IMG/VR virus record: IMGVR_UViG_3300026142_000011
Span: 1-39,047 of that record
Origin: a virus
DNA length: 39,047 nt
Direction: 5' to 3' (one strand)
Under the pieces are notes generated by a model, which saw only the letters and a program-made list of their open reading frames with translations, was not told the DNA's origin and searched no databases. Of this stretch, positions 1 through 39,047 are shown piece by piece (position 1 is the stretch's first letter; every line of letters begins with the position of its first letter). Both the position numbers and the translations under genes were made by a program.

Positions 1-127
1 CTCGCCGGTACGCGCTCGCTGCCATTTTAAGCCTCAATATTGAGGATGATGACGCGCATAAGGCATCACAACCTCCTGTCGCTGCACGGCCCGCTACAAC
101 GCATTCTGAGCAGTTACCGACCTATAC
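1..127. repeat. Left copy of 127-bp terminal direct repeat (circular assembly overlap)
   Basis: Bases 1-127 are identical to 38921-39047. The repeat lies inside a coding gene (ERF) whose frame continues correctly from the right copy into the left one. It therefore marks where a circular or circularly permuted genome was cut, not a biological terminal repeat. A length of exactly 127 fits the largest k-mer of common de Bruijn assemblers; that explanation is inference. Confidence 0.97.
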
Positions 128-374
128 AGAAAGTCTGATGAATGAAGAGGAAGATCCCTTTGCTGGCATTCCTACTAGTCCTTACCGACAAGTGACTGTA
201 CTCAGTATCGAGGACAAGACAAGTAGTGCGGGTAAACCCTTTAAGCGGGTAGAAACAAATATCGGATCATTCAGCTGCTTTGACCAAGGATTGTTTGACA
301 AGATCGTACCTGGAACACTTGAGGTAGAACTGACTACTAAAGGAAATTACACCAATATAACTGGAGTAAAATGA
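1..374 (+). CDS. erf: ERF-family single-strand annealing protein, 3' part (gene spans the contig junction)
   Basis: This is the C-terminal part of the recombinase that starts at 38602; codons begin at base 3. After removal of the terminal overlap the gene is 693 nt and 230 aa. The part here covers the end of the conserved ERF core, an acidic and proline-rich linker, and a C-terminal segment of about 50 residues starting near YRQVTVLSIEDK. That tail looks beta-rich and may be a small accessory or binding domain (inference). An internal Met at 138 gives a false 78-aa ORF. The TGA stop overlaps the next start as ATGA at 371, so the downstream gene is probably translationally coupled. Confidence 0.9.
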   Translation, partial: RRYALAAILSLNIEDDDAHKASQPPVAARPATTHSEQLPTYTESLMNEEEDPFAGIPTSPYRQVTVLSIEDKTSSAGKPFKRVETNIGSFSCFDQGLFDKIVPGTLEVELTTKGNYTNITGVK

Positions 375-694
375 AGAATAAACTTTACCGCCACGGAGAT
401 TTACTTCTCGAAAATTTGACAGAATTTCCACCAAAGCGGCTCGTTAAAAGTTTTGTGGAAGAAGAGAGCGCAATACTTCTTCACGGAGAAGTAACCGGAC
501 ATTCCCACCGTATTATGGGTTCCTTCGAGATACTCCGAGCAACGGAAGATAATTCGGCGTACCTTAAGGTTTTATCCGAGGGAGCATACCTTATTCATGA
601 AGAGCATGCTCGTATCGACCTTCCAGAAGGAAAGTACGCAGTGGTTCGCCAGAGAGAATATACCCCTAACGCTATCGTATATGTACGAGACTAA
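371..694 (+). CDS. Small conserved protein with HGEVTGHSHR motif
   Basis: A 107-aa protein starting in an ATGA overlap with erf. It opens with YRHGDLLLENL and carries HGEVTGHSHRI around residues 38-48 and EEHARIDLPEGKY in the second half, with a closing VRQREYTPN. The spaced His residues suggest a metal-binding beta fold. I recall very similar short proteins beside DUF6745 proteins in cellular genomes, and the next gene here is DUF6745-like; that link is from memory and unchecked. No enzymatic function can be assigned. The gene lies in the early recombination operon. Confidence 0.85.
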   Translation: MKNKLYRHGDLLLENLTEFPPKRLVKSFVEEESAILLHGEVTGHSHRIMGSFEILRATEDNSAYLKVLSEGAYLIHEEHARIDLPEGKYAVVRQREYTPNAIVYVRD

Positions 695-1361
695 AGAATT
701 CACTATCCCTGAAGCAACTCGCGAGAAGCTGCTCTACCTTTCGACGGTCTTTCAAAACCTTAATACAGGAAACACCAGTGGAGAATTCTGGATAGCTATC
801 GGAGGAACGTCAGAAAGTTACGACTGGAGCCAATTTGAAATAGGAATTAATAACACTCAACAACTTATAACCTGTTCACAATCTGGCTGTTCTTGTAATG
901 GCCCCGAGCACCCCACAGGTGACTCAAAGTATGAACTAGGCAAAGAGGTCGTAATTAAGGGAGGTGATTATGATACTCAAGAAATTGAAGAAGCTGTGGC
1001 AGATCTCATAAAAACTACCGACACGTTATATGATCTCTTTCAGAAGAAAGATGTTGCCACGGAAGAAATAATTGCGCTTCCCAATGCTGAAATTCGCCGG
1101 GCGGCCATCGAATACATCGGGTACGAGGCGTTCATGGCCAAGGCCGCTGCCAAAAAACTCGACGAAAATAATGATCACGGAATCCTTTACCAAGTTCCTC
1201 TAAAAGATGATGAGGATTTAGTTTTGCTCAAAGTAAAAGATCCGAGTACTGATCGACAGTATTTCTTACGGGTTCCTCCTGAAATGAAAACGGCTGGTCA
1301 AGCCCGTGCATGGACATTCGGATTTAGGGAACAGGATTTTGTTTTGACCAAAGAAACTTAA
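681..1361 (+). CDS. DUF6745-like protein with Cys-rich N-terminal region
   Basis: 226 aa from the ATG at 681, which overlaps the previous stop by 14 nt. A longer reading from 597 would add 28 residues buried in the previous gene and is rejected. The C-terminal ~100 residues (NAEIRRAAIEYIGYEAFM, then YFLRVPPEMKTA, then ARAWTFGF) match the pattern I know as DUF6745. Residues ~65-80 hold a Cys cluster (CSQSGCSC) that could bind metal. DUF6745 has no established biochemical role. Pairing with the HGEVTGHSHR protein next door suggests they act together (inference). Confidence 0.8.
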   Translation: MYETKEFTIPEATREKLLYLSTVFQNLNTGNTSGEFWIAIGGTSESYDWSQFEIGINNTQQLITCSQSGCSCNGPEHPTGDSKYELGKEVVIKGGDYDTQEIEEAVADLIKTTDTLYDLFQKKDVATEEIIALPNAEIRRAAIEYIGYEAFMAKAAAKKLDENNDHGILYQVPLKDDEDLVLLKVKDPSTDRQYFLRVPPEMKTAGQARAWTFGFREQDFVLTKET

Positions 1362-1363
1362 CA

Positions 1364-1522
1364 ATGAAGCCCGTCTCCTCCATCCCCTACCAAGTGCTCT
1401 ATAAGTGCAGTGCGTGCTCACAGAGGCTCTACAGTCACTGGATGTACTGCCCCAAGTGCGGAGCTCCTATCGAGTGGGAGGCGGTAGACCTAACTGAACA
1501 ATTAACCAGGACTGATGAATAA
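1364..1522 (+). CDS. 52-aa zinc-ribbon protein
   Basis: A short ORF starting at the ATG two bases after the previous stop. It encodes two CxxC knuckles (YKCSAC and YCPKCG) separated by 11 residues, a classic zinc ribbon. It ends at TAA 1520-1522, overlapping the next start at 1515. Such small ribbons often bind nucleic acid or act as adaptor subunits; the exact role here is unknown. Tight spacing on both sides supports it as a real operon member. Confidence 0.7.
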   Translation: MKPVSSIPYQVLYKCSACSQRLYSHWMYCPKCGAPIEWEAVDLTEQLTRTDE

Positions 1523-1706
1523 GTACGATGTTTGGGCAATTCGGGACGATAAGGATAAGCCATTCTTTTGTGGATCATTTCCTAACCTAAAGCAGGCAGC
1601 TATTGCCTCATATCAGTACACCTCAGAAGGAACCCAGACTTATATCTCGTATGCAGAGACTCAAGAAAAGATAGAGTTCGACATTAACGTTTGGCAATTT
1701 CGATGA
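1515..1706 (+). CDS. Hypothetical 63-aa protein
   Basis: Starts at ATG 1515 and overlaps the zinc-ribbon stop by 8 nt. The sequence (MNKYDVWAIRDDKDKPFF...) shows alternating hydrophobic residues consistent with a small alpha/beta protein. I recognise no family. Its TGA stop at 1704-1706 overlaps the next ATG, as elsewhere in this operon. Confidence 0.65.
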   Translation: MNKYDVWAIRDDKDKPFFCGSFPNLKQAAIASYQYTSEGTQTYISYAETQEKIEFDINVWQFR

Positions 1707-1891
1707 AACCACGCCACTTCCTCACGGTGTTATGGGAAACTGAACAAATGGCTATTAGAGCTATCCCCTACATCCCGAAGCGCAGTAAGTACCGCACCTA
1801 TGTCTATGAGCTCCTTGCAAAAGAAGACCGTATAGAAGCCTGGAAGTTTGGTAAGCTGCGCCGAAGACTCCTCAAATTTCACAGCCAATGA
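1703..1891 (+). CDS. Hypothetical basic 62-aa protein
   Basis: The ATG at 1703 sits in an ATGA overlap with the upstream stop and is preferred over the TTG at 1691. The product is rich in Arg and Lys and probably helical, so it could bind nucleic acid (inference). Its own stop overlaps the next start at 1888. Confidence 0.6.
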   Translation: MKPRHFLTVLWETEQMAIRAIPYIPKRSKYRTYVYELLAKEDRIEAWKFGKLRRRLLKFHSQ

Positions 1892-2178
1892 ACAATGTGG
1901 CACGCCTTGATGAGCTGAGACGAATTGCAATTCAGCGGGGATTTCCTAAAGAGATTGACCGCCAGTTTTACTTGCCGGTGAGAACGCGGGTGGATGGCAG
2001 GAGCTATATTGCAACCAATGCCGAGCATGCCTTTTTATGGAATCCAGAATGGGTGGAAAAGCTGGTAGGTGATTCTTACGAAGAGGCGATGGTCGAAATG
2101 GCGCGGGTAAGAGCGAGGAGGGGAGACACGGTTGGGTGGCTATACGACAAGGTAATGGAAACGAAAGGAGACGAATGA
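1888..2178 (+). CDS. Hypothetical 96-aa protein
   Basis: Starts in an ATGA overlap and ends in another (2175). It is mixed-charge, with a likely helical C-terminal half (YEEAMVEMARVRARRGDTVG). No family recognised. Its place directly before the VRR-NUC nuclease suggests a DNA-processing accessory, by context only. Confidence 0.65.
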   Translation: MNNVARLDELRRIAIQRGFPKEIDRQFYLPVRTRVDGRSYIATNAEHAFLWNPEWVEKLVGDSYEEAMVEMARVRARRGDTVGWLYDKVMETKGDE

Positions 2179-2582
2179 AAACAGCTGAAAGCATCCTGCA
2201 TGAGCACGTCTGCGATTACCTAAGGCTGCAATATCCGGACGTTTTGTTCCGCACCGATTTCGCGGCCGGAGAGAAACTTTCTATGAGCCAGGCAATCCGT
2301 AACAAGCGCTTGCAAGCGTGCAAAGCTTGGCCTGATTTATTTATAGCTCATCCTAAAGCGATCGGGGCTCTAGGAGAAGTTCATCATGTTGCTGGGCTTT
2401 TCATCGAGCTTAAAGCGGAAGGAACGAAACTTTGGCTGAAGGATGGGATAACTCCAGCGACACCGCACTTGAAAGATCAAAAAGACGTTTTAGAGAAGCT
2501 GGAACAAGAAGGTTTTCTAGCGTGTTTTGCAGTTGGTTTTGAATCAGCACAATCAATTCTAGATGCCTACCTTCACGCGTAA
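2175..2582 (+). CDS. VRR-NUC domain nuclease
   Basis: 135 aa from ATG 2175 (ATGA overlap); a start at 2136 would overlap the previous gene by 43 nt. The PD-(D/E)xK signature is present as WPDLF (Asp54), then FIELKAEG (Glu78, Lys80), then Gln102 in KDQKD and a C-terminal helix. This order is typical of VRR-NUC stand-alone phage nucleases related to Holliday junction resolvases. In an operon with an ERF annealing protein it probably trims or resolves recombination or replication intermediates. Last gene of the plus-strand operon, followed by a terminator. Confidence 0.85.
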   Translation: MKTAESILHEHVCDYLRLQYPDVLFRTDFAAGEKLSMSQAIRNKRLQACKAWPDLFIAHPKAIGALGEVHHVAGLFIELKAEGTKLWLKDGITPATPHLKDQKDVLEKLEQEGFLACFAVGFESAQSILDAYLHA

Positions 2583-2715
2583 TAGAAGATCCTATAAGCC
2601 CTACCCCCTCTTAATCCTTGGTACCACCCTCTCTTGGTTAGAACGCATAAAAATAGAGGTCTTCCAGAATGGTGGGGGTTACGACTGTCGAGGTATAATT
2701 GATCTGATAATTAAG
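2583..2715 (+). other. Short non-coding stretch after the early operon
   Basis: 133 bases between the nuclease stop and the terminator. A perfect TATAAT lies at 2694-2699 but has no -35 match at 16-18 nt. An ACCACC-type run near 2622 can pair with GGTGGG near 2671, enclosing an inner hairpin. I see no convincing gene; a 66-aa ORF across it looks like noise. Confidence 0.4.
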
Positions 2716-2741
2716 CGTAAATGTAGAATTTTACGTATTTT
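2716..2741 (+). terminator. Intrinsic terminator of the plus-strand early operon
   Basis: Stem CGTAAA (2716-2721) pairs with TTTACG (2730-2735) across an 8-nt loop, followed by TATTTTTT. It overlaps the 3' end of the convergent HNH gene on the other strand. Confidence 0.7.
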
Positions 2742-3264
2742 TTCGATTTTCTCCTATTTTTAGCGATAGGGGAGTACTAGAATGATCTTTTACGTGATAA
2801 CTAGCGTGGCATTTAGGACATAACCAATAAACAAATAGTGGCCTTGAATAGTCGGTATGATGGCCGTGAAGAGTAGCTATCTTTAAACAGCTTTCGCAAC
2901 GTTCTGGTTTTCTAATTCGACCTCGGTTAACTGCGCTTTCTAAGGACTTATGCGCCTTGTATTTTTCTAAAAACATCTCCTTATATAGCGGCTTGTACCT
3001 ACTCCGATTCATTCGTCTCCCGCACAATTCGGAGCAGTATTTTTTACTTTTTGGGAAAATAAAGAAGCCTTTACCGCAACAAGGACACATTTCCTTGGGA
3101 TAATTACTGAGATCGCGGATTACGATATGACTATCGCGCGGTGGAAACCCATATTTATATCTTCTGTATCGAGTACTGGCTTTCAATAGGTGACATGGTC
3201 TGCACAATTTATTTTTTCCACAGAAATTATCGGTAACGGCTTTACAGCACGGACACTCTCTCAT
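2731..3264 (-). CDS. HNH-like zinc-finger protein
   Basis: 177 aa using the ATG whose complement is at 3262-3264; a TTG start at 3333 would add 23 residues of low plausibility. There are several CxxC pairs (ECPCC, LCRPC, MCPCC). The C-terminal segment carries CESC, then LHGHHTDYSRPL, then WLCPKCHASYH. That is the HNH-type arrangement common in small phage endonucleases. Probably a free-standing homing-type endonuclease. It sits outside the main operons, next to a second HNH gene. Confidence 0.75.
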   Translation of the reverse strand: MRECPCCKAVTDNFCGKNKLCRPCHLLKASTRYRRYKYGFPPRDSHIVIRDLSNYPKEMCPCCGKGFFIFPKSKKYCSELCGRRMNRSRYKPLYKEMFLEKYKAHKSLESAVNRGRIRKPERCESCLKIATLHGHHTDYSRPLFVYWLCPKCHASYHVKDHSSTPLSLKIGENRKNT

Positions 3265-3335
3265 GGTCGGTTGATTAAGCGAGTAAATGAGGCGGGGCCA
3301 ACCGACCAAGGCGCACCCCGTCTCATTTACCAACT

Positions 3336-3614
3336 CTATACCAATGCTATCACTTTTTTACCACGGGGATAATAGAAGATTACATGGCTTAAGGAAAAGT
3401 CACCGGCATGCAAATGGCTATGGCAGTTTCCACATAAATATACGGCGTCCTCGAGCCGTTCATGGCCTAAACGCTCGTAGGTCAAATGGTGAATATGGAG
3501 GCCATACCGTGCGCTACAGACGATGCAGCGGTACTCAAACTTTTCATAAAACCGGCGCTTGAAATTACGCCAGTGCGGAGTTCGTAAGTAGCGACGATAG
3601 CTTTCCTTATTCAT
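3336..3614 (-). CDS. HNH endonuclease
   Basis: A compact 92-aa protein with the standard single-domain HNH layout. It has YRRYLRTPHWRNFKRRFYEK, CIVC, then GLHIHHLTYERLG, and LCGNCHSHLH. The His-His pair and the CxxC pairs give the beta-beta-alpha metal site. Lies upstream of the larger HNH-like gene on the same strand. Either a homing endonuclease or a packaging-associated HNH; with terminase far away, homing is more likely. Confidence 0.85.
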   Translation of the reverse strand: MNKESYRRYLRTPHWRNFKRRFYEKFEYRCIVCSARYGLHIHHLTYERLGHERLEDAVYLCGNCHSHLHAGDFSLSHVIFYYPRGKKVIALV

Positions 3615-3720
3615 GGCGTCAGGATACCATAAGTCTGCTGTCCGGTGTGGATGACTTCCCTATCCAAAGAGCGCACCCGCGTGAGTAGGACGGGAACTCC
3701 CCCAGATGGCTTTTTTAGTA

Positions 3721-3934
3721 CGCGAAAAAACCGCTCGTTGAGTGTTTTCCTTGGAAGCGTTAACTCCCTTAGTCACAGTGCCGAAACGGTTTTTTCTTTT
3801 CAGCCGATTTTACCTGGCCTGTTTATCTGTGCTTATGCTTATCCATATAAGGTCCTTGCGGACGAGCGTGACCCGTGACCTTTCTGAGCGTGTGATAAGC
3901 ACCTTCTCAGCGTAGTTCCGGTATCCAGATACGT
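3721..3934 (-). ncRNA. Predicted structured RNA of ~215 nt (region 3.7-3.9 kb)
   Basis: The intergenic stretch 3615-3974 holds no credible ORF but is rich in stems. On the minus strand there is GTCC-GCAA-GGAC (3852-3863), a GNRA tetraloop hairpin that reads as GNRA only on this strand. CTGAG/CTCAG pairs at 3884-3888 with 3906-3910. Its loop segment 3895-3902 is perfectly complementary (8 bp) to 3829-3836, which would form a pseudoknot. A promoter lies just upstream and the terminator at 3725-3795 downstream. Function unknown. Found by eye, without folding energies. Confidence 0.5.
3725..3795. terminator. Bidirectional terminator-like long hairpin
   Basis: AAAAAACCG (3725-3733) is the exact complement of CGGTTTTTT (3787-3795), giving a U-run after the stem on both strands. 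A small CCG-AAA-CGG hairpin (3781-3789) precedes the plus-strand T-run. It separates the late lysis genes and the 3.7-kb RNA from the HNH pair. Confidence 0.55.
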
Positions 3935-3940
3935 ACCACA

Positions 3941-3969
3941 AGGATACGACCGGATGGGAACTCCGTCAA
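3941..3969 (-). promoter_or_regulatory. Predicted sigma70-like promoter for the 3.7-kb RNA
   Basis: Minus-strand -35 TTGACG (3969-3964) and -10 TATCCT (3946-3941) with a 17-nt spacer; expected start near 3934. It also overlaps a large imperfect hairpin (AGTTCC near 3915 with GGAACT near 3956), so structure or transcription may be regulated here. Confidence 0.45.
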
Positions 3970-3974
3970 GGGGG

Positions 3975-4265
3975 TTAGTTACTTAATTCCGGACTTACGG
4001 TTGAAGAAGAGAATGATGCAGCAGTGTCAGGGTTGATCGTACCGAGCCATTTGGTGACAAATGCAGCAAGAGCATTTACGAAAGCTACAGCAGCAGTAAG
4101 GTAGAGAGCGTACTGAGGATGAGCGACAGATAGGTGGCCAGTTCCTTCAGCAAGAGCACCAAAAGCCGCAACAACCGCTACTGAGAAGACGTGGTAGCCA
4201 AGCACCTTAAGTGCCTTAATCAAGCCAGCGTAGGCACCAGAAGAAGAAAAGTCGAGAAGTTTCAT
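3975..4265 (-). CDS. Putative holin
   Basis: 96 aa, directly after the amidase in the minus-strand operon (3-base gap). Two hydrophobic segments, about residues 22-42 and 53-73, separated by a short polar loop (EGTGHLSVAHPQ), then a Ser/Thr-rich tail. Size, two membrane spans and position beside an endolysin fit a holin. The exact holin family is not recognised. Confidence 0.7.
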   Translation of the reverse strand: MKLLDFSSSGAYAGLIKALKVLGYHVFSVAVVAAFGALAEGTGHLSVAHPQYALYLTAAVAFVNALAAFVTKWLGTINPDTAASFSSSTVSPELSN

Positions 4266-4268
4266 AGG

Positions 4269-5075
4269 TTAGATGTTACTAGGTTTAACGGGTACATAAA
4301 GTTCCTTGTTGGCTTGAGCTCGGGTAAGCGGGTACCACCACCCGAACTGGCTAGCAGGATGAGCCGGAGAGATAACTCCCCGCGACAGTTGGTAGCCATT
4401 GACCGCGTGGCTCGTGATCGGTCCGTAGTAGCCGTCGTTCTGACCTTGGTCGTCCATGAATCCTTTGGCGACTAAGAATTGCTGCATCCGTTTCACTTCA
4501 TCGCTGTAATCCTGGGAAGGAGACAGGTTGGTTTCAAAGGGAGCGAACGTATAGCCCTGGGGTACTGGAGTGATTGGGGCAGAGCTCAGAATAATATCCC
4601 CTCCTTCTAAAGCTCTCGCTCTTGTAACGATGCGGTCAATATCGAGACTGCCTGGGCAGGCAGTTGCTACCACAGCGCTGTGGGGAATGTGATTAAGGTC
4701 ACTCACCTTCTTACCAAGCGAGCGAGCAATCTGTACAACAAGCTGAGCTGAGGTTTCATAGGTAGCATCACTCGCATCACGACCTGGCTGAGCAGAGTGT
4801 TCAATGCCGATAGAGCGAAGATTCATTGAGTACTTACCAGCATGGAACGCTGTATCTTGAATGCGCACATACTGGTGCACCGAATCATCCTCCACGGAAA
4901 AATGAGCACTGACTACTCGCGTTGGGTCAGTAAAAATAAGATCAGCGACTTGTTGAGTGCCATCAATCCAGTGGTACACGATGGTATTCACTGCATTTCC
5001 TTCACGACCAGATCGGTAGTTACCGCGACCCGTCACATCGTTGTAGGCAGGAATTGGGATAGTTGTAATCTGCAT
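4269..5075 (-). CDS. N-acetylmuramoyl-L-alanine amidase (endolysin) with C-terminal wall-binding region
   Basis: 268 aa. Residues ~20-150 form an Amidase_2 domain of the T7 lysozyme/PGRP type. Likely zinc ligands are His35 (IVYHWI), His132 and Cys140; the His-to-Cys spacing of 8 equals that of T7 lysozyme. SAHFSV and IGIEHS are also family-typical. Residues ~188-235 (DEVKRMQQFLVAKGF, then DGYYGPITSHAVNGYQ) resemble a peptidoglycan_binding_1 repeat. It cuts the amide bond between MurNAc and the stem peptide at lysis. Encoded between a small coiled-coil protein and the holin. Confidence 0.93.
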   Translation of the reverse strand: MQITTIPIPAYNDVTGRGNYRSGREGNAVNTIVYHWIDGTQQVADLIFTDPTRVVSAHFSVEDDSVHQYVRIQDTAFHAGKYSMNLRSIGIEHSAQPGRDASDATYETSAQLVVQIARSLGKKVSDLNHIPHSAVVATACPGSLDIDRIVTRARALEGGDIILSSAPITPVPQGYTFAPFETNLSPSQDYSDEVKRMQQFLVAKGFMDDQGQNDGYYGPITSHAVNGYQLSRGVISPAHPASQFGWWYPLTRAQANKELYVPVKPSNI

Positions 5076-5076
5076 A

Positions 5077-5247
5077 TTATCCTTTAGGCACTTCGAGCTG
5101 GCTCTTGATCTCTCGTAACACCTTATTCTGTTCCTCTAATAGGTCAGCGTGCTTAGCATGGTATCTGAGGTTCTCCAAGTAGGTGAATATTCGATTGATA
5201 ACCCATCCCGAAGCACTGGCTACGAGTACTTTCGCCAGATCGCTCAT
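5077..5247 (-). CDS. Small lysis-cassette accessory protein (56 aa)
   Basis: A short ORF (MSDLAKVLVASASGWVINRI...) starting at the ATG complement 5245-5247. The first ~25 residues are hydrophobic or amphipathic and the rest is charged and helical (HADLLEEQNKVLREIKSQLE). It ends two bases before the amidase start. This shape resembles small membrane-anchored coiled-coil lysis proteins (XhlA-like or spanin-like). The family is not confirmed. Confidence 0.6.
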   Translation of the reverse strand: MSDLAKVLVASASGWVINRIFTYLENLRYHAKHADLLEEQNKVLREIKSQLEVPKG

Positions 5248-5249
5248 GA

Positions 5250-5501
5250 TTACCCCTGGGGTTCGGTAACTTCTTCAGCTGTAGGCTGGTTAGCGCTATC
5301 TAGTTCAGCAATTTCAGCTTGGATAGCTTCACGTTCCTGTTGAGCAGCTGAGAGATTAGCCTGAATATCGTTAACCCGCTGATCGGCACCAACTGCCTTT
5401 TGAGTAAGGTCACTTCGGGCTTGTACCTTGGCTTCGTTCTCGATAGCAGCACTGAGCTCTTCTTTCTTAGCAGCGACTAACTGGTCGTAGATTGCACCCA
5501 T
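5250..5501 (-). CDS. Coiled-coil protein
   Basis: 83 aa, almost entirely charged heptad-like sequence (KKEELSAAIENEAKVQARSD and onward) ending in an acidic Pro-rich tail. A TATAAT lies 13-18 nt upstream of its ATG, so it may have its own promoter, though no good -35 is seen. Placed between the tail-fibre gene and the lysis genes. It could be a lysis regulator or fibre chaperone; neither can be shown. Confidence 0.7.
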   Translation of the reverse strand: MGAIYDQLVAAKKEELSAAIENEAKVQARSDLTQKAVGADQRVNDIQANLSAAQQEREAIQAEIAELDSANQPTAEEVTEPQG

Positions 5502-5560
5502 GGTGAATACTTAATTATAGCTGAGTTAATCATACTGGTACTTCCCTAAAAGACGCAAAT

Positions 5561-6199
5561 CTACCGAGCCCGCCGTGCGCCAATAAATCCGTAAGCGGTC
5601 ATGGTAGATACTGAGAAGGTAGCCTGGGCAACCAAGTAGACGGTCGTGGTAGAAGCCAAGCTAATACGCATGGTTCCAGTAGGAATAATCTGGGTAGCGG
5701 TCGCTGGGAAGGCAATTTCCTCACGAGCATAAGCGCCACCGTTCGGTGAAGTGGGCAGGGTTGCCGAAGTCTGGCTGATTGACACGATCTGAACCGTACC
5801 AAGCGTACCGGAAGCCGCGATAAAGCCGATATTACCATTCACATCCCAGTCACCGGCGGTCAATGAAATCGAAGTGACGTTGGCAGTCGTAGCCGTGGTG
5901 AGAGAAACGGCCGACCCGATAGCGAGGGTACTGCTTATGTATTCTCCGATATATCCGGCGGAAGCCGCATCATTGGTAGTTGTACCGAGCACCTCTTGGT
6001 GGGCGGTAAAGGTCTGGGCGATGCCGAGGGCCGCCAAGGTGGAGGTAGAAGAAGGGAAGGTAATGACAGCGCTCCCAGATCCCGTCAGGGTAACATTGCC
6101 GCCAGTGAGGGTGAGGTCACGTTCGGTGGTTCCTCCGCCGATAAGAAACCCATCAGCATTATTGGTGAATACTTGTCCTGCTCCGTTCTTGGTTGCCAT
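5561..6199 (-). CDS. Tail fibre / receptor-binding-like protein
   Basis: 212 aa, rich in Gly, Thr, Ser and Ala. An N-terminal repetitive segment (TLTGGNVTLTGSGSAVITFP) is typical of trimeric phage fibres. A C-terminal beta-rich head from about residue 90 (GDWDVNGNIGFIAAS, STTTVYLVAQATF) follows. Ends in a basic GARRAR tail. Follows the SGNH tailspike by one base, so both are probably part of the host-contact apparatus. Confidence 0.75.
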   Translation of the reverse strand: MATKNGAGQVFTNNADGFLIGGGTTERDLTLTGGNVTLTGSGSAVITFPSSTSTLAALGIAQTFTAHQEVLGTTTNDAASAGYIGEYISSTLAIGSAVSLTTATTANVTSISLTAGDWDVNGNIGFIAASGTLGTVQIVSISQTSATLPTSPNGGAYAREEIAFPATATQIIPTGTMRISLASTTTVYLVAQATFSVSTMTAYGFIGARRAR

Positions 6200-6200
6200 A

Positions 6201-7607
6201 TTAAAGGGTTATGGATTGAACGCCTGTAGTAGTACTCGCTCCGGTTGCTTTTCTCGCCGTTAATACCTGTTGCATAAAATTCTTAATTTTCAGAGAACCG
6301 GCTGGATTGGGATGCAAGTTATCTGAAGTGTCCGTTGCAGGCGTAATCACCCCGTCCGTCAGCCAGTGGCCGGTAGTGATAGCAGAGATACCATCGACCG
6401 CGCTGTTATACGCTGTTCTCGTGGCATTATGGGAACCACTGTCGTCATTACGATTTACCGTGCCAAATTGGTAGACAGCTATGGAAGGCCACTTCGTGAA
6501 GAACTGACCGATCAAGGTACGGTAGTTTGAGGCGTAAGTACTTTGGCCAATGGCGTCGTGAATATCATTGGCTCCGTGCATCAGGATGCAAACGGTAGGA
6601 TTTGCGGTGATCGAACCGACATCAGCATTGAACCGAGTAACCGCGCTGTTAGCCTGCCCCACCGTCACAAAGGAACCACCAATTCCTCGATTGAACGGCT
6701 GCCAGTTATTCGCTTGGCATAAGCGGTAAAACCAGGAATCAAACGAAGTGCCAGCGCCAGAAGTAGCGATGACGTTCGCAGCAGTGATGCTGTCGCCGAT
6801 TGAAACCGCGCTGGTGGTATAGGGAGTAGGAGCGCTACCGGAAGCCACACCTCCCACTAAGCACACTGACCAGAATTCCGGATAATCACCGATGTATCCC
6901 CAACCGACGGCAAAATCGTGGTTAGAAGCGTCCGTGCTGATGCCGGAGGCGACAGTATACCACTTGAAAACGTTCGTGTTTCCACCACCGCCAATGACAG
7001 CGCCGCTACCGGAAGTAGCAGGAAGGCCGTCTTTGAGCATTACTATGCGGGAAGAGTTGGCTCCTCCAACCCCATAGATCTTCATTCCCGTAGTCGCCCC
7101 GGTCCCGTGCATACGAACCATTTGATCAGGCCAAGCGCCGATATACCCGTATCCGTCGGACGTGGCGGCAACACTACTGTTGGCGGTGAAGTTGGTGTCA
7201 CCTTTGTAGTACATCTGGCCCCAACCGGGAGGCTGGGAAATCGTTGCACTTGTTGTCCCTAGTACGAGCATTGCGCTGGAGTCGAATAAAAGGATTCCCG
7301 AGGCGGTGTTCCACGTCATCGTGAGAACGCAACCGGAAGTAATCCCAGTCAGTGGCCATACGGCCCACGTATTGTTACCGACCAAGGTCTGGTTCGCTCC
7401 GCCGTCAATGTTGTAATTGACGGTCAGACCGGTTGCGATATACGCGGTGAGCGAGGCCGAAGTGTCGTTTATCTGGACGGTAAAGCCCTGGGTGTTCGCC
7501 CCTGTAGGCCCTTGGGGATTGATCGTAAGATGGCCGGCATTCGTCCCGGTCGTCCACGGCGTATACATCACGAACTTAGTACGGTCAAAAGCAATATTCT
7601 GGCTCAT
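6201..7607 (-). CDS. Tailspike-like protein with SGNH/GDSL esterase domain
   Basis: 468 aa. Residues 1-~255 are beta-rich and repetitive, as in fibre stalks. Residues ~265-450 form an SGNH hydrolase with all four blocks: GDSI (Ser273), RGIGG (Gly at 310-311), GANDI (Asn347) and DNLHPN (Asp429, His432). Such domains remove acetyl groups from surface or capsule polysaccharides, so the protein probably edits host glycan during adsorption. Overlaps the upstream fibre gene by one base. Confidence 0.88.
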   Translation of the reverse strand: MSQNIAFDRTKFVMYTPWTTGTNAGHLTINPQGPTGANTQGFTVQINDTSASLTAYIATGLTVNYNIDGGANQTLVGNNTWAVWPLTGITSGCVLTMTWNTASGILLFDSSAMLVLGTTSATISQPPGWGQMYYKGDTNFTANSSVAATSDGYGYIGAWPDQMVRMHGTGATTGMKIYGVGGANSSRIVMLKDGLPATSGSGAVIGGGGNTNVFKWYTVASGISTDASNHDFAVGWGYIGDYPEFWSVCLVGGVASGSAPTPYTTSAVSIGDSITAANVIATSGAGTSFDSWFYRLCQANNWQPFNRGIGGSFVTVGQANSAVTRFNADVGSITANPTVCILMHGANDIHDAIGQSTYASNYRTLIGQFFTKWPSIAVYQFGTVNRNDDSGSHNATRTAYNSAVDGISAITTGHWLTDGVITPATDTSDNLHPNPAGSLKIKNFMQQVLTARKATGASTTTGVQSITL

Positions 7608-8170
7608 TACACGACGGTTATGTTGCCGACGGCGGAGCGCACCACCCAGGTGGTGTTCGTGACGATGCAGACCACCTCTAGGCAGTCATAGCGGTTGACC
7701 GAAGCCAACGAACCACCGGTACCGGTCGTCGTAACGGCGGTATTGAAGTTGACGAGCTGGCTCGCGTTCTGGGCGAGCAGCCAACCGCCGGCTCCGGAAC
7801 CGACAATGGCGACTACTTGGCCGACAGTCGCGGTAGAAGGAAGGGTGATTGTGCAAAGGGAGGCGTTGTTGGCAATGTAGCCACTATCTACTGCCGCTGC
7901 CTGAGTAGTTCCGGTAACGTTAGTAAACGCTAAACCTGTCGGTGCTGCCCAAGAACTTGTTCCAGTGCCCGTTCCGGTAAGAACCGTTCCTGCAGTCGGA
8001 GTTGAAGACCCTGTCCCAATCTTGGTTTGCGCTGCTTTAATCTCTTCTTCCTGCTTTCCTTCGACGGCAGTATGAGTAATCGCCGAGGAACCAAGCGCAG
8101 TAGCTGCGTATGCTGAAATATCAGTATTAGTATGAAGCGCTGAAGGATAATCGGCGGCGGGATTTGCCAT
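7607..8170 (-). CDS. Tail fibre-like protein
   Basis: 187 aa of low-complexity Ser/Thr/Ala/Gly sequence. The N-terminus (MANPAADYPSALHTNTD) is of the kind seen in virion attachment domains of short fibres. The C-terminal half is beta-rich, with TLPSTATVGQVVAIVGSG and a closing VVRSAVGNITVV. Likely a structural subunit that attaches or extends the SGNH tailspike encoded directly downstream. Confidence 0.7.
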   Translation of the reverse strand: MANPAADYPSALHTNTDISAYAATALGSSAITHTAVEGKQEEEIKAAQTKIGTGSSTPTAGTVLTGTGTGTSSWAAPTGLAFTNVTGTTQAAAVDSGYIANNASLCTITLPSTATVGQVVAIVGSGAGGWLLAQNASQLVNFNTAVTTTGTGGSLASVNRYDCLEVVCIVTNTTWVVRSAVGNITVV

Positions 8171-8179
8171 AATTATAGA

Positions 8180-8644
8180 TTAGGTCTGGTTCCAAATAGT
8201 CGTCGTATCATTCCATAAAGCTGACAGATCATTCCATAAACTGCCACCTCCGCTGGCGACTACCGTCACAGGATAGGGAGCACCCACAAGTACAGCTTTA
8301 TTAAGAGCCTTTTTAATACTTTCTACAACAGATTCAGCTTGTTCTTGGGCAGGAGTCTCATTTGACTCATTCTCATGTTCTAAGGCCTCGAGAGCTTTGA
8401 GGTGATTTTCAGTAGAGATTTGGACCACCAATTTAGACCAGGGTTTTTCTCCCTGGGCTGGAGAACCAATGCGGTGAGAGAGACTAACCAGTACCTGCAT
8501 ACACGCATCAGAACTACCGTGGTTACTCTTCTCGCGGGCATACTCCCACATCAAGGCGAACTGCCGATACACGCTAGCATTCCCATCTTTTATATGGAAA
8601 TAGTCGCAAAGAGGCTTGTAGCGTTTGTAAAGAGGTGAATCCAT
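8180..8644 (-). CDS. Hypothetical protein with C-terminal Trp-Asn repeats
   Basis: 154 aa. An alpha-helical N-terminal region (MDSPLYKRYKPLCDYFHIKD) is followed by an acidic Glu/Gln linker. After a GGGS stretch the C-terminus has three repeats of about seven residues: LWNDLSA, LWNDTTT, IWNQT. Short Trp repeats at a virion protein end could be an interaction tag for the neighbouring fibre proteins (inference). No family recognised. Confidence 0.65.
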   Translation of the reverse strand: MDSPLYKRYKPLCDYFHIKDGNASVYRQFALMWEYAREKSNHGSSDACMQVLVSLSHRIGSPAQGEKPWSKLVVQISTENHLKALEALEHENESNETPAQEQAESVVESIKKALNKAVLVGAPYPVTVVASGGGSLWNDLSALWNDTTTIWNQT

Positions 8645-8648
8645 ACTA

Positions 8649-8909
8649 CTATCGTATATCAGTTAGCTTGCCTTCTACAATATCGTGAACCTTGGGATCA
8701 ACCTGAAGCCCATGCCCACACGAGCAAATCACTTCTTGCAGTCCGGACACAGTGCCATTTCCCCACATATAGAAGTGACGATGACCCTCACTCTCGTGAA
8801 TGGCTTGAGTAATCAATCCTTCTTCTTTAGGCAAGTTTCCCTGAAGGTCGTCTGACGGTTCCCCTTGGCTTTGCGAAGGTGACGGGTTTGACGTGAGGTT
8901 GTCGGACAT
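8649..8909 (-). CDS. Hypothetical 86-aa protein with a Cys/His cluster
   Basis: Its first 83 bases overlap the 3' end of the 1570-aa gene in another frame. The N-terminus is Ser/Pro/Gln-rich. The second half has HESEGHRHFYMWGNG and ICSCGHGL, which may bind a metal. The only internal Met is in the middle of this motif, so the overlap appears genuine. No family recognised. Confidence 0.6.
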   Translation of the reverse strand: MSDNLTSNPSPSQSQGEPSDDLQGNLPKEEGLITQAIHESEGHRHFYMWGNGTVSGLQEVICSCGHGLQVDPKVHDIVEGKLTDIR

Positions 8910-11900
8910 GAGATTTGGAACTACTTAATTTAATCCTTGGTGCTTTCACTTTAGCACCTTTCGATTTAGGACGAGAAACAGAAGAGAGTGTCCTCCTAGC
9001 TGCCCGCTTAAGGGAAGAGGTTTGTAGGGCTTGAGAAGTAGAACTTCCTCCAGTAGATCCTGTACCACCCAGGTTAAGAACGGGCGTAGAAGAAGTAGCC
9101 CCGAGAGGGCTTGCGATATAGCCTGGAGCGTAGCGAGTAGGAGCAACGTTCTCAGCAGTTCCAAGTAAGTTAGCTTGTTTGGCGCTGTTGTACTGATTAA
9201 GTTTGGCGTAGTAGGCGTCAAGTGCTTGGCCTTGGGGCGTCTGATAGGCTTGAGCACGGGCAGAGGACGTAGGAAGGGAGCGAATATAATCAGCGTATTG
9301 AGACAGTTCAGCGGGCATTTCAGGGTAGGGGCCAGCGGCGTTCTGCGTGCCTGCAGAAGCAGGAATAGGATGGGCTTTGTAATAAGCAGATTCCTGAGCC
9401 TGGAAGGGACGATACCAGGACTGCGCTTTAATAGAAGCTGCGACAGGATCTCCTGTTGCCTGCACCCCACTTAAAGTACGTAGGTACAAGACTTGCCTTG
9501 CGTAAGAGTCAGGTAGGTCATACAAAGGATCATAATTCCCCGCTCCTTGTAACCGTTGAACCGCTCGTGTCCCTTCAAATAAGGGGAAGTTGTGAAGGTA
9601 GATGCTAGAGTTGGCAGCAGTACTGGAAGAATTAGGGTCAAGAGGATCTTTAGAAGTGGTTCCTGTTGCGGCACGAGCTTGCAGCGCTTTCTTGAGATCA
9701 TCTCCGCTAAGCTTCCAAATATTATCTTGAGGAACCCATACATTATTCGGATCTCCAGGAGTCTCCGACCCAGGAGCTACCCCATGGGTATCCTTAATAG
9801 CAACGTAACTTTGGCCATTAAGATTAACCGCTGTTCCATTCTGATAGGTAGCCCCAGCCCTGTAGTCTCCAACCGGCTGTACGTAACTTTGCTTTCTTAT
9901 TTCCTGAACGATAGGAATAGCAGAAGGGTGAGCAGAAAGTTGGGCTGCAAGAGCTGCCGAGTTCGTAACGCTCCCGCCCACTTGAGTACCATCAGGATTC
10001 TTCATAGTAGTCATCGCCAAATCCAAAATTGCCTGGTCACCTTGATTGGTAACCATTGATTGAATACGTTTTTGAGCGGCCTGATCTTGAGCGCCTCCTG
10101 CCGCAGAAACGAAGCGGTTAGCAATCTGCGTAGGAATGTCTTGGCCGCCGACCACTCCGCTTACATTATTTCCGGTACTCTTGAGTAGTTGATCTGATGC
10201 GTTCACTAGTTGACGACCAACTCCTCCTGCCGCAGTACCAATATCATTCTCAATAACAAGAGGGGAGACACCAAGGACCGATCCTATTCTTCGAGACGTT
10301 TCAGACGTAGATTTTCTTACCTGCTGATTAGCAGGAAGATTGCGCATTCCTTGCGGGACTATTTGATTACCGGTGTAGAGGTTAGTATTCGTCAGGTTCT
10401 CTACTTGGGGTTTAATCGCCTGAGGAATGAGCTGACCTGCTAACTGACGTGGATCAGAGCTAAGAGAAGTTCCTGCCGAGAAAAGATTCGCCGCGATCTC
10501 AGAAAACTTTTGAGGATCTTCCCCGTGTGCTGTTTCTACTCCTCGACGAACAATGTTCATAAGACTTGCAGCTTCCTGAGAAACTGGAATCTTTATAGCG
10601 TTCCACCGATTGGTATTTGGATCTTTAACAGGATTTGGCGGAATGATAATAATGTTTCCCTGCTTCTCGTATTCGGGAATGTCGTCGTAAGCCTGCTTTC
10701 GAGCTGGATCGGAGAGATTCCACGCCGTAGAAGCAGCCATGGGGAAGAAAGCGACGACAGCCAATTTGGCACCGGTCTGAACAGGGCGCTGGTAAATGCT
10801 TCGCACAAGGGTACGAGATCCCTGAATACCCGCATTAAGGTAGGGAAGTACTGAATTGAGTACTTTTCCGTAATTTCCACCTCGCGAGAAGTTGGTGGTA
10901 TTATTCTGAGCGGCATTTGCAGCAATGAGAGCAGCATCTTGAGGAGTACGGCCTTCCCTAATCAAGGCATCATAGGTGCCTTTATATTGCTGGATACGCG
11001 TTATTTCTTCTGACCTACCTACAATATCCTCAGCTGCCCGTAACAGTTCTTCAGGATGGGTAATGGTATAAGCAATCTTGGTGCCAATATTTCGTTGAGC
11101 CCTAATACGTCCAACGGTCAACTTAGGAGTTTCGCGGGCGATATCAAAGGAAGTACCCCCAGCAGCATTACGAACTACTTCCTGATAGAGATCATCATGG
11201 CCAACTGCTGCAAAGAATGATTTTAAGAAAACGGCTGGATTGAGGAGCGAGGTTTGTGCAGCTCTATCTGAGTTAATAAAGGCGGTTGCCTGGTCTTTTG
11301 CGACGTTTGAAAGAGTAAATGGTAAGTTGATACCCGTTGCTCCCAGCTTCAAAACACGAGTCGGATACGAGAGGATCTTACCAACAAGTCCTAATTGCTG
11401 TTGGTCAAGGCTTTTAGCGGCCGCCGCGATCTCAGGATCAGTGGCATACCTCATTAATTTTCCTTCACGAAGAGCAGTAAATGTTGAGTTGGCAGGTACT
11501 TCACCGTCTCTAACCTCTCGAATATTAAAGGGATTACCAGGAAGATCCTTATACGAGGCAAGGATCTGAGCTGACTTATTGCGTTCTCCTTGGCTCATCA
11601 TGGCATCAGTGTTCTTTAGAAGAGATCCCAAAGGACTTTCTATCTGGCGTCCTGATCCCTCAATACGCTGAACTAACGTCTGTTTAGAAAGGGAGGCCAT
11701 GCCCTTGCCACCAGTCTGACCTGGATTCATGAGTTCTTGCTCAGCTTCAGAGAAGATGCGATTTACCGGCACATAATTGGGATATTTATTCTTGAGAAAC
11801 GCTGCTGTGTCATCAGAGATAAGACCGCTCTGAACGGCATAATCAAGCATCTTTTGAGTATAGGCAGTGATCGCCTGAGCGGCCTCCTGATACTGAGGAG

Positions 11901-13539
11901 ACAGACTCTGCACTAGTTGAGCGTCTTGAGAAGTGTTACGACCGGTAGCTATACCATTCTTTTCGAGATCTGCCGCGTGACGAGCGATAAGATATTGATC
12001 AAGACTTGCCGTATCGGGAACCGATTTTATTACTGCAGTTAATCCATTATCGTTGGCGAATTGACCTGCAAGGGTACCTGACCTGAGGGCACGGTCTAAT
12101 TGGTAGGTAATATTGTTAGAAGGAGTAACCTGATAGCCACCCTGCTTCTGGGCATTACCAAGACGATCTTCAATGGGGGAAAGACTATCCACCAGGTCTG
12201 CTTTTGCTCCGGCCAGAGATTGCCGTACCTTTCCAAATACTGATGATTCTCCCCTAGCCTCCTGCTGAGCGTTTTCCATATCGTTTACGTATTGGCGAGC
12301 ATCAAAAGAAGGCTTTTGCTCAAAAGGATTGGGGATACTAGGCTTACTTCTAAACTGTGCACCTTGAAGGTTGTATTGCTTCTCTTCAGCTGGCTGTGCT
12401 TGGAGGCCTTTGTACTGATCGTAGTTCGGTTCAGAAAGGAGAGGAGCTTGGGCAGCACTCTTTACCTTAGCCACTAAGGCTGGGTTATCACTATCCCAGG
12501 AGAGAATCTGACGGGTCTTTGGATCGATGTGAATAGTGACTTTGCCTTGGTCAGTCTCCCCTGCCCGCGTAATCACGTCATTAGGAACTTTCCCTTGAAT
12601 AAGAGCTTGTTCCGCTTGAGCGGGACCTAGGTTAATTTCAGCCGTATCAATAGGTTTGGTAAGTGGTTGGCCATTCTGGAAGACTGCCGATTTACCCGCC
12701 AGTACCGGTTCTTCAGGAAGAGGAGCACGGAAGAGATCAGCGGCTTGTCGGTATCCTTTCTGGTTAACCAGCGTTTTAGTGAAGGTCTTAGCAGCTTGAG
12801 CAGCCTGTTCACCCGTAGGCGTAAGACCTTTATCGAAGAAGGTAGGATTACCATTATGGGTAAGACCGAGTGTTTGACCAGCCGCTTGACCCACTGTCTT
12901 CAGGTTACTCGCAAATCCTGCATCCTTGCCAAGATTTCCAAGCGTCTTAAACCCTCCTGCAATACCCTCAGGATTGATCGCAGCAGCATTGGCAGCCAGA
13001 TCAATGGCGCCTGCTGCATACGGGTTAGTTACCCCGAGTCCTTGAGATAGTTGCAGACTATTAGCGAAATTCTGACCAGGAGTCGACTGTACACCACGCA
13101 GCGCTTGAGCAGTTCCTGCCCCTTGGCTAATCGCTGCATTGGCAGCAACACCAAGAGGGGTGATGTTGAAAGCGCCTCGTCCTACGTTTGCTACACCTCC
13201 GAGAGCGGTACCTACAGTCGGGTTGACTTGGTAGTTAGCGATACCTTCCGTAATCGGGTTCAGTACTTGCTGCTGACCGTAGTTTTGTAAGGAGTTTAAG
13301 AGAGGGCTTTGGCGGATGCGGGCGGCTGAATTATCAATACCTTGACCTACAACACCAGTTCCCATGGGATTAACCTGGTTTCCAAGATAGGAAAGGGCAG
13401 ACCTGCCAGCATTAGAGAGGGAGTTACCAACATTTCTAGCATCACCTAAAAGAGCGTTCTTGGCAGCGGTGGCTGAAGAACCGAGTGCTTGCTCACCTGG
13501 CTGGATGACGTGCTGTTGAAGCCAGTCTAAAGCCCCCAT
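8827..13539 (-). CDS. Large polyvalent internal/ejection protein (LPD38-like)
   Basis: 1570 aa, the largest gene. Residues 1-220 are Gly/Ala/Asn-rich and probably flexible. Around residues 720-1000 the sequence (GINLPFTLSNVAKDQATAF, later LPYLNAGIQGSRTLVRSIYQ) matches what I know as large polyvalent protein-associated domain 38, found in proteins carried into the host with phage DNA. Near residues 1225-1270 a segment with GDYRAGATYQNG and a closing VWVP resembles a CBM5/12-like carbohydrate-binding module. The last ~65 residues are strongly basic. Downstream of a 418-aa Gln/Asn-rich protein, it fits a podovirus ejection protein that may bind DNA and cell wall. Confidence 0.82.
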   Translation of the reverse strand: MGALDWLQQHVIQPGEQALGSSATAAKNALLGDARNVGNSLSNAGRSALSYLGNQVNPMGTGVVGQGIDNSAARIRQSPLLNSLQNYGQQQVLNPITEGIANYQVNPTVGTALGGVANVGRGAFNITPLGVAANAAISQGAGTAQALRGVQSTPGQNFANSLQLSQGLGVTNPYAAGAIDLAANAAAINPEGIAGGFKTLGNLGKDAGFASNLKTVGQAAGQTLGLTHNGNPTFFDKGLTPTGEQAAQAAKTFTKTLVNQKGYRQAADLFRAPLPEEPVLAGKSAVFQNGQPLTKPIDTAEINLGPAQAEQALIQGKVPNDVITRAGETDQGKVTIHIDPKTRQILSWDSDNPALVAKVKSAAQAPLLSEPNYDQYKGLQAQPAEEKQYNLQGAQFRSKPSIPNPFEQKPSFDARQYVNDMENAQQEARGESSVFGKVRQSLAGAKADLVDSLSPIEDRLGNAQKQGGYQVTPSNNITYQLDRALRSGTLAGQFANDNGLTAVIKSVPDTASLDQYLIARHAADLEKNGIATGRNTSQDAQLVQSLSPQYQEAAQAITAYTQKMLDYAVQSGLISDDTAAFLKNKYPNYVPVNRIFSEAEQELMNPGQTGGKGMASLSKQTLVQRIEGSGRQIESPLGSLLKNTDAMMSQGERNKSAQILASYKDLPGNPFNIREVRDGEVPANSTFTALREGKLMRYATDPEIAAAAKSLDQQQLGLVGKILSYPTRVLKLGATGINLPFTLSNVAKDQATAFINSDRAAQTSLLNPAVFLKSFFAAVGHDDLYQEVVRNAAGGTSFDIARETPKLTVGRIRAQRNIGTKIAYTITHPEELLRAAEDIVGRSEEITRIQQYKGTYDALIREGRTPQDAALIAANAAQNNTTNFSRGGNYGKVLNSVLPYLNAGIQGSRTLVRSIYQRPVQTGAKLAVVAFFPMAASTAWNLSDPARKQAYDDIPEYEKQGNIIIIPPNPVKDPNTNRWNAIKIPVSQEAASLMNIVRRGVETAHGEDPQKFSEIAANLFSAGTSLSSDPRQLAGQLIPQAIKPQVENLTNTNLYTGNQIVPQGMRNLPANQQVRKSTSETSRRIGSVLGVSPLVIENDIGTAAGGVGRQLVNASDQLLKSTGNNVSGVVGGQDIPTQIANRFVSAAGGAQDQAAQKRIQSMVTNQGDQAILDLAMTTMKNPDGTQVGGSVTNSAALAAQLSAHPSAIPIVQEIRKQSYVQPVGDYRAGATYQNGTAVNLNGQSYVAIKDTHGVAPGSETPGDPNNVWVPQDNIWKLSGDDLKKALQARAATGTTSKDPLDPNSSSTAANSSIYLHNFPLFEGTRAVQRLQGAGNYDPLYDLPDSYARQVLYLRTLSGVQATGDPVAASIKAQSWYRPFQAQESAYYKAHPIPASAGTQNAAGPYPEMPAELSQYADYIRSLPTSSARAQAYQTPQGQALDAYYAKLNQYNSAKQANLLGTAENVAPTRYAPGYIASPLGATSSTPVLNLGGTGSTGGSSTSQALQTSSLKRAARRTLSSVSRPKSKGAKVKAPRIKLSSSKSHVRQPHVKPVTFAKPRGTVRRPSGKLA

Positions 13540-13548
13540 AAGAATAGA

Positions 13549-14805
13549 TTAGCTTCCGGTAGCCGTTGCAGGGGACTTCGCAAACGCATTAAGATAGTTG
13601 TTTTGAGTAGCATTCGGGTTATAGCCAAGAAGTCCTGAGAACGGATTACCTGATCCAGTCCACGTAGCAGGGGAAGAGGGTTGGGCTTGCGGGCTTTTCG
13701 CTAACTGTGAGGCACTGGTATAGGGAGTGAACTGAGAAATGTCAGTCTGGGGAACAGAATACGGATTGCCACCAGGAGTACCGTAGGGGGTATAACCACC
13801 ATACTGACCAGGAGCACTGTAGTTATAGGAAACAGGGTTGTAGTCAGGTTGCTGAGCTCCTGAGTAGGCATTCAGGTTCTGAAGGTTAGAAGCGATTTGG
13901 TCAGCTCCTCCTTGATACGCCACATTAGCCGCCTGAGTACCGTTCTGGAGCGCTTGGTTCTGACTGGTCGTAAACAAATTATAGTTGTTGTTCTCAGCCG
14001 CAATCATCTTACCGATCGCTGAGTTCGGGTCGATCTGACCATTTGAAAGATACCCACTTCCTACGTTCGCAGCTTCTGACTGGTGAAGTTGGGTGAGTCC
14101 TTTATTGTACTGGTCAGTTCCATACTGCTGTGAGGTCGCCTGAGAGCTTTGAAAGGCATTAGGGGAGAGACCAGCGAAACGCTGTTGGTTGTTAACTTGA
14201 CCCAAATCATACCCCTGTCCCAAATCAACAATGTTATTAGCAAGGCTCCGGCCAAAATCAGCTGCGTTCTGGTTATACGTGCCAAGCGCCTGCGCATCCT
14301 GAAGCTGAGCCTGAGTGAGGCCATTCTGAATTCCTTGCGTAAGTTGGCGAATCTGGGAATCACGAGCACTTCCTAAGTTAGAGAGTTGAGCCTGACGGAG
14401 TGCTTCTTGTTGGGCTGGATCGGAGAGATCATAGGTCTGGCCATTAACGGTCTGGTTGTGCAGGTAGTAGGAAGGAGCACTCGATCCGGTAGCGGCAGCG
14501 GTTTGTTGGACTTGGGGGACAGAAGGACCTTGAACTGGTCCAGTGGTGTTGGGTTGGGCATCTCCAAATACTCGAGTGGAAAGCTGCGGATTAGAAGCTA
14601 CCTGTTGCTGCTGAGAACCTGTTGGACTTAACCCATAAGGCGCAAAGGCATTAAAACTGTTTCCCCCATTTGCACCGCTTCCTTGGTCTATCAAAAAGTG
14701 AGAAATCCCAAGATTAGGCGTCTGGATTCCGTATGAATTTAAACCCTGAGCAACGTTCTGGACGCCATGCCCTAATTTGTTTTCTAGGGTATTAAATAAA
14801 TTCAT
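13549..14805 (-). CDS. Gln/Asn/Gly-rich internal virion protein
   Basis: 418 aa with low-complexity composition. The middle (residues ~120-300) is probably helical, with many Gln and Ala (SQIRQLTQGIQNGLTQAQLQ). The C-terminus is Pro/Tyr/Gly-rich (GQYGGYTPYGTPGG). Composition and position before the giant LPD38 protein fit an ejection or inner-core protein. First gene of a minus-strand transcription unit whose promoter region is shared with the divergent CAP gene. No specific family recognised. Confidence 0.7.
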   Translation of the reverse strand: MNLFNTLENKLGHGVQNVAQGLNSYGIQTPNLGISHFLIDQGSGANGGNSFNAFAPYGLSPTGSQQQQVASNPQLSTRVFGDAQPNTTGPVQGPSVPQVQQTAAATGSSAPSYYLHNQTVNGQTYDLSDPAQQEALRQAQLSNLGSARDSQIRQLTQGIQNGLTQAQLQDAQALGTYNQNAADFGRSLANNIVDLGQGYDLGQVNNQQRFAGLSPNAFQSSQATSQQYGTDQYNKGLTQLHQSEAANVGSGYLSNGQIDPNSAIGKMIAAENNNYNLFTTSQNQALQNGTQAANVAYQGGADQIASNLQNLNAYSGAQQPDYNPVSYNYSAPGQYGGYTPYGTPGGNPYSVPQTDISQFTPYTSASQLAKSPQAQPSSPATWTGSGNPFSGLLGYNPNATQNNYLNAFAKSPATATGS

Positions 14806-14924
14806 AGAAAGATGGTTACTGGAGTTCAGCAGGCCTATCTTCCTGTGTGTTTAGTCTATACCCAACCTTTACTAATGAGCAAGTTTCAGGTATAATTTAA
14901 GTATCTTATAGGTAGATAGGCCCT
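14806..14924. promoter_or_regulatory. Divergent promoter region with repeated AGATAGGCC leader motif
   Basis: Plus strand: TTTACT (14868-14873), 17-nt spacer, TATAAT (14891-14896), driving the CAP gene. Minus strand: TTGCTC, 16-nt spacer, TATAGA near 14855, a weaker promoter for the ejection genes. AGATAGGCC occurs at 14914-14922 on plus and, as its complement, at 14832-14840. Each divergent transcript therefore carries the same 9-mer in sense just after its start. Confidence 0.55.
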
Positions 14925-15455
14925 ATGAAAGTAACCCCCCGTGTGAAGAGTAATACGATCGCTTTGGCGGTCTTTTTTGTTGGTTTTATTATTGGATTTG
15001 GAGTGAGAGATGGACAAAAGCCAAAGGTGGTATACATCACCCCTCCACCTCCTGATGCGGCAGCATGTCAGTATCCGGATATATCTACGGATAGTATTAT
15101 GGTCGAGGTGAATGATTACCGGCTATCAAAAGGACTTCCTCAACTCATTGATGACCTTAACCTTAAACTCTACGCAGACCTCAGAGCTCAAGAATTAGCT
15201 GACACGAAAGATCTTACTCACACCAGTAAGTATGGTAACTTTGCTACCTGGTCAGAGAAAACAGGCCTCACCGCAAGCTCAAAATTCTCTCTTATTTATG
15301 AAGACATCGCATCAAACGAGATGAATCCCTGTAAAACCGTCCAAGACTTCTCTCAAAGCCCCTCACACAACGCCACGATCCTTGATCCCAACGCATACCT
15401 TATAGGAGTAGGACTGAAAGACGGCTATGTTGTTCTTGAGATCGGTAACAAATGA
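14925..15455 (+). CDS. Membrane-anchored CAP/SCP-domain protein (moron)
   Basis: 176 aa. An N-terminal basic stretch and a membrane segment at residues ~9-27 are followed by a proline-rich linker and a CAP fold from ~60. CAP landmarks: VNDYRLSKGLPQL, an aligned His in DLTHTS, the Glu motif YEDIAS and the His motif QSPSHNATILDPNAYLIGVG. Secreted CAP proteins are common in bacteria but rare in small phages. It is the only plus-strand gene of its kind inside the late region and has its own promoter, so it is probably an accessory gene expressed on its own, perhaps altering the host surface (inference). Confidence 0.85.
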   Translation: MKVTPRVKSNTIALAVFFVGFIIGFGVRDGQKPKVVYITPPPPDAAACQYPDISTDSIMVEVNDYRLSKGLPQLIDDLNLKLYADLRAQELADTKDLTHTSKYGNFATWSEKTGLTASSKFSLIYEDIASNEMNPCKTVQDFSQSPSHNATILDPNAYLIGVGLKDGYVVLEIGNK

Positions 15456-15507
15456 GCACACCCCCCCTTACTTCTCATAAATAGGGAAGCCTTAGATGGG
15501 TTATGTA

Positions 15508-15701
15508 GTACCTGTGATTGAGCAGCTGCTCTGTAGTGTCTTAGTCAGAGCGCCTCTTCAGCCCATTAGGGGGTGTGGAACAGAGCCTGGATTTGAACCT
15601 TTCGGTATGAGAACCAGGTTGTCAGGGCTATTGCGACTGTAGTTTTAGATCCAGGGAGTCAATCGGATCAGAACAGGTACATTAGTGACCTGGAAAAGGT
15701 C
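15508..15701 (-). ncRNA. Predicted multibranched structured RNA (15.5-15.7 kb)
   Basis: No ORF, but a closing stem of 8 perfect pairs, 15508-15515 with 15673-15680. Inside are GATCC/GGATC (15648-15652, 15665-15669) and CCTGG/CCAGG (15586-15590, 15614-15618), which encloses a symmetric internal loop and ACC-GAAA-GGT, a GNRA hairpin only on the minus strand. A 7-bp stem GCTCTGT/ACAGAGC (15528-15534, 15580-15586) also forms. A leading hairpin GACCT/AGGTC sits at 15687-15701, where transcription is expected to begin. A CAT-containing loop and a GGTTCAAATCC motif made me test for tRNA, but no acceptor stem fits. Confidence 0.55.
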
Positions 15702-15707
15702 AATTTA

Positions 15708-15758
15708 AGCGTATACGTAAGGAAAGCACTTGTCAAAAGTGTGATATTATCTTATAAA
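15708..15758. promoter_or_regulatory. Back-to-back promoters with overlapping -35 boxes
   Basis: Plus: TTGTCA (15730-15735), 17-nt spacer, TATAAA (15753-15758), start near 15765. Minus: TTGACA (15736-15731) with a -10 of either TACGCT (15713-15708, 17-nt spacer) or TATACG (15715-15710, 15-nt spacer), start near 15701. The two -35 hexamers share five bases, so one polymerase should exclude the other and the two RNAs may be expressed in competition. Confidence 0.55.
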
Positions 15759-15764
15759 TAGTAG

Positions 15765-15837
15765 TGAACAGATCTGCGAGGTGAACCTGGAAAGCAAAAA
15801 AGACCCTAGCCACTCGGCCATCATGGGTCTTTTTTGT
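15765..15837 (+). ncRNA. Predicted short RNA of ~73 nt with ACUC hairpin
   Basis: A strong-looking promoter is followed after only ~70 bases by an intrinsic terminator, and no ORF fits between. The 3' end is AGACCC (801-806 of 15,xxx), UA, then the inner hairpin GCC-ACUC-GGC (15809-15818), six bases, GGGTCT (15825-15830) and a U-run. The same architecture occurs in the 36.3-kb RNA. Could be a regulatory sRNA or a decoy; function unknown. Confidence 0.5.
15796..15835. terminator. Bidirectional intrinsic terminator
   Basis: AAAAAAGACCC (15796-15806) pairs with GGGTCTTTTTT (15825-15835). It ends the short plus-strand RNA and, read the other way, terminates minus-strand transcription after the basic repeat gene at 15856. 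Confidence 0.85.
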
Positions 15838-15855
15838 GTAATACTGCCAGAAGAA

Positions 15856-16410
15856 TTAGTAGCCGAGCCTCTTAAGACGGGCTGTGGTCATGGGAGCTGA
15901 TTTCTTGGCATTTGGACCGTAAGGAGCTGAGGTGTTGCGGACAGGAACCGATACGTCGTGGGGAGCCTTAGCGGTGTGAGCTTTTCCTGCTTTAGCATCC
16001 GAGGCCTTTCCTTTGCCAACTGTACCTTTGGTATTGCGGTGAGGGATAGCGAAGAGTTTAGAAGTAACCCCGTTGTTCTTCATGGTACGCACTGCCTTAC
16101 CAGGAGTAGGATTAGCCTTGGTAGCGATAGGATTGCCGATCGTCCTTTTGGCCGCCACTAACTTACGACCAGACTTTCCTTTAGTAGTCTCTGACTCAGC
16201 ATGAGCTACTGAAAAGGTAGGATTTACCCGAGTCTTAGAAACCGGTCCTTTAGGAGTTGGTTTCTTGGCACTGAAAGTCGGGTTGACTTGAGTAGAGCTA
16301 GCAGGTTTAGCTACAGGAGCCTTCTTAAGGCTAAAGGTAGGGTTAACCTCTTTGCTACTCCCACTTATCGACCCCATCCCCGCGTATACTTTAGATTTCT
16401 TTCCAGCCAT
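15856..16410 (-). CDS. Highly basic repeat protein (VNPTFS repeats)
   Basis: 184 aa, rich in Lys, Ala, Thr and Pro with almost no acidic residues. Three copies of a (E/Q/R)VNPTFS unit lie at residues ~21, ~41 and ~61, with a degenerate fourth (KANPTPGK) near 98. The repeats are separated by Lys/Pro linkers. Likely disordered and able to bind DNA or another virion protein; a packaged condensing protein is possible. Last gene of the upstream structural unit before a terminator. No family recognised. Confidence 0.7.
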   Translation of the reverse strand: MAGKKSKVYAGMGSISGSSKEVNPTFSLKKAPVAKPASSTQVNPTFSAKKPTPKGPVSKTRVNPTFSVAHAESETTKGKSGRKLVAAKRTIGNPIATKANPTPGKAVRTMKNNGVTSKLFAIPHRNTKGTVGKGKASDAKAGKAHTAKAPHDVSVPVRNTSAPYGPNAKKSAPMTTARLKRLGY

Positions 16411-16469
16411 AGTTGTTCGTTAATGAATAGTACTTTCAGTATATATAAGTGACCTAACAGAGCAAGAGA

Positions 16470-17162
16470 CTAATTCATCCCAACCAATAAGTCACATCCG
16501 GCTTTAGCAGTTGCTGTTCCTGTTCCAGCATAACTTCCCTGAACCTTATAGGTGTGACTCCCTGAACTCGGTGTTTTGGTGTACCAGAATGACCAGGCAG
16601 TATTCAGACCGGAAGAAGCAATGTTTTGGGTGAACTGTTTAATTGATGATCCATCTTCCAGGATTGCTATCGTGAATGGTCCCGTGCCCGTACTTTGTAC
16701 TTGTATCATGACATCAAATCGAGTACGCCTCCCTCCGGTTGGTACGGTGACTGAGGTACTCGTTCCTCCAAGGTCAGCTAGAGAACCGGTCAACACCTGG
16801 TCTCCAGAGATTGGGTTTTCTCCAAGGGTTATAGCAGTAGTCGCCCATCCACTGCCATCAACTAAGGCTGAATAGTGTTGAGGAACAAAGATCGAAGCGA
16901 CCTTGGCTCCTGCTGTATGGTTGGTGGTTCCTGCCGCTCCTCCTGATAATCCTCGTACAATACTGGTGAATGCTGTTCCTGCAACTGAAGCAGAAATGAT
17001 TTCAGCGGTTCCTGGAATATCGTAATCTACGACATAGAGTTGGGTACCACTCGGGGTGCCAAAGTTTCCTGAAGTAACCGTCATCGAAGTAGCACCTGAT
17101 AACAGGCTACTAGATACGGCAATCGTGTCAGTGGCTTGAAAAAGGAGCGTATAGGAAGACAT
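16470..17162 (-). CDS. Beta-rich virion protein (tail/decoration)
   Basis: 230 aa, rich in Ser, Thr and Gly. The N-terminal ~75 residues (SSLLSGATSMTVTSGNFGTP, VDYDIPGTAEIISASV, FTSIVRGLSGGAAG) have the pattern of small beta domains at the start of many phage tail proteins. The rest looks like a jelly-roll C-terminal domain (IAILEDGSSIKQFTQNI). Encoded directly after the tail propeller gene. Probably a tail accessory or fibre protein. Confidence 0.65.
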   Translation of the reverse strand: MSSYTLLFQATDTIAVSSSLLSGATSMTVTSGNFGTPSGTQLYVVDYDIPGTAEIISASVAGTAFTSIVRGLSGGAAGTTNHTAGAKVASIFVPQHYSALVDGSGWATTAITLGENPISGDQVLTGSLADLGGTSTSVTVPTGGRRTRFDVMIQVQSTGTGPFTIAILEDGSSIKQFTQNIASSGLNTAWSFWYTKTPSSGSHTYKVQGSYAGTGTATAKAGCDLLVGMN

Positions 17163-17170
17163 GGCTAAAG

Positions 17171-18805
17171 TTAGGTTTCAAAGATACTGCCTGGGAGGAA
17201 ATAAATTACCGCTGAGTCAATCTTAAACTGCTCTGAGACATTATTATTGACGATCTTTATGGAGACCCGCTTACAGGCGCTGAAACCACAGTCAATCCGG
17301 AATGAGCTATTAGTAGAAGTAGAGGCGGTACTACTCACGAATTCCATCCCTATTGGGAAGGTACCGATGACCTTTGAGCCAACTCCAGAAGTAGCAGTGG
17401 CACTAGAGCCAATCTGAATACTGTCGGTTGCAATGAGGGTTGACTCATCAGCATAAACATAATAGGTAATTCTTCCCACCAGAAGCGCGTAAAACACATC
17501 AATGAAACCAATTCTCTTAACGATTCCAGGGATTCCGCAATCAAAACTTTTCGTCTCAAAATAGGAACTAATTGCCCCCCCATTAATATTGGTTCCAGTC
17601 TCTATCTGATAGACATAAGAATCTGAAGGGTTGGAAGATCCTGCAAGTAAACGCCTGGTTCCCGTGTTGTCAATGTACTCTAAGAAGCAGGAAGCATTAA
17701 TTCCAATAATCGGAGTGGAGTAGGCGTTAATGCGGTTATCATACTTAACAATCCGGTCGTTATAGGTTCCAACCTGGTAGGCAATAAGCACTTTCTCGTT
17801 AAAGGGAGCAGCCGCTACTTTTGATTTTCCTGCTGAAGCAATGGAGTTAAGGTCAGACTTAATGCGACCGGATTGAATACTTTGGCGAGGAGATTGGTAG
17901 GTTGCTACCTCACCATAGGAGTAATACCCATCGTAGTTATAGAACCACTGGTCATTAAGGTTCTTAATAATCGAGCGTCCGGCTGTCGAGTTTCCTCTCC
18001 TTGATACCTGCTGAATGGTGTGGGAGATCGAACCATCTGCATTAGCAGTAGCAACAGCCCCTACCTGCCAGGTGCCGTGCCGCTTGGTGTAGAGATAGAG
18101 GTAATTACCATCTGGGAAGATGGAGGTAATCTCAACGCCACTTCCTGGCTGCAAGATAAAGAATCCAGCATTCAGTTTGGGACTGGCTGAAAGGTCGGTA
18201 TCAAACATATGGGCATCATCAAATCCGGTCAATACCGAGGTAGAACCAGCCCCTCCACTATTTGAGTTGGTAACGATATAAGGGTTTGAGTAGTAAATAC
18301 GATCGGGATAGGTCGTATTCGTCATGTAGATCCGCTGGTTATAAAAGGTTGGAAATCGTCCTACATTAGTATTGGCGGTGATCTCTACAATGGTCGAGGC
18401 ATTAGCGGTATAGCAGAGGTTTTCGGTGCCATTCGCCCCGTACAGGTTAGAGAGAGCTTCGGTAAAGTCAGTATCCAGATCAGCCGTAAAGGTCTTTCCT
18501 CCAAGGGCGGTAGCGGTTCCTGCTACTCCATCAATCTTAAACCAGCGGTTGTTACTGGCGGCAATCACCACGTTGAAGGAAGGGTTCTGCAGCAGTCCCA
18601 TTCCAGTAATTGCGTGTCCACTTGCTAACTCTCCTCCATAGCGAGCACTCCCTGGACTCTTGGTCATGGAACCGTTGTCGTCAAGCTCCGTGTTATTCCC
18701 TAAAGGAATTTCATTGTCCTGGATATTGTTTTTGCTTGCGGCATAGGAATTATAGCCACCACGAAAATCCTTGACAGGGTAGGGGATGAGTACGCTATCA
18801 GGCAT
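17171..18805 (-). CDS. Tail nozzle / packaged-DNA stabilisation-like beta-propeller protein
   Basis: 544 aa. The N-terminus (VKDFRGGYNSYAASKNN, later NGSMTKSPGSARYGG) has the F-x-G-G-N and K-x-P-G-x-x-R-x-G pattern I associate with podovirus tail hub proteins. These resemble P22 gp10 or T7 gp12. Repeated beta blades follow, and the C-terminal third is a beta domain. It starts in a one-base TAATG overlap with the adaptor gene, which fits assembly order: adaptor, then hub. The family is inferred from pattern and position. Confidence 0.7.
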   Translation of the reverse strand: MPDSVLIPYPVKDFRGGYNSYAASKNNIQDNEIPLGNNTELDDNGSMTKSPGSARYGGELASGHAITGMGLLQNPSFNVVIAASNNRWFKIDGVAGTATALGGKTFTADLDTDFTEALSNLYGANGTENLCYTANASTIVEITANTNVGRFPTFYNQRIYMTNTTYPDRIYYSNPYIVTNSNSGGAGSTSVLTGFDDAHMFDTDLSASPKLNAGFFILQPGSGVEITSIFPDGNYLYLYTKRHGTWQVGAVATANADGSISHTIQQVSRRGNSTAGRSIIKNLNDQWFYNYDGYYSYGEVATYQSPRQSIQSGRIKSDLNSIASAGKSKVAAAPFNEKVLIAYQVGTYNDRIVKYDNRINAYSTPIIGINASCFLEYIDNTGTRRLLAGSSNPSDSYVYQIETGTNINGGAISSYFETKSFDCGIPGIVKRIGFIDVFYALLVGRITYYVYADESTLIATDSIQIGSSATATSGVGSKVIGTFPIGMEFVSSTASTSTNSSFRIDCGFSACKRVSIKIVNNNVSEQFKIDSAVIYFLPGSIFET

Positions 18806-19455
18806 TACTGCTTGCTAATATAGCCCCGAATAATATAGGGACGCACCGGTCGGAAGAAGCGAACGGGTACGGTTGCCTCATCTTCGGTCATATCCTGTTT
18901 AACCTTGGCTAAGTATTCAGTCTCGAATTCGTTGTATTTTTGCTTGTCACGCTCTTTAGAAAGCCACCAGTAGCCAATAGCCAGCAGGGCAATAGCCGTA
19001 ATATCAGGGGCTGGTTCTACGGTGGTATCTTGACTACCATCAGTTGCCGTATAGTCAGCTGGAAGCGTCGTATACTGCATCGTAAGGCTCGTAATCTCTG
19101 GGTGATTGGTCTTGATGCGCTTACTACTTTTATCTACCGCATAGACGTACTGATCGGTTAGATACGACTGAATAGATCCCCAATCAACCTTATTAAAGGC
19201 GTACTTAATGTTTCCGGAATAAAAATAAATATCAGAAGGGTCAAACTTCTGATTCATATCGGTCGGTAGCGTAGCAATACCCGCTGTGAAAGCTAAGGTG
19301 TAATCATTGACTCCTAAGTAGTACCACGAGGTTTCACTGTAGTAACGACGGCGTGCCCGATTAATACAGGTCTCACGTTTAGATACGTAGGTAGCAGCAT
19401 CAAGGCCTCCAAGCTGGCTCGTGACATCGGTTTTTAGATCAAGAAAAGTGCTCAA
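18805..19455 (-). CDS. Head-to-tail adaptor protein
   Basis: 216 aa starting with TTG (complement 19453-19455); no in-frame ATG lies near the start. The N-terminus (DVTSQLGGLDAATYVSKR, then INRARRRYYSETSWYYL) is the helical start common to gp4/gp11-like podovirus adaptors. These bind below the portal and seal the head. The C-terminal helices include WWLSKERDKQKYNEFE. Position next to the tail hub supports the call. Confidence 0.75.
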   Translation of the reverse strand: MSTFLDLKTDVTSQLGGLDAATYVSKRETCINRARRRYYSETSWYYLGVNDYTLAFTAGIATLPTDMNQKFDPSDIYFYSGNIKYAFNKVDWGSIQSYLTDQYVYAVDKSSKRIKTNHPEITSLTMQYTTLPADYTATDGSQDTTVEPAPDITAIALLAIGYWWLSKERDKQKYNEFETEYLAKVKQDMTEDEATVPVRFFRPVRPYIIRGYISKQ

Positions 19456-19559
19456 GAGAGTTCGCTAAGGATAAGCAAGCATCTACTTGGTATGATAACG
19501 CTTCGCATCCTCCCTTAGCAAGGATTCCTCCAGGAACTGGATTTTAAGACAAGAAATTG

Positions 19560-19582
19560 ATATTTTCAATATATGAAAATAT
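19560..19582. repeat. Inverted repeat across an HNH start codon
   Basis: ATATTTTCA (19560-19568) and TGAAAATAT (19574-19582) form a 9-bp AT-rich stem with a 5-nt loop. The ATG of the HNH gene lies at 19573 inside it, so translation could be masked. GGAGGA follows at 19585-19590, after this ATG, which makes the true start uncertain. Confidence 0.5.
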
Positions 19583-19995
19583 ATGGAGGAATATGTAAAA
19601 TTGAAGGGTGCCCCAATAAACATTTTTGTAAAGGATTCTGCCTTAGACATCATAATAAACGAGTCCGTACAGGAAACCCTCTTACTCCTGACAAAATAAG
19701 AAAATCTGGTGAAGGAACAATATGTAAACTATGGGGATATAAACTTATAACTATCAATGGTAAACAAGTAAGAGAGCATCGGTATATTATGGAAAAGCAT
19801 CTTGGCCGAAAACTAAAACCTTTTCCTCAAGAGATTGTCCACCACATCAACGGCAATAAACTCGATAATCGAATAGAAAACCTTCAAGTATTATACTCCG
19901 GAGATCATGCAAGGATGCATACTAAAGGTAAACCTCGGGGTTTTGCTTCAGCTCGTAAGCTTTCTGGTCTTCCTCCAGAAGTTTTGATTTATTGA
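19573..19995 (+). CDS. HNH homing-type endonuclease inserted against the operon
   Basis: 140 aa on the plus strand within a minus-strand structural operon. An N-terminal zinc knuckle ([20 protein letters not shown]) is followed by the HNH_3 core: [29 protein letters not shown] and DHARMH. Its last 74 bases overlap the 3' end of the convergent glycosyltransferase gene. Thirty bases at 19843-19872 are identical to 36850-36879 in another HNH gene. Probably a selfish insertion between the adaptor and the glycosylation genes. Confidence 0.88.
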
Positions 19996-20545
19996 GTAAT
20001 TTAAAAGTAGAGCTCTCTGGATGCTCCAATACGATGTCTTCCCACTTAATAATGGTAACTCCCCGGGCTTTTGCCCGCTCATAATAGTCAAGATCCGAGA
20101 AGAAGTTTTTATAGGTCTCATTGAGTGGACCCAACAGCTCATATGCTGATCGTGTAATGCCCCAACACGCCCCAAACCGGTCATCATTACTAGAAGCGGT
20201 ATCTGCTGGAGAGGCGATGGTGGGGGCAAGTGGATCTAAGTGGAGGAATCGATCGAGTTGCCCCGCTTGCACGGTAATATCGTCATTGAGCACGATAATA
20301 ATATCGCCAGAAGCCAGACTCATTCCTCGGTTGACGGTCGCGGTAAATCCAAGGTTCTGGGAATTAGAAGACGTAATAAGCCACTGATGATAGGGCTCAA
20401 GAGGGGAGCAGTCGTCTATTACAATAATCTCAAATTCAGGATAGTGGTCCTGTAAAGCAAAAAGGCAGTTATTAATCGGAAGGAATAGATCCGTGTCACA
20501 GTAGTAGAGAGGAATCGCGACGCTAATACGTGGGGTGCTGGACAT
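19922..20545 (-). CDS. Family 2-like glycosyltransferase
   Basis: 207 aa using the ATG at complement 20543-20545; a GTG three codons upstream is possible. GT-A features: [10 protein letters not shown] at the start, [11 protein letters not shown] (residues 40-50), [11 protein letters not shown] (64-74) and IVLNDDI with the metal-binding Asp pair at 88-89. It transfers a sugar from a nucleotide donor; the acceptor is unknown. Overlaps the previous gene by 23 bases and belongs to a cassette with a methyltransferase and a GT fusion, probably for virion protein glycosylation or host glycan change. Confidence 0.85.
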
Positions 20546-21143
20546 AGAAGTCACTTAGGATCTTTCGCTTCTTCCCACTACTTTTAAGATATCTGCCAAC
20601 AAGAGCCTCAAAAGAATCAAGTGCATAACTTGGGTAATCTGGATCAGTACCTTCAACCTGGTATACTTCAGGTTTTAAAAAGTCAGATACACGTACTAAC
20701 CACGCCTGATCAGACATATAATGGTCATATCCATCTTTATCATGCCAAGTGTTCACTTCGGAATGAGGGGAAATGACCATTACATCAGGTTCCGATTCTA
20801 GTATAGCAATACCTGGAGTCACCCAATCTCCTCCTTGAGTAATACAATCCCCCTGGATATAACAGAGATACGAGTCAAAACCGCTAGCGAAAATAGCAGA
20901 AAGTTCTCCCGTTGCATAATGATTGGCATTATTGACCCTAAATATCGTCTGAGAAACTTCTGGATTAACCCTTATTGTCGAGATTGAGCCAAAATCAATA
21001 TCTTCAGGTACGCCATTATTTATTAAGAGAACTTGATGGGAAAAAGAATATTCTATTGCATCTCGCTTACGTTCAAAAGCCCCCGCCAGAAACTTCTTGT
21101 AATCCCCTCCCCAACATTTAGAAGCGAAGGTAACGGTGCTCAT
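20523..21143 (-). CDS. Hypothetical protein of the glycosylation cassette (GT-A-like?)
   Basis: 206 aa. The opening (VTFASKCWGGDYKKFLAG), LLINNGVPEDI around 40, and ASGFDSYLCYIQGDC where a DxD motif would lie suggest a divergent nucleotide-sugar fold. No strict DxD is present (YIQGD), so activity may be changed or lost. It begins in an ATGA overlap with the methyltransferase. The glycosyltransferase assignment is a guess from layout and neighbours. Confidence 0.6.
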   Translation of the reverse strand: MSTVTFASKCWGGDYKKFLAGAFERKRDAIEYSFSHQVLLINNGVPEDIDFGSISTIRVNPEVSQTIFRVNNANHYATGELSAIFASGFDSYLCYIQGDCITQGGDWVTPGIAILESEPDVMVISPHSEVNTWHDKDGYDHYMSDQAWLVRVSDFLKPEVYQVEGTDPDYPSYALDSFEALVGRYLKSSGKKRKILSDFYVQHPTY

Positions 21144-21649
21144 TTTTTACCTTCAGTGCCACACTGCCACATTGCTGGATAAGCAAGGCGATCATCCTTC
21201 ATACGGTCTATTTCCTGAACATCGGTGAACCTATTCCTAACGAGGATGCTCTTCTGGCGCTCTAGATCCCAAATACTTGCATGCCTTGATTCTTGTTTCC
21301 AGGAATAAAGATAGGTCTCTTCCAGTTCTGAGATGTTAAATTTTGGATCGCCTGCTAAATACCTCTCTGAGATATAGCGAAAATCAGGAGTCACAAAGCC
21401 AAATATCCCTCCAGGTTTCAGGACACGGTAACACATAGCGATCCAGTCTTCTGCTTCAGGAGTGGTTAAATGCTCCACAAAGTGACCAGCGTAGATCTCG
21501 TCAGCAGCATTTTGACCGAAATAATCCTCGAGCTCACGAGCATCTAGAATAAGATCAGCCTTGATGTGAGGACTGAGAGAGTTATCGATGTTTACCCATC
21601 CTTCAGATTGGGGTAGGGGAAGGTCACAACTGCCGATGTTCAGTTTCAT
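21140..21649 (-). CDS. SAM-dependent methyltransferase
   Basis: 169 aa. Class I Rossmann layout: LNIGSCDLPL in place of the usual glycine-rich loop, WVNIDNSLSPHIKADLILDA with the acidic SAM-ribose contact, ADEIYAGHFVEHLTTPEA, and YRVLKPGGIFGFVTPDF, the typical post-motif of small-molecule and glycan methyltransferases. Located among glycosyltransferases, so it probably methylates a sugar or the same acceptor. Overlaps both neighbours by 4 bases. Confidence 0.85.
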   Translation of the reverse strand: MKLNIGSCDLPLPQSEGWVNIDNSLSPHIKADLILDARELEDYFGQNAADEIYAGHFVEHLTTPEAEDWIAMCYRVLKPGGIFGFVTPDFRYISERYLAGDPKFNISELEETYLYSWKQESRHASIWDLERQKSILVRNRFTDVQEIDRMKDDRLAYPAMWQCGTEGKK

Positions 21650-21909
21650 ACCTTATATATAACTTTACAGTCTTTACATTTCATCAGTCCTGGTCTCATC
21701 TGATAACTATTACCATGTTGGCAGGAAGTTATGTAGTCATCAGGATTAAAATAACCCTCTTCATCATTTTCTTCAGGAGTAACAGTGTTCTCCCTGATCC
21801 AGCGACGCGTGGCATTCAACTCATCTCGAAGTCGCCAGATGTTCTGTTGGTTATTGCCAATCTCTGCAAAGTCAAAATCTTGTAACTCTTTTGGTACTTC
21901 TTCGCTCAT
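21646..21909 (-). CDS. Hypothetical 87-aa protein with Cys residues at the C-terminus
   Basis: Acidic N-terminal half with a helix (NIWRLRDELNATRRWIREN). The C-terminal part has TSCQHG and GLMKCKDCKVIYKV, a possible CxnCxxC metal site. Overlaps the neighbours on both sides by 4 bases, so it is surely translated with the cassette. No family recognised. Confidence 0.65.
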   Translation of the reverse strand: MSEEVPKELQDFDFAEIGNNQQNIWRLRDELNATRRWIRENTVTPEENDEEGYFNPDDYITSCQHGNSYQMRPGLMKCKDCKVIYKV

Positions 21910-22109
21910 ACCCGAATGTCTAGAGTAATACTAATCTTTCCTTGGGGAAGGTAGAAGTGCAGTGATTTTTTCTCGCCCCCCTCAAACAGAATTATCTCCC
22001 TAAGATCTTGTGCGAGTAGGAATACTGCCTGTTTAATTTGTTTCTCATGCGATAACTTAAGCAGCTCTACCACTTCTTCATCGCTGCGCATAGTGATTTC
22101 TTCATTCAT
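21906..22109 (-). CDS. Hypothetical 67-aa protein
   Basis: Small, mostly helical, with a beta-like C-terminus (SLHFYLPQGKISITLDI). It starts 4 bases inside the GT-fusion stop and ends 4 bases inside the next gene. No family recognised; kept because of the tight coupling. Confidence 0.6.
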   Translation of the reverse strand: MNEEITMRSDEEVVELLKLSHEKQIKQAVFLLAQDLREIILFEGGEKKSLHFYLPQGKISITLDIRV

Positions 22110-24409
22110 AATCCAAGTTCGTTAATCCATTGCTTTGCTGTTTCTTCCCAATAAAAATTAGAAACATCAATGTCCTTAGGAGGGACAGGTTTCTTAAGAT
22201 AACGGATAACCCGTTCGGCAAATAAGGGCCAGAGGATATGATCACTATAGATGCCAGCGCAATCGATCACTTCCCCAAAATTTATTCTTTCAGGGGTTGC
22301 TCCCGCCTGTGAAGTAGTAATCACGTAGCATCCGGCTGCCTGACACTCTTGACTCGTCATATTATTGGTCTCGCCAAACTCTGAAGCATACGGGTATACC
22401 ATGCTGCTTCCCATCAGCTGAGCCAGTTTTCGGTGGCTAATGCGACCGTGGTGAGTAATTCCTGGGGTATTTTCCAGAATAGGGGAGAGCTCTTGGTACA
22501 GATCCTTAAGGTGAGGTAGTAGTTCCATCTCTTTCTCGATATTTGCCCACCCGTAGGCTACATCAAGGGTAACATCAGGGATTTCCTTCTTAATTAGGGG
22601 AAGGATGTTTTTAATAAAGGGAAGTAATCCTCGGTCGTACGAACTTGACCAGATCAAACTGTTCGGCCTTTTAGGCGGTAAGTCTCTAAAATCAGCAGGA
22701 TCAATACCATTGTTGGTGATAAATACCTTGTTATCCGGACAGTCTGGAAGGTTAGAACGATGCCAATTCGAGAGAAAGAAAATCTTGTCGAGATTAGCAT
22801 AAATCTTCTCGTTAAAGTGTTCAGGATGGGCAATATCATGCAGCCACAGGTATTTCCTCTTCGCCTTGAAGGTGTCATCAAAGGCCAGGGGGTTCCTCCA
22901 GATTATAAGCGTATCAAAGGTGTCCTTTTTGTTGAAAAAATAGTAGGGAAGGTATTCTACCCCGTCGTAGGTGCCTTTCATGTCACCACAGCGATTGTAG
23001 ACAGTCACCGAGAAGCCTTGGCGGGCCAGTTCTTTAGCCATATTAATCACTGCCTTCTCAGAGCCGCCAATTCCAGTAAATACTGAAGGATAACTCCACT
23101 CTTCCAGGGTTCTCCCGCAGTAGATAACGACTGATTTCTCAGGCCAAATCTTGGGAGCTACCAGTAAGGTACGGGCTCCTTGAATGCGGTAATCCTCATC
23201 TAATTCTTTCGGAATCAGGTCAAAGAGCTTAGTCGCTTTAACACGGTCGTATTTCTTCACATTCTGGGTAACTTCCAGGAAAGACTTTACAAATCCCTCC
23301 AGTTTCACGGTTTCCATGCACATTTTCACGAGATCCTTGCTACCTGGGTACTCAGGGTTCATCTGGTACACATCGATGGCTGTGCTGTTAGCCAGTTCGT
23401 AGTTACCGGTCTGCATGTAAGCCATGGCTAAACGGCCGAGGGGCAAGATCGTGTAATCAATTTCAGAAATGACTTGGAGAGTCTCAGGATCTTTCTTTTC
23501 AAGGCCGGTTAGGGTCCACTCAATTACCTTGGACCATTCCTCTAACGCCGTGTAGATCGTAGCCATCTGGAAATAGCTCGACTTCCAGTGAGGAAACAAC
23601 TTGAGAGAATCAAGGGTTAGGTTCAGCGCCTCCTCATTACGTCCTAGAATATACGAGCAGGTTCCTGCGCGGTAGAGCGACCAGAACTTGTCTTCCTTAG
23701 ATCCGGTTACCTTAATATGCTTAAGAAAATATTGGATCGCGAGTTCATACCTCCCGAGTCCTTGCATACTCATTGCCGTATACTGGAGGGTACGCGGGTC
23801 GACATTGTCACCGTCACGATTTATTTCTGCCATCTGAATCGAGAGATTGCGCTTGGCATGGTCCTCTAATTCATGCTGCGTCGCTGTATGTTCAATGATG
23901 AGGCAATCACTACCAATATCACTGTCTTTCTTTTGAATCACCATCTTGTCTGGCGTGAAGTCTTCGTGAACCCGACCCACCCAGTGCCCTGTACCCTTAC
24001 GGAAGAGGCGGGGTTTCCAATGTTTTGCAACGAGATTACCCGTCTCATCCCGCTGGTAGTTGTACTGCGAGTAGATCCAATCAACCTTTCCTTCCTCGAT
24101 AAGTTTGGCGAGACGAGGGAGTACTTCAGGGTTAGTAACAATGTCGTCAGAGTCGATAGTGAAGATTACCTCGTGGGTTGCTTGCTCAAAGGAGAAGTTA
24201 CGGGCATCAGCAAAGGAGCCAGTCCATTTGAAGGGGACTACTTTAGTATTCCACCTCCCATAGTTCATCACGCCATTCTTAGTTTTTAAACCTTCCTTAA
24301 TTGAGGTATCGACGATTATTACCTCATCTACATATGCAAGTACCGAGTCGACTGCTTTAGCAAGAGCTTCCTCATCTTCTTTCCTAGAAATAATACAGAG
24401 TGAGATCAT
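22106..24409 (-). CDS. Three-part glycosyltransferase: GT2 - TPR - GT-B
   Basis: 767 aa. Residues 1-~165 are a family 2 GT-A domain (MISLCIISRKED, EVIIVDTS, GSFADARNFSFEQA, and TIDSDD with the DxD at 86-88). Residues ~200-390 look like TPR helices (GRYELAIQYFLKH, LGRNEEALNL, TGNYELANS). Residues ~425-767 are a GT-B domain: GIGGSEKAVINMAKELA, ITNNGID, a central YDRGLLPFI, and EFGETNNMTSQECQAAG with its E-x7-E-like site. Two transferases plus a TPR in one chain suggests stepwise glycan building on a protein acceptor. Found directly downstream of capsid genes. Confidence 0.9.
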   Translation of the reverse strand: MISLCIISRKEDEEALAKAVDSVLAYVDEVIIVDTSIKEGLKTKNGVMNYGRWNTKVVPFKWTGSFADARNFSFEQATHEVIFTIDSDDIVTNPEVLPRLAKLIEEGKVDWIYSQYNYQRDETGNLVAKHWKPRLFRKGTGHWVGRVHEDFTPDKMVIQKKDSDIGSDCLIIEHTATQHELEDHAKRNLSIQMAEINRDGDNVDPRTLQYTAMSMQGLGRYELAIQYFLKHIKVTGSKEDKFWSLYRAGTCSYILGRNEEALNLTLDSLKLFPHWKSSYFQMATIYTALEEWSKVIEWTLTGLEKKDPETLQVISEIDYTILPLGRLAMAYMQTGNYELANSTAIDVYQMNPEYPGSKDLVKMCMETVKLEGFVKSFLEVTQNVKKYDRVKATKLFDLIPKELDEDYRIQGARTLLVAPKIWPEKSVVIYCGRTLEEWSYPSVFTGIGGSEKAVINMAKELARQGFSVTVYNRCGDMKGTYDGVEYLPYYFFNKKDTFDTLIIWRNPLAFDDTFKAKRKYLWLHDIAHPEHFNEKIYANLDKIFFLSNWHRSNLPDCPDNKVFITNNGIDPADFRDLPPKRPNSLIWSSSYDRGLLPFIKNILPLIKKEIPDVTLDVAYGWANIEKEMELLPHLKDLYQELSPILENTPGITHHGRISHRKLAQLMGSSMVYPYASEFGETNNMTSQECQAAGCYVITTSQAGATPERINFGEVIDCAGIYSDHILWPLFAERVIRYLKKPVPPKDIDVSNFYWEETAKQWINELGL

Positions 24410-24816
24410 TAGTTTTTCTCCCCAGGTTGAAATACGGGGAACCGCTTTAGAAATGCTTTATAGAGTTTATTGGGTTTACCTGGCTCATCTCCATCAAGAA
24501 GACCGGGAAGTAAGAGTTTCAAGGGTTCTACCAGAGAAGCGACTTCCACTAAGTTATCGTCGTCATACTGCGTGGTCTCGTCTTCTTCATCTTTTCGACG
24601 CTTGCGGTAGATCACGGGGAAGGCGGCAGTGTTCCTCCATGAAGCTTTCTTACCGTCAGGGTTGAGTGCTTCTTGATATTCTGTCCTATTATCAGCCAGA
24701 TCCTTCTTAAAGATCTTCCAGTGCTCAGGGTAGCGCTTAATAAACTCCTTAATGCAGAGTTCTACCTTGTGCCAGCGAGCCTCAGTAACTGGTTCTCCAA
24801 ATTTATCAACTATCAT
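24409..24816 (-). CDS. Hypothetical structural-region protein (135 aa)
   Basis: Shares its last base with the start of the GT fusion. N-terminal helices (WHKVELCIKEFIKRYPEHW) precede an acidic patch (RKDEEDETTQYDDDN) and a hydrophobic C-terminal part. Lies downstream of the major capsid gene beyond an HNH insertion, so it may be a head-completion or minor head protein. Bases 24726-24746 are identical to a part of the HNH gene at 33.2 kb. No family recognised. Confidence 0.6.
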   Translation of the reverse strand: MIVDKFGEPVTEARWHKVELCIKEFIKRYPEHWKIFKKDLADNRTEYQEALNPDGKKASWRNTAAFPVIYRKRRKDEEDETTQYDDDNLVEVASLVEPLKLLLPGLLDGDEPGKPNKLYKAFLKRFPVFQPGEKN

Positions 24817-24868
24817 AAGATCCTATCTAGTGAGATAGATATATTATGCCTGGTGTATTGTACTTAAG

Positions 24869-25474
24869 TCAACAAAGTAGTAGTGAGGAATAGAAATTCA
24901 TCCACTTAATTCTTTGAGACTTTGTGTTTGCTGTGACGTTACAGCAAGTGCAAACTGTTACTAGATTAGAAAGATCAAGATTATCCCTATTGTAATCAAT
25001 ATGATGTATACATAAATTCTTATGAAGATTTCTGTATTCTTCTTCGTTAGTCTTTCCACATCCTTTACAGCAATACCCGTCTCTTTCCCTAATCATCTCC
25101 TTAAGTCTTTTATTAAACTTACTGGGATATTTTGGTTGTGGATTACCTCCTTTCCATGCCAAGGCATTCTCACGAGTCAGGTGGTCTGACATCCAATCAT
25201 AATGGCAATGACGATTGCAGAATACCTTTCCGTACTTCGCTTTCTTTATTCGATATTTAGGAACGGTCAATGATTTATTGCAGTAGCCGCAGGTGGTTAA
25301 TATCCCTCCTCCCTTATACGCTGGGGATAGCTGTTGTTTCTTTAGTAGCATCAGGGCCTTTGAGCTGCACGACCGTGAACAATACGTGCGCTTCTTCATT
25401 TCACTAGGCCATTCCCAAAATTCATTTCTGCACCATAGACATAGTTTTGAAACTTTATGTATCTTTGATTCCAT
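24869..25474 (-). CDS. HNH endonuclease with zinc-finger N-terminus
   Basis: 201 aa. Two N-terminal CxxC-type fingers (LCLWCRNEF with YCSRSC, and TCGYCNKSL with FCNRHC) are followed by an HNH core from ~125: YCCKGCG, LCIHHIDYNRDN and VCTCCN. This layout is typical of free-standing homing endonucleases. It sits between the capsid gene, which ends in a strong terminator, and the next structural gene, so it is a probable insertion. Confidence 0.88.
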   Translation of the reverse strand: MESKIHKVSKLCLWCRNEFWEWPSEMKKRTYCSRSCSSKALMLLKKQQLSPAYKGGGILTTCGYCNKSLTVPKYRIKKAKYGKVFCNRHCHYDWMSDHLTRENALAWKGGNPQPKYPSKFNKRLKEMIRERDGYCCKGCGKTNEEEYRNLHKNLCIHHIDYNRDNLDLSNLVTVCTCCNVTANTKSQRIKWMNFYSSLLLC

Positions 25475-25500
25475 ACATATATTCTATTACTCATACAAAG

Positions 25501-25526
25501 AAAAAGGAAGGGTGAAAACCCTTCCT
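25501..25526 (-). terminator. Strong terminator after the major capsid gene
   Basis: On the minus strand a perfect 9-bp stem (25526-25518 with 25513-25505), a 4-nt loop and a T5 run at 25505-25501. It should limit transcription of downstream genes relative to the capsid gene. Confidence 0.88.
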
Positions 25527-25551
25527 AAATCTCAACTTCTAAGCTCCAGGA

Positions 25552-26445
25552 CTAAAGAAGCCCATAGGCGTAAGCACTCGCCTTTTCATTCTTTTGCTCA
25601 AGAGTGTACTCACCGACGATACTACCAACCTTGAAGTAACCAGTTGCAGGACGATCTTCGTAGTGCACGGCGTCCATAACTCCAATAGAGAAGTAATCAG
25701 TCATGTAAGCAATCAATCCGTTCTGGGTCTGAGTAGTCGCAGTATTAACGTAGCGGTGTTTAACCACCGTGATACGACCAAAGTCAGAATCATAGGTATC
25801 AACACGACCGACGATAATAGCGTCTTCAGCGGCAACGTTACGGACATTGGGAGTACTAAAGCTCGAAATACGCTGCTTCAGGACTTTACCAACGAGCACG
25901 GTGTCATACTCAGCACCATTATCCCAACCAACACCCAGAATCAAGTTCAAAATATCAGAGGTCAAGGAAACTGAACTGAAACCAGTGACGTTAGTAGTAA
26001 CATTCAAGGCGATACCACCCATAGTACGAGCAGCAGTACCAGTACCAGAAACTTTAGCACCTGCAACCAGGGAAAGCTCTAACTGGTTCTTCCACTGCTT
26101 CATCTTCTTCAACTTTTCACGAGCAAACTTGTCAGTGAACCCAGCGTGGTCAGTATGCTGATTGGTCATTGTTACCTGAACACCGAACTCGATGATCTGC
26201 GTAGTATTGGTAAGCAGGGTCGGGTTGACGGTCGCGTAGGTAGTGTCTGCACCTTCAGCAGTACCAGCTTGAGTTGTCACCGCAGTAATTGGGTCAAGTA
26301 CCCAGCTGTGCACCTTGTTGGTAACGGGAACGGTCGACAAGTGGGAGCTTACCCAAGTATCAATAACGTCCAAGTCTTTGATCGTATCGCTAAGATCTTC
26401 GCGTGAACTTACGTCTCCGTAAGAATAACCACCTGTGATGGCCAT
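25552..26445 (-). CDS. Major capsid protein (SU10-like, HK97 fold)
   Basis: 297 aa. Composition and motifs fit the SU10/DUF5309 capsid family: an N-terminal arm (DVSSREDLSDTIKDLDV), the long helix FAREKLKKMKQWKNQLELSL, the GTGTAARTMGGIALNV turn, the loop and helix LILGVGWDNGAEYD, and late beta strands (DSDFGRITVVKHRYV). It forms the icosahedral shell. Preceded by a scaffold gene and followed by a strong terminator. I am sure of the major capsid role, less so of the family name. Confidence 0.88.
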   Translation of the reverse strand: MAITGGYSYGDVSSREDLSDTIKDLDVIDTWVSSHLSTVPVTNKVHSWVLDPITAVTTQAGTAEGADTTYATVNPTLLTNTTQIIEFGVQVTMTNQHTDHAGFTDKFAREKLKKMKQWKNQLELSLVAGAKVSGTGTAARTMGGIALNVTTNVTGFSSVSLTSDILNLILGVGWDNGAEYDTVLVGKVLKQRISSFSTPNVRNVAAEDAIIVGRVDTYDSDFGRITVVKHRYVNTATTQTQNGLIAYMTDYFSIGVMDAVHYEDRPATGYFKVGSIVGEYTLEQKNEKASAYAYGLL

Positions 26446-26461
26446 ATAAACAACCTAAGAA

Positions 26462-27166
26462 CTATTTAGCTCCTCGGCGTTTCAGTTGTTCAAGGATTGC
26501 TTCTTCTTGGTCATGCGGATCTCTCCAGTTGCGTGCCCGAGAGTTAAGTTCCTCGTCATCTGCGCTTGAGGAGGCTTGTGCTGTGCTAGTGATAGCGTCA
26601 GCGGCAAGCTTTTGTGCCTCGGAAGTAGCTTTGGCCTCGAGGGTTGAGGATACTTCTGAAGCGACAGTCTTTCCGGCTCGTTTATCAATCGTTTTGAAGA
26701 TAATGTCCGCAGCTTCTGACGGCTTATGGCCACGATCGACTAACGCTGCTGCCCAAGCTACGAGACCCTTATCCCCCGTCTCGGGGTTTAATTCGGGATG
26801 GGCTTTAATGGTCTCTCGGAAATCCAGTTGGTGCTCTACGATAGAGGCAACATCAGGTGATTGGGGTGGAGTGGGGAGTTGAGTTGTCTGCTGAGGCGGA
26901 GCCGATGGTGTTTCGTCTGCGGCCAAGCCAAGGGCTTTTGCTCGCTCATAAATGAAGTTTCCATCATTCAGGCGGGCTTCAAGTTCCTGGCGCTTCTTTC
27001 TCTCTTCCTGCATCGCAACCCGTGGATCACCACGATCAGGTTCAGTGGGCGTCTCTGGAGCATCTGGTGGGGTAGCTTCCGTCGATGGTGCATCACTTAC
27101 TACTGGTGCTTGTTCTTGAGTTTCCTCAATGACAGGTGCTTCTGTCTGTGCTGGTTCGTCAGCCAT
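26462..27166 (-). CDS. Capsid scaffolding protein
   Basis: 234 aa, very rich in Glu, Pro, Ala and Thr. An acidic disordered N-terminus (residues 1-45) is followed by helical segments (REERKKRQELEARL-like region and FRETIKAHPELNP) and a basic-acidic C-terminal helix (DQEEAILEQLKRRGAK) that could bind the capsid protein. Its place between portal and major capsid genes is the usual scaffold slot. No protease motif seen. A 122-base leader with several hairpins precedes it. Confidence 0.8.
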   Translation of the reverse strand: MADEPAQTEAPVIEETQEQAPVVSDAPSTEATPPDAPETPTEPDRGDPRVAMQEERKKRQELEARLNDGNFIYERAKALGLAADETPSAPPQQTTQLPTPPQSPDVASIVEHQLDFRETIKAHPELNPETGDKGLVAWAAALVDRGHKPSEAADIIFKTIDKRAGKTVASEVSSTLEAKATSEAQKLAADAITSTAQASSSADDEELNSRARNWRDPHDQEEAILEQLKRRGAK

Positions 27167-27192
27167 ACGTGGTTCCCTTCGTTATTAGTTGT

Positions 27193-27290
27193 CGAGGTAG
27201 CGGCCCTCGTGATCGCTATTGTGAGCAGGTTACGGCCCTGCAGTGGGTCCAGAAAGAATCTGGTATCAGACAAGGAGAGATAGGCTCCTT
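27193..27290 (-). promoter_or_regulatory. Series of four hairpins in the leader of the scaffold gene
   Basis: The largest gap in the head operon (27167-27288) holds CGAGG/CCTCG (27193-27197, 27205-27209), GCAGG/CCTGC (27225-27229, 27237-27241), CCAGA/TCTGG (27249-27253, 27259-27263) and AAGGAG/CTCCTT (27272-27277, 27285-27290). The first two have 5-bp stems and near-identical 7-nt loops, GCCGCUA and GCCGUAA on the mRNA. Their outer base pairs are swapped (CG versus GC). Possible RNA-protein operator for scaffold or capsid dosage. Confidence 0.5.
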
Positions 27291-27588
27291 ATCTGGCATC
27301 AAGCTCTTTCAATTTCTTCTTACTTTCAATGGCTGCACCTGACTTTTGTGCAGTAATCAGAAGGACACGGGCGATGGCTTGGTAAGAAATTACCAGTTCC
27401 GCAACATCCTCTTTCCAGGAAGCATTCGTGCGGTCGACCTGCACGATCTGGTTTTGGATAGCTTGTAACTCTGCCATCGGACCCGCCTTCTGCCATTCAA
27501 TAAAGTCCGGATTGGTAAGGATCGCCTCAAACGGACGATTTCGCTCAATAATACGGGCGTGGTGCTGTCTAATCTCGTCTGGAGTCAT
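27289..27588 (-). CDS. Hypothetical head-region protein (99 aa)
   Basis: Taken from the ATG at complement 27586-27588; a TTG at 27627 would overlap the portal gene by 23 bases. Entirely helical, charged sequence (TPDEIRQHHARIIERNRPFE, later VAELVISYQAIARVL). Position between portal and scaffold suggests a minor head or portal-associated protein. No family recognised. Confidence 0.65.
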   Translation of the reverse strand: MTPDEIRQHHARIIERNRPFEAILTNPDFIEWQKAGPMAELQAIQNQIVQVDRTNASWKEDVAELVISYQAIARVLLITAQKSGAAIESKKKLKELDAR

Positions 27589-27604
27589 TGTGAGGTAGTA
27601 TACA

Positions 27605-29701
27605 TCACGCCCCTGGGGTAGCCGCAAGGGCTGGCTGTGGTGGAGCGTCTAACATATGGTCGGGAAGTGGCATTTTCATGGTTGCTGCAACCTGGGGCTG
27701 CATCTGGGAAGGACGCAGACCATCAAGCGCCTCAATCTGGCGTTGAACATCAGGAGGAGCATCCTTGTAATTAGTCATGATGCTTACCTTCTCGGGACTT
27801 TGAGGGGTAGGAGCAGATTTACCAGCCTGTTTAATCGTGGCTTCTGACTGGGTATGGGCTTGCAGAGCCTCAGCTGCTGCTTGCTGCTGTTGCTGAGCCT
27901 TGGCCTGCTTCTCTTCAGGAGTAAGAAGGAGTTGTTTAATCTCTGAGGCGTCCTGTTTATCAGCTAAGTACTCTACTACACGGTCAGGATCAAACTGAGC
28001 TCCTAGCTTTTCGACCGAGAACTCAATGAGTGACTGTTCTTGACTCAACTGGTTCGCTTTCTCCTGGGCGGACTGAGCAGAGAGAGAAATATCCACCATC
28101 CACGAGGTATCGAAAAGAATGGTGTCGGTGCCCTTGATTGGGGTGCCGTCTTTCATGGAACTACCAATCAACTGCTTGGCCTCATCAGGCTGCAAGATCC
28201 CTGCAATAACGAAGTCCTGAAGGGTAGCCGTACCTGAAAGAATGCCTTTGCTCACCTTGATCCATTCAGGGTCTTTTCCCTCAAGGAGTGCGAAGAACGT
28301 CTCATCAGGAGCCATGTACTGAGCCTTCATCTTAAGAGCGCGGTAAGCGAAGGGCTCAAGTAACATGTCCTCAATATCGTCAATTTGGGTCTCCACATTC
28401 GGTTCTGAAGCGTTCTGAAGAGCAAGAATCCCACCTTTGGTTCCTTTGGTACGGTCATCAGCTGACTGACTGGTGCCATTAGAGTAGGGAGAGTATCGAG
28501 CAGCGCGCTCCAAGGCCTGTTGCAGTTCGTTGGTTTCTTGGAAAGCAGCCGGTGGAGGAGTAATCACGGGTACTGCTGTGAGTTCTGTACCGGTTCCACT
28601 CATCACACCACCTTGCTGAAGGACGAGCATCAGAGAATCAACGTCAATAGAACTCCCAGCGATATAGGAGCCTCTAAGGTACTTATTAATGATCTCAATC
28701 TTCTGGTTAACGATGGTGTCCTGAGCCCGAGCGATCTTATAGATCGGGTCCATTTCACCATAGGCGTAGGGACGACCCTCGATAACATAGCGCATGGCAA
28801 GCAACAGGTTGTGACCACCAATCTTATAAGGGTCGACCTGATCTGGCATGACCATCACCTTGCCAGCGGCAAAGACGCAGCGAGTCCAGCCAGCAGGTTT
28901 CAACTCCCAGCGGGTGACCACTTCGATCGGTTCATTCTTCTTATTAATCTTTACATCTCCTGAGTTGTAGCGAATATCTTGGTCATCTGAGAGTTTAGCT
29001 CCCCTATCCTTCTTTGTTTCCTTTTGAAGGAGATCAAGGTTTCTAAACTTACCCGTAGTGGTGGTCTTACCATCTTTACCTGGTATCTCCTGATACTCCT
29101 GGTTCTTCATATCCTCAATCCGCATGTGGTCTTTGATGTAGTAGACGTTACTACTGTCAAACTGACGGGTTGGATTGAATATTATCTGCTTGTAGTGCCT
29201 ATTAATTAAATAAGGGTTATCAGCCACCACTTGCTTCTTACCATCGACTATCTGGGTGACGTAACAATAGGCAATCTCTGCTGCTGCATTACCAACTACC
29301 TTTAATTGACGAGAGAAACGCTCTTTCTTCTTGCGGAAGGTGCCCTTAATGGCGGCAACCCTTCGGTCTTCGATGATATGGCGAGTAGCACTAGCTACCC
29401 ACTTCTCAAACTCAGCGAGGTTGTTCTCTCCTTCTCCCTTGACCGTAATCATCAGGCTTGCTTGGTTCTCCCTGGCGATCTGAGACTCGATAATTGAGAA
29501 TGAAGTGTTTAAGGAGACGTTGACCTGAGTCTCGGTATATTCAGATTTGTAGAACTCATAGAGCTCTTCATTCTTGGTCATTTGAGTCCAGTAGGGACGC
29601 AGATCGTCCTCCCATGACTTCATCTCTTTAGAATACCGAATGGCACGCTCTGAATCTGTTTCTTGTGCTTTCTCTGGTGTTTTGTCAGATTGAGATGCCA
29701 T
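27605..29701 (-). CDS. Portal protein (P22-sized)
   Basis: 698 aa. An N-terminal helical region (SKEMKSWEDDLRPYWTQM) is followed by a wing/clip region (NASLNTSFSIIESQIARENQ-like stretch), a central block including AYGEMDPIYKIARAQDTIVN, and a Gln-rich C-terminal helix (QAKAQQQQQAAAEALQ), as in long podovirus portals with a barrel extension. Follows terminase by 8 bases. It forms the dodecameric DNA channel. Called from size, order and general pattern. Confidence 0.85.
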   Translation of the reverse strand: MASQSDKTPEKAQETDSERAIRYSKEMKSWEDDLRPYWTQMTKNEELYEFYKSEYTETQVNVSLNTSFSIIESQIARENQASLMITVKGEGENNLAEFEKWVASATRHIIEDRRVAAIKGTFRKKKERFSRQLKVVGNAAAEIAYCYVTQIVDGKKQVVADNPYLINRHYKQIIFNPTRQFDSSNVYYIKDHMRIEDMKNQEYQEIPGKDGKTTTTGKFRNLDLLQKETKKDRGAKLSDDQDIRYNSGDVKINKKNEPIEVVTRWELKPAGWTRCVFAAGKVMVMPDQVDPYKIGGHNLLLAMRYVIEGRPYAYGEMDPIYKIARAQDTIVNQKIEIINKYLRGSYIAGSSIDVDSLMLVLQQGGVMSGTGTELTAVPVITPPPAAFQETNELQQALERAARYSPYSNGTSQSADDRTKGTKGGILALQNASEPNVETQIDDIEDMLLEPFAYRALKMKAQYMAPDETFFALLEGKDPEWIKVSKGILSGTATLQDFVIAGILQPDEAKQLIGSSMKDGTPIKGTDTILFDTSWMVDISLSAQSAQEKANQLSQEQSLIEFSVEKLGAQFDPDRVVEYLADKQDASEIKQLLLTPEEKQAKAQQQQQAAAEALQAHTQSEATIKQAGKSAPTPQSPEKVSIMTNYKDAPPDVQRQIEALDGLRPSQMQPQVAATMKMPLPDHMLDAPPQPALAATPGA

Positions 29702-29709
29702 AAAGAAGA

Positions 29710-30966
29710 TTATTTGAACGTTCTGAGGGTCTTAGGACGAGACTGATAACCGCGAGAGGGTAGAGTAGGGGTCGGACTGAATGACCCTCCGTACCCCGTA
29801 ATAGTATCACCGCCAGCAAAGGTTGCAAACGTGGGCTCTCGGTTGTCGAGTCCATCAAACCCGTAACGTACTCCGTCTAAGAAGTGATTCCAGATCCCAA
29901 TTGGTACATTTAGGGTCTTCCCATCGATATCTGTCTCCCATAAATAGTTGCGGTACTCTTTAATTCCGTTCGTGCTGTTCTTGGTAATTGAGATCCGCTG
30001 ATCCTGGACAAACTGAATCCCTTGGACGATTGAATCTCTTCCCTTAGTTGCTGGAAGGATGGTCAGTCCGTAACTCTTTAGCTCATCAATCGACTTAGGT
30101 TCTGCTGAGTCCGCCTTTATTAATATTGATGGGTCATCAAGAGAGAGGATAAAATCAGCGAGTTGACGGTTACTGAGACCCTTCTGATACAAGAGTTCAT
30201 TTAAGATGTAGCCCCCGTTGTACGCATAAATCTCACCAATCACTGATGGATCATTCGTGTAGCCAAAGTCTAAGAACCTCCTGACAAGCCTCGCTTCATG
30301 CGGTATTTCCTCGAGTATCTGCCAACCGGTGTAGATTCTTCCCTCTGCTTCACCAAGCTGACCTTCTCCGTAGACCTTCCACCACCGCTTATTTCCCATT
30401 CTTGATTCAATGGACTTAACAATGGTCTCGGGAAGTGCCTCATTATCCTTGTAGGTGAGCGTAATAAAGTCGGTGTCTCCTTCCCTGTTTGGCAGCACTT
30501 CAGAGTAGAACCAGAACTCGCTGACAGGGTTCCAGTCCAGATAAACGAGCTTCTTCGTGCGAACTTCCATCTGGTCAAAGGAGGCAAAGGGAACGTTATT
30601 CGCCTCATTAATATAGAGACGATCGCGTCGAGGTCCATGTGCTTTGGCGGGAGCATCAGCCCCGAAGAACTCAATCTTACTTCCTGTTTCAAAGGTGTAG
30701 ATAAAGTCAGTCCGGTTCCACCGGTCTTCTCGGTAGTAGTTGTGACTCTTTAAAATATCGAGGAAGTCACGCATTGCCCCTAGTTTTAAGTGAGGAAGAG
30801 ACTCTGAGACGATTGAGGTGAGCGTTGGTTCCTTATCAGTCTGAGCCATGTGGATCAGCACAAGCAGGGTAGAGATCGTTTTACCGGCACTGGTTCCACC
30901 ACAAATAGCCCTGATTCTCTTTTTCAAGGCTGCTATCTTATAGGTTGACTGAGTCGCCTGATACAT
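29710..30966 (-). CDS. terL: Terminase large subunit
   Basis: 418 aa. ATPase: Walker A GGTSAGKT (residues 23-30), Walker B RLYINEAN (116-123, catalytic Glu121) and the coupling segment YLDWNPVSEFWFY. RNase H-like nuclease: FLDFGYTNDP (Asp233), KADSAEPKSI (Asp286) and FLDGVRYGFDG near 370. This is the PBSX/Terminase_3-like layout, at the usual length. It packages DNA with the small subunit encoded just upstream. Confidence 0.95.
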   Translation of the reverse strand: MYQATQSTYKIAALKKRIRAICGGTSAGKTISTLLVLIHMAQTDKEPTLTSIVSESLPHLKLGAMRDFLDILKSHNYYREDRWNRTDFIYTFETGSKIEFFGADAPAKAHGPRRDRLYINEANNVPFASFDQMEVRTKKLVYLDWNPVSEFWFYSEVLPNREGDTDFITLTYKDNEALPETIVKSIESRMGNKRWWKVYGEGQLGEAEGRIYTGWQILEEIPHEARLVRRFLDFGYTNDPSVIGEIYAYNGGYILNELLYQKGLSNRQLADFILSLDDPSILIKADSAEPKSIDELKSYGLTILPATKGRDSIVQGIQFVQDQRISITKNSTNGIKEYRNYLWETDIDGKTLNVPIGIWNHFLDGVRYGFDGLDNREPTFATFAGGDTITGYGGSFSPTPTLPSRGYQSRPKTLRTFK

Positions 30967-30968
30967 CC

Positions 30969-31406
30969 TTATTCAGGATTAGTATGGACATTTAGCATGG
31001 TAAGAACAGGAATAACAGTATTCCCATATTCATCTACTGCAGCTTTAGGAGGCGCCATCTTACCCATGAGTCGCACCGCGAAGTCCATTGCCTTTATTTT
31101 CGTTGGCTCATCAGGTACTTCGATAAAATCATTAGCGGTTCCAACAATCCTCGTTGCTCGCAGTGCAATGTTAGTCGTATTCTGAGCAATTACCTCATCG
31201 GTGAGACCCGCTTTCTCGAAGTGACTAGAGAAGTCAACTTTTGTTAAGATCGAAGATCCAACAGTTTTAGCACTGTTTCTATCGGCTACTTTATACCCTG
31301 CGTCAATGACTGCTTGAGTAGCATTTCCCGTTTCTAGATAGGCTTTTACAAACTTCTTCTCTTTTATTGTTTTCGGAGGGCGTTTCGCCTTGATTTCTTT
31401 GGCCAT
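30969..31406 (-). CDS. terS: Terminase small subunit
   Basis: 145 aa. The N-terminal DNA-binding helices carry the family pattern KEKKFVKAYLETGNATQAVI, then DRNSAKTVGSSILTK, seen in Terminase_2 small subunits. A central oligomerisation helix follows. Two bases separate it from terL. It recognises the packaging site, probably near or within this gene. Confidence 0.92.
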   Translation of the reverse strand: MAKEIKAKRPPKTIKEKKFVKAYLETGNATQAVIDAGYKVADRNSAKTVGSSILTKVDFSSHFEKAGLTDEVIAQNTTNIALRATRIVGTANDFIEVPDEPTKIKAMDFAVRLMGKMAPPKAAVDEYGNTVIPVLTMLNVHTNPE

Positions 31407-31428
31407 CGTGAAAATGTTAGTTGGCCAC

Positions 31429-31458
31429 AGTATACGCCAGGGATATTAATACGCGCAA
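31429..31458 (-). promoter_or_regulatory. Predicted late promoter before the terminase genes
   Basis: Minus strand -35 TTGCGC (31458-31453), 18-nt spacer, -10 TATACT (31434-31429, five of six matches). Transcription would start near 31422, giving a 16-base leader to the small terminase ATG. It overlaps the 3' end of the upstream early gene. Confidence 0.5.
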
Positions 31459-31646
31459 GTGGAATAAACGATTGCCCCACTTTCCAATTTCTTCATGACT
31501 GGCTCTCCCCTGCTTTGAAAGCACTCATACTCCCTCATCGACTGCTTATCCAAGTCCCCTGTTTTCTTAGCATAAAAAATCAAAATAAGGGTACAGATAA
31601 CCATTATCACCCAAAATATGGTAATCAGCACGTCTACCGTTTTCAT
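31446..31646 (-). CDS. Small membrane protein (66 aa)
   Basis: Taken from the ATG at complement 31644-31646, which overlaps the previous stop by one base; the longer TTG reading is rejected. One strong membrane segment (VLITIFWVIMVICTLILIFY), then a polar tail with Cys residues (REYECFQSR). A possible early inner-membrane protein; no family recognised. Confidence 0.6.
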   Translation of the reverse strand: MKTVDVLITIFWVIMVICTLILIFYAKKTGDLDKQSMREYECFQSRGEPVMKKLESGAIVYSTCAY

Positions 31647-31738
31647 TACGGGATAATTACCTGGCGCATTAACCAAAAGAAGCAGTACAAGAATCCAAGC
31701 AGGAGCGCACCCGCAAATATCGCTTCTAGGTATTTCAT
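31646..31738 (-). CDS. Micro membrane protein (30 aa)
   Basis: An ORF of 31 codons (MKYLEAIFAGALLLGFLYCF...) that is almost one membrane helix. Its start overlaps the upstream stop (ATGA) and its stop overlaps the downstream start (TAATG). The coupling on both sides is the main evidence that it is real. Confidence 0.5.
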   Translation of the reverse strand: MKYLEAIFAGALLLGFLYCFFWLMRQVIIP

Positions 31739-31833
31739 TCTTCTTCAGTTACGGGATAGAAAATATCTTTGATCGCGTTCTGGGTCCAGTCGTAATCGCC
31801 GCTGTCCCTAATCTCGTCTGGTGGCTCTTCCAT
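31735..31833 (-). CDS. Acidic microprotein (32 aa)
   Basis: An ORF of 33 codons (MEEPPDEIRDSGDYDWTQNA...), very acidic. Its stop overlaps the next ATG. No family recognised. Small acidic early phage proteins sometimes act as host enzyme inhibitors or DNA mimics, but nothing here shows that. Confidence 0.45.
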   Translation of the reverse strand: MEEPPDEIRDSGDYDWTQNAIKDIFYPVTEEE

Positions 31834-31844
31834 AGAGGAAAGGT

Positions 31845-32084
31845 TTACGTTTGGTAATGGCGCCTTTCTTTTTCCTGATCCTTCGGGGAATAACCCTTAC
31901 TGGCATAAGTCCTCCCATCCTCGACCAGCATTCCATACCATGTGTATTTGTAACCTTTGAAGGTAAACCAGACCTTCGTCAGCCAGCGGACGTACCTCAG
32001 GAGCAACAAACAAAGGACGATGGGCAGGACGGGCAAAGCGGCCAGAACCGTCTCGCGGTCGAGGTTCAGTCTGCTTTCGTGCAT
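31845..32084 (-). CDS. Small membrane protein (79 aa)
   Basis: One hydrophobic segment (VLAALPVLPIVLCLLLLRYV) near the N-terminus, followed by a basic aromatic cytoplasmic part (RWLTKVWFTFKGYKYTWYG). Chosen over two overlapping ORFs because it continues the tight minus-strand array, overlapping its upstream neighbour by 19 bases. Confidence 0.6.
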   Translation of the reverse strand: MHESRLNLDRETVLAALPVLPIVLCLLLLRYVRWLTKVWFTFKGYKYTWYGMLVEDGRTYASKGYSPKDQEKERRHYQT

Positions 32085-32260
32085 GTATAGCCATTGGGGC
32101 AGTTAGGCTCGCCGTGGATAGAATGGATCAGGTGGTTCCTGGAGTAATCGTAAAACGTCCCGATCCTATTAAACGTCTCATTCAGATGGGTAACGGCGTA
32201 GCCGCCCACGAACAGGCCGATCAGGAAACCCCACAGGAGAAAGCGTAATGATTCAGGCAT
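32066..32260 (-). CDS. Small membrane protein (64 aa)
   Basis: An N-terminal membrane segment (LRFLLWGFLIGLFVGGYAV) with a C-terminal tail bearing two Cys (NCPNGYTC), possibly a disulfide outside the membrane. No family recognised. Confidence 0.6.
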   Translation of the reverse strand: MPESLRFLLWGFLIGLFVGGYAVTHLNETFNRIGTFYDYSRNHLIHSIHGEPNCPNGYTCTKAD

Positions 32261-32281
32261 GCCCCAAGTGTATAGCAGGTT

Positions 32282-32560
32282 TTAAGGTTTTGGCAATTCC
32301 CCTTTCTTCACCCGCTCAAGGGCGGCGTCAACCATCTTAGGAAATTCTATGACGCCCCAGCCTGATTTTCCTACACCGATTATTGCTACACCTTCCTTGG
32401 TAATCTCCCCCGCCAAATCCTCCAGCTTCTGCCGGACGTAGGCGGCTACATATTCCGTTGCTTCAGGAATAGAAATAGCTATCCACCCATCTTCCGGCAG
32501 TGATACTCCTTCCGCAGCTTCCATAAGCTGTTCTTTAATTTCTTCTTCAATCGTGCTCAT
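32282..32560 (-). CDS. Hypothetical acidic protein (92 aa)
   Basis: Helical N-terminus (TIEEEIKEQLMEAAEGV), an alternating hydrophobic centre (GEITKEGVAIIGVGKSGWGV) and a C-terminal helix. Four-base overlap with the upstream gene. No family recognised. Confidence 0.65.
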   Translation of the reverse strand: MSTIEEEIKEQLMEAAEGVSLPEDGWIAISIPEATEYVAAYVRQKLEDLAGEITKEGVAIIGVGKSGWGVIEFPKMVDAALERVKKGELPKP

Positions 32561-32772
32561 AATAATTCCTTACGGATCTTAGCTAACTCACGCTCTAGCA
32601 GCCGTCTATCCTCTTCGGAGGAAAAGCCGAGTAGAGATATTCTATCTAACGTTTCCCTGACCTTGGCGTTGGCATACTCTTCGGCAAGTTCAACTATTTC
32701 TCGGCGAGCGCTTCTATTTCGGCTATAGTCCCATATCTGCTCTGCTCTGCGTTTAAGTTGTTCCTTGGTCAT
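32557..32772 (-). CDS. Hypothetical helical protein (71 aa)
   Basis: Charged, all-helical sequence (KEQLKRRAEQIWDYSRNRSA and AEEYANAKVRETLDRI). ATGA overlaps on both sides. It has sequence features in common with its upstream neighbour (SGFSS/LGFSSEE-type segments), so the two may be related by duplication (weak). Confidence 0.65.
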   Translation of the reverse strand: MTKEQLKRRAEQIWDYSRNRSARREIVELAEEYANAKVRETLDRISLLGFSSEEDRRLLERELAKIRKELL

Positions 32773-33140
32773 TTACCCTCCTTCAGGCGGGCGATGGCTT
32801 GGTCAATCCAATAATCATTGTCTTCTTGCCTTTGCTTACTCGCTTCAAACCATACTTTTCTGGTTTTTTCATCAAGGGTGTCGTACATGCCACTGGAGAA
32901 ACCGCTTACGTTGGCCTGTTTCTTCACCTTCTCCAACTCCTCTACCGCGTACTGGCGGCAGAGGGCGGCTATGTCCTTCTTAAGGCATGGCATATTAAGG
33001 TTACGTCTAAGTACATCAGACGTGAGGCGCACTCTTAATTTCAACCCGGAATAGGTGTCTTCTACACCATTGAAGAAACCGGCGTGGTTTCCCGGATCAA
33101 GTAGTATTTCTTCGATCCGCTCCTCTAGACTGCTTTCCAT
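32769..33140 (-). CDS. Hypothetical helical protein (123 aa)
   Basis: Mostly helical with central basic residues (LKLRVRLTSDVLRRNLNM) and CRQYAVEELEKVKKQ. Overlaps the upstream HNH gene by 16 bases and the downstream gene by 4. No family recognised. Confidence 0.65.
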   Translation of the reverse strand: MESSLEERIEEILLDPGNHAGFFNGVEDTYSGLKLRVRLTSDVLRRNLNMPCLKKDIAALCRQYAVEELEKVKKQANVSGFSSGMYDTLDEKTRKVWFEASKQRQEDNDYWIDQAIARLKEGK

Positions 33141-33628
33141 ATGTATCCTCCTCCTGTTTTACAGTAACCATACTTAGAATTGTTGATAGTACACCGATTA
33201 ATGCCGGTCTCCTTGGCAGCATCGACTACCCCAGGGTAGCGCTTAATAAACTTGCCATCAGGAGTATATTGATCTACTGGTCGTTTATTCCAGGGTCTAG
33301 GATTATGTAGGTGCTTCACAAACCCCATCCGGTGCATGTGGAGAGAATCAGCACTTTTCGTACACCATTCAAGGTTAGCGATACGGTTGTCCAGCTTGTT
33401 GCCGTTAATGTGGTTAACTTGCGGTAATCCGTTAGGATTAGGAATGAACGTCATTGCTACAAGTCGATGAACTAGGAAGCGCTTATATTCTTTATCCTTA
33501 TAAAGCTGTATCGCCCAGTAACCAGCTCTATCTACCTGGTTTTTCATCCATCGCTTGTACTTATGCGACCAAACCTGGCCTTCTTCAGTGATACTGTAGA
33601 GATTCTCATATCCTGGTATTTCATGCAT
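33125..33628 (-). CDS. HNH homing endonuclease with NUMOD4 and NUMOD1-like modules
   Basis: 167 aa. The NUMOD4 opening (IPGYENLYSITEEGQVWSHK), an HNH_3 core ([31 protein letters not shown]) and a C-terminal IENR1/NUMOD1-like DNA-binding module (FIKRYPGVVDAAKETGIN, later GGGYIWKAV). This is the layout of I-HmuI-like homing endonucleases. It lies inside the run of small early genes, overlapping both neighbours by 8-16 bases, so it has adapted to the operon. Bases 33232-33252 are identical to 24726-24746. Confidence 0.92.
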   Translation of the reverse strand: MHEIPGYENLYSITEEGQVWSHKYKRWMKNQVDRAGYWAIQLYKDKEYKRFLVHRLVAMTFIPNPNGLPQVNHINGNKLDNRIANLEWCTKSADSLHMHRMGFVKHLHNPRPWNKRPVDQYTPDGKFIKRYPGVVDAAKETGINRCTINNSKYGYCKTGGGYIWKAV

Positions 33629-33941
33629 GATTCTCCTTTACAGCACATGCTAATAGGTATACGGCTTCGAGGGGATTTTTACCCTTTCCAGATCCATCGT
33701 TTGAAGTAGCCGACCAATAATGAGGCTGCTGCCATTCTACGATTGACAGAAACTGATCCTCTTGGTTTAGCCACTCAATCAGCTCTTCCAGGGTGGGGCA
33801 GGCAGTTTCCCATTCCATAAGTCCCGTATCTTCACCAAATACTTCGTATTTATGGCTTACATGTCCGTAGCGAAACCAAGTGTCTTGCGGAAACCCCAAC
33901 TCTTTCAGCTTCTCGCACTGTTCGAGGGTGAGGTGGTTCAT
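33621..33941 (-). CDS. Hypothetical phage protein (106 aa)
   Basis: Opens with LTLEQCEKLKELGFPQDTWF, a pattern I know from many small phage proteins of unknown function. A C-terminal part SNDGSGKGKNPLEAVYLLA follows. ATGA overlap with the upstream membrane protein. No biochemical role known. Confidence 0.75.
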   Translation of the reverse strand: MNHLTLEQCEKLKELGFPQDTWFRYGHVSHKYEVFGEDTGLMEWETACPTLEELIEWLNQEDQFLSIVEWQQPHYWSATSNDGSGKGKNPLEAVYLLACAVKENHA

Positions 33942-34102
33942 TTATAAGCAGCTACTAATATGATTAACCCAAACAGAAAGAGGAAGAGTGGTGGGTAATA
34001 ATAGCCACGAGGAGTTTCTGTACTAAATCCGAACGAATATATTAACCAAACTGTTGATAATATCAGCGTTACCCCTGCTAAAGTTCCAAGAATGTCGTTC
34101 AT
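33938..34102 (-). CDS. Small two-span membrane protein (54 aa)
   Basis: Two hydrophobic segments (ILGTLAGVTLILSTVWLIY and LFLFLFGLIILVAAY) around a short loop (STETPRGYYY). ATGA overlaps at both ends. No family recognised. Confidence 0.6.
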   Translation of the reverse strand: MNDILGTLAGVTLILSTVWLIYSFGFSTETPRGYYYPPLFLFLFGLIILVAAYK

Positions 34103-34263
34103 TTTTTAAACCTTAAATCATCTTTAACCATGGAGATAAGCAAATATATCGATCCAGCTGTTCCTAAGATCCCATAGAAGATGGAATGTCCGTTAATGCC
34201 ATAATTCTGATTAAAGAAATAACCAAAACCGAACATAAGAGCTATGGTAGCGTATTGTTTCAT
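34099..34263 (-). CDS. Small membrane protein (54 aa)
   Basis: Hydrophobic N-terminus (ATIALMFGFGYFFNQN) and a second segment (FYGILGTAGSIYLLISMV), with a basic tail. ATGA overlaps at both ends. Same length as its neighbour, and probably the same kind of early membrane protein. Confidence 0.6.
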   Translation of the reverse strand: MKQYATIALMFGFGYFFNQNYGINGHSIFYGILGTAGSIYLLISMVKDDLRFKK

Positions 34264-34628
34264 TTCTCCCCCTCCCGATCCAACCAGTTGAGGAAAGCCT
34301 CAAGGACCGCATCCAGATACGTCGTATCGCCGTCTCCATTCTCGAACTCCTCCAGGGCGTATTCAGAGAAATTCTCCCGCAGCTCAGCGATGGTGTATTT
34401 GGTGGGTTCTTCTTCAAAGGTCTTAGCTGCCGCGGTTGCCGTCTCGATCATCCTGTCCATGTCCAGGGGCTTGTGTAGGCGGTTTTTCAGAAGGTCTACT
34501 TCGTCTTGCAACTCCCGCACAGCGGTATTGAGGGCGTTGATTCTTTCCGCTAGATCAAGCTCGAAAGCAGAGTGCTCCCTACGTTCGAAGTCGTGATCTA
34601 TACCATCGATATCGCGGAGTTCTTTCAT
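34260..34628 (-). CDS. Hypothetical acidic coiled-coil protein (122 aa)
   Basis: Residues ~25-55 form a likely coiled coil (LAERINALNTAVRELQDEVD) and the rest is acidic and helical, ending in FLNWLDREGEK. ATGA overlaps on both sides. No family recognised. Confidence 0.7.
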   Translation of the reverse strand: MKELRDIDGIDHDFERREHSAFELDLAERINALNTAVRELQDEVDLLKNRLHKPLDMDRMIETATAAAKTFEEEPTKYTIAELRENFSEYALEEFENGDGDTTYLDAVLEAFLNWLDREGEK

Positions 34629-34687
34629 AACCTGCTCAAGTTATCCAATAAGTTATCTATCTTAGGGGTAATAGGAATCTTTTTCAT
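34625..34687 (-). CDS. Possible 20-aa microprotein
   Basis: ORF of 21 codons (MKKIPITPKIDNLLDNLSRL) starting 7 bases after the HTH gene and ending in an ATGA overlap with the next gene. It may be a real peptide or only a coupling leader. Confidence 0.35.
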   Translation of the reverse strand: MKKIPITPKIDNLLDNLSRL

Positions 34688-34694
34688 TGCTTGG

Positions 34695-34886
34695 TTATAA
34701 ATACTTTGATTTCAACGCGTGTACATCTTCAATGTCCAGGAGGACCGTATGTCCCTTTTTCACACAATCAATACTCTTTTTCATCACGAGCTGCCGTACT
34801 GCTGACGGGTGGATACCGAGGATGCGAGCCGCTTCATCGGTCGTTACGATCTCTGTGGTGAGGAGTGTTTCAATGGATGATCTCAT
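34695..34886 (-). CDS. Excisionase/MerR-like helix-turn-helix protein
   Basis: 63 aa. Residues ~14-36 (VTTDEAARILGIHPSAVRQL) form a winged-helix type HTH start, followed by the wing KGHTVLLDIEDVHAL. This is the common small HTH_17 (excisionase family) fold. With no integrase present it is more likely a transcription regulator of early genes. Four-base overlap with the YopX gene. Confidence 0.8.
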   Translation of the reverse strand: MRSSIETLLTTEIVTTDEAARILGIHPSAVRQLVMKKSIDCVKKGHTVLLDIEDVHALKSKYL

Positions 34887-35233
34887 TTCCCCTCCAACAG
34901 TTCAGGGTTTTCGTAAATGTTACCAATGACTTCAAAGCCTTCATTGGTAAAGTCAGAAAGATCATCGGAACCCGTATAGCCTGGTTTCGGAGCAAAGCAA
35001 CCGTCCTCGAAACTGACAACCTCCGTTCTCCAGTTCTTCGAGTAATTAGGACTTTGGTAGTATTTGACAATATCCCCCTCGTAAATCTCCTTCCCGTTCT
35101 TGTCATGCAGGCCAGTGTATTGCATGTATACATGCTCTTTGTCCTCGGTCTGAAACTGGCTCATAGAGGGCCATATCTGAGTAGTCATTTTCTCGTTTTT
35201 CTTGTCCCACGCCCTGAACTTAATTTCCCTCAT
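34883..35233 (-). CDS. YopX family protein
   Basis: 116 aa with the family signature: REIKFRAWDKKNEKM at the start, MQYTGLHDKNGKEIYEGDIV in the middle and FEVIGNIYENPELLEG at the end. YopX proteins are common in phages of Firmicutes and others; function is unknown. Overlaps the upstream gene by 14 bases. Confidence 0.93.
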   Translation of the reverse strand: MREIKFRAWDKKNEKMTTQIWPSMSQFQTEDKEHVYMQYTGLHDKNGKEIYEGDIVKYYQSPNYSKNWRTEVVSFEDGCFAPKPGYTGSDDLSDFTNEGFEVIGNIYENPELLEGK

Positions 35234-35375
35234 TGTTCTGAAATTCGCTGGTATAGATTCCTGATCTCAACTTCTCAATAGCGAGACTCGCCAGTAACTC
35301 TTTGTCTTCTAGAATATCCTTCATCTCCGCCGTAACTTCCGTGTGGATAAGAAACGTATGGATGACTGGGGTCAT
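35220..35375 (-). CDS. Hypothetical 51-aa protein
   Basis: Starts in an ATGA overlap and overlaps the YopX start by 14 bases. Mixed helix with acidic residues (VTAEMKDILEDKELLASLAI). No family recognised. Confidence 0.55.
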   Translation of the reverse strand: MTPVIHTFLIHTEVTAEMKDILEDKELLASLAIEKLRSGIYTSEFQNNEGN

Positions 35376-35539
35376 AGTTTCCAGGGGATTTCTCCCGTTA
35401 GGTTGACAAAGAGCGAGTCGAGGGACTGAGCCAGGGTCTTAAGCGCTTGTAAATGCCGCTTCTTTTTCGCAGACGATGTTTGATACTTCTTGGGCAGTGC
35501 TACCTCGCTACTAGTCATTGTGGAGAGTTTTAGGGGCAT
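35372..35539 (-). CDS. Hypothetical basic 55-aa protein
   Basis: Taken from the ATG at complement 35537-35539, just after the upstream stop; a TTG at 35638 would run inside the upstream gene. Lys-rich (LPKKYQTSSAKKKRHLQALK). Could bind nucleic acid. No family recognised. Confidence 0.55.
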   Translation of the reverse strand: MPLKLSTMTSSEVALPKKYQTSSAKKKRHLQALKTLAQSLDSLFVNLTGEIPWKL

Positions 35540-35540
35540 A

Positions 35541-35717
35541 TTAACGACCGAGGCAATAATCGGCAAAGGCTCGGCTGTCTTCGTCCCACAATTTTTCTGC
35601 CTGGCGCAGTTCCTGTACTGATCCGAACCCGAGTTCAAAAGCCATATCCTCTTCTAAGACGAGTGCTTCCTCCATCGCTTCGATCCTGGCGTCCTCCAGC
35701 TCAAGTAATTCAGTCAT
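35541..35717 (-). CDS. Hypothetical acidic 58-aa protein
   Basis: Opens with TELLELEDARIEAMEEALVL, strongly acidic and helical. First gene after the promoter at 35747-35774, with a leader of about 23 bases. No family recognised. Confidence 0.6.
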   Translation of the reverse strand: MTELLELEDARIEAMEEALVLEEDMAFELGFGSVQELRQAEKLWDEDSRAFADYCLGR

Positions 35718-35746
35718 GCATTCACGTTAGTGGTTGATATGCCTAC

Positions 35747-35774
35747 TGTATAACTTAATGGTTATTTATGTCAA
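35747..35774 (-). promoter_or_regulatory. Predicted early promoter
   Basis: Minus strand -35 TTGACA (35774-35769, perfect), 16-nt spacer, -10 TATACA (35752-35747). Start expected near 35740. It drives the long run of small minus-strand genes. Confidence 0.65.
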
Positions 35775-35815
35775 CATCCCCGCATATCGCTATATAGTTA
35801 CGATCCTTCTAGAGC

Positions 35816-35977
35816 CTATTTTACCAACGGATCTACCATTTTCCTCACCTCAGTAACCAGAAAGTCTGCTTGTTCCCGTGTAAGCTCGACTCGCCAAAAA
35901 CTGTGAGATCTGGACTCATACCCCTTCTCGGGATCTACAGGTTCGATAGTGAGCTCAACAGCGTATTCTTCAGTCAT
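35816..35977 (-). CDS. Hypothetical 53-aa protein
   Basis: Taken from the ATG at complement 35975-35977; a TTG seven codons upstream is less likely. Alternating hydrophobic start (TEEYAVELTIEPVDPEKG) and a C-terminal helix (TREQADFLVTEVRKMV). Lies between two predicted promoters. No family recognised. Confidence 0.6.
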   Translation of the reverse strand: MTEEYAVELTIEPVDPEKGYESRSHSFWRVELTREQADFLVTEVRKMVDPLVK

Positions 35978-36012
35978 AGTAATGAAATTAGGGCACAAGT
36001 TACCTTACCTTA

Positions 36013-36093
36013 CTAAGCCCCCTGGGCTACGAGGTATTCCCTGTTCTTTACTTTATAATGTACCCCTTCTTCCCGTATCTTCTTCTCCTCCAT
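36013..36093 (-). CDS. Possible 26-aa microprotein
   Basis: ORF of 27 codons (MEEKKIREEGVHYKVKNREY...), charged. It is the first ATG in frame downstream of the promoter at 36269-36297. No Shine-Dalgarno site; may be chance. Confidence 0.3.
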   Translation of the reverse strand: MEEKKIREEGVHYKVKNREYLVAQGA

Positions 36094-36262
36094 TACCGCA
36101 ATCCAGGATACCGAGCCAGTTCTCTTTCTAGGAGTCCTTGTCCGAGTCCAGATCTTATTGCGTATAAAGGAGTGTGAAGGTTCAACGGCGTGGCTTCTAC
36201 TGGCTTATCGTTTCCAGCTGGCGCTCACGAGCCTAGGTCCCGCTCATCAAGCCTGATGAGGA
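36094..36262 (-). promoter_or_regulatory. Structured leader of the small-gene operon
   Basis: About 170 bases from the expected start (36262) to the first ATG. A perfect 7-bp hairpin, 36242-36248 with 36253-36259, lies right at the 5' end. A second stem CTGG/CCAG follows. The leader contains GGACCTAGGC (36240-36231), an exact 10-mer that also forms the stem of the short RNA at 36.3 kb, so the two RNAs may compete for a partner. Confidence 0.4.
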
Positions 36263-36268
36263 TTTGAT

Positions 36269-36297
36269 CGTATCACTACCTCTACTTACCGTGTCAA
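36269..36297 (-). promoter_or_regulatory. Predicted strong promoter of the minus-strand operon
   Basis: Minus strand -35 TTGACA (36297-36292, perfect), 17-nt spacer, -10 GATACG (36274-36269). A shifted -10 TACGAT with a 19-nt spacer is an alternative. Confidence 0.55.
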
Positions 36298-36338
36298 GAG
36301 CTACACCTTATTCGCGGAAATTTTGGGCTTTTGCCACT

Positions 36339-36374
36339 AAAAAAGGACCCGTAACGGCGAGTGCCTAGGTCCTT
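36339..36374 (-). terminator. Intrinsic terminator of the 36.3-kb short RNA
   Basis: A 7-bp perfect stem (36368-36374 with 36343-36349) and T-run on the minus strand (36344-36339). It insulates the upstream HNH region from the early operon promoter at 36269. Confidence 0.8.
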
Positions 36375-36392
36375 AATTAGCAGGCTTAATGT
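36339..36392 (-). ncRNA. Predicted short RNA of ~55 nt with ACUC hairpin
   Basis: The promoter at 36399-36427 is followed after ~50 bases by a terminator, and no ORF fits. The 3' structure on the minus strand is AAGGACC (36374-36368), UA, GGC-ACUC-GCC (36365-36356), six bases, then GGTCCTT (36349-36343) and a U-run. It has the same plan as the 15.8-kb RNA, with the middle inner base pair changed from C-G to G-C. Confidence 0.5.
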
Positions 36393-36398
36393 GAACTA

Positions 36399-36427
36399 GT
36401 TATACGATACCGTTTTACACTTGTCAA
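36399..36427 (-). promoter_or_regulatory. Predicted promoter of the 36.3-kb short RNA
   Basis: Minus strand TTGACA (36427-36422, perfect), 17-nt spacer, TATAAC (36404-36399, five of six). Among the best promoter matches in the genome, although only a ~55-nt product would be made. Confidence 0.65.
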
Positions 36428-36434
36428 CCCCCTC

Positions 36435-36496
36435 ACACAAAATGGCACCCCATCTCAGAGTGCCACCTGTGGCCCAGTTGGTTTCCCAACGGGTTT
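36435..36496 (-). ncRNA. Predicted two-hairpin RNA of ~60 nt
   Basis: An extended -10 (TGCTATAAG, 36511-36503) on the minus strand precedes a hairpin CCCGTTGG-GAAA-CCAAC(T)GGG spanning 36492-36472. This is a GNRA loop on this strand. A second hairpin TGGCAC/GTGCCA (36465-36460 with 36448-36443) follows, then TTTT as a weak terminator. No ORF. The -35 is weak. Confidence 0.4.
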
Positions 36497-36582
36497 ACGT
36501 ATCTTATAGCAGGTTTTTTCAGGAAATAAAGTTATCCACATGTTTTCAACACCGCGACGTACCAGCCTACTCGCTACGATTA

Positions 36583-36611
36583 TTGGCTTTCAGAGCCATT
36601 TATGATATAAG
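36583..36611 (+). promoter_or_regulatory. Predicted promoter of HNH gene 36634
   Basis: TTGGCT (36583-36588), 17-nt spacer, TATAAG (36606-36611). GAAGG just before the ATG at 36634 gives a usable Shine-Dalgarno site, one of the clearer ones here. Confidence 0.55.
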
Positions 36612-36633
36612 TTAACAAATATTTAATGAAGGT

Positions 36634-37113
36634 ATGCCCTACGAGATTCCCCTGCGAGCCGGAAAGACTCCTCTCTTCTGTCCGATGTGTAATCGGCGGC
36701 TTCGTTATGTTAAAAATTCCTTAAAGAATGGCTACCGGATTGTCTGGTGCCCCGAGCACCGAGAATCACACGGGGGCTACGTCTATGCTCATCGCCGGAT
36801 TATGGAGAATATTATTGGCCGTCCCCTGGAGAAGGGAGAGCACGTTCATCACATCAACGGCAATAAACTCGATAATCGAGCACGGAACTTAGCCTTGATG
36901 GATGCCCGCGAACACGCGAGAGCCCACGCTGTCAAGCGCAAGTGGTTCAAAGCCCAAAACAATCCCCGCTATTCAGGGGGACTCCAAAAGGTTCGGTGTA
37001 CTTGGTGTAACTCCGAGTACGAGGTCTACATCCATCGATTACAGAAAACCCGCTTCTGTAGCGGGTCCTGTCGCATGAAACACAGTATGAGTATTCGCTG
37101 GGCTAAGGGATAG
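36634..37113 (+). CDS. HNH homing-type endonuclease
   Basis: 159 aa. An N-terminal zinc finger (FCPMCNRRLRY), an HNH_3 core ([42 protein letters not shown]) and a C-terminal finger (VRCTWCNSEYE with RFCSGSC). It has its own promoter and lies in the control region. Thirty bases (36850-36879) are identical to the HNH gene at 19.8 kb, while flanking bases differ. Confidence 0.9.
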   Translation: MPYEIPLRAGKTPLFCPMCNRRLRYVKNSLKNGYRIVWCPEHRESHGGYVYAHRRIMENIIGRPLEKGEHVHHINGNKLDNRARNLALMDAREHARAHAVKRKWFKAQNNPRYSGGLQKVRCTWCNSEYEVYIHRLQKTRFCSGSCRMKHSMSIRWAKG

Positions 37114-37234
37114 GAAGGAAACTCCCAGCTAAAAACGCCAGTCCCATCCACCCTACGCTAAACGCTCCGATGGCAAACCCGAAAGCTGCCAAGATAAACA
37201 ACACGATCGCAATGATAAGAAGAATTAGTTTCAT
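37103..37234 (-). CDS. Small membrane protein (43 aa)
   Basis: Two hydrophobic stretches (LILLIIAIVLFILAAFGFA and GWMGLAFLAGSFLPIP). Its 3' end overlaps the convergent HNH gene by 11 bases. Resembles the very small hydrophobic proteins common in phages and Gram-positive bacteria; no role known. Confidence 0.6.
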   Translation of the reverse strand: MKLILLIIAIVLFILAAFGFAIGAFSVGWMGLAFLAGSFLPIP

Positions 37235-37341
37235 AGGTTAATCGTCTCCCCTGCCGTAATTGCGCGCTGTAAAGGAGAATACGAAATATACACATATTGG
37301 TACATTGGTGTACATAACTCAAAAACGGGATGGGAGCGGCG
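37235..37341. other. Short intergenic stretch
   Basis: Contains a GTACA-CCAA-TGTAC hairpin near 37300-37313 and a 25-codon minus-strand ORF of doubtful value. No promoter stands out. Confidence 0.3.
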
Positions 37342-37659
37342 TCACAGTAGCCCAGACTTCCTTCTCTTTTTATAACACCTTAAGCAAAATCCTTTGGCGT
37401 GATGAGTGCCGCCACACTGGATACAATCTTGGGTATACCTACCTTCTTTTTTAAGGTGAGTGATCCGGTGTTCCTGTGGAGATAGTAGTTCCAGATTTTC
37501 CATACTATTGTCTGATTTGACTCCATTCTTGTGATGGACTTGTTCTTCAGTCTTTAGTTTTCTACCAAGGTACTTCTCCATCACTACCCTGTGCTCATAT
37601 TTCCAACAATCTTCCGTCTTATCCCATATTTTTACATATCCCCTTTCATTAGTAGGCAT
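37342..37659 (-). CDS. HNH endonuclease
   Basis: 105 aa. HNH_3 core (EHRVVMEKYLGRKLKTEEQ, VHHKNGVKSDNSMENL, EHRITH) and a C-terminal zinc knuckle (CIQCGGTHHAKGFCLRCY) like that at the N-terminus of the 19.6-kb HNH protein. It lies directly downstream, on the same strand, of the large predicted RNA, so it may be read from the same transcript. Another free-standing homing enzyme. Confidence 0.88.
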   Translation of the reverse strand: MPTNERGYVKIWDKTEDCWKYEHRVVMEKYLGRKLKTEEQVHHKNGVKSDNSMENLELLSPQEHRITHLKKEGRYTQDCIQCGGTHHAKGFCLRCYKKRRKSGLL

Positions 37660-37679
37660 AAATAAAGGTTATTACTCTA

Positions 37680-37856
37680 GGTTTTACCTTGGGACCAGGA
37701 GGCATGGTTTGACATACAGTACAGCTTTGCTTTTCGATGCTGCAAAACCCGTGGCCACCTTTTATTGCAGGTAGGCATAGAGCTCACTGTCTCCCACTCC
37801 TGGTCTCAAGATAAAAACTTACACAATCTACGGCAAATTGTAGGTTTTTTACCGAA
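37680..37856 (+). ncRNA. Predicted plus-strand structured RNA with 14-bp closing stem
   Basis: 37688-37701 pairs with 37797-37810 over 14 bp. One pair (37692 with 37806) is G-U on the plus strand but A-C on the minus strand, so plus is the functional strand. Inside are GTGG/CCCAC-type and ACCT/AGGT hairpins, plus TTTGC/GCAAA. ACAGT (near 37716) and ACTGT (near 37785) could form a further long-range pairing. A plus-strand terminator follows. The promoter is weak (TATTAC near 37670). Confidence 0.5.
37826..37856 (+). terminator. Terminator of the plus-strand structured RNA
   Basis: AATCTAC pairs with GTAGGTT (7 bp including one U-G wobble that exists only on plus), 8-nt loop, followed by TTTT. 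An alternative TTGTAG/CTACAA hairpin overlaps it, so a switch between two folds is possible. Confidence 0.5.
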
Positions 37857-37867
37857 ATCTACAACTT

Positions 37868-38219
37868 AAAGCGACAGGCAGGATCTCTCGATATTACGAG
37901 TGGGCCAACACTAGGATAGCCTCAAGTACGACGTTCCCTCCCGCCCTATACCTAGCAAGGTTATAACGGATTTTTAAAGGGGTTTGCTTCCTGCTACGTT
38001 CGTCTTCTGCCGCTTTGAATCCAGGAACGCTAGCCTTGCACTAGTACGGATTGTTCACGGGCGAAGCCGCGTGATCTCTCGTTCCTGTTAAGTCACTTCG
38101 CCCAGAGTCGAACTGGGATGGGTTTTACAGTGAACGTTACACCGTACCCCTTGGATTTGGCCAAACCATCAGTTTCTTCAACTGTAGGCAATTATGCGAT
38201 CCGCTCGTCTCGAAGTGAC
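37868..38219 (-). ncRNA. Predicted large multi-domain minus-strand RNA (~350 nt)
   Basis: Three consecutive closed domains with no ORF. Domain 1 is tRNA-like (38093-38218). Domain 2 has 8 perfect closing pairs, 38022-38029 with 38080-38087, and an inner CACG/CGTG hairpin. Domain 3 is closed by 37868-37873 with 38011-38016 and GCAG/CTGC (37878-37881, 38007-38010), and has a 9-bp inner stem 37911-37919 with 37946-37955 (one bulged A). A promoter places the start within a few bases of domain 1. It reads toward the HNH gene. Size and packing recall large ornate phage RNAs such as GOLLD and ROOL, but I cannot match either. Confidence 0.5.
38093..38218 (-). ncRNA. tRNA-like domain with canonical T-arm and acceptor-like stem
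   Basis: Minus strand: TCACTTCG (38218-38211) pairs with CGAAGTGA (38100-38093), 8 bp. Directly inside its 3' strand lies CCCAG-UUCGACU-CUGGG (38117-38101), a 5-bp stem with a 7-nt T-loop of consensus type, at the same spacing as in a true tRNA. Also CAGTT-GAAGA-AACTG and ACGGTG-UAACGUU-CACTGT, whose G-U pair exists only on minus. Total ~124 nt with no normal D-arm or anticodon loop and no CCA. A tRNA mimic is likelier than a working tRNA. Confidence 0.5.
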
Positions 38220-38225
38220 AGATCA

Positions 38226-38271
38226 ACAATACACCAGGCATATTTACAAATCAATAATCTGACCATATAAT
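38226..38271. promoter_or_regulatory. Divergent promoter pair for the large RNA and the early operon
   Basis: Plus: TTTACA (38243-38248), 17-nt spacer, TATAAT (38266-38271, perfect). Its start should fall on or next to the ATG at 38278, so the mRNA would be leaderless. Minus: TTGATT (38254-38249), 17-nt spacer, TATTGT (38231-38226), starting near 38219 at the first stem of the large RNA. The two -35 boxes lie next to each other. Confidence 0.6.
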
Positions 38272-38277
38272 CGAACC

Positions 38278-38514
38278 ATGGATGAAGAAGAAATTATTAA
38301 GAGATACATTTCCCAGAAACAGTCTGCCTATGCAGATCGGTTGTGGAAAAAGTTTCCTACCATCGCCTCACGTAGGGAGCGGCTGGCTTCTGCCCACTAT
38401 GTGAGGCAGCTGAGACTCTATGGCAAAGAGTTGGCTGACTCGTGGTTAAAGGAAAAGTTCCCTGATTCCTGGGAGCAAATGTTAGAATCCCCTTCTTTTA
38501 AACGGCTCTCCTAG
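38278..38514 (+). CDS. Hypothetical early protein, probably from a leaderless mRNA
   Basis: 78 aa, charged and helical (DEEEIIKRYISQKQSAYADR, later RLASAHYVRQLRLYG). TATAAT ends six bases before the ATG, and no Shine-Dalgarno site exists. First gene of the plus-strand operon. No family recognised; could be an early host-takeover or regulatory protein. Confidence 0.7.
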   Translation: MDEEEIIKRYISQKQSAYADRLWKKFPTIASRRERLASAHYVRQLRLYGKELADSWLKEKFPDSWEQMLESPSFKRLS

Positions 38515-38540
38515 CTCGTATCTGCATACAGTGTATGTAA

Positions 38541-38569
38541 TTAACTTGACAGTTATATGCCGGTATATT
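38541..38569 (+). promoter_or_regulatory. Predicted erf promoter
   Basis: TTAACT (38541-38546), 17-nt spacer, TATATT (38564-38569, five of six). A perfect TTGACA at 38546-38551 with a weak TAAGGT at 38569-38574 is an overlapping alternative. The start near 38576 gives a 26-base leader before ATG 38602. Confidence 0.5.
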
Positions 38570-38601
38570 AAGGTAAGAGCACCTAGCACTAAGAAGACCT
38601 C

Positions 38602-39047
38602 ATGAGCTACGAACAATCAGATTCAATCAAAGAGCTAGCGCTTGCTCTGGTTAAGTTCCACAGAGAGGTCGGAACTATTAAAAAGGATGCTAAAAACCCG
38701 TTCTTTAAAAGTAATTACGCCTCTCTCTCCAACATCCTGGACGCGGTAGAAGATCCTCTCTCCAACAATGGTTTGGTGGTCGTACAGATCCCTGACGGGG
38801 AAAACAGCCTTTTGACCCAACTGATGCATGACGCTTCGGGAGAATGGTTGCGCGCTTCGTACATTATGCCGGTCAAAGAAGCCAACAATCCGCAGGCGGT
38901 AGGATCAGCTATTACCTACGCTCGCCGGTACGCGCTCGCTGCCATTTTAAGCCTCAATATTGAGGATGATGACGCGCATAAGGCATCACAACCTCCTGTC
39001 GCTGCACGGCCCGCTACAACGCATTCTGAGCAGTTACCGACCTATAC
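38602..39047 (+). CDS. erf: ERF-family single-strand annealing protein, 5' part (runs off the end, continues at base 1/128)
   Basis: Begins MSYEQSDSIKELALALVKFH. The ERF core shows FFKSNYASLSNILDAVEDPL (residues 34-53) and the signature GSAITYARRYALAAILSL (101-118), followed by an acidic EDDDA. ERF proteins anneal complementary single strands and form rings on DNA, aiding genome circularisation and recombination, which suits a genome packaged with terminal redundancy. Joined to 128-374 the protein is 230 aa. AAGAAG upstream is a weak ribosome site. Confidence 0.93.
   Translation, partial: MSYEQSDSIKELALALVKFHREVGTIKKDAKNPFFKSNYASLSNILDAVEDPLSNNGLVVVQIPDGENSLLTQLMHDASGEWLRASYIMPVKEANNPQAVGSAITYARRYALAAILSLNIEDDDAHKASQPPVAARPATTHSEQLPTY
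38921..39047. repeat. Right copy of 127-bp terminal direct repeat (circular assembly overlap)
   Basis: Exact copy of bases 1-127. Removing one copy closes the map at 38,920 bp and restores an uninterrupted 230-codon ERF gene across the junction. Confidence 0.97.

Follow-up and report, generated by a model that had tools for sequence, protein, structure and literature searches.

A candidate minus-strand phage RNA of several domains with a tRNA-like 5' end

Few products of phage genomes are as poorly understood as large ornate RNAs. The region described here is a 618-nt gap (37660-38277) in an IMG/VR viral record, in which no plausible gene lies. The window, meaning the whole 39,047-base stretch analysed here, encodes a terminase, an SU10-type capsid protein, an Erf recombinase and several HNH endonucleases. 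The gap is a divergent intergenic region adjoining the recombination gene erf: an early operon leads away on the plus strand on one side, and a leftward HNH gene, the first of its direction (from 37659), is followed by late genes on the other. The only ORF that touches the gap is a chance ORF of 50 amino acids overlapping its edge, in agreement with an initial annotation of the region as ORF-free. Our analysis suggests that about 540 nt of this non-coding stretch probably encode an elaborately folded RNA. We regard the chances as roughly even that it is an orphan, free-standing scaffold RNA of the ornate type, read from the minus strand and headed by a tRNA-like domain, with a function that we infer.

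Strand, domains and start site

Folding places the RNA on the minus strand. The coordinates of the initial annotation were given on the plus strand, where the 392-nt reading is no more stable than its shuffles (z +0.64). On the minus strand of 37680-38225, a unit of 546 nt, the folding z-score is -3.83 and none of 100 shuffles is as stable; the plus strand has no such excess. The interval first proposed, 37868-38219, was well chosen in that it comprises exactly three abutting domains (D1, D2 and D3, closed by 9, 8 and 6+4 pairs), but it left out a fourth domain, D4, and the RNA is correspondingly larger (Table 1). Every domain folds better on the minus strand, with computed z-scores (minus/plus) of -3.2/-1.6 for D1, about -3.3/-1.9 for D2, -1.6/+0.8 for D3 and -4.8/-3.1 for D4; the stability of D3 on its own is not significant, and D4 is stable as plus strand also.

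Table 1. Features in and beside the non-coding gap (window positions)
Feature	Position	Strand	Remarks
HNH endonuclease gene	37342..37659	-	Immediately follows the RNA; matches PHROG HNH families (best E 4e-16)
D4	37680..37819	-	Interrupted closing helix of ~19-20 bp; z -4.8, 0/400 shuffles; pair probabilities 0.7-1.0
D3	37868..38016	-	Closed by AAAGCG(G)CAG / CUGC(CUGU)CGCUUU; multibranched interior; outer pairs P 0.76-0.97
D2	38022..38087	-	8-bp closing stem CAGGAACG/CGUUCCUG; z -3.25; pair probabilities 0.89-1.0
D1, tRNA-like head	38092..38219	-	Closed by 9 perfect Watson-Crick pairs; z -3.2; closing pairs P 0.86-0.96
T-arm of D1	38101..38117	-	CCCAG-UUCGACU-CUGGG, stacked on the acceptor-like stem; T-arm pairs P ~0.7
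Promoter-like site	38226..38254	-	TTGATT-17-TATTGT; 8/12 match; predicted +1 = 38219
Divergent 78-aa ORF	38278..38514	+	First gene of the rightward operon; promoter (11/12) at 38243-38271

The closing helices of D1 to D3 have pair probabilities of 0.76-1.0, that of D3 carrying a bulge. Within D2, a CUAG-UGCAAGG-CUAG hairpin with a T-loop-like UNCRA motif stacks on the closing stem. D3 holds CCUUGC, which is complementary to the D2 loop GCAAGG; a loop-loop pairing between the two was noticed and set aside, since the minimum-energy fold already engages part of CCUUGC in pairs. The closing helix of D4 (UUUUAUCUUG-A-GACCAGGAG / CUCCUGGUC-C-CAAGGUAAAA) contains one A.C mismatch and encloses a branched fold. 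Three consecutive Watson-Crick helices of at least 8 bp arise in 3 of 400 shuffles (about 1 in 130), and when the rest of the window was divided into about 125 tiles, 2 of them also had such a run. Because D3 alone is not significant and the helix run is a 1-in-130 event, the case consists of several moderate signals and one strong one.

Inverted repeats in a divergent control region beside erf could also act at the DNA level, as an origin, a packaging site or a recombination site, and the stability of D4 on either strand would fit such an element. We consider this the least probable of the explanations, and very improbable in absolute terms, as all four domains are biased to the minus strand and the T-loop sequence of D1 makes sense on one strand only.

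The predicted transcription start of the promoter-like site falls on base 1 of the D1 stem. The computed coincidence of a promoter start with the first stem, part of the initial annotation, thus holds; the site itself lies on the minus strand and is an 8/12 match, a kind of site that occurs about 0.0019 times per nt on this strand. The strong promoter on the opposite strand serves the gene at 38278, which is apparently leaderless (its predicted +1, 38278, is the A of the ATG) and whose 78-aa product had no match in a family search. No clear or strong minus-strand terminator was found after D4; for this reason the position of the 3' end is only guessed at, and D4 might be a separate element. 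The strand, the domains, the T-arm stack and the start-site coincidence are computed, whereas we infer the transcription and ends of the RNA, its elbow (see below), its stand-alone function and its assembly.

A start at the first stem, with the HNH and late genes next on the same strand and no strong terminator between, would also fit a structured leader that heads the HNH/late transcript and acts in cis, for instance as an antiterminator of the put type that contacts RNA polymerase, or as an element for processing or stability. The put RNAs of HK022 are about 65 nt long, and 540 nt in four domains is far above that size. Moreover, the HNH gene has the look of a mobile insertion and shows no ribosome-binding site ahead of it. 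We rank the leader second and think it possible but unlikely.

At least four HNH endonuclease genes occur in this 39-kb phage (24869-25474, 33125-33628, 36634-37113 and 37342-37659), two of which adjoin the RNA. Elsewhere in the window, a 400-nt non-coding gap (15456-15855, plus strand; folding z -3.1) may be a second structured element.

The tRNA-like 5' domain

The 3' end of D1 reads CCCAG-UUCGACU-CUGGG-CGAAGUGAC, in which the T-loop is a full UUCRANY and the last segment forms the acceptor-like stem with GUCACUUCG from the 5' end. A textbook T-arm joined to an acceptor-like stem, as described from the start, is thus computed here. This stack is the one strong signal: T-arms stacked on a closing stem of at least 7 bp were found 0 times in 60 Mb of composition-matched random sequence. 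Among the loci of relatives, the sole similar perfect case nearby (in L028) resembles an ordinary tRNA, as judged by eye. The remaining parts of D1 are: in its 5' half, an AGCGGA segment resembling a D-loop and an anticodon-like hairpin, CAGU-UGAAGAA-ACUG; a palindromic GGUUUGGCCAAAUCC hairpin; and a variable-arm-like GGG..CCC arm bearing a 7-bp hairpin.

The initial annotation was also correct that the rest of D1 is not a tRNA. D1 has neither an encoded CCA nor a canonical D-stem, its anticodon-like loop carries G at position 33, and the discriminator A, followed by CUU, would pair inside the 9-bp stem rather than being free. ARAGORN made no tRNA call and Rfam RF00005 no match. In intron, permuted and relaxed modes of ARAGORN, the relaxed settings gave many equally poor calls throughout the region, none of which we believe.

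Two known architectures are nevertheless approached. D1 resembles class II tRNAs (tRNA-Leu/Ser) in its T-arm, its variable-arm-like GGG..CCC, its hairpin with a 7-nt anticodon-like loop and its AGCGGA; it differs in its length of 128 nt, in the absence of a canonical D-stem, U33 and CCA, in the added palindromic hairpin and 21-nt variable-arm hairpin, and in being rejected by ARAGORN and the Rfam tRNA model. With the tRNA-like domain of tmRNA it has in common an acceptor and T-arm, a nearly stemless D-loop and an anticodon arm replaced by other structure, but it lacks the G3-U70 pair and the CCA, and neither ARAGORN (default mode) nor Rfam reported a tmRNA.

A single-sequence covariance model of D1 was searched over about 1,330 genomes from five phyla and over 70 loci of relatives; the latter gave no homologue. 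The one notable outside match in the genomes is a genuine tRNA-Leu(CAA) (L218) and runs through the T-arm and variable arm. Both sequences contain AAACCCAUCCC-R-GUUCGACUC-Y-GGGC, with a T-stem pair swapped from G-C to A-U, and D1 has two hairpins that the tRNA lacks, one of 21 nt in the variable-arm-like loop and a second one preceding it. The match is not decisive, as about 0.04 would be expected at such an E-value over about 1,330 genomes; it is suggestive, but not proof, of a class II tRNA ancestry for D1. Three further matches (L219-L221) are at chance level. The last of these loci, whose genome belongs to the same phylum as G051 (labelled Micrarchaeota), contains a probable tRNA-Trp with a 113-nt intron (L221:1501-1685), which the Rfam tRNA model missed at gathering and which was found only in the intron mode of ARAGORN.

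The stacked T-arm and acceptor-like stem, beyond chance as they are, together with the D-loop-like AGCGGA and the tRNA-Leu as closest outside match, could reflect a mimic or decoy: D1 would be recognised by a tRNA enzyme of the host (RNase P, a T-loop modification enzyme, the CCA-adding enzyme or a defence nuclease that cuts tRNA) and would sequester or recruit it. The missing CCA, the paired discriminator, the G at position 33 and the lack of an ARAGORN or Rfam call make this improbable, and a partner gene was not seen. The earlier suggestion that the RNA binds a tRNA-handling protein found no support: no such gene was identified among about 30 annotated proteins, and D1 has no encoded CCA or canonical D-stem.

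A decayed tRNA gene, or several, with insertions beside homing endonucleases and no present function, would explain the tRNA-like 3' half and the 21-nt hairpin gained relative to tRNA-Leu, in a phage that holds several HNH genes. We judge such a remnant highly improbable, since the perfect 9- and 8-bp closing stems and the strand-specific stability of all domains are unlike decay and D2 to D4 are unlike tRNAs.

Homologue searches and comparison with known phage RNAs

The RNA is known from one genome only. Over the region, Rfam gave no family match at gathering or at E 10, apart from a snoRNA at E 1.8 that we attribute to chance (region and D1 alone at E 10); in particular, the covariance models of GOLLD, ROOL, HEARO and OLE had no match at either threshold, and the models of group I/II introns and YrlA none. 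No homologue was recovered by blastn against phages and plasmids, in 50 full related viral records, or with four DNA patterns over IMG/VR, collections from which near relatives of the record may be absent. Two of the patterns had zero matches, and those of the others (CTAGTGCAAGGCTAG, 13; CGAGACGAGCGGATCG, 32) lie in unrelated contexts. Thus, no homologous loci were available for covariation, and 'new', as the RNA was first called, holds only as the absence of a match in Rfam and any collection searched. Relatives were reached through neighbouring proteins: their terminases do not exceed 66% identity, and IMG/VR contains no relatives of the 78-aa ORF or of a 698-aa portal-like protein. In AT-rich relatives, the possibility of a conserved RNA opposite erf was considered and rejected, as the consensus folding was weak and about equal on both strands.

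Bacterial Y RNAs such as YrlA carry a tRNA-like module within a phage-compatible non-coding RNA. The window RNA has a tRNA-like module too, but the YrlA family differs in that the window RNA lacks any Rfam match and no Rsr (TROVE-type) gene was identified among the proteins scanned, which took in a part of the small ORFs.

ROOL and GOLLD are phage non-coding RNAs with many helices, often near tRNA islands, whose function is unknown; ROOL env-120 is 659 nt long, GOLLD often exceeds 800 nt, and GOLLD linkers sometimes contain tRNAs (PMC12286853). The window RNA is comparable in size and many-helix style. It differs in having no Rfam match even at E 10, in that its tRNA-like module is its first domain, and in that the window contains no tRNA genes. 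A homo-oligomeric RNA cage is a trait of GOLLD and ROOL, and the window RNA may assemble as well. Since the style is common but the sequence models are not matched, we do not file it as a member of either family.

The scaffold-RNA reading is based on: strand-specific folding, closing helices of high probability and a T-arm stack beyond chance; a start at the first stem base, a gap without a plausible gene and a D1 model that picks out tRNA-Leu; and strongly folded non-coding stretches in two related phages (see below). Four of these features (folding on one strand, the T-arm/acceptor stack, the start site and the absence of an ORF) also uphold what the initial annotation called a large multi-domain RNA with a tRNA-like head. 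Against it count the single genome, the non-significant D3, the 1-in-130 helix run, the 8/12 promoter, the plus-strand stability of D4, the unclear terminator and the indecisive tRNA-Leu match. In the proposed mechanism, a weak promoter of its own, situated where the early and late genes diverge, would start a leftward structured non-coding RNA at 38219, and this RNA would fold into four stacked domains. At its 5' end, the tRNA-type T-loop of D1 is probably docked on AGCGGA, which would form an elbow on the 9-bp stem; the T-arm, the long variable-like arm and the anticodon-like hairpin may indicate that D1 descends from a class II tRNA, or mimics one, with hairpins added. The elbow would assist folding of the 5' end, shield it and give it a contact with RNA or protein, and the whole would most likely be a free-standing scaffold, much as the ornate phage RNAs GOLLD and ROOL are. 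An ornate RNA built on a tRNA-like head would tie such RNAs to the tRNA islands near GOLLD and ROOL, and the head would offer a handle on function through T-loop enzymes, RNase P and CCA addition.

Structured stretches in related phages

Two relatives carry strongly folded non-coding stretches: a multi-domain stretch about 5 kb upstream of terminase (L064:4870-5290, plus strand), with very strong folding (z -6.6) and no phage or locus match; and a stretch about 6-7 kb from terminase (L035:760-1300, minus strand), with z -5.7 on the minus and -3.1 on the plus strand. Both are unrelated in sequence to the window RNA and have no Rfam match. They hint at a tendency of this phage group, not thereby demonstrated, to carry orphan structured RNAs upstream of terminase. 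They also suggest that unrelated, strongly folded RNAs are commoner than family-based searches show. A broader proposal is that these RNAs form a new ornate class, in which a multi-domain scaffold has at its 5' end a capping module derived from class II tRNA and orphan members across terminase-defined phages (the window, L064 and L035) evolve too fast to be joined by sequence; we advance it tentatively and consider it rather unlikely.

Non-coding regions upstream of terminase in two further loci, otherwise diverged, contain a conserved hairpin block (ATTGGCTTAACTGCGAGTG inside a long stem) that is about 89% identical between them (L028:6598-6653 and L023:2599-2654, both minus strand). Another two-domain structured non-coding stretch lies just upstream of the terminase gene in L031 (1600-1900, plus strand; regression z about -4.9), and the same stretch is present in L032.
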